From assembly GCF_003688665.1 (NCBI RefSeq), contig NZ_REFO01000013.1:62001-126000 (forward strand): a DNA stretch of 64,000 bases, written 5' to 3'. Below, piece by piece: positions 1-64,000 of the stretch. Numbering within the stretch: position 1 is the first letter of the stretch; each line of letters opens with the position of its first letter. This DNA comes from Hydrogenothermus marinus. Its GTDB lineage: Bacteria > Aquificota > Aquificia > Aquificales > Hydrogenothermaceae. Under the pieces are notes generated by a model. It did not search any database, was not told the origin of the DNA, and worked only from the letters and a program-made list of their open reading frames with translations. The position numbers and the translations under genes were made by a program.

Positions 1-1289
1 CAAGGGCTCCAGAAAATGACAAAGTTTTAGAGGAAATACTTGCTTTAAGACATGAAAAAGCAAAACTTCTTGGATTTAAGAACTATGCAGAGCTTTCATT
101 AAAGAAAAAAATGGCACAATCTCCGGAAGAAGTTATTGAATTCCTAAGAGAACTTGCTAAAAAAAGTAAACCTCAAGCAGAAAAAGAGTATGAAGAATTA
201 AATCAGTTTGCTAAAAAATTGGGATTAAATGATGATGTTCAAGCCTATGATTTTGCATATTATTCAGAAAAACTAAAAAAAGAAAAATTTGGTATAAGTG
301 ATGAGCTTTATAAACCATATTTTGAAAAAGAAAATGTAGTTAATGGACTCTTTAGCTTTTTAAATAAACTTTTCAAACTTGAGTTTGAAAAAGTAGATGT
401 ACCTGTATGGCATCCTTCTGTCCTCGTTTATCATATACACAGAAAAGGAAACCTAATTGGAAGGCTTTATCTTGATTTAGAAGCAAGAAAAGGAAAAAGA
501 GATGGAGCTTGGATGGATGAATGGGTAGTACACCATGAAACCTCAGAAGGAGAAAAACTTTATCCGATAGCATTTATAGTTGCAAATTTTGCACCAAAAA
601 CAGATAAAACCCCTTCACTATTAAGACCTTATGATGTTGAAACATTATTTCATGAAATGGGACATGCACTTCAACATCTTGTAAGTGAAGTTAAGGAACC
701 TTTTGTAAGTGGTATATCAGGTGTAGAATGGGATGCAGTAGAGTTTCCATCTCAGTTTTTAGAAAAGTTTGCATATGAGCCTTTAGTATTAAAAAGTTTT
801 GCAAAACATTACAAAACAGGAGAACCTCTTCCTGACGAGCTAATAGAAAAATTAAATAAAGCAAAAAATTTCCAATCAGCACTTGCTATGGTAAGACAGC
901 TTGAGTTTGGACTATTTGATATATTAATCCATATGGATAAATATACTGCAAAAGATGTTCAAGAAATACTTAACAAGGTAAGAGAAGAAGTAGCAGTAAT
1001 AAAACCTCCTAAATACAATAAATTCCAGTGGTCTTTTGGACATATATTTGCCGGAGGATATGCAGCAGGATATTATAGCTACAAATGGGCAGAAGTTTTA
1101 TCTGCAGATGCATATTTTATGTTTGTAGATAATGGTATTTATAATGATGATGTTGCAGAAAGCTTTTATGAAGAAATTTTGACAAAAGGTGGAAGTAGGC
1201 CAGCAATGGAACTTTTTGAAAAATTTGCAGGTAGAAAACCAGATATAGATGCTCTTTTAAGACTTTCTGGAATAAAGGGAGGAAATTAA
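1..1289 (+). CDS. prlC: M3-family oligopeptidase (oligopeptidase A-like), 3' part
   Basis: This is the C-terminal part of a zinc oligopeptidase of the M3 (thimet/oligopeptidase A) family, cytosolic enzymes that degrade short peptides. The reading frame is open from base 3, upstream of the first internal ATG at 111, so the gene enters from outside the window and the ATG is not its start. The zinc site HEMGH (HExxH) is encoded at 651-665 in the context LFHEMGHALQH. The downstream stretch EWDAVEFPSQFLE carries the expected third zinc ligand. The C-terminal FGHIFAGGYAAGYYSY motif is also typical of the family. The family is normally about 650-700 aa, so roughly 250 residues lie outside. The symbol prlC is used loosely; another M3 member is possible. 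Confidence 0.9.
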   Translation, partial: RAPENDKVLEEILALRHEKAKLLGFKNYAELSLKKKMAQSPEEVIEFLRELAKKSKPQAEKEYEELNQFAKKLGLNDDVQAYDFAYYSEKLKKEKFGISDELYKPYFEKENVVNGLFSFLNKLFKLEFEKVDVPVWHPSVLVYHIHRKGNLIGRLYLDLEARKGKRDGAWMDEWVVHHETSEGEKLYPIAFIVANFAPKTDKTPSLLRPYDVETLFHEMGHALQHLVSEVKEPFVSGISGVEWDAVEFPSQFLEKFAYEPLVLKSFAKHYKTGEPLPDELIEKLNKAKNFQSALAMVRQLEFGLFDILIHMDKYTAKDVQEILNKVREEVAVIKPPKYNKFQWSFGHIFAGGYAAGYYSYKWAEVLSADAYFMFVDNGIYNDDVAESFYEEILTKGGSRPAMELFEKFAGRKPDIDALLRLSGIKGGN

Positions 1290-1290
1290 A

Positions 1291-1407
1291 ATGTCTCATG
1301 ATCTTATTGAACAGATTTTTATATGGAGTATGGTGCTTGCTTTTATAATCTCTCTTATAATGTTTCTATATAAAGAAACTAAAAATCCAAATAGGAGGAA
1401 ATTTTAA
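1291..1407 (+). CDS. Small single-pass membrane protein, 38 aa
   Basis: This short ORF begins at ATG 1291 after a good ribosome site (GGGAGG at 1278-1283). It encodes 38 residues: a short polar N-terminus, one hydrophobic segment (about residues 9-27, FIWSMVLAFIISLIMFLY) and a basic tail KNPNRRKF. Its stop TAA (1405-1407) shares a base with the ATG of the next gene, which points to translational coupling. The size and layout resemble small accessory subunits of membrane oxidases or transporters, but I recognise no family. Real translation is likely from the ribosome site and tight spacing; function is unknown. Confidence 0.6.
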   Translation: MSHDLIEQIFIWSMVLAFIISLIMFLYKETKNPNRRKF

Positions 1408-1730
1408 TGATTGTAGTGATGACAAAATTTCCAATAAAAAAAGAGTATTTTAAAGATTTTGAAGAAAGAGCAAAAAGTCAATTTGGAGAAAAAGGATTAA
1501 CAAAGCAGGAAGGTTTTATCAAAATGAATATTTTAAAACCTATGTTAATTCCACCAAATCCTGAAAATAATTTATTCATAATTGAAACTTATTGGAAAGA
1601 TTTAGAAAGTTTTAAAAAATATACTGAAAGCCCTGCTTTTGCAGAAGCTCATAAAAACCCTCCACCTCAAGAATGGTTTACAGGAAGACCAACTGTTGAT
1701 GTTTTTGAAGTTATAAAAGAAAAGTCTTGA
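1407..1730 (+). CDS. Antibiotic biosynthesis monooxygenase (ABM)-fold protein
   Basis: The 107-aa product resembles the small dimeric alpha+beta barrel family that includes ABM, HmoA and IsdG-like proteins. It opens with the strand MIVVMTKFPIK, then a helix with EERAKSQF, a strand with GFIKMNIL, the segment FIIETYWKDLESFKKYTES (the family's typical W..ESF..W/Y region) and a closing helix before VDVFEVI. Members range from quinone or haem-degrading monooxygenases to proteins with no known activity. I see no residues that settle a haem role. The start overlaps the stop of the 38-aa gene by one base, with AGGAGG at 1393-1398 as ribosome site. The stop codon lies inside the -35 box of the vapBC promoter. 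Confidence 0.65.
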   Translation: MIVVMTKFPIKKEYFKDFEERAKSQFGEKGLTKQEGFIKMNILKPMLIPPNPENNLFIIETYWKDLESFKKYTESPAFAEAHKNPPPQEWFTGRPTVDVFEVIKEKS

Positions 1731-1754
1731 AATATTTTATAAACAATATATACT
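1727..1754 (+). promoter_or_regulatory. Sigma-70-type promoter of vapBC
   Basis: The -35 TTGAAA (1727-1732) and -10 TATACT (1749-1754) are separated by 16 bases. The -35 overlaps the stop codon of the preceding gene. The predicted start of transcription is near 1761, inside the palindrome listed next. Confidence 0.55.
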
Positions 1755-1756
1755 TT

Positions 1757-1770
1757 TTGATATATATCAA
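1757..1770. promoter_or_regulatory. Palindromic candidate operator of vapBC
   Basis: TTGATATATATCAA is a perfect 14-bp palindrome lying just after the -10 box and about 20 bases before the antitoxin start. VapBC complexes usually repress their own promoter through palindromes in this position. In DNA this AT-rich a 14-bp palindrome can arise by chance, so its location is the main support. Confidence 0.45.
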
Positions 1771-1790
1771 TGTAAATAACGGAGTTTATA

Positions 1791-2015
1791 TTGATTGCAA
1801 AAGTATTTAAAAATGGAAGAAGTCAAGCAATACGAATTCCAAAAGAATATCGTGTAGATACTGATGAAGTATATATTGAAAAAATAGGAGATACTTTAAT
1901 TATAATTCCAAAAAAGAAAAACAAATGGGATATTATGAAAGATGCTGTTAAAGAATTGAAAAACTTTGAGTTTGAAAGAAACCAACCGAAAATCCAAGAA
2001 AGGGATTTATTTTGA
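1791..2015 (+). CDS. vapB: VapB-family antitoxin (AbrB/MazE-like fold)
   Basis: The 74-aa product has the swapped-hairpin DNA-binding domain of VapB/AbrB antitoxins at its N-terminus (KVFKNGRSQAIRIPKEYR). A polar C-terminal tail (about residues 45-74) follows and would wrap the toxin. It neutralises the adjacent VapC RNase and, with it, represses the operon. The start is TTG at 1791, preceded by GGAG at 1781-1784; the protein then begins MIAKVFKNGRSQ, as in homologues. It overlaps vapC by four bases. Family assignment is firm; the VapBC subtype is not determined. Confidence 0.85.
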   Translation: MIAKVFKNGRSQAIRIPKEYRVDTDEVYIEKIGDTLIIIPKKKNKWDIMKDAVKELKNFEFERNQPKIQERDLF

Positions 2016-2413
2016 TATATATGTTAGATACAAATATAATATCTTATATAATTAGAGAACAAAATCTTACCTTAATTGATAAATTTAAACAAATTTCAGA
2101 AAAAGATAATTCAATAGCAGTTTCTTCTATAACAGTTGCTGAGTTATTCTATGGAGTTAAAAAGAAAAATAGTAAAAAACTTGAAATTGCTATAACTAAA
2201 TTTCTATTTCCCTTAAAAAAGTTTCCTTTTGATGAAAAGGCAGCCTTAACATATGGAGATATTAGAGCAAAATTAGAAGCAAAAGGAAAAATAATAGGAG
2301 CATATGATATGCTTATAGCAGCTCATGCAAAAAGTATAGGTGCCATATTAGTTACAAATAATGAGAAAGAATTTAAAAGGGTAGAGGGATTAAAAATAGA
2401 AAACTGGATTTAA
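2012..2413 (+). CDS. vapC: VapC-family PIN-domain toxin ribonuclease
   Basis: The 133-aa product is a PIN-domain endoribonuclease, the toxin partner of VapB. Visible acidic metal-binding residues are D6 in MLDTNIISYI, E43 in SSITVAELFYG, and the later pair around GAYDMLIAAHAKS (D98), with N116 in VTNNEKEF completing the usual quartet. The start TTG (2012) gives MIYMLDTN, the usual VapC opening, and overlaps the antitoxin stop in a TTGA junction; ATG 2021 would also keep the catalytic Asp. Family targets are tRNA or rRNA; the target here cannot be read from sequence. Confidence 0.88.
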   Translation: MIYMLDTNIISYIIREQNLTLIDKFKQISEKDNSIAVSSITVAELFYGVKKKNSKKLEIAITKFLFPLKKFPFDEKAALTYGDIRAKLEAKGKIIGAYDMLIAAHAKSIGAILVTNNEKEFKRVEGLKIENWI

Positions 2414-2428
2414 GTATAATTATAACAC

Positions 2429-2457
2429 TTGAAATATTTAAAAGATTAAGGTATTTT
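2429..2457 (+). promoter_or_regulatory. Possible promoter of the nuo genes
   Basis: TTGAAA (2429-2434), a 17-base spacer and TATTTT (2452-2457) lie upstream of nuoA. The -10 is weak, and the surrounding AT-rich DNA offers alternatives such as TATAAT at 2415-2420. Confidence 0.35.
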
Positions 2458-2498
2458 TATTTACCAAATAAAACAGCGTTTGATTAGAGGTATAAATT

Positions 2499-2867
2499 AT
2501 GACTGGATATTTTGCTTTGGTTATATTTTTCTTAGCTGCTACAATTGTTGGGGTTGCAATGCTTATTATAAACAGACTTATAGCTCCAAAAGCACCAACA
2601 AGCTTAAAAGAATATCCTTATGAGTGTGGAGTACCTCTTTATGATAAAACAGCTCAAACCAGTTTAGATCAGAAATACTATCTTTTAGGGCTTTTGCTTG
2701 TTTTATTTGATCTTGAAGCGGCTTTTGTATTTCCTTGGGCAGTAATATACAAATCATTTGTAAGTGTTAATGCAGGACTTATTTTTGTAGAGATGTTTTT
2801 ATTCTTAACTATATTAATATTTGGTTTTATATATGCTTGGAAAAAAGGAGCGTTAAAATGGCAATAA
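2499..2867 (+). CDS. nuoA: NADH-quinone oxidoreductase subunit A
   Basis: The 122-aa product is the small membrane subunit NuoA of respiratory complex I. It has three hydrophobic segments: about residues 4-26, 61-83 and 90-113. The loop contains the family signature [13 protein letters not shown], and the acidic segment [14 protein letters not shown] lies in the second helix region. The start ATG is preceded by GAGGT. The gene overlaps the true nuoB start by ten bases, as is common in nuo operons. The electron donor of this complex is not evident because nuoE/F/G are not in the window. Confidence 0.95.
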
Positions 2868-3376
2868 TAAATAATAATGGGATAATATTAACAACAGCTG
2901 AAGAAGTTTTAAGCTGGGGTAGAAGAAACTCTTTATGGCCAGTATCTATAGGCCTTGCTTGTTGTGCTATAGAAATGATGCATACTGCTGCATCAAGATT
3001 TGATACAGATAGACTTGGAATAATATTTAGAGGCTCTCCAAGACAGTCGGATGTTTTAATTGTTGCAGGTACAGTTGTAAATAAAGTTGCTCCAATGTTA
3101 AAGCTTATATATGATCAGATGCCTGAACCAAAATGGGTAATATCTATGGGAGGATGTGCCTCTGCAGGTGGACCTTTCCCAACTTACTCTACACTTCAAG
3201 GAGTTGATAGAATAATTCCAGTTGATGTATATGTTCCAGGATGTCCTCCAACACCTCAAGCATTACTTTGGGGAATACTTGAACTTCAAAAGAAAATAAA
3301 AGCTAAAAAAGAAGGTAAAGAATTTAAAGAAATTCCAATAAAACAAGCAGCCCCTTCTTTTCCTATAAAAAAATAG
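2858..3376 (+). CDS. nuoB: NADH-quinone oxidoreductase subunit B
   Basis: NuoB carries Fe-S cluster N2, the last electron carrier before quinone in complex I. The four cluster cysteines are visible: the adjacent pair C35-C36 in [11 protein letters not shown]100 in [12 protein letters not shown] and C129 in [14 protein letters not shown] chose ATG 2858 (172 aa, MAIINNNG) rather than the upstream TTG 2837. The GGAG at 2847-2850 is placed correctly for 2858, and the upstream extension MEKRSVK is just the ribosome-site region. The gene lies between nuoA and a fused nuoCD. A terminator-like hairpin overlaps its stop codon. Confidence 0.95.
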
Positions 3377-3398
3377 GCTTCACTGCCTATCCTTTTTT
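3373..3398 (+). terminator. Terminator-like hairpin between nuoB and nuoCD
   Basis: ATAGGC (3373-3378) pairs with GCCTAT (3385-3390) around a six-base loop, followed by CC and six T (3393-3398). It overlaps the nuoB stop codon and sits inside the apparent operon, so it may attenuate or set the subunit ratio rather than end the transcript. Confidence 0.5.
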
Positions 3399-3413
3399 AA
3401 GGGGTATATATAA

Positions 3414-5165
3414 TTGCTCTGGATTGAAGAAGATAAAATATCTTTTTTAAAAGAAAAATTTCCTAATTTAGTGTTTAAAAAAAATAAGGAACTTTTTTAT
3501 TTAGAAATAGAAAAAAATCAGCTTATTCCTCTCTTAAAAGAACTTAAAGAAAATTCAGAGCTTCAGTTTAAGATGTTTATAGACTTTACAATAGTTGATT
3601 ATCCACTTCATAAACCAAGATTTCAAGGGGTTTATTTTCTTTATTCACCACTACATAAAAAAAGGATATGTATAAAAACTTGGGCAGAAGATGAAACTTT
3701 ACCTTCTTTAATTAATTTATGGAAAGGAGCAAAATGGGCAGAAAGAGAAGCTTATGATATGTTTGGTATTTCTTTTGAAGGACATGAAAACCTTGTAAGA
3801 ATGTTTATGTGGGAAGGTTATAAATATTTTCCACTTAGAAAGGATTTTCCAAAAGAAGGTATAAAAGATACATATCTACCATCATTAAATGAAAGAGGAG
3901 AAGAATATCCTTCTCATGATTATGAAGAATATCATACTGCAGTACCTACTCTTGAAGATTTAGAAAAAACAGAAAAAGCAAGATTAGAAAAAAAGGCTCA
4001 GATTGTTTTAAACTGGGGACCATTACATCCTGGAACACATGGGACAATATGGTTTTTATTTGATTTAGAAGGAGAAAAGGTTAAAAATTGCGATATTATT
4101 CTTGGACAACTTCATAGAGGGATAGAAAAATTATCAGAAGATATTACATACACTCAGATAATACCATACACTGATAGAATGGATTATATATCTGCAATAT
4201 GTAGTAATGTAGCATATGTAAATGCAGTAGAAAAACTACTTGATGTTGAGGCTACAGAGAAAGCAAAATGGATAAGGACTATGATGTGTGAACTTCAAAG
4301 AATAAACTCACATCTTTTATGGCTTGGTACTTATGCACTTGATCTTGGAGCCTTAACAATTTTCTTATATACCTTCAGAGAAAGAGAAAAATTAATGGAT
4401 ATTATTGAAGGTATTGCAGGAATAAGATTAAACTCTTCTTATATAAGAATTGGAGGAGTTAGATTAGACCTTCCTGAAGGTGCTTTAGATGTTATAGAGC
4501 ATTTTGTAAAAGATTTTCCTGAAAAACTTAATGAATATGAAACTATATTAACTAAAAATAGAGTATGGCAAAAAAGAAATATAAATGTAGGGATTATTAC
4601 AGAAGAAGATGTTTATCAGTATGGATTAACGGGTTCAGTAGCAAGAGCATCAGGAGTACCTTATGATATTAGAATGATACAACCTACAGATAAATATGAT
4701 GAAGTAGATTTTGAGGTACCTCTTGGAACAGTTGGAGATTCTTATGATAGATATTTAGTTAGAATGGAAGAAATGAGACAAAGTTTAAATATAGTAAAGC
4801 AATGTGTTGAAAAACTTAAAGAGCTAAAAGATGATAAACATATAGCAACTGATAACCCTTATGTACTTCCAACATTAGAGGAAACTTTTGTATCAATAGA
4901 ATCTATGGTTAAAGATTTTAATCTTAGAATATATGGTGAACAAGCTCCAGAAGGAGAGATATATTTATCAGGAGAAAATCCAAGAGGAGAACTTGGATTT
5001 TATATAGTAAGTAAAGGAGAAGGAAAGCCTTATAGACTTAGAATAAGGTCAGGGGCTTTTTATAACCTACAAATATTTCCAGAACTTATAAAAGGAAGAA
5101 CAATAGCAGATGCAGTAGTTTTACTTGGTAGCCTTGATCCTGTTGTAGGTGAAACAGACAGATAA
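3414..5165 (+). CDS. nuoCD: Fused NADH-quinone oxidoreductase subunit C/D
   Basis: The 583-aa product joins NuoC (about residues 1-165, with the 30-kDa signature WAEREAYDMFGI and HENLVRMFMWEGY) to NuoD (about 195-583, beginning LNWGPLHPGTHGT). NuoD is the quinone-site partner of NuoB; its hallmarks ERINSHLLWLG-like (ELQRINSHLLWLG), GGVR and the C-terminal LGSLDPVVGETDR are all present. The linker around residues 166-195 is rich in Glu and Lys. The start is TTG 3414, after AAGGGG at 3399-3404. Gene fusions of nuoC and nuoD are known in enterobacteria. The genes that follow are unrelated, so the remaining nuo genes must lie elsewhere. Confidence 0.93.
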   Translation: MLWIEEDKISFLKEKFPNLVFKKNKELFYLEIEKNQLIPLLKELKENSELQFKMFIDFTIVDYPLHKPRFQGVYFLYSPLHKKRICIKTWAEDETLPSLINLWKGAKWAEREAYDMFGISFEGHENLVRMFMWEGYKYFPLRKDFPKEGIKDTYLPSLNERGEEYPSHDYEEYHTAVPTLEDLEKTEKARLEKKAQIVLNWGPLHPGTHGTIWFLFDLEGEKVKNCDIILGQLHRGIEKLSEDITYTQIIPYTDRMDYISAICSNVAYVNAVEKLLDVEATEKAKWIRTMMCELQRINSHLLWLGTYALDLGALTIFLYTFREREKLMDIIEGIAGIRLNSSYIRIGGVRLDLPEGALDVIEHFVKDFPEKLNEYETILTKNRVWQKRNINVGIITEEDVYQYGLTGSVARASGVPYDIRMIQPTDKYDEVDFEVPLGTVGDSYDRYLVRMEEMRQSLNIVKQCVEKLKELKDDKHIATDNPYVLPTLEETFVSIESMVKDFNLRIYGEQAPEGEIYLSGENPRGELGFYIVSKGEGKPYRLRIRSGAFYNLQIFPELIKGRTIADAVVLLGSLDPVVGETDR

Positions 5166-5205
5166 AATGTAATAAAATTTTAAAAAATCTATTTAGGAGA
5201 AATTA

Positions 5206-5664
5206 ATGTCTTTAAAAGAAAAAATTGCCGAATTTTTAGCAACAGGTTTTTATGTAGGGAAAATACCAGTTGCTCCTGGTACCATTGGAACTCTTGTAGC
5301 TATACCTATTATGTTTATATACTGGAATAAAGGAATATTACCTCATATTTTCATTACATTGTCTATTTTTTTTATAGGACTTTGGGCTTCTACAGTTGTA
5401 GTCGGAGAAAAAAAAGAAGATCCAGATTATGTTGTTATAGATGAGATAGCAGGATATATGGTTTCTATGATAGGAGTACCTTTTAATCCTTTATATCTTG
5501 CAATAGCTTTTGTTTTATTTAGATTGTATGATATTTTTAAACCTCCTCCAATAAAAAAGTTTGAAGAACTTCCATCAGGTCTTGGTATAATGGCTGATGA
5601 TATTGTGGCTGGATTATATGTTCTTGTAATAATGCAGATATTAATTCATTTTTTCAATATTTAA
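5206..5664 (+). CDS. pgpA: Phosphatidylglycerophosphatase A
   Basis: The 152-aa membrane protein matches PgpA, which dephosphorylates phosphatidylglycerophosphate to phosphatidylglycerol. The conserved opening FYVGKIPVAPGTIGTLVAIP, the acidic motif DYVVIDEIAGY and the C-terminal DDIVAGLY are all visible and contain the expected metal-binding acidic residues. Several hydrophobic segments place it in the inner membrane. GGAG at 5197-5200 precedes ATG 5206. The substrate-making enzyme gene, pgsA, is at 34.7 kb rather than adjacent. It lies 13 bases before purM, so co-transcription is likely. Confidence 0.9.
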   Translation: MSLKEKIAEFLATGFYVGKIPVAPGTIGTLVAIPIMFIYWNKGILPHIFITLSIFFIGLWASTVVVGEKKEDPDYVVIDEIAGYMVSMIGVPFNPLYLAIAFVLFRLYDIFKPPPIKKFEELPSGLGIMADDIVAGLYVLVIMQILIHFFNI

Positions 5665-5677
5665 AAAGAGGTGAGAA

Positions 5678-6700
5678 ATGATAACTTATAAAGATGCAGG
5701 TGTTGACATAGAAAAAGCTGATAAATTCGTACAGCAGATAAAAGGATTTGTAAAAGAAACTTTTAATAAAAATGTAATTACTCCAATTGGTGGTTTTGCA
5801 GGAGCATATCTATTAGAAGTAGCAAAATATAAAAATCCCGTAATTACATCTTCCACTGATGGAGTAGGAACAAAACTAAAAATTGCCCAAATTATGGATA
5901 AACATGATACAGTTGGAATAGATTTAGTTGCAATGTGTGTAAATGATTTAATAACTACAACTTCAAAACCTTTGTTTTTTCTTGATTATATAGCTACTGG
6001 AAAACTTGAACCTCAAACAGCAGTAGATATAGTTAAAGGAATTGCAGAAGGATGCAAACAAGCTGAATGTGCATTAATAGGTGGAGAAACTGCAGAAATG
6101 CCTGGAATGTATAAAGATGGAGAATATGATCTTGCAGGATTTTCTGTTGGAGTTGTTGAAAAGGATAAAATGGTTGATGGTTCAAGGACAGAAGAAGGAG
6201 ATATATTAATAGGTTTAGCATCTTCAGGTATTCATAGTAATGGATATTCTTTAGTAAGAAAGTTGATAGAACTAAAAGGTTATAAATATACAGATTATAT
6301 AAAAGAGTTTGGGAAAACCCTTGGAGAAGAACTTTTAACACCAACAAAAATATATGTAAAATCTGTTTTAAAGCTTGCTGAAGAAATAGATATAAAAGCT
6401 ATTGCTCATATTACAGGTGGCGGAATAGGTGGAAATTTAATAAGAGTTTTAAATGATAATATTACTGCTGTTATAGAAGAAGGAAGTTGGGAAATATTAC
6501 CAGTATTTAAATGGATAGAAAAAGAAGGAAATGTGCCAAAAGAAGAGATGTACAAAACATTTAATATGGGAATTGGTTTAATAATAGCTGTTTCTGAAAA
6601 AGATAAAGATAAAGCAATTAAAATACTTGAAGAAAATAGAGAAAAAGCATATATAATAGGATACTTAAAAAAAGGAGAAAAATCTGTCCAGATAATATAG
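5678..6700 (+). CDS. purM: Phosphoribosylformylglycinamidine cyclo-ligase (AIR synthetase)
   Basis: The 340-aa enzyme closes the imidazole ring to make aminoimidazole ribonucleotide in purine synthesis. It opens with TYKDAGVDIEKAD, followed by TSSTDGVGTKLKIA, then CALIGGETAEMPGMY and the C-terminal HITGGGIGGNLIRVL, all standard PurM motifs. Length is normal for the family. GAGGTGAG precedes ATG 5678. It ends directly against the next ORF (stop 6698-6700, next ATG 6701). Only one gene separates it from purN, its partner in many bacterial purMN operons. Confidence 0.96.
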   Translation: MITYKDAGVDIEKADKFVQQIKGFVKETFNKNVITPIGGFAGAYLLEVAKYKNPVITSSTDGVGTKLKIAQIMDKHDTVGIDLVAMCVNDLITTTSKPLFFLDYIATGKLEPQTAVDIVKGIAEGCKQAECALIGGETAEMPGMYKDGEYDLAGFSVGVVEKDKMVDGSRTEEGDILIGLASSGIHSNGYSLVRKLIELKGYKYTDYIKEFGKTLGEELLTPTKIYVKSVLKLAEEIDIKAIAHITGGGIGGNLIRVLNDNITAVIEEGSWEILPVFKWIEKEGNVPKEEMYKTFNMGIGLIIAVSEKDKDKAIKILEENREKAYIIGYLKKGEKSVQII

Positions 6701-8833
6701 ATGATATATAAATATTTATTAGAAGAAGCAAAGAAAGTTTTAGATAAAAACTGGACAGGTAGTTATACAGTCCCTTCTATACATCTATATCCTCACCAAT
6801 GGAATTGGGATAGTGCCTTTATTGCTATAGGATATTCAAGATACGATACAGATAGAGCTATTCAAGAGTTAGTTTCTCTTTTTGAAGGTCAATGGAAAAA
6901 TGGAATGCTTCCTCATATAATTTTTAATGAAAAAAATCTTGGTAAATATTTTCCAGAACCAGATTTTTGGCAAACTGAAAATTTAGAAATATCTCCAGAT
7001 AATAAATTAACATCAGGAATAACACAGCCTCCTATCCACGCATTTGCTGTATTGAAAATTTATGAAAATGCAAAAGATAAAGAAAAAGTTAAAGAGTTTA
7101 TAAAATGGATATATCCAAAACTTATTAAAATGCATAAGTATTTCTATCTTGAAAGAAATCCTATGGACAATGGACTTGTTTATATAAGACATCCTTGGGA
7201 ATCAGGAATGGATAACTCTCCAATGTGGGATGTTATTCTTGAAAGAATAGATATAAATAAAATAAAAGTGCCTAAATTTGAAAGAAAAGATAATAAAATA
7301 ATAGATTCTTCCCAAAGACCAAAAGATGAAGATTATATAAGATATATATATCTTGTAAACTTATTTAAAAAATTAGATTATGATGAAGAAAAGATATATA
7401 AAGAATGTCCATTTTTAGTTATAGATCCTTTATTTAATTCAATACTTAATGCATCAAATCTTGCTTTAATAGAACTTGCTAAAATTATTGGTGAAGATTA
7501 TGGACAGCAACAAGAATGGTATATTCAAACTTCAAGGGCAATTAGAGATTTATTATTTGATAAAGACAAAAAAATATTTTTTCCATTTGATTTAGTAGAA
7601 AATAAATTAATAAAAGTAGAAACAGCTGCAGGATTTATGCCATTATTTTCAAAATCTGCATCTGATTATCAAGCAAAGCTTATTTATCAATATCTTAATT
7701 CTCATAATTTTTGTAAACTTTATGATAATACATGTTTTGCAGTTCCTAATTTTGATAAAACAAAGGAAGGTTTTAACAGTAAAAATTACTGGAGAGGTCC
7801 TGTTTGGATAAATATTAATTATCTTTTATACCATGGATTAAAAAATTATGATTTTGAAGAGTATGCTTACCATGTTGAAAAAGATATTTTAGAACTTCCA
7901 CTTAGATTTGGATTTTATGAATATTATGATTCTGAAACAGGTATTGGTTATGGAACAAAGGACTTTTCATGGACAGCAGCTTTATTTATAGATATGGTTT
8001 ATGAGTATGAAAAAAGAAAAAACAAAAGATTTATTTCTAAAAATATTGAAAATAAAATTTTTAATAATTCTAAAAAAGATAAATTTTTAGATACAAAATT
8101 AGCTTTACAAAAATTTAATATATTTTTTGAAAAACTTATAAAAAACAATGTTGAAGATTTTGTTGTTAATTACAAAAAAATAAGTATATCTCCAGAATAC
8201 AAAATACTAAAAGAAACAGTTAAGAATTTTCAAAAATTTAATTTTAATTATTTAGATACGGAAAATAAGAAAAAAGCTTTTTGGATAAATATTTACAACT
8301 TTATGGTTATAGATTTTATTATCTCTTTAGATATTAAAGAATCAGTTATGGAAATAGATAAATTTTTTGAAAGACTACATTATAAAATTGGAGATTATAT
8401 CCTATCCTTAGATGATATTCTTTATGGAATTTTAAAATCAAACTCTGAAAATCCATTTACAGGAAAGAAACAGTTTATAGATAAAAATCCATTAATTCTC
8501 AAGGAAAAAGATAATAGAGTAATATTTACCATAACTCAAGGAGCAAGAAGTTCACCTGCTTTAAGTTTTTATAATTATACAGATTTAGATAAACAGATTG
8601 ATAATGCAACAAAAAGATTCATAAGAGGTTCAGAAATATTAATAGTTCCTGAAAAAAATAGCATTTTTATATCTAAACTATTTGACTGGCATAAAGATAT
8701 ATTTAGGAAAAATAATGATAAAATAAAGTTTATAGCCAAATATATAAATGATGAGAAAAAAAGAGATTATTTAATAGAAAAAAAAGACATAAATATAAAC
8801 TACTTTTATTTTAACTGGGCATTAAATGATTAA
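6701..8833 (+). CDS. GH63-like glycoside hydrolase fused to a DUF547 domain
   Basis: The 710-aa protein has two parts. Residues about 20-440 look like an (alpha/alpha)6 glycosidase of the GH63 mannosylglycerate/glucosylglycerate hydrolase type: HQWNWDSAFIAIG (32-44), GITQPPIHAF (106-115), WESGMDNSPMWD (166-177), NYWRGPVWININY (362-374), FYEYYDSETG (405-414) and FSWTAA (422-427). By family analogy D171 and E407 would be the acid and base. Residues about 470-710 resemble DUF547: AFWINIYNFMVID (526-538), LSLDDILYGIL, ITQGARSSPAL (611-621) and SKLFDWHKDIF. Position 618 is Ser where the family usually has Cys in an SCP motif. The start abuts the purM stop with no clear ribosome site, so expression probably depends on coupling. 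There is no signal peptide. Substrate is unknown; a compatible-solute or storage glucoside is a guess. Confidence 0.7.
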   Translation: MIYKYLLEEAKKVLDKNWTGSYTVPSIHLYPHQWNWDSAFIAIGYSRYDTDRAIQELVSLFEGQWKNGMLPHIIFNEKNLGKYFPEPDFWQTENLEISPDNKLTSGITQPPIHAFAVLKIYENAKDKEKVKEFIKWIYPKLIKMHKYFYLERNPMDNGLVYIRHPWESGMDNSPMWDVILERIDINKIKVPKFERKDNKIIDSSQRPKDEDYIRYIYLVNLFKKLDYDEEKIYKECPFLVIDPLFNSILNASNLALIELAKIIGEDYGQQQEWYIQTSRAIRDLLFDKDKKIFFPFDLVENKLIKVETAAGFMPLFSKSASDYQAKLIYQYLNSHNFCKLYDNTCFAVPNFDKTKEGFNSKNYWRGPVWININYLLYHGLKNYDFEEYAYHVEKDILELPLRFGFYEYYDSETGIGYGTKDFSWTAALFIDMVYEYEKRKNKRFISKNIENKIFNNSKKDKFLDTKLALQKFNIFFEKLIKNNVEDFVVNYKKISISPEYKILKETVKNFQKFNFNYLDTENKKKAFWINIYNFMVIDFIISLDIKESVMEIDKFFERLHYKIGDYILSLDDILYGILKSNSENPFTGKKQFIDKNPLILKEKDNRVIFTITQGARSSPALSFYNYTDLDKQIDNATKRFIRGSEILIVPEKNSIFISKLFDWHKDIFRKNNDKIKFIAKYINDEKKRDYLIEKKDININYFYFNWALND

Positions 8834-8845
8834 TAAGGAGATAGA

Positions 8846-9499
8846 ATGAGCTGTAATATTGTTGTTCTTGCGTCAGGTAGAGGCAGTAATTTAAGGGCTA
8901 TCATAAAAGGAATAAAAGACGGAAAGATTAACGGAAATATATCTCTTGTAATATCTAATAAAAAAGATGCAGGCGCTTTAAAAATAGCTAAAGAAAATGG
9001 AATAGAAGCAAAATTTTATGATCCTGCTTTTTTTGCATCAAGAAGAGGATATGATATTTACATAGCGGAAAGAATAAGAAAAGAAAACCCAGATTTAGTA
9101 GTACTTGCTGGATATATGAGAATTTTATCAGATGAGTTTGTAGAAGCATTTGAAGGTAAACTTTTAAATATCCATCCATCATTAATCCCAGCATTTCAAG
9201 GATTGAAAGCCCAAAAACAAGCAATTGAGTATGGAGCAAGATTTACAGGTTGTACAGTACATTTTGTTGAAAAAGAACTTGATAATGGAGCAATAATAAT
9301 TCAAGCAGTAGTTCCTGTTTTACCTGATGATACAGAAGAAACCCTTTCTGAAAGAATTTTAAAATATGAGCATAAAATATATCCGCAAGCTATAAAATGG
9401 TTCTGTGATGGAAGAATTAAGAAAAATGGTAGAAATGTTATAATAGAAAATGCAAAATATGGGGAGGTTCCTGTAAATCCTGCATTAGAGGATTTTTAA
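8846..9499 (+). CDS. purN: Phosphoribosylglycinamide formyltransferase
   Basis: The 217-aa enzyme transfers a formyl group from 10-formyltetrahydrofolate to GAR in purine synthesis. It begins NIVVLASGRGSNLRAII with the phosphate-binding GSN. The active-site region LAGYMRILSDEFV...LLNIHPSLIPAFQG carries the catalytic Asn and His, and the later GCTVHFVEKELDNGAII is the family signature. AAGGAG precedes ATG 8846. It sits 12 bases after the GH63-DUF547 gene and 3 bases before the globin-PsiE gene, as part of one transcription unit from pgpA onwards. Confidence 0.95.
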   Translation: MSCNIVVLASGRGSNLRAIIKGIKDGKINGNISLVISNKKDAGALKIAKENGIEAKFYDPAFFASRRGYDIYIAERIRKENPDLVVLAGYMRILSDEFVEAFEGKLLNIHPSLIPAFQGLKAQKQAIEYGARFTGCTVHFVEKELDNGAIIIQAVVPVLPDDTEETLSERILKYEHKIYPQAIKWFCDGRIKKNGRNVIIENAKYGEVPVNPALEDF

Positions 9500-9502
9500 A
9501 TC

Positions 9503-10405
9503 ATGGAAAGCTTTGACCAGATAAAAAAAGATTTTGATTTTACACCTAAGGATGAAGAAAGATTAAAACAATTAAAACCAGTTATGGAAAAATATCTTGA
9601 TGAATATATAAATGAGCTTTATGATTTTATTTTTAGACTTCCAAAAGCAAAACAATACTTAAAAAACGAAGAAATTATAAACAGACATAAGAAAAAATTA
9701 AAAGAATGGTATCTTGATTTATTTAGTGGTGTTTATGATGAGAGATACTTTGAAAAGTTACATAAAGTTGGGGAAGTTCATGATAGTTTAGGAGTGCCAA
9801 CTCATTATATAAATGCTTCTTTTAACTTTACTAGAAGATTTTTTATAAGAAAAATAAATGAAGAATTTGGCTATTCAAGAGAAAGGAATCTTTATGTTGA
9901 ATCTGTAGGAAAAATCTTAGATATAAATTTAGATGTTTTTACAAAATCGTATATAGAAGAAGAAATTTCCAGATATATGGAATTTTCCAGACTTGAAAAA
10001 AAATTAATAAAAGCAGCAAAAAGATTCAAAGACTTTTTAGATTTAGCATTACTTGTTTCTTTAATATTTATTTCCTTTTTTGTTATTGGATTATTAGGGT
10101 TTGATGTTTATAAATTTGTAATTGGTGAAGTTCATTTTGAAGAGGGAATTATTGCAACTCTTGGTAGTTTATTAATTTTATGGGCAGTTGTTGAACTTAT
10201 GGGAGAAGAGATAAAGCATTTAAAAGGTGGAGGTTTTGCTCTTACTGCATTCTTAGGTGTTGCTCTTGCAGCAGTAATAAGAAAAATACTTATTGCCTCT
10301 CTTTCACCAGAAGATACAAAAAAGCTTTTAGCTTATGGAATAATTTTACTTATAATAGGTATTGTTTATTATTTATTAAATAAAAATGTGAAAAAAGGAG
10401 ATTAA
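9503..10405 (+). CDS. Globin-coupled sensor domain fused to a PsiE-like membrane domain
   Basis: Residues about 10-165 resemble the globin-coupled sensor/protoglobin fold. KEWYLDLFSGVYDERYFEKL is followed by HKVGEVHDSLGVPTHYINA, in which H93 sits where the haem-ligating proximal His is found in this family. A charged helix (about 160-180) leads to a membrane part with four hydrophobic segments (about 183-203, 214-232, 245-263, 276-293). That part resembles PsiE, including the charged ELMGEEIKHLKGG loop and the AAVIRKILIASL motif. The globin part would sit in the cytoplasm. Globin sensors bind O2, NO or CO; PsiE-domain function is unknown. The protein lacks any kinase, cyclase or chemotaxis output domain, so the membrane part is presumably the output. 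It lies between purN and skp with 1-3 base gaps. Confidence 0.75.
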   Translation: MESFDQIKKDFDFTPKDEERLKQLKPVMEKYLDEYINELYDFIFRLPKAKQYLKNEEIINRHKKKLKEWYLDLFSGVYDERYFEKLHKVGEVHDSLGVPTHYINASFNFTRRFFIRKINEEFGYSRERNLYVESVGKILDINLDVFTKSYIEEEISRYMEFSRLEKKLIKAAKRFKDFLDLALLVSLIFISFFVIGLLGFDVYKFVIGEVHFEEGIIATLGSLLILWAVVELMGEEIKHLKGGGFALTAFLGVALAAVIRKILIASLSPEDTKKLLAYGIILLIIGIVYYLLNKNVKKGD

Positions 10406-10406
10406 T

Positions 10407-10913
10407 ATGAAAAAATTTTTAAGCTTATTTTTATTACTTTTAGTTATTACTGGATATTCCTATGCTCAGGAAAAATTAGCTTATGTGGATCTTATTAAAG
10501 TAATGAACCAATCAAAAACAGGACACAATTTAAGAAAAGAGATAGAAGATAAATTTAATTTTTATAAGCAAAAAATAAAAGATATGCAAAATCAGATTGA
10601 AGAAATAAAAAAACAGCTTGAAAGTCCACTTTTAAGTGATAAAGCAAAATCTGAAAAACAGGCAAAAATAAGAGAGCTTGAAAGACAGATAAGAAATCTA
10701 ACAATAGAAGCTCAAACAAAACTAAATAAAATGAAACAAGATGCAGAAAAACAGTTAATAGAAAAAATAAAACTTGCTGCTAAAGAATATACAGATAAAA
10801 ATAATACAGATATTATTTTCACAAATGGACTTTATGGGGCTATTTTATATGCATCAAAGAAGATAGATATTACAGATAAAATAATTAAACTACTTGATAA
10901 GGAAGAGAAATGA
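10407..10913 (+). CDS. skp: OmpH/Skp-family periplasmic chaperone
   Basis: The 168-aa protein has a signal peptide (MKKFLSLFLLLLVITGYSYA, cleavage near residue 20-21). The next segment, KLAYVDLIKVMNQSKTG, is the typical Skp start. A long charged helical hairpin (about 45-130, many Lys/Glu with heptads) forms the tentacles, and a closing strand DIIFTNGLYGAILYA follows. Skp holds unfolded outer-membrane proteins in the periplasm. It overlaps lpxD by four bases (ATGA). This skp-lpxD order is the conserved core of outer-membrane biogenesis clusters, although bamA is not adjacent here. Confidence 0.88.
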   Translation: MKKFLSLFLLLLVITGYSYAQEKLAYVDLIKVMNQSKTGHNLRKEIEDKFNFYKQKIKDMQNQIEEIKKQLESPLLSDKAKSEKQAKIRELERQIRNLTIEAQTKLNKMKQDAEKQLIEKIKLAAKEYTDKNNTDIIFTNGLYGAILYASKKIDITDKIIKLLDKEEK

Positions 10914-11896
10914 GATTATTAAAAATAGCTGAGATTTTTAATGGAAAACTTTATAACTTTAAAGAAGATAAAGAGATAACAGGAGTTTCAAGTATATTAT
11001 CAGCTAAGGAAGGAGATATATCTTTTATTTCAGAACCAAAATTAAAGGCGTTAGCAAAAAAAACAAAAGCTACTGCAATATTTGTAAAAGAACCTATAGA
11101 AGATGCAGATATAGTACAGATAGTTGTAGAAAATCCACAAGTAGCATTTTATAAGTTAATAGATATTTTATATCCAGAAGAAGAGATAAAACCGAGAAAA
11201 GCAAAAACTGCAAAAATAAGTAAGAAAGCAAAATTAGGAGAAAATGTTTACATAGGTGATTATGTTGTAATAGAAGATAATGTAGAAATAGGGAATAATA
11301 CAATTATTCATCCATTCACATACATAGGGAAAAATACTAAAATAGGAAATGACTGCATTATATATCCAAGAGTAACTATATATAAAGATACAATTATTGG
11401 AAATAGAGTAATAATACATTCTGGTTCAGTTATAGCTTCAGATGGATTTGGATATTATCAGGAAGACGGAAAGCATAAAAAAATAAAACATATTGGAAAA
11501 GTAGTAATAGAAGATGATGTTGAAATAGGAGCAAATGTTACTATAGATAGAGCAATGCTTGATGAAACAATTATAAAAAAAGGAACAAAAATAGATAATC
11601 TAACAATGATAGCCCATAATGTTCAAGTAGGAGAAAATACAATATTAGTTTCTCAGGTTGGAATAGCCGGAAGTTCAAAGATAGGAAATAATTGTATTCT
11701 TGCAGGTCAAGTAGGAGTAGCAGATCATATAAAAATTACTGATAATGTAATTATAACTGCAAAATCTGGTGTAGGAAAAGATATATTAAAAGCAGGTGTT
11801 TATGGTTCTGGAATTAATGCTATAGAATGGTCAAGATGGAAAAAAATACTTTTTTATTTATATAGGCTTAATGAATTATTTAAAAAGGGCAGATAG
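10910..11896 (+). CDS. lpxD: UDP-3-O-acylglucosamine N-acyltransferase
   Basis: The 328-aa enzyme adds the second acyl chain in lipid A synthesis. Residues about 1-100 form the uridine-binding domain (ITGVSSILSAKEGDISFIS). From about 100 to 290 there are many hexapeptide repeats of the left-handed beta-helix, for example KLGENVYIGDYVVIEDNVEI and NCILAGQVGVADHI. The catalytic His region IAHNVQVGENT is present. The start ATG 10910 overlaps the skp stop. The last codons and stop lie inside a bidirectional terminator hairpin. Confidence 0.95.
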   Translation: MRLLKIAEIFNGKLYNFKEDKEITGVSSILSAKEGDISFISEPKLKALAKKTKATAIFVKEPIEDADIVQIVVENPQVAFYKLIDILYPEEEIKPRKAKTAKISKKAKLGENVYIGDYVVIEDNVEIGNNTIIHPFTYIGKNTKIGNDCIIYPRVTIYKDTIIGNRVIIHSGSVIASDGFGYYQEDGKHKKIKHIGKVVIEDDVEIGANVTIDRAMLDETIIKKGTKIDNLTMIAHNVQVGENTILVSQVGIAGSSKIGNNCILAGQVGVADHIKITDNVIITAKSGVGKDILKAGVYGSGINAIEWSRWKKILFYLYRLNELFKKGR

Positions 11897-11903
11897 CCCT
11901 TTT
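11883..11903. terminator. Bidirectional terminator between lpxD and ccdA
   Basis: AAAAGGGC (11883-11890) and GCCCTTTT (11896-11903) form a perfect 8-bp stem with a five-base loop. The A and T runs serve termination in both directions. It overlaps the 3' coding ends of both convergent genes. Confidence 0.8.
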
Positions 11904-12735
11904 ATGTTAAAGCAGTAGATATTTTTTCTATGTTTCCAGTAGCAAGTAAAATTCCAAGAGCTATAAGTAAAATTCCTCCAATAATTTCAACAATCTCAAA
12001 AAATCTTCCAAATCTTTGAACCATTTTCAAAAATCCTGTCCATAAAAGACCAGCAAGTATAAATGGAATTCCAAGGCCTACAGAATAAAAAGTAAGTAGA
12101 AGCATACCTTTAGAAACTGTACCTTCATTCATTGCTATCATTAATATAGAACCAAGTATAGGACCAATACATGGAGACCATCCTGCTCCAAAAGTTAAAC
12201 CTACAATAAATGAGCTTATACTAGAAGCTTTCCCACTTTTTTCAACTTTAAACTGCCTATATAAAAATTCATGAACTTTAAAATAATAAAGAGCCATAAC
12301 AATAGCCCAGATGCCAACAAATATAAAGAATGTATTTAGAGATATAAGACCAAATGTATAAAGTGCTACAAATAAAAGACCAACTGCAATAGCTATCTTT
12401 TCAAAATTAGGCTTTAAAAATAAACCTGTAAAATGGATACCAAAAAATACAACTAAAGCACCACCAATCTCTGCTATATATTTTTTATACTCAATAAAAA
12501 ACTGGCCAATAAAAGATGCAGAAGCACCCATTAAGATAAATACTGTAGAAAAACCAAGGACAAAAAATAAGATAGGTATTATAGCTTTAAAATTAAATTT
12601 CTGTTCTTCAGAGATATTTGCACTTACCCCTGTAATATAAGAAAGATAAGCAGGAACAATAGGAAGTACACAAGGAGAAACAAAACTAAGCAGTCCTGCT
12701 ATAAAGGCAGTCCATAATGTAATATCTTGAAACAT
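11902..12735 (-). CDS. ccdA: CcdA/DsbD-type transmembrane thiol-disulfide transporter
   Basis: The 277-aa inner-membrane protein matches the CcdA/DsbD core that carries reducing equivalents from cytoplasmic thioredoxin to periplasmic proteins, often for cytochrome c maturation. The first cysteine motif is FVSPCVLPIVPAYLSYITG (C22) and the second is GAGWSPCIGPILGSIL, each in a helix with flanking prolines as in the family. Several further hydrophobic segments follow. GTGAGG lies upstream of ATG 12735. It is 10 bases downstream of the periplasmic thioredoxin-like gene, which is its likely electron acceptor. Confidence 0.9.
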   Translation of the reverse strand: MFQDITLWTAFIAGLLSFVSPCVLPIVPAYLSYITGVSANISEEQKFNFKAIIPILFFVLGFSTVFILMGASASFIGQFFIEYKKYIAEIGGALVVFFGIHFTGLFLKPNFEKIAIAVGLLFVALYTFGLISLNTFFIFVGIWAIVMALYYFKVHEFLYRQFKVEKSGKASSISSFIVGLTFGAGWSPCIGPILGSILMIAMNEGTVSKGMLLLTFYSVGLGIPFILAGLLWTGFLKMVQRFGRFFEIVEIIGGILLIALGILLATGNIEKISTALT

Positions 12736-12745
12736 ACCATTTACC

Positions 12746-13219
12746 TCACTTTAAAAATTTATTTATATATTTTCTTAATCTTTTCAAAGAAGTCTCTCCA
12801 AAAAAGATTTTACCAATTGTTAAATCTTTTCTTATAATATATATTATTGGAGTACCTATTATTCTGTAATCTTTTACAACTTCAAGATTCCCAATTAGCA
12901 CAGGAATATCAAAACCCCATTCATCTTTTATTTTCTTTACTTCATTTAAGTCTTTTGTATCTATAACAATAGCATAAAACTTTACAGGTTTATCTTTATA
13001 CTCTTCTTGTAAGAAGGATATTTCTGGAAGTTCTTTTTGACAAACACCACAAGTAGTAGCCCAAAATATTAAAACAACTACATTTCCTTTCAAATCTTGA
13101 AGGTTAATAACTTTACCATCTTCAGATTTTAGTTGAAAATCAGGAGCTTTTAATCCTTTTGCTATAGAAATATTAATAACAGTAATTATTAAAAATAATA
13201 TATATATGAACTTTCTCAA
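12746..13219 (-). CDS. TlpA/ResA-like secreted thioredoxin
   Basis: The protein (157 aa from TTG 13219) has an N-terminal hydrophobic signal or anchor (about residues 4-20). A thioredoxin fold of the TlpA/ResA/AhpC-TSA type follows: APDFQLKSEDGKVINL, then IFWATTCGVCQKELPEI with the redox pair CGVC (C57, C60), and the cis-Pro region IIGTPIIYII. These proteins reduce apocytochromes or other periplasmic thiols. I chose TTG 13219 because GGAGG (13228-13232) is eight bases upstream; a TTG at 13234 would place that ribosome site inside the gene. It pairs with the adjacent CcdA. Confidence 0.85.
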   Translation of the reverse strand: MRKFIYILFLIITVINISIAKGLKAPDFQLKSEDGKVINLQDLKGNVVVLIFWATTCGVCQKELPEISFLQEEYKDKPVKFYAIVIDTKDLNEVKKIKDEWGFDIPVLIGNLEVVKDYRIIGTPIIYIIRKDLTIGKIFFGETSLKRLRKYINKFLK

Positions 13220-13282
13220 TTTATAAACCTCCAAACTATGATAACTTATTTATATATCATTAATTACAAGAGGTCAATGGTA

Positions 13283-14014
13283 ATGAATACTAACTTAAAA
13301 ATAAAAAGATTTGATGGTAATAAAGAAAAAATAGAAGAATATAATATAGATATAACAGAAAGAACTACAATCTTAGAAGCTTTAATATATATAAAAGAAA
13401 ATATAGACCCAACTTTATCATTTAGAGCTCAATGTAGAGCAGCAATATGTGGAACATGTGCTGTTAAAGTTGGTGAAAAACATCTGCTCGCTTGCAAAAC
13501 AAAAATAAAAGATTTAAAAAAAGAATTTGGAGAAATACTAATAGAGCCTCTTTCAAATATGCCTGTAATAAAGGATTTAGTTGTTGATCATAATGAATTT
13601 ATTAATAAACTTAAAGATATAAAAGCTTGGTTTATTCCAAAAGAAAATTTTGAACCTGTTTATCCTGAAGATCTTAAAAGGTTTGAAAAAGAAACAGATT
13701 GTATCTTATGTGGTGCATGCTATAGTGCTTGTCCTGCATTTGAATCAGATAAAGAGTTTGGAGGACCAATAAATTTTGTAAAAGTTTTTAGATTTTGGAA
13801 AGATAAAAATGATGCACTTGGAGATGAAAGAATTGTGTTAGCAGAAAAAAATCATATTACAAGCTGTGTCCATTGTAAATTCTGTACTTTTATATGTCCA
13901 AAAGAAATTCCGGTGGAAACAGATATTACCCAAATAGAATTTTATGGACAACAAAAAGGTATTATAAAGAAGAAGCAGGATTTTGGATTTGGTTTTGGTT
14001 TCCCTAATTTTTAG
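13283..14014 (+). CDS. sdhB: Succinate dehydrogenase/fumarate reductase iron-sulfur subunit
   Basis: The protein (243 aa) is the three-cluster Fe-S subunit linking flavoprotein and membrane anchor. The 2Fe-2S ligands are C51, C56, C59 and C71 (AQCRAAICGTCAV to LLACK). The C-terminal ferredoxin part has CILCGACYSACP and CVHCKFCTFICP, giving the 4Fe-4S and 3Fe-4S sites. ATG 13283 is preferred, nine bases after AGAGG; ATG 13277 is only three bases away, and a further in-frame start at 13238 has no ribosome site. No flavoprotein or anchor gene is nearby. The direction of the reaction (fumarate reduction in a reductive TCA cycle, or succinate oxidation) cannot be read here. It overlaps the convergent permease gene by four bases. 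Confidence 0.88.
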   Translation: MNTNLKIKRFDGNKEKIEEYNIDITERTTILEALIYIKENIDPTLSFRAQCRAAICGTCAVKVGEKHLLACKTKIKDLKKEFGEILIEPLSNMPVIKDLVVDHNEFINKLKDIKAWFIPKENFEPVYPEDLKRFEKETDCILCGACYSACPAFESDKEFGGPINFVKVFRFWKDKNDALGDERIVLAEKNHITSCVHCKFCTFICPKEIPVETDITQIEFYGQQKGIIKKKQDFGFGFGFPNF

Positions 14015-15066
14015 TTTGGTATTGAATACCTTTCCATATAAATATTTAATAAGTTATGAAGAATAACCACTATTATAGGAGCTACAAATATTCCTATAAA
14101 TCCAAATAAGTTTAAACCTCCAAGAATAGAAAAAAACATAATAGCTGGATGAATATTTGCTTTTTCTCCAATTACTATAGGTTTAATAATATTATCTACA
14201 GTACTTATAACAAATGTTCCCCATAATGAAAATAAAACAGCTGTTATTATTCCTTTAGAAAAAAGCAGATATATAGCTATAGGAACCCAAACAAGAGAAG
14301 CACCACCTATAGGAATGAAAGATGCAAAAAATGTCATTATTGCCCAAAATAAACTAAAAGATATTCCTGCAAAAAAATAACCAATAAAAGATAAAATTCC
14401 TTGTGCTAAAGCTGTTAAAAAAGAACCTAACACAATACCTTGTATAGCCTGATAAGAAGAATTTACAATATAGTTTTTTTCTTTTTCATGTAAAGGTACA
14501 AGTTTATAAATCCATTTATAAAAATTTTCTCCATCTTTAAATAAGAAAAAAATTGTAAAAAGCATTAAAACAATTCCAAAAATTAAAAAAGCTATATTTA
14601 AAAATATAGCCTTACTTTCTGCCATAAGAAACTCAGATACAAAGGAAAGAATATTCTTAAGCAAAGACCGTATATCTATCTGTGTATTAAAATTAACTGT
14701 TATATATTTTTGAATATCAGAAACAAAAGGAAGACTCAAAAATATCTTTTCTATGCTTTGTGCTTTTGATATCTTTTTTAAAATCTCTGGATAAAGAGCC
14801 ATAAATTCATTAATAAAAACAGTAATTATCAAAATAGAAGGAATAATTATAAAAAGTAATACTAAAGCTGATAATATAAGAGAAGATAAAATATCTGATT
14901 TTATATAAGAATTTAATCTTTTATAAAGAGGATATAAAATTATAACAATAAAAGCTGAAAGCAAAAAAATCTTAACAAAAGGTAAAAATAAAAAATAACC
15001 CAAGCCTATAAAAAAGGCAAGGGATAAAAAGAAAAATATATTACTTATATTACTACTCTGATTCAC
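14011..15066 (-). CDS. AI-2E-family (TqsA/PerM-like) membrane permease
   Basis: The 351-aa protein has about eight hydrophobic segments in the layout of the AI-2E transporter family: two pairs near the N-terminus, a long soluble region (about 85-150), then membrane segments around a central FFLFKDGENFYKWIYKLVPL motif. The family motif GIVLGSFLTALAQGILSFIG and the proline/glycine-rich ASFIPIGGASLVWVPIAIYL are clear. Members have been linked to AI-2 export, Na+/H+ antiport or unknown transport, so substrate is open. It is the last gene of a minus-strand run with uvrC and a 33-aa peptide. Confidence 0.85.
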   Translation of the reverse strand: MNQSSNISNIFFFLSLAFFIGLGYFLFLPFVKIFLLSAFIVIILYPLYKRLNSYIKSDILSSLILSALVLLFIIIPSILIITVFINEFMALYPEILKKISKAQSIEKIFLSLPFVSDIQKYITVNFNTQIDIRSLLKNILSFVSEFLMAESKAIFLNIAFLIFGIVLMLFTIFFLFKDGENFYKWIYKLVPLHEKEKNYIVNSSYQAIQGIVLGSFLTALAQGILSFIGYFFAGISFSLFWAIMTFFASFIPIGGASLVWVPIAIYLLFSKGIITAVLFSLWGTFVISTVDNIIKPIVIGEKANIHPAIMFFSILGGLNLFGFIGIFVAPIIVVILHNLLNIYMERYSIPN

Positions 15067-15073
15067 TTAAAAA

Positions 15074-15175
15074 TTACTCTTCTCCTTTTTTTAAAGCTCC
15101 TGCCACAAATGCTAAAACTGCAGTTACTATTGCAAAAATTGTCATAATGATGAAAGCTTCCCAAGGACCACCCAT
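15074..15175 (-). CDS. Small single-pass membrane protein, 33 aa
   Basis: This short ORF starts at ATG 15175 after a strong ribosome site (AAGGAGG, about eight bases upstream). It encodes 33 residues with one hydrophobic helix (about 7-27, AFIIMTIFAIVTAVLAFVAG) and a charged tail KKGEE. It lies between uvrC and the AI-2E-type permease, 7 bases before the permease start. The strong ribosome site and exact fit in the operon gap argue that it is translated. I recognise no family; a small subunit for the permease or another membrane complex is speculation. Confidence 0.6.
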   Translation of the reverse strand: MGGPWEAFIIMTIFAIVTAVLAFVAGALKKGEE

Positions 15176-15203
15176 TTTTCAAACCTCCTTATGAAAAATA
15201 CAT

Positions 15204-16946
15204 TTAACTATTATTTAAATACTTTTTTAAGTTTTGTGCAACCCTTAAAGGTATTCCAAGTTGGACAAGCTCTTTTTCAGATGCCAAAGCAATATTATCA
15301 ATAGTTTTGTAAGTTCTGTATAAAATCTCTTTTCTTTTTTTACCTATTCCTTCTACATTATCAAGTACAGATTTTAAACCTTCTTTTTCTCTTAGTTTCC
15401 TATTATAGCTTATAGCAAATCTATGTGCTTCATCTCTTATAGTTGTAAAAAGTCTTAAAAGTAGAGGATATTCATAAAGATGAACTTGTTTGTTATCATC
15501 TGTATATATAATTTCCTCTTTCTTTGCTATTGAAAAGATTCTTAAATCTTTTATTCCAAGAGCATCTTTTACTATTAATCCTTGTTTTAAATGGCCTTTT
15601 CCTCCATCTATTAATAGAAGTTCTGGAGGATTTTCTTCTTCTTTGTATTTTCTTAATCTTCTATAAAGCATTTCTCTCATAGAGGAATAATCATCAACAC
15701 CTTTCACTGTTTTTATTTTATATCTTCTATACTTTCTTTTATTCATTTTTCCTTTTTCCCAAATAACACAAGAACCAACGTTAAAATTTCCTTGCAAAGT
15801 AGATATGTCAAATCCATCTATTCTTTTTGGAAGATTAAAACCAAATACTTTTTTAAACTCTTTTTCTAAAATATCTAAATTTAGGGACTGATTTTCTATA
15901 TTTCTTTTTATAAACTCTTTAATTTCAGAAATTATATCTGTATCTATAATTACTTCTTTATTTTTAACTTGTTTTATCCATTGTTTTAGATTAATTAAAT
16001 CTTCAAAATTTATATTTACTACAATCTTTTTTGGGATAAAGTTTCCTTTTTTGTAATAATCTATTATTGCTATAGGAATATCTGATTTTTCTATATTTTC
16101 TATTTTTAATTTATCTTTTCCTAAGATTCTATTTCCTCTAACAATTACAATATAAAGCTCATTATTAAAAAAATAAAAAATATCCGCTTCTTCTTCAGGA
16201 ATACCAACAACCTGTTGCTTTCTTACTATATTCTCAAGAGCTGTAATCTGATCTCTTACAACTGCTGCTTTTTCAAAAAGCATTTTTTCTGTGTATTCAT
16301 TTATACGATCATAAAGCTCATATATAATCTTTTTTACATTTCCTGATAAAAAAGCTTTTGCTGATTTTACATCAAGGTTATACTCTTTCTCTGATATTTT
16401 ATTTCCACATGGTGCAGAACAAAGACCTAAATGATAATCAAAACATATCATATCTTTCTTAGGCATAGTTTCACATGTTCTAAGTTTAAAAATTTTATGG
16501 ATTAACTCTTTCATAGCTCTTGCTGTTCTTGCAGGAATAAATGGACCAAAATACTCTCCTTTTATCTCACCAAATTTGCGACTAATTTTAACTGTAGGAT
16601 ACTCTTCATCTGTAATTACAAGCATAGGATAAGAAGAACCTGATTTAAGTCTTACATTATATTTTGGTTTATACTGCTTTATTAACTCATTTTCTAAAAC
16701 AAATGCTTCATAATCAGAAGATGTTATTAACCACTCTAGATCTGTAGACTGCTCAAATATTTTTTGTTCTTTATAATCTATTTTTATAGATTGAAGATGA
16801 TTTTTTAATCTATTTTTTAGATTTTTTGCTTTTCCTATGTATATATATTCTTTCTTATTTTTAAATATATAAACTCCTGACTTTTCAGGAGCATTTTCTA
16901 TTTTTTCTATTAATTTTTTATAAGCTACAACATCCTTCATCTTCAA
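15204..16946 (-). CDS. uvrC: Excinuclease ABC subunit C
   Basis: The 580-aa nuclease makes both incisions in nucleotide excision repair. Residues about 15-95 are the GIY-YIG 3'-nuclease domain (SGVYIFKNKKEYIYIGKAKN). The short UvrB-interacting segment is around 205-240. The C-terminal endonuclease half has GFDISTLQGNFNVGSCV and LLIDGGKGHL, followed by helix-hairpin-helix motifs (NVEGIGKKRKEILY). Length is typical. The start is ATG 16946 or 16940, both inside the 3' end of the upstream redoxin-like gene, with an overlap of 23-29 bases; no start codon follows before the conserved domain. Confidence 0.95.
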   Translation of the reverse strand: MKMKDVVAYKKLIEKIENAPEKSGVYIFKNKKEYIYIGKAKNLKNRLKNHLQSIKIDYKEQKIFEQSTDLEWLITSSDYEAFVLENELIKQYKPKYNVRLKSGSSYPMLVITDEEYPTVKISRKFGEIKGEYFGPFIPARTARAMKELIHKIFKLRTCETMPKKDMICFDYHLGLCSAPCGNKISEKEYNLDVKSAKAFLSGNVKKIIYELYDRINEYTEKMLFEKAAVVRDQITALENIVRKQQVVGIPEEEADIFYFFNNELYIVIVRGNRILGKDKLKIENIEKSDIPIAIIDYYKKGNFIPKKIVVNINFEDLINLKQWIKQVKNKEVIIDTDIISEIKEFIKRNIENQSLNLDILEKEFKKVFGFNLPKRIDGFDISTLQGNFNVGSCVIWEKGKMNKRKYRRYKIKTVKGVDDYSSMREMLYRRLRKYKEEENPPELLLIDGGKGHLKQGLIVKDALGIKDLRIFSIAKKEEIIYTDDNKQVHLYEYPLLLRLFTTIRDEAHRFAISYNRKLREKEGLKSVLDNVEGIGKKRKEILYRTYKTIDNIALASEKELVQLGIPLRVAQNLKKYLNNS

Positions 16947-17277
16947 TAAACTGAATTGTCTCCATTATATTTTCAAAATTTGGAAGATTTTCTCCTTCTG
17001 CCATATAATTTATTACTCCATATCTATCAATTAAAATAAGAAATTCATCTTTATTTTTTATATCTATTTTATCTAATAAATCTTTTGTTAAAATCTGAAT
17101 ATAATCTATTAGTTTTATCCCTGCTTTTTCAAGCTCTTCTTCTTTGTCTGATAAATCAAGTTTTGATGATTTGTATATTATTATATGCCATCTATTTCTT
17201 AAATCGTAAGAGCTTTTTCCTTCAATACCATCTAAAAACTCAAAATATGGGACAGTTTGTCCAACCTTTACTTTCAT
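16918..17277 (-). CDS. Redoxin-like protein lacking the peroxidatic cysteine
   Basis: The 119-aa product begins KVGQTVPYFEFLDGIEGK, like AhpC/TSA peroxiredoxins, and continues LRNRWHIIIYKSSKL where an active enzyme would have its catalytic cysteine. Neither the peroxidatic Cys nor a CxxC is present. The segment FLILIDRYGVINYMAEGENL matches the later strand-turn region of the fold. The only cysteines are a vicinal pair close to the end (GCCSL). It may be a scaffold, a regulator, or use the CC pair. GGAG is found upstream of ATG 17277. The gene overlaps uvrC by about 29 bases. Function is unknown and fold assignment is moderate. Confidence 0.5.
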   Translation of the reverse strand: MKVKVGQTVPYFEFLDGIEGKSSYDLRNRWHIIIYKSSKLDLSDKEEELEKAGIKLIDYIQILTKDLLDKIDIKNKDEFLILIDRYGVINYMAEGENLPNFENIMETIQFIEDEGCCSL

Positions 17278-17432
17278 TTTTTCTCCTATATATTAAAAGT
17301 ATTCTCATTACCAGATGATAAAATATTATAAAGTATAAAATATTAGTCAAGATGAGATTTTATATAAAAATTTTCCTTTATTTGCATTAAATATAATTTT
17401 AGTCAGTAAAATCAAATTTAAAGGAGAAAGTT

Positions 17433-17735
17433 ATGGAAAACAAAAAAGTTTTATCAGAAGAAGAAATAAATAACTATTTAAAAAATTTAGAAAATTGGAA
17501 AAAAGAGTTTAAATGCATTACTGGAAGGTTTTATATAGAAGATTGGAATACAATTACACAGTTTTTAAAGCATGTTGCTAAATCTATAGAAGAGACAAAT
17601 CATCATCCAGATATAATTTTTCATACTGCAACAAAAACAATAACAATATCTACAACTACCCATAGTGAAGGAGGTATTACTCAAGCTGATATTGACCTTG
17701 CAACTAAAATAAATAATTTCTTTAAAAAAGAATAA
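17433..17735 (+). CDS. phhB: Pterin-4a-carbinolamine dehydratase
   Basis: The 100-aa product matches the small PCD/DCoH family that dehydrates 4a-hydroxytetrahydrobiopterin. The active-site signature ETNHHPDIIFH contains the catalytic histidines. The closing pattern TITISTTTHSEGGITQADIDLA is also conserved, with the third His (here in THSEGGIT). A strong AAAGGAG (17420-17426) precedes ATG 17433, and a TATAAT at 17392-17397 may be its -10. No phenylalanine hydroxylase is in view; many bacteria keep this gene for molybdopterin or other pterin metabolism. Confidence 0.9.
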   Translation: MENKKVLSEEEINNYLKNLENWKKEFKCITGRFYIEDWNTITQFLKHVAKSIEETNHHPDIIFHTATKTITISTTTHSEGGITQADIDLATKINNFFKKE

Positions 17736-17773
17736 AAAGGTTATAATAATGAAAAAATAGGTGAGGTTTTATA

Positions 17774-18304
17774 TTGCAAATAAAAGGTAAAGATTTAGAG
17801 CTTTTAATATCTGAGTCTGAAATTCAAAGAAAGGTTAAAGAGTTAGCAGAAAAAATAAGTAAAGATTTTCAAAATGAAGAACTTTATGTAGTTGGAATTT
17901 TAAAAGGTTCTTTTATGTTTTTTGCAGATTTAGTTAGAAATATAAATTTAAAACTTAAAATAGATTTTATGCAAGTTGCTTCATACCATACAAGTATGGA
18001 AAGTTCAGGAGAAGTAATATTTGTAAAAGATTTATCAGTAGATATAAAAGATAAAAATGTATTGATTATAGATGACATTATAGATACAGGAAGAACTTTA
18101 AAAGCTTTAGTAGAGGCTTTACAAAAAAGAAATCCAAAAAATTTAAAAACTTGTGTACTTTTAGATAAAAAAGAAAGAAGAGAAGTAGATTTTGATGCTG
18201 ATTATAGCGGCTTTATAATTCCAGATAAATTTGTTGTTGGTTATGGTCTTGATTGGGCAGAAGAAGGAAGAAATTTAAAAGAGATATATTGCATTAAAGA
18301 TTAA
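17774..18304 (+). CDS. hpt: Hypoxanthine phosphoribosyltransferase
   Basis: The 176-aa salvage enzyme makes IMP or GMP from hypoxanthine or guanine and PRPP. The PRPP-binding loop VLIIDDIIDTGRTLKALV is clear. VVGILKGSFMFFADLVR, the flexible-loop region VASYHTSMESSGEV and FVVGYGLDWAEEGRNL are all typical of bacterial Hpt. The start is TTG 17774 after GTGAGG (17761-17766), giving MQIKGKDLELLIS. It follows phhB by 38 bases. Its neighbour leuA has its own promoter. Confidence 0.93.
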   Translation: MQIKGKDLELLISESEIQRKVKELAEKISKDFQNEELYVVGILKGSFMFFADLVRNINLKLKIDFMQVASYHTSMESSGEVIFVKDLSVDIKDKNVLIIDDIIDTGRTLKALVEALQKRNPKNLKTCVLLDKKERREVDFDADYSGFIIPDKFVVGYGLDWAEEGRNLKEIYCIKD

Positions 18305-18316
18305 TTATCTTATAAT
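18289..18316 (+). promoter_or_regulatory. Sigma-70-type promoter of leuA
   Basis: TTGCAT (18289-18294), a 16-base spacer and a perfect TATAAT (18311-18316). The -35 lies inside the end of hpt. The start of transcription would be near 18323, inside the following palindrome. Confidence 0.6.
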
Positions 18317-18338
18317 TATTAGTAATTATTACTAATAA
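18316..18338. promoter_or_regulatory. 23-bp palindrome at the leuA transcription start
   Basis: TTATTAGTAAT, one central T, and ATTACTAATAA form perfect 11-base arms. It overlaps the last base of the -10 box and the predicted start site, and ends six bases before the GGAGG of leuA. The position fits a repressor operator or a 5' mRNA hairpin. By a base-composition estimate such an arm length is not expected by chance in a window of this size. Confidence 0.55.
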
Positions 18339-18353
18339 GTTTTGGAGGAAATA

Positions 18354-19898
18354 ATGAGAAAATTAATAATATTTGATACAACTTTAAGAGATGGAGAGCA
18401 AGCTCCCGGATTTTCTATGACTGTTGAAGAAAAAGTTAGAATGGCAAAACAACTTGAAAATTTAGGAGTTGATGTAATAGAAGCAGGTTTCGCAGCTGCA
18501 TCAAAAGGTGATTTTGAAGCAGTGAATGAGGTAGCAAAAGAAGTAAAAGATTCTATAGTTTGTTCCTTAGCAAGAGCTTTACATTCAGATATAGAAAAAG
18601 CAGGAGAAGCGTTAGCTCCTACAGAAAGGAAAAGAATACACACATTTATAGCAACATCACCTATACATATGGAATATAAATTAAGGATGACTCCTGAACA
18701 AGTTTTAGAAAAAGCAGTAGATGCAGTTAAGTTTGCAAGAAATTTTACAGATGATGTTGAATTTTCCGCTGAAGATGCAGTTCGTTCAGAAAGAGAGTTT
18801 TTGTATAAGGTTTTAGAAGCAGTAATAGATGCAGGAGCAAAAACTGTAAATATTCCAGATACAGTTGGATATTCTATACCTGAAGAAATGGGACAATTAA
18901 TAGCAGATATTATAAATAATGTTCCTAATATAGACAAAGCAGTAATAAGTGTTCATTGTCATAATGATTTAGGCCTTGCAGTAGCGAACTCCTTAGCTGC
19001 TGTAAAAAATGGAGCAGGTCAAGTACATGCAACAATTAATGGAATTGGTGAAAGGGCAGGAAATGCAGCTTTAGAAGAAGTTGTAATGGCTATAAAAGTT
19101 AGAAAAGATTATTTCAAAGATGTTTATACAGATATAAATACAAAAGAAATTTACAAAACAAGTAGATTGCTTTGTAGATTAACAGGTAGTTTTGTGCAAC
19201 CTAATAAAGCAATAGTTGGAGATAATGCATTTGCCCACGAAGCAGGAATACATCAACATGGTTTACTTGCTAAAAGAGAAACTTATGAGATTATGAAAGC
19301 TGAAGATGTAGGAGTACCATCTTCAAAAATTGTGCTTGGTAAACATTCAGGAAAACATGCTTTTAAAACAAGACTTGAAGAACTTGGATATAAAAATCTA
19401 ACTGATACAGAGATAGAAAGACTATTTGTAAAATTTAAAGAGCTTGCAGATAAGAAAAAAGAAGTTTTTGATGAAGATATTGAAGCTTTAATATTTGATG
19501 AGTTATTTAAATCTTATGAAGAAATAAAATTAAAGCAGTTTCAGATAGTAAGTGGAGATAAAGCTATACCAACAGCAACAGTAAAACTAAATATCGAAGG
19601 GGAAGAAGTAATTTCAACTTCATGCGGTGATGGGCCAGTAGATAGCGCTTTAAAAGCTTTAGAAAAAGCATTAGGGGTAAAAAGTAGATTAAAAGATTAC
19701 TCTATAAGATCTTTAAGTCAAGGAAAAGATGCTATGGGAGAAGTTAGAGTTGTTATTGATTTTGATGGAGAGGAAGTATCAGGGAAAGGAACTTCTACTG
19801 ATATTATAGAAGCAAGTGTAAAAGCTTATTTAGATGCTTATAATAGATTTAAAGCAAGAAAAGCTTTTGCAGAATATAGAATAAAGGAGGGTATTTAA
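18354..19898 (+). CDS. leuA: 2-isopropylmalate synthase
   Basis: The enzyme (514 aa) condenses acetyl-CoA with 2-oxoisovalerate, the first step of leucine synthesis. The catalytic TIM barrel spans about residues 5-270: IFDTTLRDGEQAPGFSM with the metal-site Asp, then SVHCHNDLGLAVANSLAAV with the HxH metal ligands and GERAGNAALEEVVM. The C-terminal regulatory dimer domain (about 385-510) contains the usual GDGPVDSALKAL. ATG 18354 is chosen over TTG 18342 because GGAGG (18344-18348) lies between them. AHEAGIHQHG supports LeuA rather than citramalate or homocitrate synthase, though the families are close. Confidence 0.93.
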   Translation: MRKLIIFDTTLRDGEQAPGFSMTVEEKVRMAKQLENLGVDVIEAGFAAASKGDFEAVNEVAKEVKDSIVCSLARALHSDIEKAGEALAPTERKRIHTFIATSPIHMEYKLRMTPEQVLEKAVDAVKFARNFTDDVEFSAEDAVRSEREFLYKVLEAVIDAGAKTVNIPDTVGYSIPEEMGQLIADIINNVPNIDKAVISVHCHNDLGLAVANSLAAVKNGAGQVHATINGIGERAGNAALEEVVMAIKVRKDYFKDVYTDINTKEIYKTSRLLCRLTGSFVQPNKAIVGDNAFAHEAGIHQHGLLAKRETYEIMKAEDVGVPSSKIVLGKHSGKHAFKTRLEELGYKNLTDTEIERLFVKFKELADKKKEVFDEDIEALIFDELFKSYEEIKLKQFQIVSGDKAIPTATVKLNIEGEEVISTSCGDGPVDSALKALEKALGVKSRLKDYSIRSLSQGKDAMGEVRVVIDFDGEEVSGKGTSTDIIEASVKAYLDAYNRFKARKAFAEYRIKEGI

Positions 19899-20293
19899 TG
19901 AAAAAGATCCTAGCTTTAGTTTTAGCTTTAAGTTTTGTATCTTTTGCAGGAGAAAAGAAAGCAAATTTAAAAGATGTAATGCTTAAAATGGAAGAAAGTA
20001 CAATTAAGATATTAAAAGGCTTTTTAAGAAATCAACCAAATCTTATCTTAGAAGGAGCAGAATATATAAAAAATCATCCAGATATTACACAGCAAGTTTT
20101 AGAATATGCAAAACCTGAAAGAAGAACAGAAGGTTTTAAAAAATATACAGCAGAATTTGATAAATTTGTAAGAGAAGAAGCATCAAAAATAGAAAAATAC
20201 ATTAAAAACGGAAACAAAGCTAAAGCTTCTGAGTATTTTGCTCAAATGTTAGATAGATGTAATGGTTGCCATGCAGTATTTAGAGGATGGTAA
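19898..20293 (+). CDS. Secreted cytochrome c'-like monohaem protein
   Basis: The 131-aa product has a short signal peptide (residues 1-17, ending SFVSFA). A helical domain follows, and a haem-binding CNGCH (121-125) sits close to the C-terminus. A single C-terminal CxxCH in a four-helix protein is the mark of cytochrome c' and related c556 types. These bind NO or CO, or shuttle electrons in the periplasm. The start ATG shares a base with the leuA stop (TAATG), with GGAGG just upstream, so it is coupled to leuA despite an unrelated role. The family call rests on the overall layout. Confidence 0.75.
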   Translation: MKKILALVLALSFVSFAGEKKANLKDVMLKMEESTIKILKGFLRNQPNLILEGAEYIKNHPDITQQVLEYAKPERRTEGFKKYTAEFDKFVREEASKIEKYIKNGNKAKASEYFAQMLDRCNGCHAVFRGW

Positions 20294-20294
20294 A

Positions 20295-20588
20295 TTACAT
20301 TTTTTGATTTTTTAAATAAGATATTTCTGCTTTTCCTTTGGATTTTAAATCTTCTATATTATTTAATAAATTTTCTTTTAGGTTTTTTATTTTTTCTAAA
20401 ATTTCCTGGATCTTAGATAACAAATCTTTGGATTTTGAAAGCTTTAAACTTGAATAATTTTCCAAAATATAATTTGAATCTTTTATTAATTCATCTAAGG
20501 TTTTAGTATCAATTTCTTTTTTTTCTATAACTTCATTCAGCTTTTTTAAATGTTTATCTATTATAGACTTTAGTTCTTCTTCATTCAT
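20295..20588 (-). CDS. Small helical protein following fliS (possible FliT-like chaperone)
   Basis: The 97-aa product is almost wholly charged helix with Leu/Ile heptads (for example IDKHLKKLNEVIEKKEIDTK), suggesting a helical bundle or coiled coil. It has no signal peptide and no cysteine. Its ATG overlaps the fliS stop (ATGA). In many flagellar operons the gene after fliS encodes the FliD chaperone FliT, also about 100-120 aa and all-helical. The position and size fit that role, but sequence alone does not prove it. Confidence 0.5.
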   Translation of the reverse strand: MNEEELKSIIDKHLKKLNEVIEKKEIDTKTLDELIKDSNYILENYSSLKLSKSKDLLSKIQEILEKIKNLKENLLNNIEDLKSKGKAEISYLKNQKM

Positions 20589-20956
20589 TTTATTTTTTCT
20601 TTAGCCTCTTTAAATCCTTCATAAATAGGTGTTAATACTCTAATAATATTATCTATATTTTCAGTGCTATTATTTAAATTTGCTTTTAAAAGCTCTTGCA
20701 GACAAAAATCGTAAATCTGATTAAGATTTTTTGCAATTTCTCCACCTTTTTCAAAATCTAAAGAAGCTTGAAATAAAGATAATGCTTTATTTATTTTACT
20801 TATCATAGTAGCTTTTTGTTTTATATCATTTTCTTGTATTGCTAATTTTACTACATTTAACGCACTTAAAAGTTCTTCGTATGCTTTTACTAAAGCATCT
20901 TCTGAAGATAAAGTTTCTATATCATATTTGTTGTATTGCTCATAAGGATTAGTCAT
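20585..20956 (-). CDS. fliS: Flagellin export chaperone FliS
   Basis: The 123-aa helical protein binds the C-terminal end of flagellin in the cytoplasm to prevent early assembly. It starts NPYEQYNKYDIETLSSEDALVK, close to the usual FliS opening (YxxxxVxTASPxxLVxxLYEG), and includes SLDFEKGGEIAKNLNQIYDF, which matches the conserved L..GGEIA.NL..LY.Y core. It sits between fliD and a small helical gene in the late flagellar operon. Confidence 0.92.
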   Translation of the reverse strand: MTNPYEQYNKYDIETLSSEDALVKAYEELLSALNVVKLAIQENDIKQKATMISKINKALSLFQASLDFEKGGEIAKNLNQIYDFCLQELLKANLNNSTENIDNIIRVLTPIYEGFKEAKEKIK

Positions 20957-20966
20957 ATTCTATCTC

Positions 20967-22307
20967 CTATCCTGATGAATTAGATGTTCCTGAATTTTGT
21001 GTAAATCCTGCTAACCTAGCTTGTATTTCTTGCATCTGCGACATATATACTTCAAGTTTTATAAATTGTTGTCTCATTATTTCAATCTGTTTATTTATTC
21101 TTTCTTGAGTAAATTCTATTCTATCATTTATATAATTTATCTGCTTATCATATCCCTGACTTATATTATCAGTTGTGTCTATATAATTATTTACATAAGT
21201 ATCTAATTGGGTTGCAAAATCCTGTAATATAGTTTGTGCATCAGGTCTATTCATAAATTCTTGGAATTTAGTAGTATCCAAGGATAATTTCCCATGTTCC
21301 CCAGTAGCTCCAGATTCTATAAATCCATATTGACCAAGATTATCTAATATAGTATTTGCTATACCTGAAACCATTCTTAAAAATGTACTTTCTCCAGAAA
21401 GAGGTTGATCTTTTCCAGTTAAATTTTGAACTAAATCTAAAAGAGAATTATATGTATCTACAATCTTTTGTATATTATCTTGTATTGATTGATAATCATT
21501 ACTTATATTAATGTCTGTTGTCCCTATTTGATTAACTGTTATACTTACTCCTGTAATAATATTTTCAAATGTATTAGTTGAACTTGTAAAATCTATACCA
21601 TTTATATTTATCTGTGCATCTTGAGCAGCTACAGTCTCATAGGTTTTTGTACTATTTTCGCTAAAAATACCTGCAGAATCGTCGCCAGGATTTGCTGAAT
21701 CATCAATGCCAGTTATTGCATTAGCAGTACCTGTATTTTTTGAGGTTATAATAAGTTGATAATCTGGCGATGAAGATGTTCCTAAATTTATTATAGAAGC
21801 TTGGAGATCTCCAGAATTATTATTTATATCGTCCATAATATCTTTAAGAGATTTACCTGTATAATCTACACTATAAGAGGTAGCTGTTCCATCTTTAAGA
21901 TAGTTTATTGTTAATGTACCTGATCCTGAAAGGGTTGCATTAAAATCAGAAATAGTACTTACTGTTCCAACTTTATAGCTACTTGCTTTTGCAAGTTGCG
22001 AAACAGTTAATGTATATGAGGCATTTACTGCATCAGTTGTTACAGAAACATCAGCAATATTAGGATTTGATAAATCTGCCACCTTAGTTTGATATGTTAA
22101 ACTACTTTTTAAAGCAGATACTGGATCAGAAAATGCTTTTAACTGATCTGCTATTTCTGAAACAGCACTTTTTTTCTGAGATAAAGATTGTTGATCATAC
22201 TGAAGTTTTTGAATAGAAATAGACATTAACTCTTGATACTTTTGAAGTATTGATTGGTAATCAAAATTATCATTTCCTAAACCACTTAAATATATTTCTC
22301 CAGCCAT
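20967..22307 (-). CDS. fliD: Flagellar hook-associated protein 2 (filament cap)
   Basis: The 446-aa protein caps the growing filament and helps flagellin fold at the tip. The N-terminal D0/D1 region (GLGNDNFDYQSILQKYQELM) and the FliD_N domain (LKAFSDPVSALKSSLTYQ, SVTTDAVNASYTLTVSQLA) are clear. The middle is Ser/Thr/Asn-rich. The C-terminal region (about 310-435) ends in a long helix YDKQINYINDRIEFTQERIN, as expected. Shine-Dalgarno AAGGAG lies upstream of ATG 22307. Gene order fliC, flaG, fliD, fliS is standard. Confidence 0.93.
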   Translation of the reverse strand: MAGEIYLSGLGNDNFDYQSILQKYQELMSISIQKLQYDQQSLSQKKSAVSEIADQLKAFSDPVSALKSSLTYQTKVADLSNPNIADVSVTTDAVNASYTLTVSQLAKASSYKVGTVSTISDFNATLSGSGTLTINYLKDGTATSYSVDYTGKSLKDIMDDINNNSGDLQASIINLGTSSSPDYQLIITSKNTGTANAITGIDDSANPGDDSAGIFSENSTKTYETVAAQDAQININGIDFTSSTNTFENIITGVSITVNQIGTTDINISNDYQSIQDNIQKIVDTYNSLLDLVQNLTGKDQPLSGESTFLRMVSGIANTILDNLGQYGFIESGATGEHGKLSLDTTKFQEFMNRPDAQTILQDFATQLDTYVNNYIDTTDNISQGYDKQINYINDRIEFTQERINKQIEIMRQQFIKLEVYMSQMQEIQARLAGFTQNSGTSNSSG

Positions 22308-22341
22308 TATTATTACTCCTTATTGTAAGAAAACAATTTAA

Positions 22342-22710
22342 TTAAGCCTTTTCATTAAATAAAAGTCCTGTTAGTTCATCTAAATATTTGGCAATTTTTA
22401 AAACAACTTCTGGAGGAATTTGTCTTATAACTTGATCTGTTTCTTTATCAACAATTTTTACAACTTTTATACCTGTATCTTTATCAAACTCGATTTTTAA
22501 CTGAGAATCTAACATTTTTAACTTTTCATTTATTTTATTAGCAGCATTAACTATATCTTCAGGAGAATGAACATCAGCTTTTTTTGTTTTTTCATCTAAC
22601 TGATTTTCTTTGGTTTGTTCTAATATTTGCTTTTCTGATGCTTTTTGAATTTCTATATTTTGAGAATTCATACTACTTAAAGCTTGATTTTGTACTGCTT
22701 TTATATCCAT
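22342..22710 (-). CDS. flaG: FlaG-family flagellar protein
   Basis: The 122-aa protein has a low-complexity, Gln/Lys/Ser-rich N-terminal half and a conserved C-terminal FlaG domain (about 55-120). That domain reads NKINEKLKMLDSQLKIEFDK, then GIKVVKIVDKETDQVIRQIP and PPEVVLKIAKYLDELTGLLF. FlaG affects filament length in other bacteria. It lies between flagellin and fliD, separated from flagellin by two overlapping inverted repeats that may set its level of read-through. Confidence 0.9.
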   Translation of the reverse strand: MDIKAVQNQALSSMNSQNIEIQKASEKQILEQTKENQLDEKTKKADVHSPEDIVNAANKINEKLKMLDSQLKIEFDKDTGIKVVKIVDKETDQVIRQIPPEVVLKIAKYLDELTGLLFNEKA

Positions 22711-22747
22711 AGCAATTGCCTCAAAATTAGTTTAACACTAAATATAA

Positions 22748-22787
22748 CCCTTTTATAGATTAGAGACAACCCTAATCTATAAAAGGG
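22748..22787. repeat. Perfect 16-bp inverted repeat between flagellin and flaG
   Basis: Left arm CCCTTTTATAGATTAG (22748-22763) and right arm CTAATCTATAAAAGGG (22772-22787) are separated by eight bases. On the minus strand it forms a long hairpin after the flagellin terminator stem. It shares six bases with that stem (22782-22787), so the two cannot form at once. Confidence 0.8.
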
Positions 22788-22807
22788 AGGAGATAAAACC
22801 TCCCTTT
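22782..22807 (-). terminator. Flagellin terminator hairpin
   Basis: AAAGGGAGG (22782-22790) pairs with CCTCCCTTT (22799-22807) across an eight-base loop, directly after the flagellin stop. In the transcript it is followed by a short U run before the second, overlapping hairpin. Confidence 0.7.
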
Positions 22808-22811
22808 AAAA

Positions 22812-23711
22812 TTATCTAAGAAGTTGTAAAACCATTTGAGGAACTTGGTTTGATTGAGCAAGCATAGCAGTACCAGATTGCATAAGTATTTGATATTTAG
22901 TAAAGTTAGACATTTCTTCTGCCATATCAACATTTCTAATTCTTGATTCTGCTTCTTGAGTGTTAATTCTTTGTGTTTGATTATTTGATATTATCTTTTC
23001 AAGTTCTATTTGGTATGAACCTACTTGTGCATTTAAGTTGTCTAATGCTTTTATTAAATTATCAACTGTCTGAACAGAAGCATTTGCTTTTGATTGGGCA
23101 GTAACATCTATAACATAACCTGTACCTGTACCAATAGCAACAGCTGAAGCAGCTGTACCTGTTGAACCTGCAGCAGCACCTGCAAATCCTATAGCTAATG
23201 TTAATTCTTGATTTGTTCTTCCTCCATAATGTATTACAAAGGAAGCTTTTCCTACACCACTAACCGATCCATTAGCAGCATTAACTACACCACTTCCGAA
23301 AATTTTTAAACCATTAAATTCTGTATCTGAGAATATTTTGTCAATAGCATCTACTAAATGATTTATATCCTGTTGTAGTTGTGCTCTTGCATTTGAATCT
23401 AAAGTATTAGACGCTTGAATAGTTTTAGATTTAATATCATTTAAAATATTGTAAACTTCTGTTAATGAACCTTGAGCTATTTGGGCTATTGATACCCCAT
23501 CTTGTGCATTTCTTGTTCCTTGGTTTAAAGAAACTGCATAAGTTTTCAACTGATCTGCAATATAAAGTCCTGCAGCATCATCTGCTGCTCTGTTAATTCT
23601 GTAACCACTAGCAAGTCTTTCAAGTGACTTGTTTAAGTTGTATTCTGTTTTTCTTAAATTGTTTAGGGTGAAATCTGATTGGTAGTTGTAATTAATTCTT
23701 AAAGCACCCAT
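22812..23711 (-). CDS. fliC: Flagellin
   Basis: The 299-aa flagellin has conserved ends. The N-terminal D0/D1 region includes LNKSLERLASGYRINRAADDAAGL and the C-terminal region ends SGTAMLAQSNQVPQMVLQLLR. The middle (about 145-210) is short, Gly/Ala/Ser/Thr-rich (for example GAAAGSTGTAASAVAIGTGT) and replaces the large D2/D3 domains of enterobacterial flagellins. Ser/Thr there are candidate sites for pseudaminic acid. AGGAGG precedes ATG 23711, and a near-perfect sigma-28 promoter lies 35-61 bases upstream. The Maf-like gene immediately upstream and the pse genes at 38-43 kb suggest that it is O-glycosylated. Confidence 0.96.
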   Translation of the reverse strand: MGALRINYNYQSDFTLNNLRKTEYNLNKSLERLASGYRINRAADDAAGLYIADQLKTYAVSLNQGTRNAQDGVSIAQIAQGSLTEVYNILNDIKSKTIQASNTLDSNARAQLQQDINHLVDAIDKIFSDTEFNGLKIFGSGVVNAANGSVSGVGKASFVIHYGGRTNQELTLAIGFAGAAAGSTGTAASAVAIGTGTGYVIDVTAQSKANASVQTVDNLIKALDNLNAQVGSYQIELEKIISNNQTQRINTQEAESRIRNVDMAEEMSNFTKYQILMQSGTAMLAQSNQVPQMVLQLLR

Positions 23712-23745
23712 TTTTATTACCTCCTAAATTTAAATTTGAGGTTTA

Positions 23746-23772
23746 TTATCGGAGGTGATAAAAATTTTTTTA
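23746..23772 (-). promoter_or_regulatory. Sigma-28 (FliA) promoter of flagellin
   Basis: On the minus strand TAAA (23769-23772), a 15-base spacer and TCCGATAA (23746-23753) match the enterobacterial consensus TAAA-N15-GCCGATAA at all but one base. The -35 overlaps the stop codon of the Maf-like gene. Confidence 0.8.
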
Positions 23773-25665
23773 GGTTAAATTTTTATAAAATTCAAAATAA
23801 GGTTTTAATGAAGGAATATCTGTTTTAATTGTTTTTATAGAGTCAATAAGTAGTTTCTTATCTTGAGTCTTAATATTTTCTAAGAAATATAAAATATAAA
23901 TAAGTTTTACTAATAAATGTTTTATTGTACCTGATATTAAAGTATAAGTTACCATATCTTTTTCTTGTAATTTTTTTAAATTATTAAAAATTTCATAATA
24001 ATTTTCTAAAGCTATTTCTATGTTTTTTGAAAACAAGATGGCTTTTAGTTTTTCTTCAAAATCATTTATAAAGTTTTCTAAATTTTTTATAAAGTCTTCT
24101 TTTTTAATTTTAAAAAATTTATCATATTCATTTGATGTTGTATTTAAAATAGTTTTAATAACTTCATCTTTATTTATATTTTGAAGTTTTATATTTTTAA
24201 ATTCATAAATAAAATCAGTACCTTCTATTTTTGCTCCTCTTGATATATTAATAAATTTTCTTTCTTTATTAAAACTTTTTATTACAGTTTCTAAATTATT
24301 CTTTGCCCATATTAAAATGTCATCTATATAAACTTTGTCCTGAATGTTTCCTTCAACTTGTTTATAATGATCAAATTTCCTTTCTTCTATTTTTTTTCCA
24401 TATATTGTTCCTGTGGCATGTTTTTTTTCTAAAGATAAATATCCCATATCAACGCCTACAAAATAAAAATTCTCAAAACCTAAGAATAAACCAAGACTTA
24501 ATGCAGTATTAACAACTGTAGGAGAAATATTTATAGGATGACATAAAGGGTTTAATAAAAACTGAGTAATTGCATCTGTTCTTGGAAATAAGTAAGCATC
24601 TTTATATAATAATACTAATTCGTATGGTACAACATCAGCAGCAAGTAAAGTTATTTTTTTCCTATAATCTTCTGGCAAATCTGAAAATAATGAAACCCTA
24701 AATTTAGGTCTTTCAAGTTCTATTTGAAAATCAGGGACTATCCCTTCTTTATAAAGTTTATGAATAGCTGTTCCACATGAAAAAACAATAGCATTATCTT
24801 TATTTTCTTTTATAAAATCAATAGTTTCATCTAAGGAAGGTCCAGAACCTACTATTATTAAATTAGTTCCTTTTTGTAAAGGTAATGGTTTATATATATA
24901 TGGAATTTTATGCTTAAGATTTTCATATACATGAACTAAAGCTTCTTTTTCATCATCATAATAGCCCCATCCTTTTAAAGCAAGGGTTACTGATTCTTCT
25001 AAAAGTTTTTCAAATTCTTCTTTTTTTTCTTTATTCTCATTATTTATTGAAATTTTTAAAAAGGTTATTGCATTAACAGGACTAAACTCATTAAAAGAGG
25101 TAATTAATCCTTGTTTTATTTTATCTTTATTATCTCCTATTATTAAAAATATCTCTTTTTCTTGATATAGATTTTGCCAATCAACAAAATATAAGCTTAC
25201 AAAAAAGTTATAAATATTAGGTTCAAAAACTAAAAGATATTTAAAAGATATATCCTCTTTTAATATATTTATAACATTTCCAGTACCTAACCCATTTAAA
25301 AAAACTAAAGGTATTTTTTTATAATTTTTAATTTTTTCTATTAAATTTTCCCTTGAAAATATATTAGATAAAACTTTATCCCATGTTTCAATAATAGAAT
25401 CATGAATCCAATCTCTTTTTAAATCTTTAGCCTTTTCAGCAGCAAATGAAGGTATTGTTATTAGTTCTAAATTTTTTGCCAATTTATTTTTCAACTGACT
25501 AATACTTTCAGAATACTTATAGTTTTGTGATTCTATATTTACAATATTTTCTTTTGTTTTATTTATTTTTAAAAAAGATGGATTTATATCTTTAATTAGT
25601 TTATATATACTTGGTTTTTCTTTTTTGAAAAATTTTAAATTTTTTTTAAAAAGTTTAGTATCCAT
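23770..25665 (-). CDS. DUF115/Maf-like flagellin glycosylation factor
   Basis: The 631-aa cytosolic protein has a central DUF115 domain, with NLIIVGSGPSLDETIDFIKE, IVFSCGTAIHKLY and a later NFYFVGVDMGYLSLEKK. This is the fold of motility accessory factors (Maf) that glycosylate flagellin with nonulosonic acids in Campylobacter, Aeromonas and Geobacillus-type systems. The N-terminal third (about 1-230) and the helical C-terminus (about 500-631) are Lys/Asn-rich and less conserved. It is immediately upstream of flagellin and has a sigma-28-like -10. With the Pse pathway present, the likely role is transfer of pseudaminic acid to flagellin; this is inferred, not shown. Confidence 0.82.
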   Translation of the reverse strand: MDTKLFKKNLKFFKKEKPSIYKLIKDINPSFLKINKTKENIVNIESQNYKYSESISQLKNKLAKNLELITIPSFAAEKAKDLKRDWIHDSIIETWDKVLSNIFSRENLIEKIKNYKKIPLVFLNGLGTGNVINILKEDISFKYLLVFEPNIYNFFVSLYFVDWQNLYQEKEIFLIIGDNKDKIKQGLITSFNEFSPVNAITFLKISINNENKEKKEEFEKLLEESVTLALKGWGYYDDEKEALVHVYENLKHKIPYIYKPLPLQKGTNLIIVGSGPSLDETIDFIKENKDNAIVFSCGTAIHKLYKEGIVPDFQIELERPKFRVSLFSDLPEDYRKKITLLAADVVPYELVLLYKDAYLFPRTDAITQFLLNPLCHPINISPTVVNTALSLGLFLGFENFYFVGVDMGYLSLEKKHATGTIYGKKIEERKFDHYKQVEGNIQDKVYIDDILIWAKNNLETVIKSFNKERKFINISRGAKIEGTDFIYEFKNIKLQNINKDEVIKTILNTTSNEYDKFFKIKKEDFIKNLENFINDFEEKLKAILFSKNIEIALENYYEIFNNLKKLQEKDMVTYTLISGTIKHLLVKLIYILYFLENIKTQDKKLLIDSIKTIKTDIPSLKPYFEFYKNLT

Positions 25666-25698
25666 ATTTACCTTCTTTGAGAGATAAAGATATTTTCA

Positions 25699-25706
25699 TT
25701 ATCGGA
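25699..25706 (-). promoter_or_regulatory. Sigma-28-like -10 element upstream of the Maf-like gene
   Basis: TCCGATAA (minus strand) is identical to the flagellin -10 element and lies 34 bases before the start codon. The -35 at the proper spacing is only TTTA, so the promoter is weaker or partly sigma-28 dependent. Confidence 0.5.
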
Positions 25707-25737
25707 AGAAATAATATTTTATAAAGAGGGAGGGAAA

Positions 25738-25765
25738 CCTCAATAGCTATCTCAAACTATTGAGG
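25738..25765 (-). terminator. Terminator hairpin of the carboxylase gene
   Basis: CCTCAATAG (25738-25746) and CTATTGAGG (25757-25765) form a perfect 9-bp stem with a ten-base loop. The stop codon of the carboxylase lies inside it. On the minus strand it is followed by TTTCCCTCCC, a short U run. Confidence 0.6.
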
Positions 25766-27595
25766 CATTATTTTTATTAAACATTCATCAGGATTTACTT
25801 TATCTCCTTCTTTTACATAAACTTCAACAACTTCACCATCTATAGGAGCATGTATTTCATTTTCCATTTTCATAGCTTCTACTACCAATAAGACATCTCC
25901 TTTTTTAACCATATCTCCAATTCCTACTTTAAGGGAAACTACTGTTCCTGGCATTGGAGAAGATACATCTCCAACATCAACTGCTTTTGGTCTTCCTGTT
26001 ATAGTTGATGTTTCAGGCAACCCTTCAAATGTTTCTCCTACTTTTATTTCTCTGATAGGTTTAACAAGTACTTCTTCTAATCTTCCATCTATTCTAATAA
26101 AGTAAGGTTTACCTTCTTCTATAGGATTACCTACACCTGCTATCTGAATATGATATTGCTCTCCATGGAGAGTAACATTAAACTCTATTGGAGCTGTATC
26201 ACATTCTTGTTTTTCTGAAAGTTCCTCAATTTGAGGAGGTAATGCTTCTCCTCTTTCATAAGCTTCTCTCCATTCAAAAAACTCTTTTGCAACTGATGGG
26301 AATAAGCAATAAGATAATACATCTTCAGGAGATTTAGCTCCTGCTTCGTAAGCTTCTTTTGTACATTTATCTAATTCTGGTTCTAATAAATCTGCAGGTC
26401 TTACCTGTATAATTTCTTCATCACCTATTATTTTTCCAATTATCTCTGGTTTAATTGGAGCTGGTGGTCTACCATATAAACCTTTTACATAGTCTTTTAC
26501 TTCTTTTGTTACTACTTTATATCTTCCTCCTTGTAATACATTTAAAAGTGCCTGAGTTCCTACTATTTGTGAAGTTGGAGTAACAAGTGGAGGATATCCT
26601 AAGTCTTCTCTAACTCTTGCAACTTCTTTTTTAACTTCATCTAATTTATCAAGGGCATCATTTTCTTTAAGTTGAGCAATAAAGTTTGACATCATTCCAC
26701 CAGGAATTTGATGTATAAGAACTTCTGAATCTGGCCATTTTTCAGCTGTATCATATTTTTTATATTTTTTTCTAACTTCTTTTAGATATTCTGCAACTTC
26801 TTCAATTATATTTAAATCTATATCAACTTGATATCCAAACTCTTTTAAAACATATGCCATTGTTTCTGCAGCTGGATGAGCAGTTAGCCAAGACCAAGTA
26901 GAAACATCTGTATCTATAATATCTACCCCTGCTTCAACAGCTTTCAAACAAGACATTTCTGCCATTGCTGCAGTTGTTTGTGCATGTAAATGTACTGGTA
27001 GTTTAATCTCATCTTTTAAAGTCTTAACAAGCTCATAAGCAACTTTTGGAGAAAGTATTCCTGCCTGATCTTTTATAGATATTATATCTACACCTAAATC
27101 TTTAAGCTGTTTTGCAACATTTACATAATATTCAATAGTATGAACAGGACTAATTGTATAAGATAGTACTCCTTTTACTGTTTTCCCTTTTTCTTTTGCA
27201 ACAGATATGGCAACTTCCATATTCCTAACATCATTTAATGCATCAAATATTCTAAAAACATCAATTCCATTATCTGCTGCTTTTTTTACAAATTCTTCAA
27301 CAACATCGTCTGGATAATGTCTATAACCTACAAGATTTTGGCCTCTAAGAAGCATTTCTAAAGGTGTATTAGGAGCTACTTCTTTTATTTTTCTTAATCT
27401 TTCCCATGGATCTTCTTTTAAATATCTAAGACATACATCAAAAGTAGCACCACCCCATACTTCAAGAGACCAAAATCCTGCTTTATCTAATTTTTCTGCT
27501 GCTGGAAGTAAATCCTCTGTCCTAACTCTTGTAGCAAGTAAACTTTGTTGTCCATCTCTTAATGTAACATCTGTAAAATTAATTTTTTTTGTCAT
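25757..27595 (-). CDS. pycB: Biotin-dependent 2-oxoacid carboxylase large subunit (PycB/OadA/CfiA type)
   Basis: The 612-aa protein has an N-terminal carboxyltransferase TIM barrel (about 1-275): FTDVTLRDGQQSLLATRVRT, then VFRIFDALNDVRNM, and LPVHLHAQTTAAMAEMSCLKA with the HxH metal ligands. The PYC_OADA domain follows (about 300-490). A biotinyl domain at the C-terminus has the target EAMKMENEI (about residues 573-581). It carboxylates pyruvate, or 2-oxoglutarate as in the CfiA enzyme of Hydrogenobacter, or decarboxylates oxaloacetate. A stand-alone biotin carboxylase subunit is needed and is not in the window. The autotrophic setting favours pyruvate or 2-oxoglutarate carboxylation. GGGAG lies upstream of ATG 27595, and TATAAT at 27641-27646 is the likely -10. 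Confidence 0.85.
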   Translation of the reverse strand: MTKKINFTDVTLRDGQQSLLATRVRTEDLLPAAEKLDKAGFWSLEVWGGATFDVCLRYLKEDPWERLRKIKEVAPNTPLEMLLRGQNLVGYRHYPDDVVEEFVKKAADNGIDVFRIFDALNDVRNMEVAISVAKEKGKTVKGVLSYTISPVHTIEYYVNVAKQLKDLGVDIISIKDQAGILSPKVAYELVKTLKDEIKLPVHLHAQTTAAMAEMSCLKAVEAGVDIIDTDVSTWSWLTAHPAAETMAYVLKEFGYQVDIDLNIIEEVAEYLKEVRKKYKKYDTAEKWPDSEVLIHQIPGGMMSNFIAQLKENDALDKLDEVKKEVARVREDLGYPPLVTPTSQIVGTQALLNVLQGGRYKVVTKEVKDYVKGLYGRPPAPIKPEIIGKIIGDEEIIQVRPADLLEPELDKCTKEAYEAGAKSPEDVLSYCLFPSVAKEFFEWREAYERGEALPPQIEELSEKQECDTAPIEFNVTLHGEQYHIQIAGVGNPIEEGKPYFIRIDGRLEEVLVKPIREIKVGETFEGLPETSTITGRPKAVDVGDVSSPMPGTVVSLKVGIGDMVKKGDVLLVVEAMKMENEIHAPIDGEVVEVYVKEGDKVNPDECLIKIMPQ

Positions 27596-27640
27596 AATTT
27601 AACTCCCTTTGTAAATAATACTTTCAGGAAAACTTCTTAT

Positions 27641-27646
27641 ATTATA
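27641..27646 (-). promoter_or_regulatory. -10 box of the carboxylase gene
   Basis: A perfect TATAAT on the minus strand, giving a leader of about 40 bases. I see no good -35 at 16-18 bases. Confidence 0.4.
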
Positions 27647-27748
27647 CAATATTTCCTTTAAATTAATTTTATGCCAAAAAATGAATTTTGTTTTTTAGAA
27701 AAACTGCCGAAATAAAAGAAATGATTAACATTTTAGAATTTATAAAAT

Positions 27749-28846
27749 ATGATAAGAAATATTTATTTTGACAAGCTTTTATTTATTATCTTCCTTATTT
27801 TAATAATAATAGGTATTGTTTTTGTTTATAGTGCTTTATCTACATACCAACTTTATTCTTCGAACTCTTCAATTATTATAAAAAAAGAAATATTAATAAC
27901 TTCTCTTGGATTTTTAATTATCATTCTTACTTATTTACTGCCTATATCATTTTGGAAAAAAATAGCATACCCTTTAACAGTTTTGACAATTTTGCTACTA
28001 ATACTTGTTTTATTAATTCCAACATCAGGAGTTAAAAGGTGGATAAACTTAGGATTTATGAATTTTCAACCTTCTGAACTTGCTAAACTAACTACTATTT
28101 TATTTTTAGCTACATTTATAGATAGAAAAAAAAATGAAGGTTTAAATAATTGGTCTAAGTTATTAACTGCTTTCTTGGTTCCTTTTTTAATATCCTTTTT
28201 GATTTTAATAGAACCTCATAAGGGTGCTGCAGGTTTTATCATATTAATAGCTTTGCTAATAATAGGTAGCTCTTATTTTTCTTTAAAAAAGATACTAGCT
28301 ATATCTTCTATACCTATAATTATTCTTGTTTTTTATATAAAAAATTCCGAATATGCAATGAAAAGAATTAATGCTTTTTTAAATCCTATGGGAGGCAGTG
28401 AAAACTCTCATCAAGTTTTCCAGTCTCTTCTTGCTTTTGCTAAAGGTGGTATTATAGGAGATGGAATAGGAGCAGGAACTCAAAAACTTTTATATTTACC
28501 AGAAATACATACAGATTTTATTTTTGCATTAATAGGAGAAGAAACAGGATTTATAGGATGTTTATTTGTTATATCTTTATTTATACTTCTGCTTTTTAGA
28601 GGAATCTATATATCCTTAAATAGAAGAGATACTTTTACACAGGTTTTAGGAGTTGGAATTACATATATGATAGTTGTACAAGCAGCAATTCATATTCTTG
28701 TTAATGTTGGCTTATTTCCACCAACTGGTTTTACACTTCCTTTTGTAAGTTATGGAGGTTCTTCATTTTTAATAGAATGTATATCAGCAGGAATATTACT
28801 TAAAATCTCTAAAGAACCTATAAAATCCATATTTTATGGTGAATAA
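27749..28846 (+). CDS. ftsW: Septal/elongation peptidoglycan polymerase FtsW
   Basis: The 365-aa SEDS-family membrane protein has about ten hydrophobic segments. It carries GVKRWINLGFMNFQPSELAKL (the SEDS signature with the conserved PSE), LIEPHKGAAGFIILIA (here a Lys where many have D), and the C-terminal LFPPTGFTLPFVSYGGSS. Together with a class B PBP it polymerises peptidoglycan at the division site. RodA is an alternative on sequence alone, but its place at the head of murG-murB-ddl-ftsQAZ favours FtsW. No ribosome site is seen before ATG 27749. A TAGAAT at 27734-27739 would give an almost leaderless mRNA. Confidence 0.9.
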   Translation: MIRNIYFDKLLFIIFLILIIIGIVFVYSALSTYQLYSSNSSIIIKKEILITSLGFLIIILTYLLPISFWKKIAYPLTVLTILLLILVLLIPTSGVKRWINLGFMNFQPSELAKLTTILFLATFIDRKKNEGLNNWSKLLTAFLVPFLISFLILIEPHKGAAGFIILIALLIIGSSYFSLKKILAISSIPIIILVFYIKNSEYAMKRINAFLNPMGGSENSHQVFQSLLAFAKGGIIGDGIGAGTQKLLYLPEIHTDFIFALIGEETGFIGCLFVISLFILLLFRGIYISLNRRDTFTQVLGVGITYMIVVQAAIHILVNVGLFPPTGFTLPFVSYGGSSFLIECISAGILLKISKEPIKSIFYGE

Positions 28847-29883
28847 TGAGTAAAAAAGTTTTTATAGCTGGTGGTGGTACTGGAGGTCATTTTTATCCTG
28901 CTTTGGCAACTTCAAAATATTTAGCAGAAAAAGGATATGAGATTTTTTATTTTGGTACCAAATATGGGATAGAAAAAGATAAAGATTTTGTAGGTAAAAA
29001 ATTTTTATATGATATAAAAGGAATTAGAGGGAAAACTGGCAAAATAAAATCATCTTTTAAGCTTTTAAAAACTGCTTTTGAGATTAAAAAAATAATAAAA
29101 AAAGAAAAACCTGATTTTGCAATATGTTTTGGTGGATATACTTCAGTTCCTCTTGGAATTGCTTCAAAATTAACAAATACACCTTTATTTATACATGAAC
29201 AAAACTCTATTCCTTCTTATACAAATTTATTACTTTCAAAAATAGCAAAAAAAATTTTTATAACATTTGATTACTCTTTTAAATATTTTCCTAAAAATAA
29301 GACAGTGAAAACTGGCTTACCGATAAGAAAGTCTGTAAAAGATAGATTAAATCTTAAAAAAGAAGAGGCAAGAAAGATTTTAAGTTTAGATAATAGAAAA
29401 ATTGTTCTTATTTTTGGTGGAAGTCAAGGAGCAAAGAGATTAAATGAGCTTGCTGTAAATATTGCTAAAAATTATTCAAATTTATTAGTAATAAATATAT
29501 TTGGAAAATCAGATTATAATGAAGAATTACCAAATTTAATAAAATTTCCATATTATGAAGATATGGGGCTTTTATACAAAGTATCAGATATTGTAATAAG
29601 TAGATCAGGCTCTGGTACTGTAAATGAGTTAATAGCTTTTGGAAAATATTCTATTTATATTCCTTATCCTTATGCTGCATCAGATCATCAGTTTTATAAT
29701 GTAAAATGGCTTGAGGAGAAAGGATTATCAAAGGTTTTAAGAGAAAACCAGCTAAATAAATTTTTTGAAATTTTTGATAATATTTTAAAGCTTGATATAA
29801 CAAATTTTGAGGATAAAATAAAACAGTTTTCTATACTAAATGCAGAAGAAAGAATTTACAAAGAGATAGAAAAAGTATTATGA
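28846..29883 (+). CDS. murG: UDP-GlcNAc:lipid I N-acetylglucosaminyltransferase
   Basis: The 345-aa GT28 enzyme makes lipid II at the inner face of the membrane. The N-terminal glycine motif FIAGGGTGGHFYPALA binds the phosphate. CFGGYTSVPLGIASKL, LFIHEQNSIPSYTN and LIFGGSQGAKRLNELA are the family motifs, and ISRSGSGTVNELIAFGK is the UDP-GlcNAc site. Its start overlaps the ftsW stop by one base (TAATG). Length is normal. Confidence 0.96.
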   Translation: MSKKVFIAGGGTGGHFYPALATSKYLAEKGYEIFYFGTKYGIEKDKDFVGKKFLYDIKGIRGKTGKIKSSFKLLKTAFEIKKIIKKEKPDFAICFGGYTSVPLGIASKLTNTPLFIHEQNSIPSYTNLLLSKIAKKIFITFDYSFKYFPKNKTVKTGLPIRKSVKDRLNLKKEEARKILSLDNRKIVLIFGGSQGAKRLNELAVNIAKNYSNLLVINIFGKSDYNEELPNLIKFPYYEDMGLLYKVSDIVISRSGSGTVNELIAFGKYSIYIPYPYAASDHQFYNVKWLEEKGLSKVLRENQLNKFFEIFDNILKLDITNFEDKIKQFSILNAEERIYKEIEKVL

Positions 29884-30743
29884 AAATATTAGAAGATATA
29901 AATCTTTCAAACTTTTCAACAATAAAAATAGGTGGTAAAGCAAAGATTATTTATTTTCCTGAAAATATTGAAGATATTCAGTTTTTAATAAAAAAATCCC
30001 AAGATGAAAATAAAAGATTAATACCCGTAGGTATTGGTAGTAATATAGTTTTTAAAGATGGAATTTTAGATTATATTTTTGTTTCTACAAAAAGGTTAAA
30101 AAAGTTAGAAATAAAACAAAGAAAAGATACTTTTTTCATAAAAGCACAAGCAGGAGTAAGTTTTAAAGAAATAGTATCTATTGTGAAAAAATTTAATCTT
30201 GAAGGATTTGAAAATTTATCAGGAATACCTGCATCAATTGGTGGTGCTACTGCTATGAATGCAGGAGCTTTTGGAAGTGAGATTTTTGATATTTTACAAG
30301 AAATAAAATGGATTGATAATAATGGAAATTTACATATATCTAAAAAAGAGGAAATAGATTATAGCTATAGAAAAACCCAGTTTCAAAAAGAAGGTTTTGT
30401 TTATGAGGTAATTATCGTTTTAAAAAAAAGTAATAAAAATATTTCTGAAATTATAAAAAAACATCTTTTAGAAAGAAATAAAAAACAACCTTTAAATCTT
30501 CCAACTATTGGTTCAACTTATAAAAATCCAGAAGGTAGTTTTGCAGGACTACTACTTGAAAAAGCAGGATTTAGAGGAAAAAGAATAAATGATATAGCTT
30601 TCTCAGAAAAACATGCAAATTTTTTGGTTAATTATGGTAATGCAAACTTTAAAGATTTAATGAATTTACTTGAATTAGCCGAAAAAAAGGTTGAAAGTCA
30701 ATTTAATATCAAATTAGAAAGGGAAATAAGAATAATTGAGTAA
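29880..30743 (+). CDS. murB: UDP-N-acetylenolpyruvoylglucosamine reductase
   Basis: The 287-aa flavoenzyme forms UDP-MurNAc. The FAD-binding part has LSNFSTIKIGGKAKII and LIPVGIGSNIVFKDG. The middle contains LSGIPASIGGATAMNAGAFG, and the substrate-binding part has YSYRKTQF and PTIGSTYKNPEG with the catalytic Ser. The ending GFRGKRINDIAFSEKHANFLVN is typical of the shorter type II/III enzymes. It overlaps murG by four bases (ATGA) and ddl by eight. Confidence 0.95.
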   Translation: MKILEDINLSNFSTIKIGGKAKIIYFPENIEDIQFLIKKSQDENKRLIPVGIGSNIVFKDGILDYIFVSTKRLKKLEIKQRKDTFFIKAQAGVSFKEIVSIVKKFNLEGFENLSGIPASIGGATAMNAGAFGSEIFDILQEIKWIDNNGNLHISKKEEIDYSYRKTQFQKEGFVYEVIIVLKKSNKNISEIIKKHLLERNKKQPLNLPTIGSTYKNPEGSFAGLLLEKAGFRGKRINDIAFSEKHANFLVNYGNANFKDLMNLLELAEKKVESQFNIKLEREIRIIE

Positions 30744-31632
30744 AAAAAATATAAAAATAGCTTTATTATATGGAGGATTTTCAAAAGAAAGAGAAATATC
30801 TATAAAAACTGGAAAAGCAGTTGAGAATGCATTAAAAAGGCTAGATTATATCTTTAAAGTTTTTGATCCTATAAATAGAGAAAATTTCATAAAAGAAATA
30901 GTTTCATACAAACCAGATTTAGCATTTATAGCTTTACATGGAAAAGGTGGAGAAGATGGTCAAATTCAAGCATTACTTGAGTTTTTAAACATAAAATATA
31001 CTGGTTGTGATTTTAAAACAAGTGCTATATGTATGGATAAAAAATTAACAAAGAAAATATTATCAACCTATAATATTCCTGTTCCAAAAGATTATAACTT
31101 AGAAAACTTAAAACTTCCTGCAGTTTTTAAACCAAAAGAAGAAGGTTCATCTATTGGTGTTTATATAGTAAAAGATAAAAATCAGTTAAAAGAAGTTTTA
31201 AACAAAATAGAAAATTTAGATGATTATCTAATTGAAGAATACATAGAAGGTAGAGAATTAACAGTTAGTATATTAAATGGAAAGGTTTTACCTATTATTG
31301 AAATAAAAACCCAGTCAGGATTTTATGATTTTGAAAATAAATATATCTCAAATGAGACTCAATATTTATGTCCTGCTCCTTTAACTAAGAATTTAGAAGA
31401 AAAAATAAATGATATATCTTTAAAATGTTATAACTATCTAAATTGTAAAGGTGCAATTAGAGTAGATATAATTCTATCAAAAGATAATAATCCTTTCGTA
31501 CTTGAAATAAATACTATTCCGGGAATGACAGATCATAGTCTATTACCAAAAGCAGCAGCTTATGTAGGTATTTCATTTGATAATCTTGTAGAAAAGATTA
31601 TAGAGGGGGCTTTAAATGAAAAAAAAGACTAA
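30736..31632 (+). CDS. ddl: D-alanine--D-alanine ligase
   Basis: The 298-aa ATP-grasp ligase makes the D-Ala-D-Ala dipeptide for peptidoglycan. It opens IALLYGGFSKEREISIKTG, and has FIALHGKGGEDGQIQALLE, FKPKEEGSSIGVYIVKD, and the metal-binding end VLEINTIPGMTDHSLLPKAA. The start is TTG 30736 inside the end of murB, giving MSKKNIKIALLYGG; no ATG is available before the conserved core. It overlaps ftsQ by 17 bases. Confidence 0.95.
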   Translation: MSKKNIKIALLYGGFSKEREISIKTGKAVENALKRLDYIFKVFDPINRENFIKEIVSYKPDLAFIALHGKGGEDGQIQALLEFLNIKYTGCDFKTSAICMDKKLTKKILSTYNIPVPKDYNLENLKLPAVFKPKEEGSSIGVYIVKDKNQLKEVLNKIENLDDYLIEEYIEGRELTVSILNGKVLPIIEIKTQSGFYDFENKYISNETQYLCPAPLTKNLEEKINDISLKCYNYLNCKGAIRVDIILSKDNNPFVLEINTIPGMTDHSLLPKAAAYVGISFDNLVEKIIEGALNEKKD

Positions 31633-32293
31633 ACTTTTAATTCTTATCTCTTGGATTATTACAAGTTCCGCATTTGGATATTTTTTACCGACAATACCAA
31701 TATTTAAAGATTTAGTAGGAATTAAAGTTGTTAAAGTTAAAGGTTATAAAAATTTAAAAAAGGAAGATATAAAAGAGTTTTTTTCAAATCAAAACTGGTT
31801 TTTCTTAAATTCTGAAGAAGTAAAAAATAAGATTTTAAAAAAATATCCAGATATAAAAAAAATAGATATAAAGAGATATTTTTTTGGCGAAGTTTATCTT
31901 TATATATGGGAGAGAGAACCTTTTGCAGTAGTTTATCATAATAAACAAAAATATATAATTGATAAAGATGGAGTAAAACTACACAATAAATATAATACAA
32001 AGAATTTACCACTTATATATATCTATGATAAAGATATACTCTTAAATAAAGATAAAGTTCAAGCAATTTTAGACTTAAATAATAAATTAAAAGATTATTT
32101 AAAATTAAAAAAGATTATTTATAAAGGTAAAATTATAACTTTTAAAACAATAGATGATAAAATAATTATATTTAATATGAATAATATTGATTCTCAGATG
32201 GAAAAATTTAAAAAATTTATAAAAAATGTAAATTTAGCTGAATTTAAATATTTAGATTTCAGTTTTGACTCTATGGTTATAGCAAGGAGATAA
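31616..32293 (+). CDS. ftsQ: Cell division protein FtsQ/DivIB
   Basis: The 225-aa protein has a short cytoplasmic N-terminus, one membrane segment (about 7-26) and a POTRA domain (about 36-105) with VVKVKGYKNLKKEDIKEFF and the SEEVKNKILKKYPDIKKIDI motif. The segment VYLYIWEREPFAVVYHNKQ is the usual FtsQ beta domain entry. It bridges the divisome in the periplasm. GAGGGGG precedes ATG 31616. Similarity is mostly in layout, and the position between ddl and ftsA confirms it. Confidence 0.88.
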   Translation: MKKKTKLLILISWIITSSAFGYFLPTIPIFKDLVGIKVVKVKGYKNLKKEDIKEFFSNQNWFFLNSEEVKNKILKKYPDIKKIDIKRYFFGEVYLYIWEREPFAVVYHNKQKYIIDKDGVKLHNKYNTKNLPLIYIYDKDILLNKDKVQAILDLNNKLKDYLKLKKIIYKGKIITFKTIDDKIIIFNMNNIDSQMEKFKKFIKNVNLAEFKYLDFSFDSMVIARR

Positions 32294-32296
32294 GCC

Positions 32297-33535
32297 ATGA
32301 AAAAAAATAGTATACTTGTATCTATAGATGTAGGTACAAGCAAAACTACAGCTTTGGTAGGAGATTTTGATGAAGTTGGAGAATTAAATATTGTAGGACT
32401 TGGAATTTCTGAAACAGAAGGAATTGAAAAAGGAACAATTATTAATCCAAATTCTGTAGTTAAGAGTATAAAAAAAGCCTTAAAAGATGCAGAAAAAGTA
32501 TCTGGAGTTGGAATAAATAGTGCAGTTGTAAACTTATCAGGTCCAAATTTAGAATATCAAAATATATCAGAGTCTTTAACTTTTGGAACAAATCAAAAGG
32601 AAATAGATGAGGTAGATATAGCTTTATTAATCGAAAAAGTAGAAGAAAAAATAAATAAAGATCAGTATAAAATAATTCATATAATACCAAAAAGATATAT
32701 TCTTGATGATGAAAATGAAGTTTTAGATCCAAAAGGTTTTATAGCATCTAAAATAGTAGGTGAATTTCATGTAATACTTATAAAGAATAACTCTTACATA
32801 AATTTCAAAAGAGTTATAGAAGCTTCAGGTGTAAATGTTTTAAATTTTGTAGTAAATCCAGTAGCCTCTGCAATGGCTACTTTATATCAAGAAGAAAAAG
32901 ATATGGGAGTGCTTCTATTAGATATAGGTGGAGGTACGACAGATATAGCTGTTTTAAAAGATAGTAGTTTTGAGTTTGTAGGAAATATTCCAATAGGTGG
33001 AAATAGAATAACCTTAGATATTGCCCATAGATTTAGAATTCCAAAAGAGGAAGCAGAAGAGTTAAAGTTAGAATATGGTCTTGCTACAGTAGATGCATTA
33101 ATAGAAGATATGGAAATAGAAATAAATCAGATAGGCAGTGAAGATACAGCTACAATTAGCCAATATGAACTTGTTGATACTATAGAAGCAAGATTGGAAG
33201 AAATATTTAGCTTGGTGAAAAAGGAAATAGAAGCAGTAGGGTTTTTAGATAAAATAAATGGAGGAGTTGTAATCACAGGCGGAGTTGCTAATACTCCTTA
33301 TATTAAGGAACTTGCTTATAGAGTTTTTAATACAGATGTTAGAATAGGCAAACCAAAAGATTATAGAGGATTTAGTGATAGATTAAATAGTCCTGAGTTT
33401 TCTACTTCTATAGGTATATTACTTTTTAAAAGAAATTATTTTAGTTTGAAAACAAATTCTACATCCTTAGAGAAAGAAAGTGATATATTAAATATATTTA
33501 AAACTTTAGTAGAAAAAATAAAAAGTCTTTTTTAA
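32297..33535 (+). CDS. ftsA: Cell division protein FtsA
   Basis: The 412-aa actin-like ATPase tethers FtsZ to the membrane. It starts LVSIDVGTSKTTALVGD (phosphate 1 loop), contains the SHS2/1C insert with IIHIIPKRYILDDENEV, the second phosphate loop VLLLDIGGGTTDIAVL and the adenosine motif GGVVITGGVANTPYIKEL. The C-terminus NIFKTLVEKIKSLF is an amphipathic membrane-targeting helix. It sits three bases after ftsQ and 13 before ftsZ. Confidence 0.95.
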   Translation: MKKNSILVSIDVGTSKTTALVGDFDEVGELNIVGLGISETEGIEKGTIINPNSVVKSIKKALKDAEKVSGVGINSAVVNLSGPNLEYQNISESLTFGTNQKEIDEVDIALLIEKVEEKINKDQYKIIHIIPKRYILDDENEVLDPKGFIASKIVGEFHVILIKNNSYINFKRVIEASGVNVLNFVVNPVASAMATLYQEEKDMGVLLLDIGGGTTDIAVLKDSSFEFVGNIPIGGNRITLDIAHRFRIPKEEAEELKLEYGLATVDALIEDMEIEINQIGSEDTATISQYELVDTIEARLEEIFSLVKKEIEAVGFLDKINGGVVITGGVANTPYIKELAYRVFNTDVRIGKPKDYRGFSDRLNSPEFSTSIGILLFKRNYFSLKTNSTSLEKESDILNIFKTLVEKIKSLF

Positions 33536-33548
33536 AGAGGGTACTAAA

Positions 33549-34682
33549 ATGGAAAATTTTAATTTTGATGCAAAAAATCCTTCTAAAATAAAAGTTTTTG
33601 GTGTTGGTGGTGGAGGTAGTAATGCAGTTTCAAGAATGTATGAGGAAGGACTTCAAGATGTAGAGCTTTATATAGTAAACACAGATTTACAACATTTAAA
33701 CTCATTACCAGTTCCTAATAAAATCCATATTGGTGAAACAGTAACAAGAGGGCTTGGAGCTGGTTCCAAACCTGAAGTTGGTGAAGAAGCAGCAAAAGAA
33801 AGTTTAGAAGCAATAAAAGAAGCTTTAGAAGGCTCAGATATGGTATTCGTTGCTGCAGGGCTTGGAGGTGGTACCGGAACAGGTGCAACACCTGTAATAG
33901 CTCAAGCAGCTAAAGAGCTTGGAATATTAACTGTTGCAGTAGTAACAAAACCTTTTGATTTTGAAGGACCTGCAAGGGCAAAAATTGCGGAAGAAGGATT
34001 AAAAAAATTAAAAGATGTAGTTGATACTTATATAGTAATTAATAATCAAAAACTTACAACAATAGCAGGTAAGAAATTTACTTTTTTAGAAGCTTTTAAA
34101 TTGGTTGATGATATTTTATATAAAGCAGTAAGAGGTATTACAGATTTAATATTAGTACCTGGACTTGTAAATGTTGATTTTGCAGATGTAAAAACAATTA
34201 TGGAAAGTGGAGGAAAAGCTTTAATTGGTGTTGGAAGTGGAAAAGGTGAAAATAAAATAGAAGATGCAGTTTATAATGCAACAAATTCACCACTTCTTGA
34301 AGGTACTTCTATAGAAGGAGCAAGAAAACTTTTAGTAAATGTAGAAGTGAGTCCTGATTTATCTTATTCAGATGTTGAAGAATCTATTGCACAAATAAGA
34401 GAGCTTGCCCATGAAGAGGCACATATTATATTTGGTGCAGCCCTTGATATGAATTCGGAAGATGAAATTAGAATAACAGTTGTAGCTACCGATTTTGAAA
34501 CAGAAGAAGATAAGAAAAAAGCACCTAAATTTGAAAGAAAACATCCAAGATTTAAAGAACTTTTAGAAGAAGAAGAAAAAAAAGAACCAGAGAAAAAAAG
34601 CTTTATTGAAGAAACTTCTTATGATGAACTTGATATACCTACTTATTTAAGAAAAAAGAAAAACAAAGGCAATACGACGTGA
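33549..34682 (+). CDS. ftsZ: Cell division GTPase FtsZ
   Basis: The 377-aa tubulin homologue forms the Z ring. It shows VFGVGGGGSNAVSRM, the tubulin signature GLGGGTGTGATPVIAQAAKE, and the T7 loop NVDFADVKTIM needed for GTP hydrolysis. The linker (about 317-360) is Lys/Glu-rich and the conserved C-terminal peptide DELDIPTYLRKKK binds FtsA. GAGGGTAC precedes ATG 33549. The stop overlaps the GTG start of pgsA. Confidence 0.97.
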   Translation: MENFNFDAKNPSKIKVFGVGGGGSNAVSRMYEEGLQDVELYIVNTDLQHLNSLPVPNKIHIGETVTRGLGAGSKPEVGEEAAKESLEAIKEALEGSDMVFVAAGLGGGTGTGATPVIAQAAKELGILTVAVVTKPFDFEGPARAKIAEEGLKKLKDVVDTYIVINNQKLTTIAGKKFTFLEAFKLVDDILYKAVRGITDLILVPGLVNVDFADVKTIMESGGKALIGVGSGKGENKIEDAVYNATNSPLLEGTSIEGARKLLVNVEVSPDLSYSDVEESIAQIRELAHEEAHIIFGAALDMNSEDEIRITVVATDFETEEDKKKAPKFERKHPRFKELLEEEEKKEPEKKSFIEETSYDELDIPTYLRKKKNKGNTT

Positions 34683-35194
34683 AAATTAGTTATGCTGATA
34701 TTTTAACTATAGCAAGATTATTTATAACACCATTACTGATTTATACCATATTAAATGATTATTATTATATCTCTGCAATACTTATTATTATTTCTATAAT
34801 TACAGACTGGTTAGATGGGATTGTAGCTAGGAATTTTGAAGATGTTACAAATTACGGAAAGCTTTTAGACCCTGCAGTTGATAAAATTTTCATAATATCT
34901 GTTTTGGCTGCTTTTATTGAGAAACAGATGGTTTCTTCTTTTGCTTTATTTCTTGTTGTAGCTAGAGAGTTTTTAATTACCTGGTTTCGTTCTGTAATGG
35001 TTAATAAAGGAATTGTTGTTCCAGCTTCTTCTCTTGGAAAAATAAAAACAACCTTACAACTTATTGCAGTATTTATATTATCTTTAAATTATGTAATGAT
35101 AGGAAATATTGTATTATGGATTTCAATTTTTGTAGCTTATATTTCTGCCATTGATTACTTTAAACTTTTATTTAAGGAAAAAATATGGAACTAA
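34679..35194 (+). CDS. pgsA: CDP-diacylglycerol--glycerol-3-phosphate 3-phosphatidyltransferase
   Basis: The 171-aa membrane enzyme makes phosphatidylglycerophosphate. The CDP-alcohol phosphotransferase motif is intact: TDWLDGIVARNFEDVTNYGKLLDPAVDK fits DGxxAR...GxxxDxxxD. The opening NILTIARLF-like segment here reads ADILTIARLFITPL. The start is GTG 34679 overlapping the ftsZ stop (GTGA). It feeds PgpA, encoded at 5.2 kb. Confidence 0.93.
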   Translation: MKISYADILTIARLFITPLLIYTILNDYYYISAILIIISIITDWLDGIVARNFEDVTNYGKLLDPAVDKIFIISVLAAFIEKQMVSSFALFLVVAREFLITWFRSVMVNKGIVVPASSLGKIKTTLQLIAVFILSLNYVMIGNIVLWISIFVAYISAIDYFKLLFKEKIWN

Positions 35195-35775
35195 ATTTTT
35201 ATTTATATATTATTGGTACATATTTAATAGCTTCAATTCCTTTTGGATATGTAATAGGTAAATTATTTGGTAAAGACGTAACAAAAGAAGGTAGTGGAAA
35301 TATAGGTGCTACCAATGTAACAAGAACTATTGGCAAAAAAGCTGGTATTTTAGTACTTATTCTTGATTTATTAAAAGGATTTTTACCTGTGTATTATGCA
35401 AAATATTTATTTTGGGACACTAAATTAGTGGCTATCATTGCAGTAACTGCTGTAATTGGACATTGTTTTTCTATATTCATGAAATTTAAAGGTGGAAAAG
35501 GAGTAGCTACTGGTTTTGGGGTTTTAATAGCTTTATCTGGTAAAGTTGCTTTTATTACCTTTTTAATATGGCTTGGAACTTTTTTAGTATCAGGTTATGT
35601 TTCTTTAGCATCTATTATTGCATCTTCTTTTTCTTGGATAATTATCTATTATCTTATTGGAGATTTAAATATAACTATAGCAGTTTTTATCTCATCTTTG
35701 ATTATATTTATTAAACATTCTAAAAATATAGATAGACTTATAAACGGTACAGAACACAGATTTATTTACAAGTAA
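35185..35775 (+). CDS. plsY: Glycerol-3-phosphate acyltransferase PlsY
   Basis: The 196-aa membrane protein acylates glycerol-3-phosphate using acyl-phosphate made by PlsX (57.4 kb). The three conserved loops are present: IASIPFGYVIGK near the start, KEGSGNIGATNVTRTIGKK, and FKGGKGVATGFG. Several membrane helices and a C-terminal IKHSKNIDRLINGTEHRF are typical. It overlaps pgsA by ten bases. It ends directly against the convergent rel gene with no clear terminator. Confidence 0.95.
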   Translation: MELNFYLYIIGTYLIASIPFGYVIGKLFGKDVTKEGSGNIGATNVTRTIGKKAGILVLILDLLKGFLPVYYAKYLFWDTKLVAIIAVTAVIGHCFSIFMKFKGGKGVATGFGVLIALSGKVAFITFLIWLGTFLVSGYVSLASIIASSFSWIIIYYLIGDLNITIAVFISSLIIFIKHSKNIDRLINGTEHRFIYK

Positions 35776-37929
35776 CTATTTTCTATTTTTGATTCTAAAG
35801 GCAGATTCAATTCCTTTAATAGATTTAACAGCATTCAGTACTGAATCAAGTTGAGCTTTATTTTTTACAGATAAAATAAAATCGTTTATAGCTTTACCAT
35901 CTGAGCGAGTTCTTATTGTTGCTTTTGATATATTAGAGTTTTTAGATGCTATAGCTGAGGATATTTCAGCTAAAACGCCTGGTCTATCTTCAGAAATCAC
36001 TCTTATAGAAACATTATAGTTTGCATTATTTATGTTATCAGACCAACATATATCTACTTTTTTTTCTGGTTGTTTTTCTAATATATTTTTTATATTTAAA
36101 CAGTCTTTTAAATGTATAGTTATACCTTTTCCTTTTGTAACAATGCCTACAATATCATCACCAGGAATAGGCTCACAACATTTTGCGATACTACACATTA
36201 TATTACTTATTCCATCAACTTCTATAACAGAATCTTTTTGTTGAACTTTATTATTTTCTTCTTTATATTCTTCTTTTTTATCTCCTGATTTTAAAAATCT
36301 TATTACTTTGTTTAAAGATAATTTTCCATCTCCAAGGGCAGCTAAGAAATCTTCATAAGTTTTAAAATTAAATCTTTCAAGTAATTTTTTCTTTTCTATT
36401 TCTGATAAGGAGTTTATACTCTTACCTATTCTTTTTAGAAGTTTATCAAATAGTTTTTCACCAAATTTTATACTTCTTTTTCTTTCTATTTTATGTAAGT
36501 AGCTTTTTATATTAGATTTTGCCTTTGAAGAAACTACAAAATTTAGCCAATCTCTATTTGGTTTTTTATGGGGAGAAGTTATTATTTCAACTACATCACC
36601 ATTTTTTAGCTTTGTATTTAAAGGTACTAATCTTCCATTGACTTTAGCACCTGAACATTTATGTCCTACTTGTGTATGAATATTATAAGCAAAATCTACA
36701 GGAGTAGCATCAACTGGAAGTTTTATTAAATCTCCTTTTGGGGTAAATACAAATATCTCTTCATTGTTCAAGTCTTGTTTTACATTATCAATAAGATTTG
36801 AAGATGGATTTTCTTTTATAGATTCAAGAATATTTCTAAGCCATACAAAAGATTGTAAATCTTTTTCAGAAAGTTTTTCTCCACCTTTATATCGCCAATG
36901 GGCAGCAATACCTTCTTCTGCTATTTTATGCATTTTAAAGGTTTTTATCTGAATTTCTACAAATTTTCCTTCTGGTCCAACTATAGTTGTATGTAATGCT
37001 TGGTAAAGATTTGATTTTGGTAGTGATATATAATCTTTAAATCTTCCAGGTACAGGTTTAAAGATTGAATGGATTAATCCTAAGGTTAAATAACAATCTT
37101 TAACATCTTCTACAAGTATTCTTATTCCATAAATATCATATATATCAGTAAGCTTTAGATTTTTTCTTATTGTTTTTTCATAAATACTGTATAAATGTTT
37201 TGAGCGATATTGTATTTCATACTTAATATTTTGTTTTTTTAATAGTTCTTCTATCTGTGGAACTATTTTTTCTTTTAAATATCTTTCTTGATTTTCTTTT
37301 GATTGTGCTACATAAGTTGTTATTTTTTTGTACTCTTCTGGATATAGATATTTAAAGGATATATCTTCAAGCTCTCCTTTTATATTCCAAAGACCAAGTC
37401 TTGCAGCAAGAGGTGCATATATTTCTAAGGTTTCTTTTGCTTTTTCTTTTTGTTTATGCTCTGGTAAATACTGAAAAGTTCTTGCATTATGAAGTCTATC
37501 TGCAATTTTTACAAGAATTACTCTTATATCATTTGCCATTGAAACTATCATTTTTCTAAAATTTTCAGCTTCTGCTTCTTCTTTTGTTTTAAAATGATAT
37601 TTTCCTATTTTTGTTACTCCATCTACTATTTCAGCAACTTTTTTACCAAATAACTTTTCTATTTCTTTAAGGTTAGTATCTGTATCTTCAACAACATCAT
37701 GAAGTAATGCTGAAATAATTGATATTTTATCAAGCTTTAAGTCAGCTAAAATAATAGCCGCCTCTATTGGATGAATATAATAAGGTTCTCCTGATTTTCT
37801 TACTTGCCCTTCATGTTTTTCTACTATATATTCAGCAGCTTTTTTTATATCTTTTATATCTTCTTTATCTAAATAATTTAACTTATCAATAAGCTTTTGA
37901 ATCTCTTTTTCTTTATCTAAAACTTTCAT
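35776..37929 (-). CDS. rel: Bifunctional (p)ppGpp synthetase/hydrolase
   Basis: The 717-aa stringent-response protein has all domains in order. The HD hydrolase (about 30-180) includes LLHDVVEDTD, so the metal site is intact. The synthetase (about 235-350) includes YDIYGIRILVEDVKDCY and the RFKDYI motif of bifunctional Rel/SpoT enzymes. TGS is at about 385-450 (IFVFTPKGDLIKLPVDATPVD). A Cys/His-containing zinc-finger-like region follows (about 575-625, IAKCCEPIPGDDIVG), and ACT is at the end (SIRVISEDRPGVLAEIS). No Shine-Dalgarno is seen before ATG 37929. TATACT six bases upstream could give a leaderless mRNA. Confidence 0.96.
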   Translation of the reverse strand: MKVLDKEKEIQKLIDKLNYLDKEDIKDIKKAAEYIVEKHEGQVRKSGEPYYIHPIEAAIILADLKLDKISIISALLHDVVEDTDTNLKEIEKLFGKKVAEIVDGVTKIGKYHFKTKEEAEAENFRKMIVSMANDIRVILVKIADRLHNARTFQYLPEHKQKEKAKETLEIYAPLAARLGLWNIKGELEDISFKYLYPEEYKKITTYVAQSKENQERYLKEKIVPQIEELLKKQNIKYEIQYRSKHLYSIYEKTIRKNLKLTDIYDIYGIRILVEDVKDCYLTLGLIHSIFKPVPGRFKDYISLPKSNLYQALHTTIVGPEGKFVEIQIKTFKMHKIAEEGIAAHWRYKGGEKLSEKDLQSFVWLRNILESIKENPSSNLIDNVKQDLNNEEIFVFTPKGDLIKLPVDATPVDFAYNIHTQVGHKCSGAKVNGRLVPLNTKLKNGDVVEIITSPHKKPNRDWLNFVVSSKAKSNIKSYLHKIERKRSIKFGEKLFDKLLKRIGKSINSLSEIEKKKLLERFNFKTYEDFLAALGDGKLSLNKVIRFLKSGDKKEEYKEENNKVQQKDSVIEVDGISNIMCSIAKCCEPIPGDDIVGIVTKGKGITIHLKDCLNIKNILEKQPEKKVDICWSDNINNANYNVSIRVISEDRPGVLAEISSAIASKNSNISKATIRTRSDGKAINDFILSVKNKAQLDSVLNAVKSIKGIESAFRIKNRK

Positions 37930-38008
37930 TTGATTAGTATAAACCTTTTAATCTTTTATTAAAAGAATTTAATCCAGATATTAATTTAAGCTATAAGCTC
38001 TATCATAA

Positions 38009-39046
38009 TTAGTCTATTAAATCAAAACTTAAAGGTGTTCCTTTTTCTATATCTTTCCTAGCTTTTCTTCCTAAAACTTGAGGTAAATATTTTGGATGTA
38101 ATCCATATCCTGGCCTTACACTTCTTACATTTTCTTTTGTAAATATCTCTCCTTTTTTTATATCTTTTGCTACATATAAACTTCTTGCAAACTGTCTTGA
38201 TTTTTTTCTTTTTTCATTTAAGCTATAATCAATTTTTCCTATTAATTTTTCTGTATCTCTAACTGCTTTTACCATCTGAGCAAACTCTTCTTTGTCTAAG
38301 GAAAATGCTGCATCAGGTCCACCAAGAGATTTATCTAATATAAAATGTTTTTCAATAACTTTAGCTCCAAGGGTAGTAGCTACAATAGGAGCAGTTGTTC
38401 CTAAGGTATGATCTGAAAAACCTGCAACTACTCCAAAGGTTTGAGCTAAATTTGGTATCATCGCTAAATTTGCATCTTCTAAAGGAGCTGGATAAGCAGA
38501 AGTACATTTTAAAAGGATTATATCATTATTTCCAACACTTCTACATATTTCTACAACATCTTGTATCTCTTCTATAGTAGCTATTCCTGTACTAATTATA
38601 ATTGGCTTTCCTTTTGATGCAGTATATCTTACAAGCTCATAATCTGTAATTTCAAAAGATGCTATTTTATATGCTATAGGATTAAATTGCTCTAAAAAAT
38701 CAACTGCTGTTTTATCAAATGGTGTTGAAAATATATCTATTCCTATTTCTTTTGCATAATTAAATAGTTCTTCATGCCATTCCCAAGGAGTCATTGCTTC
38801 TTTATAAAGCTGATATAAGGTTTTTCCATCCCAAAGGGTTCCACCTTTTATTATGAAATCTTCTTTATTACAGTTTAAAGTTAAGGAATCTGGTGTATAT
38901 GTTTGAAGTTTTACTGCATTGGCACCAATTTCTTTTGCAACCTTTATACTTTCTTTAGCAATTTCTAAGCTTCCATTATGATTTGCACTAAGTTCTGCAA
39001 CTATATAAACTCCATCTTTTTCTAAATCATGACTGCCTATTTTCAT
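38009..39046 (-). CDS. pseI: Pseudaminic acid synthase
   Basis: The 345-aa NeuB-family enzyme condenses the 6-deoxy-AltdiNAc sugar with phosphoenolpyruvate. It shows VYIVAELSANHNGSLEIAKE, VKLQTYTPDSLTLN, STPFDKTAVDFLE, and the C-terminal SAF domain FARSLYVAKDIKKGEIFT...VRSVRPGYGLHPK. The segment LTLNCNKEDFIIKGGTLWDG is typical of PseI rather than NeuB. It overlaps pseH by 20 bases and closes the Pse operon. Confidence 0.93.
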   Translation of the reverse strand: MKIGSHDLEKDGVYIVAELSANHNGSLEIAKESIKVAKEIGANAVKLQTYTPDSLTLNCNKEDFIIKGGTLWDGKTLYQLYKEAMTPWEWHEELFNYAKEIGIDIFSTPFDKTAVDFLEQFNPIAYKIASFEITDYELVRYTASKGKPIIISTGIATIEEIQDVVEICRSVGNNDIILLKCTSAYPAPLEDANLAMIPNLAQTFGVVAGFSDHTLGTTAPIVATTLGAKVIEKHFILDKSLGGPDAAFSLDKEEFAQMVKAVRDTEKLIGKIDYSLNEKRKKSRQFARSLYVAKDIKKGEIFTKENVRSVRPGYGLHPKYLPQVLGRKARKDIEKGTPLSFDLID

Positions 39047-39542
39047 TTGTTAGCTCCATACAGATAATCTTTTTATTATTAATTACTTTTTCCCCTATTT
39101 TTCTAAAATTATAGCGTTTATATAAATTCCTCGCTTTTTTATTTTCATTAAAAACTTCCAACTTCAATTTTTTTAATTTCAAAATATTAAAAGCAAATTC
39201 AATAACAGTTTCTATTAAAATTTTTCCTATTCCTACAGTTTTTTCATAAGGATTTTTATAAAGACCAAATTTTGCTTCTTTTTTGTTATTGTCAATATCG
39301 TAAAAATCAATTACACCTATATACTTATCCTCTTTTTTAACTAAAAAGTAAAGTTTATCTTTTTTATTTTTTAAACTTTCAATAAAGTTTAAATGCTCAT
39401 CTAAACTTATTTCATACTGGTTATACATCCACTTTCTTATATCTGGATGATTTCTCCATTCTAAAATCATCTTTTTTTGCTTTAATGGCAAATATATAAA
39501 ATTTATTAATTCAACTTCTTTTATTTTTATATTTTCTTTCAT
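39027..39542 (-). CDS. pseH: UDP-4-amino-4,6-dideoxy-AltNAc N-acetyltransferase
   Basis: The 171-aa GNAT protein resembles PseH, which acetylates the 4-amino sugar from acetyl-CoA. It contains MILEWRNHPDIRKWMYNQ near the start, LYFLVKKEDKYIGVIDFYDI, and the acetyl-CoA loop NPYEKTVGIGKILIETVIEFA, followed by LKLEVFNENKKARNLYKRYNF. It overlaps pseG by four bases and pseI by 20. Assignment rests on the GNAT fold plus its place between pseG and pseI. Confidence 0.88.
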   Translation of the reverse strand: MKENIKIKEVELINFIYLPLKQKKMILEWRNHPDIRKWMYNQYEISLDEHLNFIESLKNKKDKLYFLVKKEDKYIGVIDFYDIDNNKKEAKFGLYKNPYEKTVGIGKILIETVIEFAFNILKLKKLKLEVFNENKKARNLYKRYNFRKIGEKVINNKKIICMELTNENRQS

Positions 39543-40522
39543 ATTGTTATTAACTCGTAAACTATATTCCTTGAACCGTTACCATTAACATATTTTCTTC
39601 CAATTTTTGACATATTTTCTCGTATTTTTTTATTTTCAAGTTTTTTAATTAAGTTTAATATATTTTCTAATAAATTTTTATTATCATAAAATCCTGCATA
39701 AGCTAAAAAGCCTATTTCTTCCCATTTTTTTACACTTTTTAATTGATTATCTGCAACTGCTACTGCTATTGTTGGAACGCCAACTCTTGCAAGCTCATAT
39801 AATGTTTGTCCACCTGCAGATATAGTTAAATCTACTTTTAACATTAATTCTTTCATTTCTTTTGCAGACGCATCATAAATAAAAAATATGTTTTTATCTT
39901 TTATATCTTTTATCCAATCAGTTTGTTTAAATCCTTTTCCTATTACTACATATTTGTTAATATCTGGATATTCTTTATTTAATAAGTTTAAAATTTTTGG
40001 GGTCATATTTCTTAAATCATCGCCACCAAATGTTATTAAAACATTTTTAATCTTTTCATTTATTATCTTTTCTGGCACTTCCCAAAACTCTTTTCTTAAA
40101 GGTGTATATTTTGTACCAAGTAAATATTTAATATCTTTTTTTATAGGATAATCTAAATCTGTAGCATGGATATTTCCATTTATAACAATACCTTTTGGAT
40201 AATCTATTCTTTTATTATCATCAATATATACAGAAAGTTTTACAATATTGCTTACTTTTTCATAAAAATCTTTATCTGCTAAATAGCTATCAATTAGAAC
40301 TATATCACTATCTTTTAATATTTTAAAAATATCTTTATTTTCAAGCCAGTTAAATATTTCATAGTTAGTATTTTTTACAATATCTTTTACAGTTTCATCT
40401 GCATTTAGTATAAGTTTTGGTTTTATCTTTTTTGTTTCAAAAGCTTGATAAATAGATATACATCTTGTAATATGACCAAAACCTATCTCTTTTCCGCCTT
40501 CTGTAAGTATATATATTTTCAT
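39539..40522 (-). CDS. pseG: UDP-2,4-diacetamido-2,4,6-trideoxy-altropyranose hydrolase
   Basis: The 327-aa MurG-like enzyme releases UDP from the Pse precursor. It starts IYILTEGGKEIGFGHITRCIS, where the GFGHITR motif carries the catalytic His of PseG. VLIDSYLADKDFYEK is typical, and the nucleotide-binding half has NVLITFGGDDLRNMT and TISAGGQTLYELARVGVP. It overlaps its neighbours by four bases on each side. Confidence 0.92.
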   Translation of the reverse strand: MKIYILTEGGKEIGFGHITRCISIYQAFETKKIKPKLILNADETVKDIVKNTNYEIFNWLENKDIFKILKDSDIVLIDSYLADKDFYEKVSNIVKLSVYIDDNKRIDYPKGIVINGNIHATDLDYPIKKDIKYLLGTKYTPLRKEFWEVPEKIINEKIKNVLITFGGDDLRNMTPKILNLLNKEYPDINKYVVIGKGFKQTDWIKDIKDKNIFFIYDASAKEMKELMLKVDLTISAGGQTLYELARVGVPTIAVAVADNQLKSVKKWEEIGFLAYAGFYDNKNLLENILNLIKKLENKKIRENMSKIGRKYVNGNGSRNIVYELITI

Positions 40523-41349
40523 TTTTCAAGTAGTTTTAGTGCATTATAAAGTTCTTGCATTTTTAAAAGTTTTTTTGCATCTTCAATCTCTTCTTCTAAG
40601 GAAAGATATATTTTCTTTTGTAAGACTTTTTTATTTATAAGCTTTAACCAAGGTTTTTTATTAAATAATTTTATTATATCGTAAGCATCAAAAAATGGAT
40701 TTTCCCAGTATAGATAATCAAAAACTGATGCAAGTAGTGCATAATCTTCTTCTGTATCTAAGGTTATTCTAATATCTGGTGCAGTTAATTCTTTTGGTGC
40801 TTCTAAAGAGGATATTTTAAATTTATCTTTATTTGTAGTATGAATATATGGACATACATGCTCTTTTTCAAAATCTTTGGCAGCTTTGCAATAAGCTTTT
40901 TCTAAAGCTTCAAAAGATATTACTTCTACATCTAATCCATGAGGAAATGTTCTTTTTATTGTATTTGAAGTATAATCTGCTTTTTCTTTTATATGTTTTA
41001 TAATAGATTTATCTATAATATTCCAATCTATACAAGGACAGTCACTTGTAATTCTAACTATAATATCAATTTTATTTTCTTTTGCAGATAAATAATATCT
41101 TTCTAAAACATTTTCTTTACTACCTTTAAACCATTTAACCTGTTCTTTTTCTGCAATTTTTACAATCTCTTCATCTTCTTTATCTTTTGTTGTAGCTATT
41201 ATAATCTCATCTATATTATTAGATTTTTTAACTCTTCTTATTACTTGTTGTAAAACTGTAATATCTGAATCATAAGGAAGAGGTTTTAATACCTTTTTTG
41301 GAAGTCTTGTAGAAGAAGTTCTTGCTTGTATTATTGTTCCTATTTTCAT
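40519..41349 (-). CDS. SpsF-type cytidylyltransferase, probable PseF function
   Basis: The 276-aa nucleotidyltransferase belongs to the spore-coat SpsF/CMP-sugar transferase group: MKIGTIIQARTSSTRLPKKV, then DEIIIATTKDKEDEEIV, WFKGSKENVLERYYL, VRITSDCPCID and the metal-site Asp. It lies exactly where pseF is expected, between pseC and pseG, so it most likely activates pseudaminic acid with CTP. It differs from the Campylobacter PseF form, which starts with a PARGGSKR-type motif and resembles NeuA. The C-terminal 60 residues are a Lys/Leu-rich helical extension. Confidence 0.82.
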   Translation of the reverse strand: MKIGTIIQARTSSTRLPKKVLKPLPYDSDITVLQQVIRRVKKSNNIDEIIIATTKDKEDEEIVKIAEKEQVKWFKGSKENVLERYYLSAKENKIDIIVRITSDCPCIDWNIIDKSIIKHIKEKADYTSNTIKRTFPHGLDVEVISFEALEKAYCKAAKDFEKEHVCPYIHTTNKDKFKISSLEAPKELTAPDIRITLDTEEDYALLASVFDYLYWENPFFDAYDIIKLFNKKPWLKLINKKVLQKKIYLSLEEEIEDAKKLLKMQELYNALKLLEK

Positions 41350-42487
41350 ATGAATACCTTAAAAACTTTTTCTATAACATACTCTATATCTTTTTCGGTC
41401 ATAGCTGGAAAAATAGGAAGAGATATTTCTCTTTTGTAAAAATCTTCTGCTATTGGACATAATCCTTTTTTATAACCAAGATTTTGATAATATGGTTGTA
41501 AATAAACAGGTATATAATGAACTTGAACACCTACGCCTTCTTTTCTTAAAGATCTAAAAATTTCTGCTTTCTTCTCTTTATATTTATCTTTTAATTTTAT
41601 TGGATAAAGATGATATGAATGATAAGCATAATCTTTTTCTACTGGTAAATCAAAATATGGATTATCTTTAAAAGCTTTGTTATATATTTTAGCTATATTT
41701 CTTCTTTTTTCTATAAATCTATTTAGTTTTTTTAACTGAGATATTCCAAGAGAAGCCTGAATATCAGTCATTCTATAGTTATAGCCTAAATACTGCATCT
41801 CATAATACCAATCGCCATCTGGATTATTTATAAATCTATCTTTTGTAATACCATGATTTCTAAAGATTAAAAGTTTTTCATATATTTCTTTATTATTTGT
41901 TAAAACTGCTCCACCTTCTCCTGTTGTAATATGTTTTACAGGATGAAAGCTAAAAATAGTAACATCTGAATATTTGCAATTTCCTATTCTTTCATTTTTA
42001 TATTTTGCACCAAGGGCATGACATGCATCTTCTACTATTTTTAGGTTGTATTTATCAGCTAATTCTTTAACCTTTTCCATATCTACAGGATGACCTGAAT
42101 AATGAACAACTGATAATAGCTTTGTCTTATCTGTAATTTTTTCTTCTATTTTTGATATATCTATATTTCCTGTATCTTTTTCTATATCAACAAAAACAGG
42201 TTTTGCTCCTAAATAAAGTCCTGCATTTGAAGTTGCTACAAATGTCATAGGTGTTGTTATAAATTCATCATCTTTTTTTAAATCTAAAGCAAAATATGCT
42301 CCATGTAGGGCAGAAGTCCCACTGTTAAAAACTACTGCATATTTTGCACCAACATAAGATGCTAAAGCTTCTTCAAATTCCTTTATTTTAGGTCCTTGAG
42401 TAATAAAATCTGATTTTAAAACCTCTACAACTGCTTTTATATCATCTTCATCTATAAATTGTTTTCCATAAGGAATAAAATTTTCCA

Positions 42488-42488
<1 letters not shown>
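41346..42488 (-). CDS. pseC: UDP-4-keto-sugar aminotransferase PseC
   Basis: The 380-aa PLP enzyme of the DegT/DnrJ/EryC1 family transaminates the PseB product. It shows IPYGKQFIDEDDIKAVVEVL, FNSGTSALHGAYFAL, VEDACHALGAKYK, and the PLP lysine region TIFSFHPVKHITTGEGGAV. GYNYRMTDIQASLGISQL is also conserved. It overlaps pseB by one base and the cytidylyltransferase by four. Confidence 0.93.
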
Positions 42489-43495
<1,007 letters not shown>

Positions 43496-43503
43496 TTAAA
43501 ATT

Positions 43504-43797
43504 TTATATTACTGCTTCTAACCAGTTATCTCCAAGTTCTTTAACTATTTCAAGAGAAGGGTCATAATCCTTTTTTAAATTTTCAAGAATTAACATTAAA
43601 TCATCTACACAATCAGGAGAAGTAAGAAGGTCTAAATAACCTTCTTTACCTATTCTTGTCCTTGGAAGAGCTATTCTCCCATGTCCATCTATCACCATAG
43701 ATATAAAATTTAATTTTTTAGGATCGACTTTTATTAGTAAATTTATCCCTTTTATTGATTTTATATCTAGTTTTTCTAAAAGCTCTTCAGATAACAT
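43504..43797 (-). CDS. Small DUF4911-like protein
   Basis: The 97-aa product resembles the small DUF4911 group. A strand INLLIKVDPKKLNFISMVID leads to GHGRIALPRTRIGKEGYLDL (where family members have a short loop before RT), then VDDLMLILENLKKDYD. There is no signal peptide, membrane segment or cysteine cluster beyond one Cys. It sits between a glycine-zipper protein and pseB, sharing a base with the former. Function is unknown. Confidence 0.55.
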   Translation of the reverse strand: MLSEELLEKLDIKSIKGINLLIKVDPKKLNFISMVIDGHGRIALPRTRIGKEGYLDLLTSPDCVDDLMLILENLKKDYDPSLEIVKELGDNWLEAVI

Positions 43798-44162
43798 TAA
43801 AAAGAAGCTCCAAGTAAGTTTATTTCTGTTATTGTATTATTTTTGCCACCTACGGTTTTAGTTTGTTTTATATTAATTTGAGGAATCCCTGCATATATTT
43901 TCCCATTATTTATTTCAACTAAAGCAGTTTGTGATTCATAAACTCCAACTCCAGCACCAAGTATTAAACCAAGAAATACCCCTGTACCTACCTTTTTACC
44001 AAAATTTTCCCCATCTATTACATATAAAGCAAGACCACCTAATCCACCTATTCCTGCTCCATATAAACTATCTCTGAAGATTATCTGTCCGTCAAGAGCT
44101 TTTGCTTGCTGTGTTCCTAAAATAGCTAATCCTGTTAAAACTGTTAATATCTTTTTTTTCAT
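43797..44162 (-). CDS. Secreted glycine-zipper protein
   Basis: The 121-aa product has a signal peptide (MKKKILTVLTGLAILGTQQAKA, residues 1-22). Two hydrophobic glycine-rich helices follow (GAGIGGLGGLALYVIDG and GTGVFLGLILGAGVGVYES), like glycine-zipper outer-membrane or periplasmic proteins. The C-terminal 45 residues are polar with beta-like alternation. It overlaps the transglycosylase stop by four bases. I recognise no specific family; an envelope role is likely. Confidence 0.6.
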   Translation of the reverse strand: MKKKILTVLTGLAILGTQQAKALDGQIIFRDSLYGAGIGGLGGLALYVIDGENFGKKVGTGVFLGLILGAGVGVYESQTALVEINNGKIYAGIPQINIKQTKTVGGKNNTITEINLLGASF

Positions 44163-44602
44163 TTTCTTCCCTCTGCAAATAATTTATTATATTCAGTATA
44201 AATCTTCCAAATATATTTAGACTCGCTTTTTGCTTTTCTACCTTTATTATAGCAATCTATAGATTTCCAAGTAATACCAAATTTATCTACACATTGTCTT
44301 AAAACCCAAGCACCAACAAAAACATTTTGACAAGGATTAAATAAATCATCTTTTTTTATAGAAAACCTTTCTAATACAGGTAGCCAATTACTATTAATCT
44401 GCATTAATCCTATATCATAACTTCCATCTTTATTTTTATGTATAGCTTTTGGATTTAAATTACTTTCAACTTTTGCAATTACATAAAGAAGATATGGATT
44501 TATTCCATACCTTTCTCCTGCTTCTTCAAAACAATAATTTTTATTTTCAGCAAAACTACTAACAAATATTAGTAATAAGCTAAGAAAAATTAATCTTAAC
44601 AT
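44159..44602 (-). CDS. Secreted SLT-type lytic transglycosylase (IagB/VirB1-like)
   Basis: The 147-aa product has a signal peptide (about 1-18) and a goose-type lysozyme/SLT domain. YGINPYLLYVIAKVESNLNP contains the catalytic Glu (E46), and DGSYDIGLMQINSNWLPVL is the conserved GLMQIN loop. Small stand-alone SLT enzymes of this size often open the wall for secretion systems or pili. It overlaps the lipoprotein gene before it and the glycine-zipper gene after it. Confidence 0.85.
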   Translation of the reverse strand: MLRLIFLSLLLIFVSSFAENKNYCFEEAGERYGINPYLLYVIAKVESNLNPKAIHKNKDGSYDIGLMQINSNWLPVLERFSIKKDDLFNPCQNVFVGAWVLRQCVDKFGITWKSIDCYNKGRKAKSESKYIWKIYTEYNKLFAEGRK

Positions 44603-45117
44603 TTTTTATTATTTTCTAAATATTTTTCAAAAGGAATTTTCTTATAGCAACTACTTCCTATGAAATCAACTAAATTTGCAAAGTTATCTTTTGGTACATA
44701 TCCTGTAAATTTATATAAAAGTTTGTAATTTTGTGTTGGGTCAAATATAGCAGTAGTAGGAAAACCTTGAACATGATAAAGATAAGCTAAAACTTTTTCT
44801 TCCATCTCATTTTTAGTTTCTGGATCTATAACTTTTCTGTTTCCATATACATTTACTATTGCAACTTCAATATTATTTTTTATTAACTTTTCTTTAAAAT
44901 CCAACTGATTTAAAACTTCTTTATTTAATTTACTGCAGTATTGACATTCCTCAGATTCAAAAACAATCATTAAATATTTATGATTTTTCATTGCATCTTT
45001 TATTACAGGATAAGGATCAACTTTAAATTTTTCAGATTGTTGATTTTCTTTTTTATTACATGCTGAAATTGCTAAAAACAAAACGAATATAGAAAAAATA
45101 GTTAAAATTTTTCTCAT
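44596..45117 (-). CDS. Thioredoxin-fold lipoprotein (SoxW-like)
   Basis: The 173-aa product has a lipobox ending AISAC (C20), so it is probably a lipoprotein. A thioredoxin-like domain follows: YLMIVFESEECQYCSKLNKE with the redox pair CQYC (C58, C61), and a cis-Pro region QGFPTTAIFDP. The segment after the motif carries a charged insertion (about 80-100), as in SoxW/DUF255-type thioredoxins. Two further Cys lie near the C-terminus. It probably reduces periplasmic disulfides. It is 9 bases downstream of the aminotransferase gene. Confidence 0.8.
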   Translation of the reverse strand: MRKILTIFSIFVLFLAISACNKKENQQSEKFKVDPYPVIKDAMKNHKYLMIVFESEECQYCSKLNKEVLNQLDFKEKLIKNNIEVAIVNVYGNRKVIDPETKNEMEEKVLAYLYHVQGFPTTAIFDPTQNYKLLYKFTGYVPKDNFANLVDFIGSSCYKKIPFEKYLENNKKC

Positions 45118-45126
45118 TTTAATCTC

Positions 45127-46302
45127 CTATCTTAATTTTTTTAAAGTTTCTTCTATTCTATTTAGTCCTTCTTTTATATTTTCCATTGAAGTTGCATAAG
45201 ACATTCTTATATAACCTTCAGCTCCAAAAGCAGAACCAGGAACAACTGCAACTTTTCCTTCTTCAAGTAAATACTCAGCAAAATCTATATCATTTTTTAT
45301 ATTTCCTTTAATATACTGCTTTATATTTGGAAACACATAAAAAGCTCCTTGTGGTTTTACACATTTTATACCTTCAATATTGTTTAATCTTTCAACTATA
45401 TAATCCCTTCTTTTTATAAATTCCTCTCTCATCATTTTCGGAAATTTTCCATTATCTTTTAAAGCTTCTAAAGCTCCATACTGAGCAAAAGATGTTGGAT
45501 TTGATACTGTTTGACTTTGCATAGATGCTATAGCTTTTGTATATTTTTCAGGTGCTGCTACCCAGCCAAGTCTCCAACCTGTCATAGAGTATGATTTAGA
45601 AAATGCTCCGACAGTAAAGGTAATATCTCTAACCTCTTTTGATAATGATGCAATACTAAAATGAGGCTCATCATAAGCAAACTCTTCATAACATTCATCA
45701 GAAATTATCATTATTCCTTTTTCAAGACAAACTTCAGCTATTTTTTCAAGTTCTTTCTTTGGTATTACTGCTCCTGTTGGATTTGAAGGTGTGTTTATTA
45801 CTACTGCTTTAGTTTTATCTGAAATATTTTCTTTTAATAAATCTGCTGTAAATACAAACTCATTTTCTTCAGAAGTTAAAGGTGTTTTGTATGTGCCATC
45901 ACAAAGTTTTATCTGTTCTGTATATGAAACCCAATAAGGAGCTGGTACAATTACTTCATCTTCTGGATTTAATAAGATAGCAAATATTTCATAAAGAGCC
46001 ATTTTAGCCCCTGGAGTAATTACAACTTCTGAAGGTTGGTATTCAATATTATTTTTTTCTTTTAATTTTTGTGCTACTGCTTCTCTCAACTGAGGAATTC
46101 CTGCTGAAGGTGTATATTTTGTTTTTCCTTCTTTTAAAGCTTTAATAGCTGCTTCTTTTACATAATCTGGCGTATCAAAATCAGGCTCTCCAGCTCCAAA
46201 ACCTATTACGTCAATACCTTGAGCTTTTAATTGATTTGCTTTTGCTGTAATCACAAGTGTTGCTGATGGTTTTACCTTTTTTATTCTGTTTGAAAGTTCC
46301 AT
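45127..46302 (-). CDS. aspC: Class I aspartate/prephenate-type aminotransferase
   Basis: The 391-aa PLP enzyme belongs to the class I, subgroup I-gamma aminotransferases common in thermophiles: IDVIGFGAGEPDFDTPDYVK, then YTPSAGIPQLREAV, NTPSNPTGAVIPKKEL and FSKSYSMTGWRLGWVAAPE with the PLP lysine. The enzyme interconverts aspartate/2-oxoglutarate and may use prephenate. GAGGT precedes ATG 46302. Its promoter (TTTACA, 17 bases, TATAAT) probably drives the whole run of genes to pseI. Confidence 0.9.
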   Translation of the reverse strand: MELSNRIKKVKPSATLVITAKANQLKAQGIDVIGFGAGEPDFDTPDYVKEAAIKALKEGKTKYTPSAGIPQLREAVAQKLKEKNNIEYQPSEVVITPGAKMALYEIFAILLNPEDEVIVPAPYWVSYTEQIKLCDGTYKTPLTSEENEFVFTADLLKENISDKTKAVVINTPSNPTGAVIPKKELEKIAEVCLEKGIMIISDECYEEFAYDEPHFSIASLSKEVRDITFTVGAFSKSYSMTGWRLGWVAAPEKYTKAIASMQSQTVSNPTSFAQYGALEALKDNGKFPKMMREEFIKRRDYIVERLNNIEGIKCVKPQGAFYVFPNIKQYIKGNIKNDIDFAEYLLEEGKVAVVPGSAFGAEGYIRMSYATSMENIKEGLNRIEETLKKLR

Positions 46303-46334
46303 TGATACCTCTTTGAAATTAAGATTTAATATAA

Positions 46335-46363
46335 ATTATACAAATCTTTAAAAAAGTTGTAAA
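46335..46363 (-). promoter_or_regulatory. Promoter of the aspC-to-pseI operon
   Basis: On the minus strand TTTACA (46358-46363), a 17-base spacer and a perfect TATAAT (46335-46340). This is the only clear promoter before a run of eleven closely packed genes. Confidence 0.6.
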
Positions 46364-46420
46364 ACAAAAATAAAAATACCCTAAATTAGAATTTTCCCTT
46401 TTGTATGATATTATTTTTTT

Positions 46421-47116
46421 ATGATTTTACTTGACTTAAATAAACTTGGAAATATTGAGCAGGCTACTTTTTTAGAAAGGCCTAATAGATTTAAATCAAT
46501 TTGTGAAAAAGATGGTAAAACTATTACCTGTCATGTGGCAGACCCTGGCAGATTAAAAGAAATTTTTATAAAAGGTAGAAAAGTTTTTATTATAAAAAAT
46601 AAACCTGGACTAAAAACAGATTATAAGATAATTGCTGTAGAAGTTGAAAATGAGATTGTTCTTTTAAATACTTCTTTACATTCTAAAATTGGAGAAGAAG
46701 CCATTAAAAAAGGTGTTCTTGGATTTAAAGTAAAAGACTTAAAAAGAGAAGTAAAATATGGAAAAAGTAGAATAGATTATCTAGTAAATAAAGATACATT
46801 TGTAGAACTTAAAGGAAGTAATTTATTAATAGATAATAAATGCTTATTTCCAGATGCTCCTACAGAAAGAGGTTCAAGGCATCTTGAAGAATTAATAAAA
46901 GCAGTCAAAGAAGGATATAAAGGAATAATTCTTTTTATGATGCTTAGAAATTGTAAATGTTTTTTACCTTATAAAGATATGGATAAGAAATTTTATCAAA
47001 GCTTTAAAAAGGCTCTGAATAATGGAGTTGAATTTAAAGGTTTTAAAATAAAAGTAGAAAAAGATTTTAAAGTAAAATTAGTAGAAAATATAAATATCTG
47101 CAAAGATTTTAGCTAA
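46421..47116 (+). CDS. sfsA: SfsA family nuclease-like protein
   Basis: The 231-aa product matches SfsA, a nuclease-fold protein first named for a sugar fermentation effect. It has the N-terminal OB-like part (FLERPNRFKSIC, ITCHVADPGRLKEIFIKGR) and a PD-(D/E)xK-like core with YGKSRIDYLV, FVELKGSNLL (ELK), and FPDAPTERGSRHLEELI. No Shine-Dalgarno precedes ATG 46421; TATGAT at 46404-46409 may be the -10, leaving only a few leader bases. It lies two bases before the TRIC gene. Confidence 0.92.
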   Translation: MILLDLNKLGNIEQATFLERPNRFKSICEKDGKTITCHVADPGRLKEIFIKGRKVFIIKNKPGLKTDYKIIAVEVENEIVLLNTSLHSKIGEEAIKKGVLGFKVKDLKREVKYGKSRIDYLVNKDTFVELKGSNLLIDNKCLFPDAPTERGSRHLEELIKAVKEGYKGIILFMMLRNCKCFLPYKDMDKKFYQSFKKALNNGVEFKGFKIKVEKDFKVKLVENINICKDFS

Positions 47117-47117
47117 A

Positions 47118-47738
47118 ATGGTATCTACAGAAGAGATTTTTACAATAATGAATATTATAGGGCTTATTGCTTTTGCAATTACAGGTTCTATGAAAGCTAT
47201 AGAAGATAAACTAGACTTACTTGGTATTACCACCCTTGGAATTATGACTGCTCTTGGTGGTGGAATTACAAGAGATATATTAGTAAATAATATACCAAAT
47301 GCACTTTTATCTATATCTGATATGTCTTTTGCTCTTATTGGTGTTTGGTTTGCCTTAGTTCTTTATAAAATTTTTGGAATAGATATAAAACATAGATATA
47401 TTATCCAAATTCCAGATGCTATTGGACTTGCCGCTTTTACAACTACAGGTGCAGTAATTGCTTATAATGCGCATGTTTCTTTTTTTGGAATAATAATACT
47501 TGCAACTATTACAGGAGTAGGTGGTGGACTTATTAGTGATTTACTTCTTAGAAGAGTTCCTTCTGTTTTGAAAGAAGATTTTTATGCATCTTGTTCTATT
47601 ATTGGAGCTATTGTTTTTTATATTGCAATACTTTCAGGGGTTTCAATTGGTTTAAGTGGACTTATATGTAGTATTGTTGTTTTAATGATACGAATTCTTG
47701 CTATTATTTATAAATGGAAATTACCAACCTTTTCTTAA
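47118..47738 (+). CDS. Trimeric intracellular cation (TRIC)-type channel, UPF0126
   Basis: The 206-aa protein has seven hydrophobic segments arranged as an inverted repeat, the prokaryotic TRIC/YicG fold. Each half carries a glycine motif: TALGGGITRDILVNNIP in the first and ITGVGGGLISDLLLRRVP in the second. These form K+-permeable trimers in studied homologues. It follows sfsA directly. The next gene's ribosome site lies in the last codons. Confidence 0.9.
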   Translation: MVSTEEIFTIMNIIGLIAFAITGSMKAIEDKLDLLGITTLGIMTALGGGITRDILVNNIPNALLSISDMSFALIGVWFALVLYKIFGIDIKHRYIIQIPDAIGLAAFTTTGAVIAYNAHVSFFGIIILATITGVGGGLISDLLLRRVPSVLKEDFYASCSIIGAIVFYIAILSGVSIGLSGLICSIVVLMIRILAIIYKWKLPTFS

Positions 47739-47748
47739 AGGAGAAAAA

Positions 47749-48636
47749 ATGGATAAAGTAAATATTGCTTTACTTCAGATGAAATGCTCAAAAGATAAAA
47801 AAGAAAATTTAGATAAAGCTATAGAGCTTATGAAAGAATCTGCAAAAAATGGAGCAAATATAGTTTCAACCCAAGAACTTTTTTTAACCCCTTACTTTTG
47901 TCAAGTAGAAGATTGGGAAAATTTTAAACTTGCAGAAGAAATTAATGAAGAAAACAAAACAATAAAAAAGCTTTCAATGGTAGCAAAAGATTTTAATATA
48001 GTAATAGTAGCATCATTATTTGAAAAAAGAACAGATGGAATATACCATAACACTGCCGTTGTTATAGATGCAGATGGGAAATTCTTAGGAAAATATAGAA
48101 AAATGCATATTCCAGATGATCCCCATTTTTATGAAAAGTTTTATTTTACGCCTGGAGATTTAGGATATAAAGCCTTTAATACAAAATATGGAAAAATTGG
48201 TGTTTTAATCTGCTGGGATCAATGGTTTCCAGAAGCAGCAAGACTTACTGCAATGAAAGGAGCTAAAATAATATTTTATCCTACTGCTATAGGATGGCTA
48301 CCTTCAGAAAAAGAAGAATTTGGGAATTCTCAATATAATGCATGGGAAACAATCCAAAAAGGACATGCAGTAGCAAATGGCTGTTATATAGCATCTATAA
48401 ATAGAACAGGCTTTGAACAATCCCCTGATGGAAATGAAGGAATAGAGTTTTGGGGACAATCATTTATATCAAATCCTTATGGAGAGATTATCAAAAAAGC
48501 ATCAGTAGATAAAGAAGAAATACTAATTTCAGAAATAGATTTATCAATAATAGATGAAACAAGAATTACTTGGCCATTTTTTAGAGATAGAAGAATAGAT
48601 AGCTATCAAGATTTAACCAAAAGATGGTTAGACTAA
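47749..48636 (+). CDS. aguB: Nitrilase-family amidohydrolase (N-carbamoylputrescine amidase type)
   Basis: The 295-aa protein has the Glu-Lys-Cys triad of the nitrilase superfamily: Glu in STQELFLTPYFC, Lys in KYRKMHIPDDP and Cys in GVLICWDQWFPEAAR. The regions FLTPYFCQVED and FYEKFYFTPGDLGYKAF are characteristic of N-carbamoylputrescine amidase in polyamine synthesis from agmatine. ATG 47749 is chosen over an in-frame start at 47698 because AAAGGAG (47737-47743) directly precedes it. Substrate remains provisional without the agmatine deiminase gene nearby. Confidence 0.87.
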   Translation: MDKVNIALLQMKCSKDKKENLDKAIELMKESAKNGANIVSTQELFLTPYFCQVEDWENFKLAEEINEENKTIKKLSMVAKDFNIVIVASLFEKRTDGIYHNTAVVIDADGKFLGKYRKMHIPDDPHFYEKFYFTPGDLGYKAFNTKYGKIGVLICWDQWFPEAARLTAMKGAKIIFYPTAIGWLPSEKEEFGNSQYNAWETIQKGHAVANGCYIASINRTGFEQSPDGNEGIEFWGQSFISNPYGEIIKKASVDKEEILISEIDLSIIDETRITWPFFRDRRIDSYQDLTKRWLD

Positions 48637-48644
48637 ATTTAGTA

Positions 48645-48650
48645 TATAAT
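48645..48650 (+). promoter_or_regulatory. -10 box eight bases before the 95-aa gene
   Basis: A perfect TATAAT, with a 12-bp palindrome ACTAAATTTAGT (48632-48643) just upstream and ATG at 48658 just downstream. The spacing predicts an mRNA that begins at or next to the start codon. No good -35 is visible. Confidence 0.45.
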
Positions 48651-48657
48651 TATTTTT

Positions 48658-48945
48658 ATGGAAAAGGAAAAATTCTATAAACCAAAATCTAAAAATCCTT
48701 ATTTTGAGTTAAACAGTGTTTATATGCTTTTAGAAAATAATAAAGTTGATGATAAAGATTTTATAAAAATAGGTAAAGTTTTTGCCATCTTAGGAAATAG
48801 AATAATTTTTTCTAACACTTATGAGTTTTTAACAGAAGATAAAAATAAAATTTATAATATTTTTAAAGAAATTTCTTTTAAAGAAGCCAAAAAATTTTTA
48901 AATAATAGTGAAGCTTTACTTGATAAAAATATATTTAGGAGATAG
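48658..48945 (+). CDS. Small protein of unknown function upstream of aspS
   Basis: The 95-aa product is charged and has no signal peptide, membrane segment or cysteine. Segments include YFELNSVYMLLENNKV, FIKIGKVFAILGNRIIF and ISFKEAKKFLNNSEALL. I recognise no family. It has no Shine-Dalgarno but sits directly after a TATAAT, and its stop is three bases before aspS, whose ribosome site lies in its last codons. Codon and amino-acid composition match its neighbours, so it is probably a real native gene. Confidence 0.6.
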   Translation: MEKEKFYKPKSKNPYFELNSVYMLLENNKVDDKDFIKIGKVFAILGNRIIFSNTYEFLTEDKNKIYNIFKEISFKEAKKFLNNSEALLDKNIFRR

Positions 48946-48948
48946 GAG

Positions 48949-50763
48949 ATGATAGATAATTTAGGAGATTTTAAAAGAGATTATTTTGCAGGAGAATTAA
49001 CAGAAAATAATATTGGAGATGAAATTAGACTTTTAGGTTGGGCTGAAAGTGTAAGAGATCATGGTGGTGTAATTTTTATTAATTTAAGAGATAGAGAAGG
49101 AATTGTTCAAGTTGTTTTTGATCCTACAAAATCACCTGTAGATATGGTAGAAAAAGCTAAAAAAGTAAGATCAGAATATGTAATTGGTGTTTTAGGTAGA
49201 GTAGAAAGAAGGCCAGCAGGCACAGAAAATCCTAAAATACCAACAGGAAACATAGAAGTAATAGGCCAAAAACTTTTAATATTAAATACATGTGATATTC
49301 TTCCATTCCAGATAGAAGATGATATTAATGTAAGTGAAGAAGTTAGATTAAAGTATAGATACTTAGATATTAGAAGAAAAAAGATGTTTAATAATCTTTT
49401 AATAAGACATGAAGTATATCAAAAAACAAGAGAGTATTTAGTAGGAAATGGATTTTTAGAAGTAGAAACTCCAATGCTTACAAAATCAACTCCAGAAGGT
49501 GCAAGAGACTTTTTAGTTCCTTCAAGACTTGAAAAAGGAAAATTTTATGCACTTCCTCAATCTCCACAGCTATTTAAACAGATATTAATGGTTGGTGGAA
49601 TTGAAAGATATTTCCAGATTGTAAAATGTTTTAGAGATGAAGATTTAAGAAAAGATAGACAGCCAGAGTTTACACAGATAGACTTTGAGATGTCCTTTGT
49701 TTCTGAAGAAGATGTAATGGCTATCTCTGAAGGATTAATCCATTATTTATTTAAAAATATTCTTGGAATAGACTTAAAAATACCATTTAGAAGAATGACT
49801 TACCAAGAAGCAATTGAAAAATATGGTTCAGACAAACCTGATTTAAGATATGAGATGCATTTAAAAGATATTACAGATATAGCAAAAGAAGTAGATTTTA
49901 AAGTATTTAAAGATACAGTAAAAAAAGGTGGAATTGTAAAAGGATTAACTATTGAAGGTGGAGCATCATTTTCAAGAAAAGAAATAGATGAATTAATAGA
50001 GCAAGCTCAAAAATTTGGTGCTAAAGGGATGGCTTGGATTAAAGTTACTGATGAAGGTTTCCAATCTCAAATTACCAAATTCTTTACTGAAGAGCAGTTA
50101 AATAAGATAAAAGAAAAAATGGGTGCAAAAGCAGGGGACTTAATGATATTTATTGCAGATGAGCATGAAACTACCCATAGAGTACTTGGATTTATGAGAA
50201 AACATATTGCAGATAAACTAAATATCATTCCAACTGGAAGATGGGATTTTGTATGGATTGTAGATTTTCCACTTTTAGAATTTGATTTGGAAGAAGGAAG
50301 ATATGTAGCATTACACCATCCATTTACAAGCCCAAAAGAAGAAGATATACCAAAACTTGACAAAGCAAAAGAAGATAGGGATTTAGCAACTTCAATAAAA
50401 GCAAGAGCTTATGATCTTGTTTTAAATGGTGAAGAGATAGGAGGAGGTTCTATCCGTATTCATACAAGCCAATTACAAGAAAAAATGTTTAATATTCTTG
50501 GAATATCAGAAGAAGAAGCAAGAGAAAAATTTGGATTTTTAATAGATGCATTAAAATATGGGGCACCACCTCATGGTGGATTAGCTTTTGGACTTGATAG
50601 ACTTGTAGCATTAATGACAGATTCAGAAAGTATAAGAGATGTAATAGCCTTTCCAAAAACTCAAAAAGGAAGTTGTCCTCTTACAAATGCTCCTGATTTT
50701 GTTTTTGAAGAACAGCTTGAAGAACTTGGTATAGAAGTAGAAATACCAAAAGAGGGAAATTAA
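48949..50763 (+). CDS. aspS: Aspartyl-tRNA synthetase
   Basis: The 604-aa class II enzyme has an N-terminal OB domain ([22 protein letters not shown]), the class II motif 2 [20 protein letters not shown], an inserted GAD domain (about 290-430) typical of bacteria, and motif 3 [12 protein letters not shown]. The Pro-rich [11 protein letters not shown] is usual. The bacterial type may charge tRNA-Asp only or also tRNA-Asn; sequence here does not decide. AGGAG at 48937-48941 supports ATG 48949. A hairpin overlaps the stop. Confidence 0.96.
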
Positions 50764-50785
50764 TCTTTCCTCTTGCTTTTTCTTT
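50750..50785 (+). terminator. Terminator of aspS
   Basis: AAGAGG (about 50750-50755) pairs with CCTCTT (50769-50774), the stem being extended by AAA/TTT with one bulged G. A T-rich tail, GCTTTTTCTTTTT, follows. It spans the stop codon. Confidence 0.6.
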
Positions 50786-50885
50786 TTAAAACCTCTACAT
50801 TAAAACTATAAGATTTATCATTGTTAATATCTTATTAAGAATTATTATTGTTTATATTAAGATCATAATATAAAAAGGGGAAAAA

Positions 50886-51722
50886 ATGGCAGATAAAGAC
50901 CAAAATACTTTAAATCTTTATATACAACAGATGGCTCAACATCCTCTATTAACACCAGAAGAGGAAAAAGAGCTTGCTATAAAAGCGAAAAAAGGTGATA
51001 AAGAAGCTTTAAAAAAATTAGTTGAAGGTAATTTAAGATTTGTTGTAAATGTTGCTAAAAATTTTATGGGATGGGGTGTACCTTTAACAGATCTTATTGC
51101 TGCAGGAAATCTTGGCCTAATAGAAGCAGCAAAAAGATTTGACCCTGATAGAGATGTTAAATTTATTTCTTATGCAGTATGGTGGATAAGACAAGCTATA
51201 ATGCAAACAATTTTTCAGCAAACTGGTGCAGTAAGAATACCAATAAAAGAATCTCTTTTCATAAGTAAAGTAAAAGAAGCTTATGAAAAATTGAAAGAAA
51301 AAAATGGAAGAGAACCAACAATTGAAGAGATAGCAAAAGAGGTAGATGCAAATCCTAAAAAAGTTAGACAAGCTCTTCAAATAGTTAGAATGCCATATTC
51401 TTTAGATATGCCAATGGGAGAAGAAGAAGATATAACTCTTTTAGATTTACTATCTAAAAAAGGAACTGAAGATGTTGAGAAAGAAATAGTAGAAGAGGCT
51501 CTTCATAAAGAACTTGAAAAACTTATGAAAGCTCTTGATGAAAGAGAAAGAACTATAATTAAACATAGATTTGGTCTTGAAGGTGAAGAACCAAAAACCT
51601 TAAATGAAGTTGGTGATATGCTTGGAATATCAAGAGAAAGAGTTAGACAGCTTGAAAATAGAGCATTGAAAAAATTAAGAGCTTTAGCTATGAAAAAACA
51701 TATAAAAGATTTCTTAAGTTAA
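50886..51722 (+). CDS. Sigma-70 family group 2-type sigma factor
   Basis: The 278-aa sigma factor has region 1.2 (LYIQQMAQHPLLTPEEEKEL), region 2 (LRFVVNVAKNFMGWGVPLTDLIAAGNLGLIEAAKRFD in outline, with the -10-binding SYAVWWIRQAIMQTI), region 3 and region 4 (TLNEVGDMLGISRERVRQLE, the -35 helix-turn-helix). It lacks region 1.1 and the long spacer of primary RpoD proteins, and matches RpoS/RpoH-size factors. It could be the organism's RpoS-like or heat-shock sigma. AAAGGGG lies upstream of ATG 50886. It is followed by a secreted Cys-rich protein. Confidence 0.9.
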   Translation: MADKDQNTLNLYIQQMAQHPLLTPEEEKELAIKAKKGDKEALKKLVEGNLRFVVNVAKNFMGWGVPLTDLIAAGNLGLIEAAKRFDPDRDVKFISYAVWWIRQAIMQTIFQQTGAVRIPIKESLFISKVKEAYEKLKEKNGREPTIEEIAKEVDANPKKVRQALQIVRMPYSLDMPMGEEEDITLLDLLSKKGTEDVEKEIVEEALHKELEKLMKALDERERTIIKHRFGLEGEEPKTLNEVGDMLGISRERVRQLENRALKKLRALAMKKHIKDFLS

Positions 51723-51733
51723 GGAGGATAAAG

Positions 51734-52036
51734 TTGAAAAAAATAGCTATTTTTCTTTTGCTATCTGTATCTGTAGCCTTTGCTAAGGAAAATAATTTTG
51801 CAAAAAATAAGTTTTGTTATTTTTCTTACACAATATATAAAGATTGTTATATGAGAGGAGCAAAAACTCCTATAGATTGTAATACTCTTTCAAATGGAAT
51901 TAGATTTGGAAAAGCTTTTTCAAAAGAGCAAATAGATTATATAAAAAATACCTGCAAAACAGGATGTTATCTTGCAAAAAATAGATTTAAACTTCAAGAT
52001 GAAAAATCATTTATGACTGAATGCTCAGCGAAATAA
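51734..52036 (+). CDS. Secreted six-cysteine protein of unknown function
   Basis: The 100-aa product has a signal peptide (MKKIAIFLLLSVSVAFA, residues 1-17). The mature part has six cysteines (positions 28, 38, 49, 74, 78, 97), consistent with three disulfides or a metal site; there is no CxxCH, so no haem c. The start is TTG 51734 after AAGGAGG (51721-51727), 11 bases past the sigma-factor gene, so the two are probably co-transcribed. I recognise no family. Confidence 0.65.
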   Translation: MKKIAIFLLLSVSVAFAKENNFAKNKFCYFSYTIYKDCYMRGAKTPIDCNTLSNGIRFGKAFSKEQIDYIKNTCKTGCYLAKNRFKLQDEKSFMTECSAK

Positions 52037-52043
52037 TTTTTTG

Positions 52044-52136
<93 letters not shown>

Positions 52137-52148
52137 AAAGAGATTAAT

Positions 52149-52176
52149 ATTATATACTATTTAACTATAAATTCAA
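52149..52176 (-). promoter_or_regulatory. Promoter of tRNA-Ser
   Basis: On the minus strand TTGAAT (52171-52176), a 16-base spacer and a perfect TATAAT (52149-52154), about 13 bases before the mature tRNA end. Confidence 0.55.
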
Positions 52177-52197
52177 ACTAAAATTTAAGAGGAAAAA

Positions 52198-52833
52198 ATG
52201 TTTGAAAAGCCTACTTTATATGTAATTACTGATGAAAAGCTTTTAAAAGATAATTTAATAGATGCTGTTAAACAAGCTATAGAAGGTGGAGCAGATATAA
52301 TCCAGTATAGAGCAAAGCATAAAGATACAAAAGATATGTATGAAGAAGCAATTCAGTTAAAAAAAATATGTGATTATTATAGAAAACCATTAATAATAAA
52401 TGACAGAATAGATATAGCTTTAGCTATAAATGCAGATGGAGTTCATATAGGACAAGAAGATATGCCTGTAGAAGTTGCAAGAAGAATTTTAGGATTTGAT
52501 AAAATAATTGGACTTTCTACAAAAAATCTAAATCAGGTAGAAGAAGCTAATAAATTACCTATTGATTATATAGGATTTGGCTCTATATTTCCTACATCTA
52601 CAAAAGAAGATGCTAAAGTGGCAGGATTAGAGCAGTTAAAAAAAGCTATGGAAATTTCTCTTGTACCTGTAGTTGCAATTGGTGGAATTAATGAAGAAAA
52701 TATTGAAGATGTAATAGATACAGGATGTGAAAATATTGCAGTAGTTTCTGCAGTTTTTAAAGATAAAAATATAAAACAAAATAGTAAAAGATTAAAAGAA
52801 TTACTAAACAAAAAGAAAAAAATGGGATTTTAA
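52198..52833 (+). CDS. thiE: Thiamine-phosphate synthase
   Basis: The 211-aa TIM-barrel enzyme joins the pyrimidine and thiazole halves of thiamine. It shows LYVITDEKL, GGADIIQYRAKHKDTKDMYE (the QxRxK motif), LIINDRIDIALAINADGVHIGQEDM, and the phosphate-binding end VVAIGGINEENIEDVIDTG. AGAGGAAAAA precedes ATG 52198. It lies one base before the DUF2905 gene. Confidence 0.95.
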   Translation: MFEKPTLYVITDEKLLKDNLIDAVKQAIEGGADIIQYRAKHKDTKDMYEEAIQLKKICDYYRKPLIINDRIDIALAINADGVHIGQEDMPVEVARRILGFDKIIGLSTKNLNQVEEANKLPIDYIGFGSIFPTSTKEDAKVAGLEQLKKAMEISLVPVVAIGGINEENIEDVIDTGCENIAVVSAVFKDKNIKQNSKRLKELLNKKKKMGF

Positions 52834-52834
52834 G

Positions 52835-53059
52835 ATGGAAAGCGTAGGTAAAAGCTTAATTTTTATAGGCTTAATAATAATATTTATAGGTTTGATTCTT
52901 GTTTTTGCAGAAAAATTACCTTTTGGCCTTGGAAAATTACCGGGAGATATTTATATAAAAAAAGATAACTTTACATTTTATTTTCCAATTACAACATCTA
53001 TTCTTATTAGTATTTTCTTATCATTAATATTTATAATACTTTCAAAGATTGGAAAATGA
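52835..53059 (+). CDS. DUF2905 small membrane protein
   Basis: The 74-aa protein has two membrane helices (about 6-26 and 49-70). They are joined by the conserved loop LPFGLGKLPGDIYIKKDNFTF, with a following FYFPITTSILIS that defines DUF2905. Function is unknown. It overlaps queA by four bases and follows thiE by one, so the three form one unit. Confidence 0.88.
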   Translation: MESVGKSLIFIGLIIIFIGLILVFAEKLPFGLGKLPGDIYIKKDNFTFYFPITTSILISIFLSLIFIILSKIGK

Positions 53060-54069
53060 TAAAACTATCAGATTTTGATTATAACCTTCCAAAAGAACTT
53101 ATTGCAAAATATCCTCATGAGCCAAGAGATGAATGTCGTTTAATGGTGCTAAACAGAAAGAAAAAAACAATAGAACACAAAATTTTTAAAGATATTATAG
53201 ATTATTTAGAAGAAGGAGATTTACTTGTTTTAAATGATACAAAAGTAATTCCAGCAAGATTAAAAGGTAAAAAGAAAACAGGAGCAAATATAGAGATTTT
53301 CCTTTTAAGACCTTTTTCTGAAAATCAATGGGAAGTTTTAATAAAAAATATAAAAAGATTAAAAGAAGGTCAAGAAGTAATAATTGCTAATGACTTTAAG
53401 ATAAAACTTATTGAAAAATATGAAGAAGGAAAAGCTAAAGTAGAATTAATTGGAGAAAATATTAATCAGCTTATAAAAAAATATGGACATATACCTTTAC
53501 CACCTTATATAGAAAGAGAAGATGAAGAAAAAGATAAAGATTATTATCAAACTGTATTTGCAAAAAAAGAAGGAGCAGTAGCATCTCCAACTGCAGGACT
53601 TCATTTTACAGAAAGACTTTTAAAACAGTTAGAAGAGAAAGGAGTAAAAAAAGCTTTTTGCACATTACATGTTGGACTTGGAACTTTTAGGCCTATAAAA
53701 ACAGAAGATATTACCAAACATAAAATGCATGAAGAATTTTATCAAATACCAGATGAAACATTACAGCTAATAAATGAAACTAAGAAGAAAGGGAAAAAAG
53801 TAGTAGCAGTTGGAACAACAGTAGTTAGAACATTAGAAACCTATGCACAAACTAATAAAAAAGAAGGCTTTAGTGATATTTTCATATATCCACCTTATAA
53901 ATTTAAAATAGTAGACACCTTAATAACAAACTTTCATTTACCAAAATCAACTCTTTTACTTTTAGTTTCTGCTTTTGCTAATAGAGATTTTATTTTAAAA
54001 GCTTATGAAATAGCCATTAAAGAAAGATATAGATTTTTTTCATATGGAGATGCGATGTTAATTATTTGA
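53056..54069 (+). CDS. queA: S-adenosylmethionine:tRNA ribosyltransferase-isomerase
   Basis: The 337-aa enzyme makes epoxyqueuosine in tRNA. It begins LSDFDYNLPKELIAKYPHEPRDECRL, has LVLNDTKVIPARLKGKK, the core VFAKKEGAVASPTAGLHFTERLL and ends KSTLLLLVSAFANRDFILKAY. All are QueA signatures. Its stop codon overlaps the -35 box of the cold-shock gene. Confidence 0.95.
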   Translation: MIKLSDFDYNLPKELIAKYPHEPRDECRLMVLNRKKKTIEHKIFKDIIDYLEEGDLLVLNDTKVIPARLKGKKKTGANIEIFLLRPFSENQWEVLIKNIKRLKEGQEVIIANDFKIKLIEKYEEGKAKVELIGENINQLIKKYGHIPLPPYIEREDEEKDKDYYQTVFAKKEGAVASPTAGLHFTERLLKQLEEKGVKKAFCTLHVGLGTFRPIKTEDITKHKMHEEFYQIPDETLQLINETKKKGKKVVAVGTTVVRTLETYAQTNKKEGFSDIFIYPPYKFKIVDTLITNFHLPKSTLLLLVSAFANRDFILKAYEIAIKERYRFFSYGDAMLII

Positions 54070-54094
54070 CAAAAGTAAAAAAAAGGTATATATT
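54066..54094 (+). promoter_or_regulatory. Strong sigma-70 promoter of the cold-shock gene
   Basis: A perfect TTGACA (54066-54071), a 17-base spacer and TATATT (54089-54094). This is the best -35 match I saw in the window. Transcription would start near 54101, leaving a leader of about 149 bases. Confidence 0.7.
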
Positions 54095-54100
54095 TAATGT

Positions 54101-54249
54101 ATAAAATATAGAAGACGTTTAAAGAAGTAACTAACAAGGGGGAACATCCTCAATATAACTTCAAAACTATCTTAAGTTGTTTCTTTAAACTTCTTCAAAT
54201 AAACAAAGGAAGAAGTTAAGTAATATTATTTTTTTGGAGGTATTTTGTC
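54101..54249 (+). promoter_or_regulatory. Structured 5' leader of the cold-shock gene
   Basis: The leader can form a 15-bp stem (54117-54131 with 54176-54190, two G-U pairs) or, alternatively, a 9-bp hairpin (AACTTCTTC 54188-54196 with GAAGAAGTT 54209-54217). The two share 54188-54190, so they compete. The GGAGG ribosome site at 54236-54240 is downstream of both, after a T-rich run. Long refolding leaders are known to act as thermosensors in cspA-type mRNAs. Confidence 0.6.
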
Positions 54250-54459
54250 GTGCGTATCACAGGTACAGTTAAATGGTTCAATTCTAAGAAAGGATTTGGT
54301 TTCATCACAAGAGATGATAACCAAGGAGACATCTTCGTTCATTTCTCAGCTATTGAAGGTGAAGGATTCAAAAACTTAGAAGAAGGTGAGAAAGTAGAAT
54401 TTGAAGTTGTTCAAGAAGAAAAAGGACCAAGAGCACAATCAGTAAGAAAAATACAATAA
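54250..54459 (+). CDS. csp: Cold-shock domain protein (CspA family)
   Basis: The 69-aa protein is a single cold-shock domain that binds single-stranded RNA and DNA. RNP1 is KGFGFI (residues 14-19) and RNP2 is DIFVHF. The start is GTG 54250, nine bases after GGAGG. It uses C-ending codons (TTC, ATC, AAC) far more than its neighbours, which signals very high expression. It has its own strong promoter, long leader and terminator, so it is a stand-alone unit. Confidence 0.96.
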
Positions 54460-54474
54460 AGATTGTCAAAATAT

Positions 54475-54499
54475 AAAAGGCAGGTTAAACCTGCCTTTT
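54475..54499 (+). terminator. Terminator of the cold-shock gene
   Basis: AAAAGGCAGG (54475-54484) and CCTGCCTTTT (54490-54499) form a perfect 10-bp stem with a five-base loop and a T run. Confidence 0.88.
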
Positions 54500-54617
54500 C
54501 CTAAAAAATCAAAAAATCAAAACTTTTCATAAAATTTATAAAAAATATCATTCCACTACCAAAATTTTTAAGAGATAATATATTATCTAAATCAAAAAAA
54601 ACTATTAAGAGGTAATA

Positions 54618-55943
54618 ATGAAAAAATTCTATATTAGAACATTTGGTTGTCAGATGAATATAAATGATAGTCAAAAAATGAGTGGGATGCTAAAAACTCT
54701 TGGTTATGAGCCTACAAACAATTGGGAAGAAGCAGATGTTATTCTTGTAAATACTTGTTCTGTTAGAGAAAAGCCAGATCAAAAAGTATTATCTGCTCTT
54801 GGAGAGTTTAAAAAAGTTAAAAATAAAAATCCAGATGCAATAATAGGTGTTTGTGGATGTTTAGCTCAAAGAGCAGGATATGAAATACTTCAAAAAGCAC
54901 CTTATATAGATATGGTTTTTGGAACTACTAATATTCACCATTTACCTCAGCTTTTAGAAGAAGCAAAACAAGGAAATAAAGCAGTAGAAATATTAGAAGA
55001 AATTGATGAAAATGAAAATCAACTTGATTCTTATCCAACAGTTAGAGATAACAAATATACTGCATATGTTACAGTAATAAGAGGTTGTGATAAGAAATGT
55101 ACTTATTGTATAGTACCAACTACAAGAGGAAAAGAAAGAAGTAGAAGAATAGGAGAGATAATACAAGAAGTTCAATGGCTTGTTGAGGATGGAGTAAAAG
55201 AGATTCATTTAATAGGACAAAATGTTACTGCATATGGAAAAGATTTAGGAGATGTTAAATTTTATGAATTATTATATGCAGTAGCAAATGTTGATGGAGT
55301 TGAAAGAATTAGATTTACAACAGGACATCCTAGAGATTTAGATATAAATACTATAAAAGCAATGGCAGATATTCCTCAAGTATGTGAAGCTTTACATCTT
55401 CCAATACAAGCAGGTTCAGATAAGATATTAAAAGCTATGGATAGAGGTTATACTCAAAAAGAATATTTAGAAAAAATAGAACTACTTAAAAAGTATATTC
55501 CAGATATTGCCCTTTCTACCGATATAATAGTTGGATTTCCAGGAGAGACTTATGAAGATTATCTTGAAACAGTAAAAGTAGTAAAGGAAGTTAAATATGA
55601 TCAGATATTTGCTTTTAAATATTCTCCAAGACCTGGAACACCAGCAGCAGATTTAAAAATGACAGAAGATCCAAAAACATTAAGTAAATGGCTTACAGAT
55701 TTAATAAATATTCAAAAAAATATAGCTTTTGAAAAAAATTTAGCATATGAAGGAAAAAAAGTAGAAGTATTAGTAGAAGAAGAAAAAGATGGGAAATTAG
55801 TAGGTAGAAGTAGAACAAATAAACTTGTATATTTTGAAGGAAAGCATAATTTATTAGGTAAGCTTGTAGATGTAAAAATAACAAAGGCAAATAGATTTTC
55901 ATTAGAAGGAACTATAAATGAAAAGGAATTACAGCTTATATAA
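54618..55943 (+). CDS. miaB: tRNA-2-methylthio-N6-dimethylallyladenosine synthase
   Basis: The 441-aa radical-SAM methylthiotransferase modifies A37 of tRNAs. The N-terminal domain has its three cluster cysteines in FGCQMNINDS, VNTCSVREK and GVCGCLAQR. The radical-SAM motif is GCDKKCTYCIVPTTRG (CxxxCxxC). LSTDIIVGFPGETYEDYLE and a C-terminal TRAM domain (about 375-440) follow. The order and spacing favour MiaB over RimO or MtaB. GAGGT precedes ATG 54618. Confidence 0.94.
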   Translation: MKKFYIRTFGCQMNINDSQKMSGMLKTLGYEPTNNWEEADVILVNTCSVREKPDQKVLSALGEFKKVKNKNPDAIIGVCGCLAQRAGYEILQKAPYIDMVFGTTNIHHLPQLLEEAKQGNKAVEILEEIDENENQLDSYPTVRDNKYTAYVTVIRGCDKKCTYCIVPTTRGKERSRRIGEIIQEVQWLVEDGVKEIHLIGQNVTAYGKDLGDVKFYELLYAVANVDGVERIRFTTGHPRDLDINTIKAMADIPQVCEALHLPIQAGSDKILKAMDRGYTQKEYLEKIELLKKYIPDIALSTDIIVGFPGETYEDYLETVKVVKEVKYDQIFAFKYSPRPGTPAADLKMTEDPKTLSKWLTDLINIQKNIAFEKNLAYEGKKVEVLVEEEKDGKLVGRSRTNKLVYFEGKHNLLGKLVDVKITKANRFSLEGTINEKELQLI

Positions 55944-55955
55944 AATTAGGAGGCT

Positions 55956-56429
55956 TTGAAAATGATTGAGATGGATATTAGGGGGATAGTATTAGATCCT
56001 ATTACAAATATGCCTATAGTTGTTTTACAATCAAAAGAAACAGATGATATTCTTTCAATCTGGATAGGTGTTTTTGAAGCAAATGCAATATCTATGAAAC
56101 TGGAAAATATTCATATGCCAAGACCTATGACTTATGATCTTATGGTAAATTTAATAGAAAATTTAAGTGCTGATATATCATATATATTAATAAATGATCT
56201 TAATGATAATACCTATTATGCAGAGATTGTTTTAAATAAAGATGGCCAAGAAATAAGAATAGATTCAAGACCAAGCGATGCTATAAATTTAGCAATTAGA
56301 AAAAATGTGCCTATTTTTGTTGAAGAAAGAGTTTTACAAGAGTATAAAAAAGATATTCAATCAGAAGTAGATGAGAACGAGCTTGAAGAATGGATAAAAT
56401 CTTTAAAACCAGAAGATTTTGAATCCTAA
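55956..56429 (+). CDS. DUF151 bifunctional nuclease-like protein
   Basis: The 157-aa product has the DUF151 domain (about 1-135): [55 protein letters not shown] and [21 protein letters not shown]. Family members have reported DNase/RNase activity. A Glu-rich tail follows. AGGAGG lies upstream of ATG 55956 (ATG 55962 is an alternative). It overlaps the end of the convergent fabH by four bases. Confidence 0.9.
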
Positions 56430-57358
56430 TATTTTAAAACTATAGAACCCCAAGTTAAACCGCCACCAAAAGCAGTAAAAAGGATGTTATCTCCTTTTTT
56501 TATTCTTTTTTCTTTTACTGCTTCATAAAAAGCTATCGGAATAGAGGCTGCACTTGTATTTCCATATTTATGGATATTACTAAAAACCTTACTTTTATCT
56601 AGTTTTAATCTTTCAGCAAGAGCATCTATAATTCTTATATTTGCTTGATGAGGAATTACTAAATCAATATCATTTAATGTTAAATTAGCTTCCTTTAAAG
56701 CTTGCAAAGATGATTCTTCCATACTCTTTATTGCAAGTTTAAAAGTTTCTCTTCCTTTCATTCTTAATTTTTCACCAACTGGACAGTATAAAGAATTACC
56801 ATGACTACCATCAGAATGCATAACTGTAGATAAAATATCACTATCATTTTCAGTTTTGGATAAAACTACTGCACCTGCACCATCTCCAAATATTACAGCA
56901 GTTGACCTATCTTCCCAATCTATTATTCGTGAAAAAACTTCAGCTCCAACAACTAAAACATTTTCAAACTGCCCTGATTTTATAAAAGAGTTTGCAATAG
57001 TTAAAGCATATATGAAACCACTACATGCTGCAGAAATATCAAATGCCATAGGTTTTTTTAATCCAAGTTTATCTGCCAGCAATGCTGCTGTTGAAGGAAA
57101 TATCATATCAGGAGTAGAAGTGGCAACTATTACAGCTTGAATATCTGATTTATTTATATTTGCAGAATTTATAGCCTCTTCTGAAGCTTTTTTTGCTAAA
57201 TCACTTGTTTTTTCCCATTCTTCTGCAATTCTTCTTTCTTTAATTCCAGTTCTAGTTGTTATCCATTCATCAGAAGTATCTAATATTTTTTCTAAATCTT
57301 GATTGGTAATAACACGAGGAGGAACATACATACCAATTCCTGTTATTTCAACACCCAT
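56426..57358 (-). CDS. fabH: 3-oxoacyl-ACP synthase III
   Basis: The 310-aa condensing enzyme starts fatty acid synthesis from acetyl-CoA and malonyl-ACP. The triad is intact: Cys in [15 protein letters not shown], His in [15 protein letters not shown] and Asn in [13 protein letters not shown]. It begins [20 protein letters not shown], with [16 protein letters not shown] nearby. It follows plsX by four bases in the rpmF-plsX-fabH operon common to bacteria. Confidence 0.96.
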
Positions 57359-57362
57359 TAAA

Positions 57363-58382
57363 TTAAACCTCTAAAAGTGGCTCTGGAAGTAGTTTTTCAA
57401 TATTTTCATACAGTTTTTCATTAAAATTAGTTTCAACAAACTCTGTAGCAACTTTTAAAGCATTTTTTATAGCTCTTGCATCTGCTCTTCCATGAGTAAT
57501 AATACAGCTTGCTTTTGTTCCAAGAAGAGGAGCACCACCATATTCTGCAAAATCTGCCTTTTTCTTAAATCTTTTTATTGCAGGAAGCATTAAAGCAGCT
57601 CCAATCTTTGAGATCATACTTTTTTTAACTTCTTGCTTAATCATATCTACTATAATACTTCCAAGGCTTTCACTTGTTTTTAAAACAACATTTCCAACAA
57701 AACCATCACAAACAATTACATCAAAATCACCAGTAAAAATATCTCTACCTTCTGCATTTCCAACAAAATTTAAATTAGACATTTTTAATAAAGGATAAGT
57801 CTCTTTTACAAGCTCATTTCCTTTCCCTTCTTCTTCACCAATACTTAATATTCCAACTTTCGGATTATCAGAAGATTTAAGTATCTCTTTCACATATGTA
57901 TGTCCCATTACTGCAAAATAAACAAGATGTCTTGGACGACAATCAACATTAGCACCAACATCTATTAAGACAGTTGGTTTTCCTTTTTTTGTTGGGAATG
58001 CTACAGCTATGCCGGGTCTTTCAATTCCAGGAGCCGAACCTACTATAAATTTAGATACTGCCATAGCAGCTCCTGTATTACCTGCAGAAACAAAAGCTTG
58101 AGCTTTGCCTTCTCTTACAAGTTTTGCAGCAATATACATAGAAGATTTTCTTTTTTTTCTAACTGCATTAGAAGGTGGCTCATGCATTTCTATAACTTCT
58201 TCAGCATGAACAATTTCTATTGGTAGATTTTTACCACCTTCTTTTTCAAGTAAAGGCTTTAAGACTTCTTTATTACCTACAAGATAAACACTAATATTTG
58301 TTTCTTTAGCAAATAAAATAGCCCCTTTTACATTACTTTCAGGGGCGTAATCACCGCCCATGGCATCAAGAGCAATATACAT
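57363..58382 (-). CDS. plsX: Phosphate acyltransferase PlsX
   Basis: The 339-aa enzyme makes acyl-phosphate from acyl-ACP for PlsY. It shows [68 protein letters not shown] and [18 protein letters not shown], all family motifs. It overlaps the rpmF stop by one base. Its partner gene plsY is at 35.2 kb. Confidence 0.96.
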
Positions 58383-58564
58383 TAAATAACCTCAACAACC
58401 TCTTTATCCTTATAATATCCACAATGAGGGCAAACTCTATGTGGTTTTTTAGGCTGTCCACATTCAGGACAAAGAGATATACCAGGAATATTTAACTTTT
58501 TATACCATTGAGCCTTTCTCATAGCAGTTTTAGCTTTAGATTTTTTTCTCTTAGGTGCTGCCAT
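58382..58564 (-). CDS. rpmF: 50S ribosomal protein L32
   Basis: The 60-aa protein has the L32 opening AAPKRKKSKAKTAMRKAQW and a zinc ribbon CPECGQ...VCPHCGYYKDKEVV, so it is the zinc-binding (C+) form. AGGAGG precedes ATG 58564, and a TATAAT on the minus strand at 58611-58616 is a likely -10. It heads the fatty-acid genes plsX-fabH. Confidence 0.96.
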   Translation of the reverse strand: MAAPKRKKSKAKTAMRKAQWYKKLNIPGISLCPECGQPKKPHRVCPHCGYYKDKEVVEVI

Positions 58565-58633
58565 TTATATATATCCTCCTTTATAATTAAATTGGAAATT
58601 CAAAGTAAATATTATATCAGAATTTAAGCTTAT

Positions 58634-60646
58634 CTATTTGATTTTATATACAACTAAATTTGGAAAGTTATCATAAACAAGTTGAAAATTTTTAAACTTA
58701 TTAGCTTTTACAAACATTTTATCTATCATTGTATTTATAAAAATATCAGACACTAATAATTCATAATATTTGTTATCTTTTGTTTTAATAATTTCTAAAA
58801 CTAAATTTTTATCATTTATTAAATTTGTTTGGTTTTTATTTGATAGTTCATATAAAAAATTAACTTTTTTATGGATTCTTTTTTCTCTATCTACGAAAAT
58901 TACTTGAGATATATTTTGATTTTTTACTAAAAAAGTATTATTTTCTAAATTATATGAAAAAGTTGGACATTTTATTAGATTATCTTTTTCCATACATTTA
59001 TAAAAAGATTTCACCAAAGGAAGTTGAAACTTTTGTATTTTTGTACCTGCAAAACCTATCATTGGTATAAAATCTGAGTGTAAATCTCTGCCATAAATAA
59101 ATATATAAACATCTTTTTTTGGTTTTTCTTTATAATTATCTACTAAATTTAGATATTCATCTATTTTTATATTTATTAAATTATTCTTTTTAATTAAATT
59201 TTTTGTTCCTTTATTTGTCAAATAAGATATTAGTTTATATGTTCTTTTAGGATTAGTAGTATACATAGAGTTTGCAAAACTATACATTTTAATCTGATTA
59301 AAATTACCATTATCTGTAAAAGTACCCTTATTTAATAAATACTGGATAGCAAGTCCATAATCCCACCAAGCCCAGATATAAGAATCTTCTTTTAAATATT
59401 TGTTTGCTTCTAATGTGGATTTATAAATTCCTTCAGAAAATAAAGGTCTTGGTATTAGTAAAAATGCATTTGGCGGTGTAGAAAAAAGGAAAGTTATAAA
59501 TAATAAAAATGTAAAAGTAGTATTTTTTAGAAAATCTGTATTTAAAAATCTATCTTTCAAGAAACTATAAAAAATATAAACTCCATATCCAACTCCTATA
59601 CCAATAAAAGGAGCAAGGTACATCATAAACCTATTAGAACCAAAAGATGTTAAACCTAAAGCAAATACTGGAAATAAAAGTAAAAAGAAAGTTTTATATC
59701 TATAGAAAAATAAAATTAATCCGAATATAGCGATAATAAAAGCTAAAATATTATCTGTAGTTATATTAATAACCTGTTTTAATGTTAAACCTTGTAATTC
59801 AGATATAGAAATACTAACAGATGCAGGCAAAAATGAAGGTTGAGTTATTTTAAATATGTAAGAAGTAAAATATTTATATATACTTAATACACTACCAATA
59901 AGTTCATTATTCATGATAAGAGCAAAGAAAAGTAAAGAAAATAAAAAATTAATTTTTAAATTTTTTATAAGCTTTGTTTTATATATGTAAAAGGAAGTAA
60001 TTACAAAAGAAAATAAAAACATTAAAGAAAAAACATTTTTTGGATAATGCCACATAAAAAGCTTGTATAAAATAAAAATAATTGTAAGATTTATTAAAAC
60101 TGATTTTATATTTTCTAAATTTTTTATTAGTTTATAGACGAAAAGGTATATTCCAAATAAGAAAAAAAGTATTAGAAAATCTGTATCAAATCTTCCTAAT
60201 TGGGTCCTTCCTGCATATATTATATTTAAAGAACCAAGTATTGTGACTGAAGGAATAAAAAATAAAAATAGTTCTTTGTCTTTAGTTATATCTTTTAATA
60301 AAGAAAGTAAAGGTATAACAAATAATGGTGCAAATAAAGGTGGAAATAATAAAAAAATAGTATTTAAATCTATATGCAAATATTTAGCTAAAATATAAGC
60401 TATATAGGAATGAAAATTTACAAAGGATATAGAAAAATCAGGAACATTTTTTAAGTAATCAATAGTTAAATTGGGACTATTCTCTAATAACTCTTTTGCT
60501 TTCCTTGCATAATAAAAAGCATCTGCACCAGTTATTACATAATCTTTATATTTTTCTATAAACTCAATTAAAAATCGAAACTTAAAAAAGTAAACTATAG
60601 AAAAGGAAATTGAAATTATAAGAAACATTAATTTATTTTTGTTCAT
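58634..60646 (-). CDS. STT3/PglB-type oligosaccharyltransferase
   Basis: The 670-aa protein has an N-terminal part (about 1-395) with many membrane helices, then a soluble C-terminal part. The catalytic features of STT3/PglB/AglB enzymes are in order: an acidic first loop GADAFYYARKA (D42), GRFDTDFL (D154, D156), the EL5 motif SISE (280-283, like SVSE/TIxE), SNRFMMYLAPF with R339, and the sequon-binding WWDYG (427-431). Such enzymes transfer a lipid-linked glycan to Asn in N-X-S/T on the outer side of the membrane. The start overlaps the prepilin-like gene by 14 bases, suggesting pilins as substrates. Overall similarity beyond the motifs is low, so it is a divergent member. Confidence 0.82.
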   Translation of the reverse strand: MNKNKLMFLIISISFSIVYFFKFRFLIEFIEKYKDYVITGADAFYYARKAKELLENSPNLTIDYLKNVPDFSISFVNFHSYIAYILAKYLHIDLNTIFLLFPPLFAPLFVIPLLSLLKDITKDKELFLFFIPSVTILGSLNIIYAGRTQLGRFDTDFLILFFLFGIYLFVYKLIKNLENIKSVLINLTIIFILYKLFMWHYPKNVFSLMFLFSFVITSFYIYKTKLIKNLKINFLFSLLFFALIMNNELIGSVLSIYKYFTSYIFKITQPSFLPASVSISISELQGLTLKQVINITTDNILAFIIAIFGLILFFYRYKTFFLLLFPVFALGLTSFGSNRFMMYLAPFIGIGVGYGVYIFYSFLKDRFLNTDFLKNTTFTFLLFITFLFSTPPNAFLLIPRPLFSEGIYKSTLEANKYLKEDSYIWAWWDYGLAIQYLLNKGTFTDNGNFNQIKMYSFANSMYTTNPKRTYKLISYLTNKGTKNLIKKNNLINIKIDEYLNLVDNYKEKPKKDVYIFIYGRDLHSDFIPMIGFAGTKIQKFQLPLVKSFYKCMEKDNLIKCPTFSYNLENNTFLVKNQNISQVIFVDREKRIHKKVNFLYELSNKNQTNLINDKNLVLEIIKTKDNKYYELLVSDIFINTMIDKMFVKANKFKNFQLVYDNFPNLVVYKIK

Positions 60647-61049
60647 AACAGTAAACTTTTTTAAGAGATTTTATTTCACAGGAAAAATGAAATCCTTTTA
60701 AAGAGATATTACATGTATTTCCTTTTATCCTAACAGGATAGTCAGGCTTTGTTTCATCAATATATATTTCACAAGTATCTGTAGTATATTGAAAATTACA
60801 TATTTTTGATTTGACAGTAGAATTCCATGAATAATCTAATGCTAAACTTCTAGCACAATTAGTAAAAGAATAATAAATAGAAGCTAAATAAGCATTTTTT
60901 TTATATTTTATGTAATATGGAATTGATATAGATAATAATAATGATAATATGGCAACTACTATAATCAATTCTAATAAAATAGATAATAATAATGATAATA
61001 TGGCAACTACTATAATCAATTCTAATAAAGAAAATCCTTTAATTTTCAT
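60633..61049 (-). CDS. Prepilin-like protein with duplicated hydrophobic helix
   Basis: The 138-aa product has a short leader MKIKG followed by FSLLELIIVVAILSLLLSI, a type IV pilin/pseudopilin signature with Glu at +5. The segment LLELIIVVAILSLLLSI occurs twice in tandem (residues 8-24 and 25-41), from an exact 51-bp duplication, so the helix is about 17 residues too long. The mature domain has six Cys (65, 84, 93, 113, 124, 134) and sequons N76-S-T and N114-I-S. It overlaps the oligosaccharyltransferase gene. Without the duplication it would be a normal 121-aa pilin; with it, export or assembly may fail. Confidence 0.82.
   Translation of the reverse strand: MKIKGFSLLELIIVVAILSLLLSILLELIIVVAILSLLLSISIPYYIKYKKNAYLASIYYSFTNCARSLALDYSWNSTVKSKICNFQYTTDTCEIYIDETKPDYPVRIKGNTCNISLKGFHFSCEIKSLKKVYCYEQK
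60928..61029. repeat. Perfect tandem duplication, 2 x 51 bp
   Basis: Copies at 60928-60978 and 60979-61029 are identical over all 51 bases; the flanking bases differ. The unit is in frame (17 codons) and lies in the helix-coding part of the prepilin-like gene. Confidence 0.95.
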
Positions 61050-61151
61050 AAATATATCCTACGAAAAATGATTTTTGCTAATTTAAAATTTTATATATAC
61101 AAAAAACCTATATAAAAACAATACTCGTACTTTTTTATTTATCTTGTTTTG

Positions 61152-61179
61152 AAAGGCCTCTTGGAATATAGAGGCCTTT
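61152..61179. terminator. Terminator hairpin after the type IV pilin gene
   Basis: AAAGGCCTCT (61152-61161) and AGAGGCCTTT (61170-61179) form a perfect 10-bp stem with an eight-base loop. It follows the pilin stop (minus strand). The longer T run is on the plus side. Confidence 0.8.
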
Positions 61180-61192
61180 GTTTTTAGTTATT

Positions 61193-61597
61193 TTATCGGC
61201 AATTTACGGTATAAGAACCACTTGTATCCTTTTGTGCTGTACAAGTAACTGTTTGACCATTAACTGTAATATTTCCAGTATAAGAAATACTTTCAGTATT
61301 AGTTCCAGGGTTGTTTAAAGTTAAAGTAATTTCACTATCCCCAACTTTACATGTTTGTGTCGTATCCAATGCATTATATGTGTATTCAATAAGAAGAGTA
61401 CCGATACACTTTTTAAAATCTGCTTCTGCTCTTAAGAATGCAGCCTTTTGTCTATATTTTGCAAACTGAGGAATAGCAATTGCTGCTAATATTGCTATTA
61501 TTGCTACTACCACTAGTAGCTCAATTAATGTGAAACCTTTTTGAGCTTTTTTCTTCTTAAGCTCAAGTTCTTCTTGTTTGATGAGTTCTTCCTTCAT
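61193..61597 (-). CDS. pilA: Type IV pilin (PilA-like)
   Basis: The 134-aa prepilin has the cleavage site KG-FTLIELLVVVAIIAILAAI (after G21) and Glu at +5. The mature protein is 113 aa with four cysteines (64, 83, 119, 133), the last pair forming the usual C-terminal D-loop, and a beta-rich end. One sequon, N109-I-T, is present. The 21-residue leader MKEELIKQEELELKKKKAQKG is much longer than the usual 5-7. AGGAGG precedes ATG 61597 and no internal Met exists, so the long leader is real. A sigma-54-like promoter and pilSR lie upstream. Confidence 0.93.
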   Translation of the reverse strand: MKEELIKQEELELKKKKAQKGFTLIELLVVVAIIAILAAIAIPQFAKYRQKAAFLRAEADFKKCIGTLLIEYTYNALDTTQTCKVGDSEITLTLNNPGTNTESISYTGNITVNGQTVTCTAQKDTSGSYTVNCR

Positions 61598-61635
61598 CTT
61601 TTATACCTCCTAAATTTAATTTTGTTATTTTTATA

Positions 61636-61651
61636 CTCAAAATATATGCCA
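61636..61651 (-). promoter_or_regulatory. Sigma-54-like promoter of pilA
   Basis: On the minus strand TGGCAT (61646-61651), five bases, then TTGAG (61636-61640). This fits TGGCAC-N5-TTGCW, with GG exact and the -12 GC changed to GA. It lies about 40 bases before the pilA start and next to a sigma-54 activator gene. Confidence 0.65.
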
Positions 61652-61696
61652 GCTTTTAGCTATGGAATTTAGTAAAAATTAAAAGTATTTAGTCTG

Positions 61697-61728
61697 ATTT
61701 TTGTCATTTTAATTAACAATTTTTGTCA
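61697..61728. promoter_or_regulatory. Paired direct repeats, candidate PilR sites
   Basis: ATTTTTGTCA occurs at 61697-61706 and 61719-61728, spaced 22 bp start to start (two helical turns), about 45-90 bases upstream of the sigma-54-like promoter. The second copy overlaps the pilR stop codon. TGTC repeats are described for PilR sites in Pseudomonas. Confidence 0.5.
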
Positions 61729-63084
61729 ATCTTTAAAATACTTATCATATCTATATCTAAACTCTCTAAAAGATATACCTAAAATCTCTGCTGCTTTTGA
61801 TTTTACTTTGCCTGCTTTTTCATAAGCATATCTTATTATAGATTTTTCTATATTATCCATTACTTGTTTTAAGTCCATATTATCTTCTGGGAAATTTTTA
61901 ATTTGAAATTCAGATTTTGTATCATCTATAAAAATAGAGTTTAAAGAATTTATTTCAAAATATTCATTTAGTTTTAGTTCTTCATCTTCAGATAAAATTA
62001 CTGCTTTTTCTATTATATTTTTAAGTTCTCTTATGTTTCCTTTTAAATCTAAGGTTTTTAAATAAGTAATAAACTGAGGATCTATTTTTTTTATTTCTTT
62101 ATTATATTTTTTTATTAGCTCTTTTAAAATCTGTTCAACAAGTAAGGGAATATCTTCTTTTCGTTCTCTTAATGGTGGTAAATTTATTGTTATTGTTGAA
62201 AGTCTATAATATAAATCTTCTCTAAATTCTCCTTTTTCTATCTGTTTTTTTAAATCTTTATTTGTTGCTGATATTATTCTTACATCAACTTCTATTTCTT
62301 TTGTTGAACCAAGAGGTCTTATTTTTCTTTCTTCTAAAAATCTTAAAAGCTTTGCTTGAAGTGGTAATGGCATTTCTCCTATCTCATCTAAAAATAAAGT
62401 ACCTCCATTTGCTTCTTCTATAAGTCCTTTTTTATCTTTATCAGCTCCTGTAAAGGCTCCTTTCTTATAACCAAATAGCTCACTTTCCAGTAAATCTGCT
62501 GGTATTGCTGCACAATTAACTGCAATAAAAGGTTTATTTTTTCTATTACTATAAGAATGTATTGCTTTTGCTGTAATTTCTTTTCCTGTTCCTGTTTCTC
62601 CAGTAATTAAAATATTTATATCATATGGTGCTACCTTTTTTATTGTTTTTTTTACAAGTTGAATAGCTTTAGATTTTCCTGTTAAGAACTGTTCTTCTAA
62701 AATATTTTTATTGTCTAAGTTTTTTTCAATTTCTAACTTTTCTTTAACATTATTTATTAAATTTTTTATATCAGATACTTCAAAAGGTTTAGATATATAA
62801 TCTGAAGCTCCTTTTTTTAAAGCTTCTACTGCTGTTTTAGAATCTGCAAAAGCAGTAATCATAAAAATCTGAATATCTGGATTTCTTTGTTTTAATTGAG
62901 GAATTATATCTATCCCTGAACCATCTGGTAGTCTAATATCTATAAATGCTATATCATATATTTTATTTTTTGATTGGAAATCCTGTATAGAATAAGCTTT
63001 TTCTATCTCAAATCCTGAATCTTCTAACAATATAGATAATATCTCTGTTATACTTTGCTCATCATCAACTATTAATGCTTTCAT
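61726..63084 (-). CDS. pilR: Sigma-54 response regulator, PilR-like
   Basis: The 452-aa NtrC-family activator has a receiver domain (about 1-118, phosphoacceptor D49 in FIDIRLPDGSG), an AAA+ domain (about 135-375; Walker A GETGTGKE, sigma-54 contact loop GAFTGA, Walker B GGTLFLDEIGE) and a C-terminal Fis-type helix-turn-helix (KSKAAEILGISFREFRYR). Being next to pilS and directly upstream of pilA suggests PilR, the pilin activator. It overlaps pilS by 20 bases. Confidence 0.92.
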   Translation of the reverse strand: MKALIVDDEQSITEILSILLEDSGFEIEKAYSIQDFQSKNKIYDIAFIDIRLPDGSGIDIIPQLKQRNPDIQIFMITAFADSKTAVEALKKGASDYISKPFEVSDIKNLINNVKEKLEIEKNLDNKNILEEQFLTGKSKAIQLVKKTIKKVAPYDINILITGETGTGKEITAKAIHSYSNRKNKPFIAVNCAAIPADLLESELFGYKKGAFTGADKDKKGLIEEANGGTLFLDEIGEMPLPLQAKLLRFLEERKIRPLGSTKEIEVDVRIISATNKDLKKQIEKGEFREDLYYRLSTITINLPPLRERKEDIPLLVEQILKELIKKYNKEIKKIDPQFITYLKTLDLKGNIRELKNIIEKAVILSEDEELKLNEYFEINSLNSIFIDDTKSEFQIKNFPEDNMDLKQVMDNIEKSIIRYAYEKAGKVKSKAAEILGISFREFRYRYDKYFKD

Positions 63085-64000
63085 TTTTAGCCTTTATAGG
63101 TAATTTAATAATAAATTTTGCTCCGCCTAATTCTTCACTTTTAGAAACTAAAATATTACCATCTAAATTTATAGCAATATTTTTTGCTATTGCAAGACCA
63201 AGTCCTGTTCCTTTTGGGTTTTCAGTAAAAAAAGGATCAAAAATCTTATCTTTTATATCTTCTGATATTCCTTTACCATCATCTTCTATTATTAAAATTA
63301 GATTTTCATCATTGTTATTTAATGTTATTTTTACTTTTGATTTTGACCAATATAAAGCATTTTTAAAAATATTATCAATTAATGAGTAAATAGCTTTTTT
63401 GTTTGCTCTTATTTTTATAGGTTTTGTATTTAATATAATTTTTTTCCCTAATGTATGAGATTTAACAATTTCATTTATTAGTTCATCAAGGTTAATAATT
63501 TCCTCATTTTCTTTATATGGATCTGTTAATCTTAAAAAATTTTTTAAAAGCTCATCAACTCTTTTTGATTCTTTATATATAATATCAACTAATTTCTCAT
63601 TTATTTTTCCTTCTTTGATTAATTGAGCAGCTCCACTAATGGATGCTAAAGGATTTTTTATTTCATGGGCTAAATTTGCAGATATTTCATATAATTTTTT
63701 ATACATCTGAGTTTTTTTCTTTTCATCTTCTAATATTTTAATTTCTTTTTGTTGTTGTTCTAATCTTTTATTTAAAGCAATTCCTGCAAAAGCTATTATG
63801 AAAAATGAAAATCCGTGTAAGAATGAAGGAATTAATAAATTAGAAATTCCATCTGAATTATACATATATCTTACAGATATATAAGATATAAAAGATATTA
63901 CAGAAAGTATATAAGCATTATTTTTTCCAGTTAATAAACTATAAAAGAATATTGGAAATAAATATAAGATAGAAAGATAAAAAACAGAATTATAATTAAA
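63065..64000 (-). CDS. pilS: Sensor histidine kinase, PilS-like (5' end outside window)
   Basis: The frame is open on the minus strand to the window edge, so the gene continues past 64000 and Met at 63865 is internal. The visible N-terminal part is hydrophobic, with segments such as YLFPIFFYSLLTG and FLHGFSFFIIAFAGIAL, that is, several membrane helices as in PilS. After a coiled segment comes the HisKA motif NLAHEIKNPLASISGAAQL with the phospho-His, then the ATPase N box region and GKGISEDIKDKIFDPFF, GTGLGLAIAKNI and GGAKFIIKLP. No PAS domain is seen. It pairs with the adjacent regulator. Confidence 0.9.
   Translation of the reverse strand, partial: FNYNSVFYLSILYLFPIFFYSLLTGKNNAYILSVISFISYISVRYMYNSDGISNLLIPSFLHGFSFFIIAFAGIALNKRLEQQQKEIKILEDEKKKTQMYKKLYEISANLAHEIKNPLASISGAAQLIKEGKINEKLVDIIYKESKRVDELLKNFLRLTDPYKENEEIINLDELINEIVKSHTLGKKIILNTKPIKIRANKKAIYSLIDNIFKNALYWSKSKVKITLNNNDENLILIIEDDGKGISEDIKDKIFDPFFTENPKGTGLGLAIAKNIAINLDGNILVSKSEELGGAKFIIKLPIKAKNESINS

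Follow-up and report, generated by a model that had tools for sequence, protein, structure and literature searches.

What does a protein do in which a globin-like part, of a kind otherwise coupled to signalling domains, is joined to a PsiE membrane domain? This question is raised by an open frame in the stretch of Hydrogenothermus marinus DNA analyzed here (64,000 nucleotides, referred to as the window), in which the following features were assigned:

9503..10405, + strand: globin-PsiE fusion gene, 300 amino acids, stop included; open frame, with PF11563 and PF06146 above their cut-offs and 65 relatives with alignments longer than 250 residues
9506..9964, + strand: globin (Protoglobin-family) domain, residues 2-154, from PF11563 and the match of the model to 2W31
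9620..9622, + strand: Tyr40, putative distal Tyr at B10, placed by its offset from Tyr(61)B10 in the M. acetivorans protoglobin
9686..9688, + strand: His62, candidate distal haem His, at HemAT residue 92 in an ungapped alignment
9779..9781, + strand: His93, candidate proximal haem ligand (F8)
9965..10042, + strand: linker, residues 155-180, partly modelled as the start of a helix continuing into the first membrane helix (163-207)
10043..10384, + strand: PsiE membrane domain, residues 181-294, from PF06146, the hydrophobic windows and four predicted membrane helices in the models
10193..10195, + strand: Glu231, second membrane helix
10280..10282, + strand: Arg260, third membrane helix

The stop codon of purN and the ATG of the fusion gene are separated by 3 bases, and the stop codon of the fusion gene and the ATG of ompH by 1 base (both flanking genes named from Pfam). 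The fusion is therefore probably translated from a message shared with purN and ompH. Further upstream, between purM and purN, a 710-amino-acid frame at window positions 6701-8833 (+) contains an MGH1-like glycoside hydrolase domain (30-425) and DUF547 (521-641).

An earlier note on this DNA had described a globin-like part with His93 as candidate proximal ligand, followed by four membrane segments resembling PsiE, and no known signalling output domain. This description was borne out by domain searches and structure prediction. Using Pfam, residues 2-154 were assigned to Protoglobin (PF11563, 107.3 bits, cut-off 25, E 1e-30) and residues 181-294 to PsiE (PF06146, 70.5 bits, cut-off 23.9, E 1.8e-19); two further families listed for the 300-amino-acid frame both scored under their cut-offs, and Pfam and NCBIfam profiles detected no signalling output domain of a known kind in the frame. 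The NCBIfam PsiE equivalogs NF002763 and NF002764 gave 24.4 bits versus a cut-off of 138 and 19.6 bits versus 207, respectively. Thus, the PsiE part of the fusion belongs to the wider PsiE family.

An AlphaFold2 model was calculated from a 66-row alignment (mean pLDDT 86.9, pTM 0.56; polypeptide only, without haem). The modelled globin was superimposed by Foldseek on 2W31, the globin of a Geobacter sulfurreducens globin-coupled sensor, with a TMt of 0.93 and an rmsd of 1.6. 2W31 was also the best match by VIA (Z 22.8, rmsd 1.4, 151 residues), next to AfGcHK (5OHE) and HemAT (1OR4), both with Z 21.7. As modelled, the domain has the fold of the globin-coupled sensors.

Conservation was assessed in the same alignment, termed A3, which consists of 65 fusions and the window protein, and in a set of 45 Aquificota frames, which includes the window's own frame as well as fragments and shares many genomes with A3. 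Members of A3 were picked for alignment over more than 250 residues, which favours intact globins. The two search patterns behind the 65 loci exclude residues 62, 93, 231 and 260; residues 97-105 and 235-242 are contained in them, and part of the conservation seen there thus follows from the search itself. In ungapped alignments, His93 falls on residue 93 of 2W31 and on residue 123 of HemAT, and it is kept in 66 of 66 rows of A3 and in 41 of the 45 Aquificota frames. For His62 the corresponding numbers are 66 of 66 and 36 of 45, and position 40 is Tyr in 65 of the 66 rows and Phe in one. In the accessible text of PMC3680402 the distal residues of the M. acetivorans protoglobin are given as Val(E7)89, Phe(E11)93 and Tyr(61)B10. 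By offset to this protein, rather than by residue-by-residue alignment, His62 would be E7, Leu66 E11 and Tyr40 B10. The globin is probably haem-binding and belongs to a type that serves in the sensing of oxygen or nitric oxide.

The membrane part comprises four hydrophobic stretches and is modelled as a four-helix bundle (helices 163-207, 212-240, 247-265 and 269-298). The mean pLDDT in the linker region is 58 for residues 151-160, 68 for 161-170 and 76 for 171-180, and because of these values neither the continuity of helix 163-207 nor the placing of the globin with respect to the membrane part is reliable. The ratio of K/R to D/E is 8:4 in the linker (counted over residues 155-182) and 3:1 in the tail; loops 1, 2 and 3 have 1:3, 2:0 and 0:2, respectively. 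Provided that the positive-inside rule for membrane-protein topology applies, this balance would place both the N and the C terminus inside. Glu231 is present in all 66 rows of A3 and in all 45 Aquificota frames, and Arg260 in all 66 rows and in 44 of the 45 frames, the remaining one having a gap at this position; E. coli PsiE has both residues as well. Overall, conservation is higher in PsiE than in the globin (mean majority-residue share 0.70 versus 0.63, mean distance 0.41 versus 0.49). As far as can be judged from the alignments, this conservation and the residues common to the fusion and E. coli PsiE exceed the needs of an anchor. Globin and PsiE distances correlate (r 0.91), which shared descent alone would also give.

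The earlier note had further proposed a survey of how often this pairing occurs, and it proved to be frequent. When 136 genomes of the phylum were searched with the protein, 103 gave a match to at least one of its halves, and among the matches listed at least 76 of the 136 genomes contain both parts in one frame. This number is composed of 60 genomes in which one match extends from residue 15 or earlier to residue 236 or later and of 16 of family f5, in which both halves lie in one frame of 343-356 amino acids and residue 125 is followed by an insertion of up to about 34 alignment columns. PsiE in any form was found in 124 of the 136 genomes. A named scan yielded 77 loci, of which 65 are fusions aligned over more than 250 residues; according to their record labels 23 belong to Aquificota, 22 to Nitrospinota, 3 to Nitrospirota, 15 to Campylobacterota and 1 to Gammaproteobacteria, and 1 carries no phylum (L086 and L089 stem from the same genome). 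Since the scan requires exact short patterns, its counts are lower bounds. Twelve loci were left out: the frame is broken in L104 and L119, L117, L124 and L128 are partial, L120, L123 and L125-L127 encode the globin with another C-terminus (three of these five were scanned, with EAL in all three, L120, L126 and L127), and L121 and L122 encode PsiE without a globin (L121 scanned). Stand-alone relatives of the fusion's PsiE are L042 and L121. Nine stretches of viral contigs matched a pattern and none of them encoded a relative; plasmids gave four weak matches on the globin side (22-26% identity, 50-63% of the query), none covering 80%. The pairing of globin and PsiE is widespread over several phyla and not peculiar to the window's genome.

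The genome from which the window comes gave one Protoglobin match and two PsiE matches. The second PsiE protein is a stand-alone form of 165 amino acids (G000:C10:71217-71546; L050:2643-3140), the frame of which overlaps its neighbours on both sides, upstream one with LysM-like repeats and downstream an Mfd-like one, both named by reading only.

Some fusions have lost haem residues. In the Aquificota set His93 is missing in L037, L041, L047 and L049, and L040 keeps His93 and has part of the pocket deleted. The PsiE part of all five keeps Glu231, and also Arg260 where the frame extends that far. Furthermore, five of six f5 members are without His62 and have Leu (L045, L039, L048, L051) or Ile (L038) instead. 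As read from these sequences, PsiE has outlived the haem site in the lineages of L037, L041, L047, L049 and L040 and of the f5 members with Leu62. Such variants, in which PsiE is kept and haem residues are lost, are ready-made natural controls.

The gene neighbourhoods of all 65 loci were analyzed by clustering and blastp seeds over non-overlapping frames, by which some genes may be missed, and clusters were named by profile from one or a few members each. By our reading, 16 of the 42 loci outside Aquificota have a neighbour of the NO or N-oxide type. A truncated haemoglobin, globin, RIC or NnrS lies beside L068, L070, L076, L077, L082-L086, L089, L091 and L109; L076 and L109 were added by the whole-genome searches for PF01152 and RIC described below. 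L090 and L106 have a NorQ/CbbQ-type ATPase with a VWA protein, L106 in addition a globin and L090 a COX3-like frame; the names NorQ, NorD and NorE are our reading of Pfam CbbQ_C, VWA and COX3, and none of the NCBIfam nor equivalogs was found for the two L106 members run. L098 and L105 have NapA as a neighbour, with the NapA equivalog model passed by L105, the member run. L100, with DUF2249-like and c12 frames only, and L103, with a siroheme-decarboxylase-type protein, were kept outside the 16, and in the remaining 26 of the 42 loci no NO or N-oxide-type neighbour was found within the locus stretch. The c12 frames (L098:681-1922, L100:4360-5601, L105:4277-5548; 414-424 amino acids, membrane-like by eye) lie upstream of globin-PsiE and adjoin a DUF2249-like frame, which is under its cut-off; the L105 member gave no family match when scanned. 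Another frame, of about 1984 amino acids (cluster c28), is common to L073, L074 and L092, where it lies next to globin-PsiE on the - strand and runs to the locus edge. Rrf2 neighbours were not named NsrR, because the two scanned members reached 47 and 40 bits versus a cut-off of 182.

As a control, whole genomes were examined for 19 Nitrospinota-type genomes (18 so titled; that of L076 is titled Nitrospirae) with 21 full-length copies of the fusion. These genomes contain 44 PF01152 matches and 13 RIC matches, 12 of the latter above the cut-off. Of the 21 copies, 9 have a PF01152 truncated haemoglobin no more than 4 kb away, where 0.14 would be expected from the density of these matches (Poisson 5e-14); for RIC/YtfE at the same distance, 4 copies were observed and 0.04 expected (Poisson 1e-7). 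In the expected counts each copy is treated as independent despite the relatedness of the genomes, and two of the nine truncated haemoglobin cases lie in one genome (G144); because the P values ignore kinship, we read them as 'not random' and attach no weight to the exponents. The neighbourhood with NO-type genes in Nitrospinota is non-random. For NnrS, 20 genomes from mixed phyla were searched, and 16 of them gave a total of 20 matches, two of which adjoin a fusion copy. We also observed a class of weak-scoring truncated haemoglobins in Nitrospinota (L083:5012-5548 and the like): 13 of the PF01152 matches have an E above 1e-8, and 9 of these lie within 4 kb of globin-PsiE.

None of the 23 Aquificota loci was matched by blastp with seeds for truncated haemoglobin, globin, NorQ, NorD, NorE, NnrS and NapA. 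COX1-family oxidase genes adjoin three of the 23 Aquificota copies, L062 (scanned) and L063 and L116 (by cluster). For the L062 oxidase ccoN was the best NCBIfam match and scored below its cut-off; Pfam gives COX1. The window's fusion gene itself is set among housekeeping genes, without the NO-gene link found elsewhere. Its genome contains a single COX1-family gene and gave no match in a search for RIC, which matched 4 of 14 control genomes; a search for NnrS gave none either, and as it also matched no control genome, absence is not proved. Because of these results, O2 or redox is a better guess than NO for the signal in this organism. Gas sensing with PsiE as the effector, as put forward in the earlier note, has indirect support: the invariant pocket histidines of A3 and the NO-type neighbours outside Aquificota speak for it, whereas the link to NO was not seen in the organism's own genome.

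Upstream of the fusion genes, an FNR-type promoter motif with at most one mismatch was found in 9 of 65 stretches, versus a mean of 3.6 (sd 1.7, maximum 10, 200 draws) at random places within the same loci, coding DNA included. The enrichment over the 65 loci is weak, and the best site of the window has three mismatches. Exact TTGAY-N4-RTCAA sites occur in L103, L111 and L113, 64-66 bases upstream of the aligned start.

With modest confidence, we favour the reading that the fusion is a membrane-anchored globin-coupled sensor, which would respond through its haem to O2 and/or NO and use PsiE as its output. The N-terminal cytoplasmic globin would bind haem via the proximal His93, with Tyr40 and His62 in the distal pocket, and would change its shape on binding of O2 and/or NO or on a redox change of the iron. 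It would dimerize through the globin, as do other globin-coupled sensors. The signal would then pass from the last globin helix through the linker and enter the PsiE bundle by way of its first membrane helix; as the output, this bundle would act in or on the cytoplasmic membrane. PsiE is more likely a regulated membrane module, either for partner binding or for the passage of ions or small solutes, than a mere anchor.

The truncated haemoglobin, single-domain globin, RIC, NnrS, NorQ/CbbQ-type and nap genes adjoining the fusion outside Aquificota would also suit a membrane-tethered haem enzyme, in which the globin removes NO by dioxygenase or reductase chemistry or scavenges O2, PsiE anchors it or aids electron supply, and no signalling takes place. 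The distal Tyr and His of the fusion globin fit this alternative as well, since both occur in haem enzymes too. We nevertheless regard it as unlikely, although it is the strongest of the rivals: Pfam and NCBIfam find no reductase domain in the frame, anchoring leaves the invariant Glu231 and Arg260 unexplained, some lineages without haem residues retain PsiE, and RIC and NnrS are unmatched in the window's genome.

Alternatively, His62 and His93 could both ligate the iron at rest, so that the protein would be a bis-histidyl sensor of the redox state and not of a gas. That both histidines are kept throughout A3 is consistent with this idea, as is the description of 2W31, the nearest solved relative, which in the title of a reference cited in the accessible parts of PMC4686822 and PMC3680402 is called bis-histidyl, with His at E11 and F8. 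However, the His of 2W31 is residue 66 and its residue 62 is a Leu, whereas the window has His62 and Leu66, which puts the two histidines one helical turn apart; and His62 is replaced by Leu (four) or Ile (one) in five of six f5 members. We consider a bis-histidyl redox sensor improbable.

Within the favoured reading of a haem sensor with PsiE as output, PsiE might be a small pore or transporter gated by haem, O2 or NO binding to the globin opening or closing an oligomer of four-helix units with Glu231 and Arg260 in their core. We regard this as quite doubtful. By Foldseek, the PsiE model gave nothing at E <= 0.001 against the PDB (best E 0.31). By VIA the best match, at Z 10.6, was the Orai channel 4HKR (rmsd 3.0, 123 residues), tied with NINJ1, VTC and BAR domains, and because such a tie may be the chance level of helical bundles, we derive no channel claim from the fold searches. 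The PsiE profile gave one match against the PDB sequences (E 0.16), which is not meaningful. If true, a haem-gated PsiE would be a bacterial gas-gated channel built from one kind of polypeptide. Least probable of all is a globin serving as a haem-free interaction domain, with PsiE alone being of importance, for which the relatives without the proximal His, the pocket deletion in L040 and the stand-alone PsiE relatives L042 and L121 could be cited, and against which both histidines are kept in the window protein and all 65 of its A3 relatives, though the selection of A3 favours intact globins.

PsiE is thus present in most genomes of the phylum, yet the literature, in the accessible parts of the two papers, gives only its regulation, E. 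coli psiE being controlled by PhoB and cAMP-CRP (PMC4415409), or homology with no function given (PMC10128005). A search of the literature retrieved no paper combining 'globin-coupled sensor' and 'PsiE'. As the natural fusion to a globin provides PsiE with an input that can be switched in the test tube, the activity of PsiE should be findable by comparing the liganded with the unliganded protein. The globin-PsiE pair, common to several phyla, therefore offers a concrete route to the function of PsiE.

Among known systems, the closest is the Geobacter sulfurreducens globin-coupled sensor 2W31, which is also the nearest solved structure to the window's globin. Both align without gaps over residues 4-158 with 35% identity, and the likeness extends across the REEE stretch with which the globin ends. 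Since we take the C-terminal part of the 2W31 parent protein to be a transmembrane domain, this protein may have the same architecture as the fusion; if that part is PsiE, the architecture would already be known under another name. PsiE of E. coli K-12 (psiE, b4030) shares Glu231, Phe250 and Arg260 with the window's domain at 20% overall identity and lacks a globin. Conversely, the Campylobacterota protoglobin-EAL proteins of L120, L126 and L127 have a related globin (32-41% identity) and an EAL domain of the c-di-GMP phosphodiesterase type where the window has PsiE, and thus a globin of this kind is used as an input module. The globin-coupled sensors HemAT, AfGcHK, DosC and BpeGReg have the same globin fold as the window's protein; in HemAT the place of the proximal His agrees with His93, and His62 of the window corresponds to a Leu. 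In contrast to the membrane domain found here, these sensors have soluble output domains of the chemotaxis, kinase or diguanylate cyclase type. A globin-coupled sensor with a conserved membrane domain as its output would extend this class.

Follow-up and report, generated by a model that had tools for sequence, protein, structure and literature searches.

A pilin-linked STT3/PglB-family gene in Hydrogenothermus marinus and a probable exchangeable pilin-glycosylation cassette in Aquificota

Introduction

What does an oligosaccharyltransferase gene of the STT3/PglB family do inside a bacterial type IV pilin operon? In the literature we found, pilin glycosylation in bacteria is described as O-linked (TfpO, TfpW, PglL), and bacterial PglB figures there chiefly in its Campylobacter form, a general system that follows an acidic sequon rule. 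The 64,000-nucleotide stretch of the H. marinus genome analysed here (the window) carries an STT3-like gene directly behind a prepilin gene, and a preliminary description of it had proposed a dedicated N-glycosylation unit for pilins. We consider it likely that the locus is a pilin-glycosylation cassette of an exchangeable kind, represented in H. marinus by an N-linking version whose activity, pilin substrate, Asn linkage and glycan source are predicted.

Layout of the locus

The prepilin and STT3-like reading frames were reproduced at the coordinates first given for both, together with their 14-nt overlap (Table 1). PilA, a sigma-54-type response regulator and a histidine kinase all lie upstream of the pair on the same strand, and the opposite flank of the STT3 gene is ordinary (rpmF, plsX and fabH, by ORF inspection). 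The overlap probably couples translation of the STT3 gene to that of the prepilin, and pilin-enzyme overlaps of 4–16 nt recur among relatives.

Table 1. Features of the pilin-STT3 locus (window coordinates)
Feature	Position	Strand	Details
STT3/PglB-family oligosaccharyltransferase gene	58634..60646	(-)	670 aa; catalytic D42, R147, D154, D156, E283, R339, W427-W428-D429
Second type IV prepilin (PilA2)	60633..61049	(-)	138 aa; cleavage motif KG|FSLLE; sequons N76, N114
Overlap of prepilin 3' end and STT3 start	60633..60646	(-)	14 nt
51-bp in-frame tandem duplication in prepilin N-terminal helix	60928..61029	(-)	two copies, 100%
Hairpin between PilA and prepilin	61152..61179	(-)	dG -15.6 kcal/mol, z -4.4; attenuator-like position
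PilA, major-type pilin	61193..61597	(-)	134 aa; sequon N109
PilR-type response regulator	61726..63084	(-)	receiver, sigma-54 activation domain, Fis HTH
PilS-type histidine kinase	63065..64000	(-)	runs on past window end

The hairpin between PilA and the prepilin is stable but has no U-run on the coding strand. Terminator-like hairpins were found 3' of pilA in most relatives, whichever type of enzyme follows, and the pilin-accessory cassettes of Pseudomonas have an attenuator hairpin after pilA (PMC11841053). A scan with the sigma-54 consensus gave no significant site. Upstream of pilA, TGGCATATATTTTGAG (window 61636-61651, minus strand) resembles a sigma-54 promoter with a weak -12 element, a likeness in keeping with the neighbouring PilR-type regulator.

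The tandem duplication writes the N-terminal helix segment LLELIIVVAILSLLLSI of the prepilin twice and so doubles its hydrophobic helix. No such duplication was seen in any relative examined; it arose very recently or else is an artefact of the assembly, and a prepilin with the doubled helix may be impaired or mis-assembled.

The enzyme belongs to the PglB/STT3 family

The window gene product is a PglB/STT3-family (GT66) protein by computed family, fold and catalytic residues, from which its activity is predicted. It scores above the cut-off of the STT3/PglB core model PF21436 (31.8 bits against 23) and below that of the N-terminal STT3 model PF02516 (19 bits against 24.5), so that Pfam bears out the anticipated STT3 match with the first model and not with the second. 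A PF02516 search of the whole window genome gave no match, this model being too stringent in the present case; relatives were instead gathered by protein and alignment searches. The protein matched Campylobacter lari PglB in phmmer (3e-16), and a profile of 26 relatives matched the same protein over its full length (E 1e-82, residues 8-667). Its score against NF050801, the equivalog of Campylobacter-type PglB, is 41.6 bits with a cut-off of 1300. The AlphaFold2 model (mean pLDDT 90.2, pTM 0.89) has the GT-C transmembrane fold and a C-terminal periplasmic domain, and its best PDB matches in Foldseek are PglB structures (5ogl/6gxc, TM 0.73–0.75), followed by eukaryotic STT3 and archaeal AglB; the modelled structure thus agrees with the family first suggested.

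The motifs named in the preliminary description (D42, GRFDTD 151-156, SISE 280-283, R339 and WWDYG 427-431) are all present and align with the catalytic residues of C. lari PglB: D42, D154, D156, E283 and R339 with D56, D154, D156, E319 and R375, and W427-W428-D429 of the intact WWDYG with WWD. The catalytic residues are invariant or nearly so among relatives at 20–37% identity, and the window STT3 frame is intact. Both observations argue against a non-catalytic or decaying accessory of pilus assembly with a TfpY-like role, as does the lack of any recognisable glycosyltransferase domain in TfpY (PMC11841053). We regard such an accessory as very improbable, even granting the odd duplication in the window prepilin and, in genome G018, an STT3 gene of which just a 53-residue tail is left between two pilins.

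The pilin-STT3 pair is conserved

STT3 relatives are present in 23 of the 61 genomes of the order and in 53 of the 136 genomes of the phylum. A single-sequence search of the genome contigs with the window STT3 gave no match, and an alignment-based search of them gave 43 loci. In the tree the window STT3 falls in a clade, A (SH-aLRT 100), whose members adjoin pilins in 12 genomes (G000, G002, G003, G005, G008, G014, G021, G023, G030, G069, G080 and G081) and on the contig L183. The one clear exception is L059 (G097), without a neighbouring pilin; two further members, L008 and L061, are cut off by the contig end. The expectation that related Aquificota would keep the prepilin-STT3 pair was therefore upheld. 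Many members overlap their pilin by 4, 8, 14 or 16 nt. At the site matching the window locus, G004 has neither the second pilin nor the enzyme. On contig L183, whose record assigns it to a DPANN archaeon, two pilins and a response regulator occur together with an STT3 of the Persephonella/Hydrogenothermus type; the contig is probably a mis-binned bacterial one.

A second STT3 group, B, adjoins pilins in five genomes of the Aquificaceae; two of the contigs concerned are recorded under Thermocrinis. That A and B entered the slot independently was considered and is not established, a single clade of both not being rejected by the AU test (p 0.219).

With adjacency and overlap conserved across genera and three enzyme groups, chance neighbourhood is refuted as regards adjacency and receives almost no credence from us as an account of the locus; nothing specific speaks for it, and L059 shows that the pair is separable.

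We asked whether the enzyme could instead be a general N-glycosylating oligosaccharyltransferase for many periplasmic proteins that sits in the pilin operon by accident. It is the sole STT3 gene found in the window genome, and PglL of Neisseria is general though pilin is a main target (PMC3643930). However, the 'general' PglBs of Aquificota lie on other branches of the tree than the pilin-linked STT3s and had no same-strand pilin upstream (three are followed by a GspG-like gene, and next to one there are pilins on the other strand), and both kinds occur together in G008, G015 and G021, which are MAGs with up to 9% contamination. We judge an accidental resident of this sort decidedly unlikely.

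A TMEM260-like enzyme occupies the same slot in other genomes

In relatives without a clade-A STT3, the gene after the pilin often encodes another hydrophobic protein, matching the TMEM260-like model PF11028 (E 1e-17 to 1e-24). Such genes scored above cut-off in 14 genomes of the phylum, directly after a pilin in every one of them (14/14), and most overlap the pilin by the same 4 or 16 nt; a pilin-linked STT3 was found in 0 of these 14. Among the genomes of one genus (g7), the slot is occupied by STT3 (G023, G030), a TMEM260-like gene (G026) or the STT3 remnant (G018), or is empty (G028). N-type (STT3) and O-type (TMEM260-like) enzyme families replace each other in the Aquificota cassette; human TMEM260 is an O-mannosyltransferase (PMC11292533).

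Because the pair and its overlap are conserved, the slot is swapped in sister genomes and the 'general' PglBs form a separate clade, there is good support for a unit dedicated to pilin modification as the predicted role of the locus. As a family member the enzyme is ordinary; its conserved place is unusual.

The TMEM260-like loci of Aquificota (L088, L116-L129, L138-L141, L143 and L144) lie only directly behind pilin genes. Candidate polyprenyl-phosphate-sugar genes are found at several of them; GT4 and GT2 genes stand between the pilins, at L088 together with a flippase-like gene. Beside the pilin/TMEM260-like cassette of L143 (3657-6610) are genes for a decaprenyl-phosphate phosphoribosyltransferase and for DprE1-like and DprE2-like proteins, a set that recalls the arabinose-modified pilins of Pseudomonas (PMC12369383) and could, by analogy, specify a system of arabinosylated pilins outside that genus. 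At L089 (2379-3362) a transposase-like ORF, recognised by eye, adjoins the pilin/TMEM260-like cassette and is a possible route for cassette exchange.

Acceptor sites and linkage

The preliminary description had listed N-X-S/T sequons at N109 in PilA and at N76 and N114 in the prepilin, none with D/E at -2, and this was confirmed. In C. lari PglB the -2 acid is contacted by R331; at this position the window STT3 has Ile295, and none of the Aquificota STT3s aligned with it has Arg there. Desulfovibrio PglBs without an R331-type Arg act on non-acidic sites (PMC4894442). Given this precedent and Ile295, the missing acidic residue is no obstacle.

Sequon enrichment was expressed as observed over expected from shuffled pilin heads, and was 1.46 for group A and 1.78 for group B pilins beside STT3, 1.62 for pilins beside the TMEM260-like enzyme and 1.19 for pilins with neither enzyme found beside them; the pilins are mutually related, so the shuffle p-values overstate significance. 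The mature head of the L007 PilA has no sequon. Enrichment as a proof of N-glycosylation was rejected, since it is just as high in pilins next to the TMEM260-like enzyme. Of the N-glycosylation unit first proposed, the dedicated unit thus stands on the conserved pair, overlap and slot exchange; the sequons do not discriminate in favour of N-linkage. An Asn linkage would follow from family membership and the catalytic residues.

In several STT3/PglB relatives (L002, L003, L009, L019, L024 and L025) the acceptor motif, WWD nearly everywhere else, is TWS or WWS. Three of them belong to the window's own genus, L002 and L003 with TWS and L009 with WWS, and acceptor recognition may therefore have drifted in these clade-A relatives. 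A pilin-dedicated glycosyltransferase with a drifted or different acceptor or linkage, other than the classical Asn of N-X-S/T, would fit these altered motifs, the sequons being no richer than beside the TMEM260-like enzyme, and the filling of the slot elsewhere by a family named for O-mannosylation. We nevertheless find this improbable for the window enzyme, which retains WWDYG, D42, D154, D156, E283 and R339; we know of no STT3/PglB member with a linkage other than to Asn.

Glycan donor and proposed mechanism

The STT3 version of the cassette is not accompanied by genes for lipid-linked glycans. The preliminary description had suggested looking for a glycan-lipid assembly locus elsewhere in the genome, and a large polysaccharide locus was found on the same contig, about 5–37 kb from the STT3 gene (G000:C13:127400-160000; L136, L137). 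It starts about 1.4 kb past the window end with a galE-like gene and contains PF00953 and PF02397 members, two Wzx-like flippases, EpsG-like, Wzz and Wzy_C-like proteins and several glycosyltransferases. This locus is a plausible candidate source of the glycan for STT3.

The N-linking cassette that we prefer would consist, in this order, of the regulators, PilA, a hairpin acting as attenuator, the second pilin and, translationally coupled to that pilin, a membrane oligosaccharyltransferase. At the periplasmic face of the inner membrane, STT3 would most likely take a preassembled glycan off a polyprenyl-diphosphate carrier and move it to the Asn of N-X-S/T sites in new pilins anchored in the membrane, either ahead of pilus assembly or in the course of it; an acidic residue at -2 would not be required. 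Related Aquificota have a TMEM260-like (GT117) glycosyltransferase in this slot instead, often with donor genes of its own. We lean, if only slightly, towards the full form of this proposal, namely archaeal-style N-glycosylated pili in bacteria, made by an STT3 that is dedicated to pilins and uses non-acidic sequons, in a cassette that has repeatedly swapped STT3 and TMEM260-like/GT117 enzymes across Aquificota.

Relation to known systems

The closest layout is that of the Pseudomonas cassettes (pilA-tfpO of group I and pilA-tfpW of group IV; PMC11841053, PMC12369383), which likewise have an accessory glycosyltransferase gene 3' of pilA, a hairpin after pilA, PilSR control and differing enzyme families in one slot, including a polyprenyl-phosphate-arabinose type (compare L143). 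They differ in that the enzyme here is of the STT3/PglB (N-type) or TMEM260-like family and a second pilin is coupled to it, and pilin modification here is predicted. The O-oligosaccharyltransferases PglL and TfpO share the logic of adjacency, the lipid-linked donor and the pilin target (PMC3643930). As precedent, 21 of 31 PglL genes adjoin pilins, and for one of these systems, that of ComP, pilin glycosylation has been confirmed experimentally (PMC3643930). PglL is nevertheless a WaaL/Wzy_C-type, O-linking enzyme, whereas the window enzyme, PglB-like and of the GT-C type, is expected to make N-linkages.

Compared with the general PglB system of Campylobacter, family, fold and catalytic residues are the same. 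The window protein differs in its low identity (18% in the structure alignment), in Ile295 at the R331 position and in the lack of acidic -2 residues, and its gene has pilins as neighbours in place of a surrounding pgl locus. Archaeal AglB, part of a dolichol-based system, N-glycosylates pilins and archaellins and is similarly an STT3-family oligosaccharyltransferase acting on type IV pilin-like proteins; by contrast, the window system is a bacterial cassette with the oligosaccharyltransferase gene inside the pilin operon.

We found no report of a bacterial STT3/PglB-pilin cassette in the open-access full text searched. If the proposal is correct, a pilin-dedicated bacterial STT3 would unite the fields of pilin glycosylation and PglB, and the Aquificota enzymes would be a natural set of thermophile oligosaccharyltransferases without the -2 Arg. 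Slot exchange would likewise give the TMEM260-like family a bacterial context and a candidate substrate, the pilins. Purified pili make the question of substrate directly testable. A possible case beyond Aquificota is seen at L166 (4591-9188), in a record named Acidobacteria, where three pilin-like genes flank an STT3 gene.
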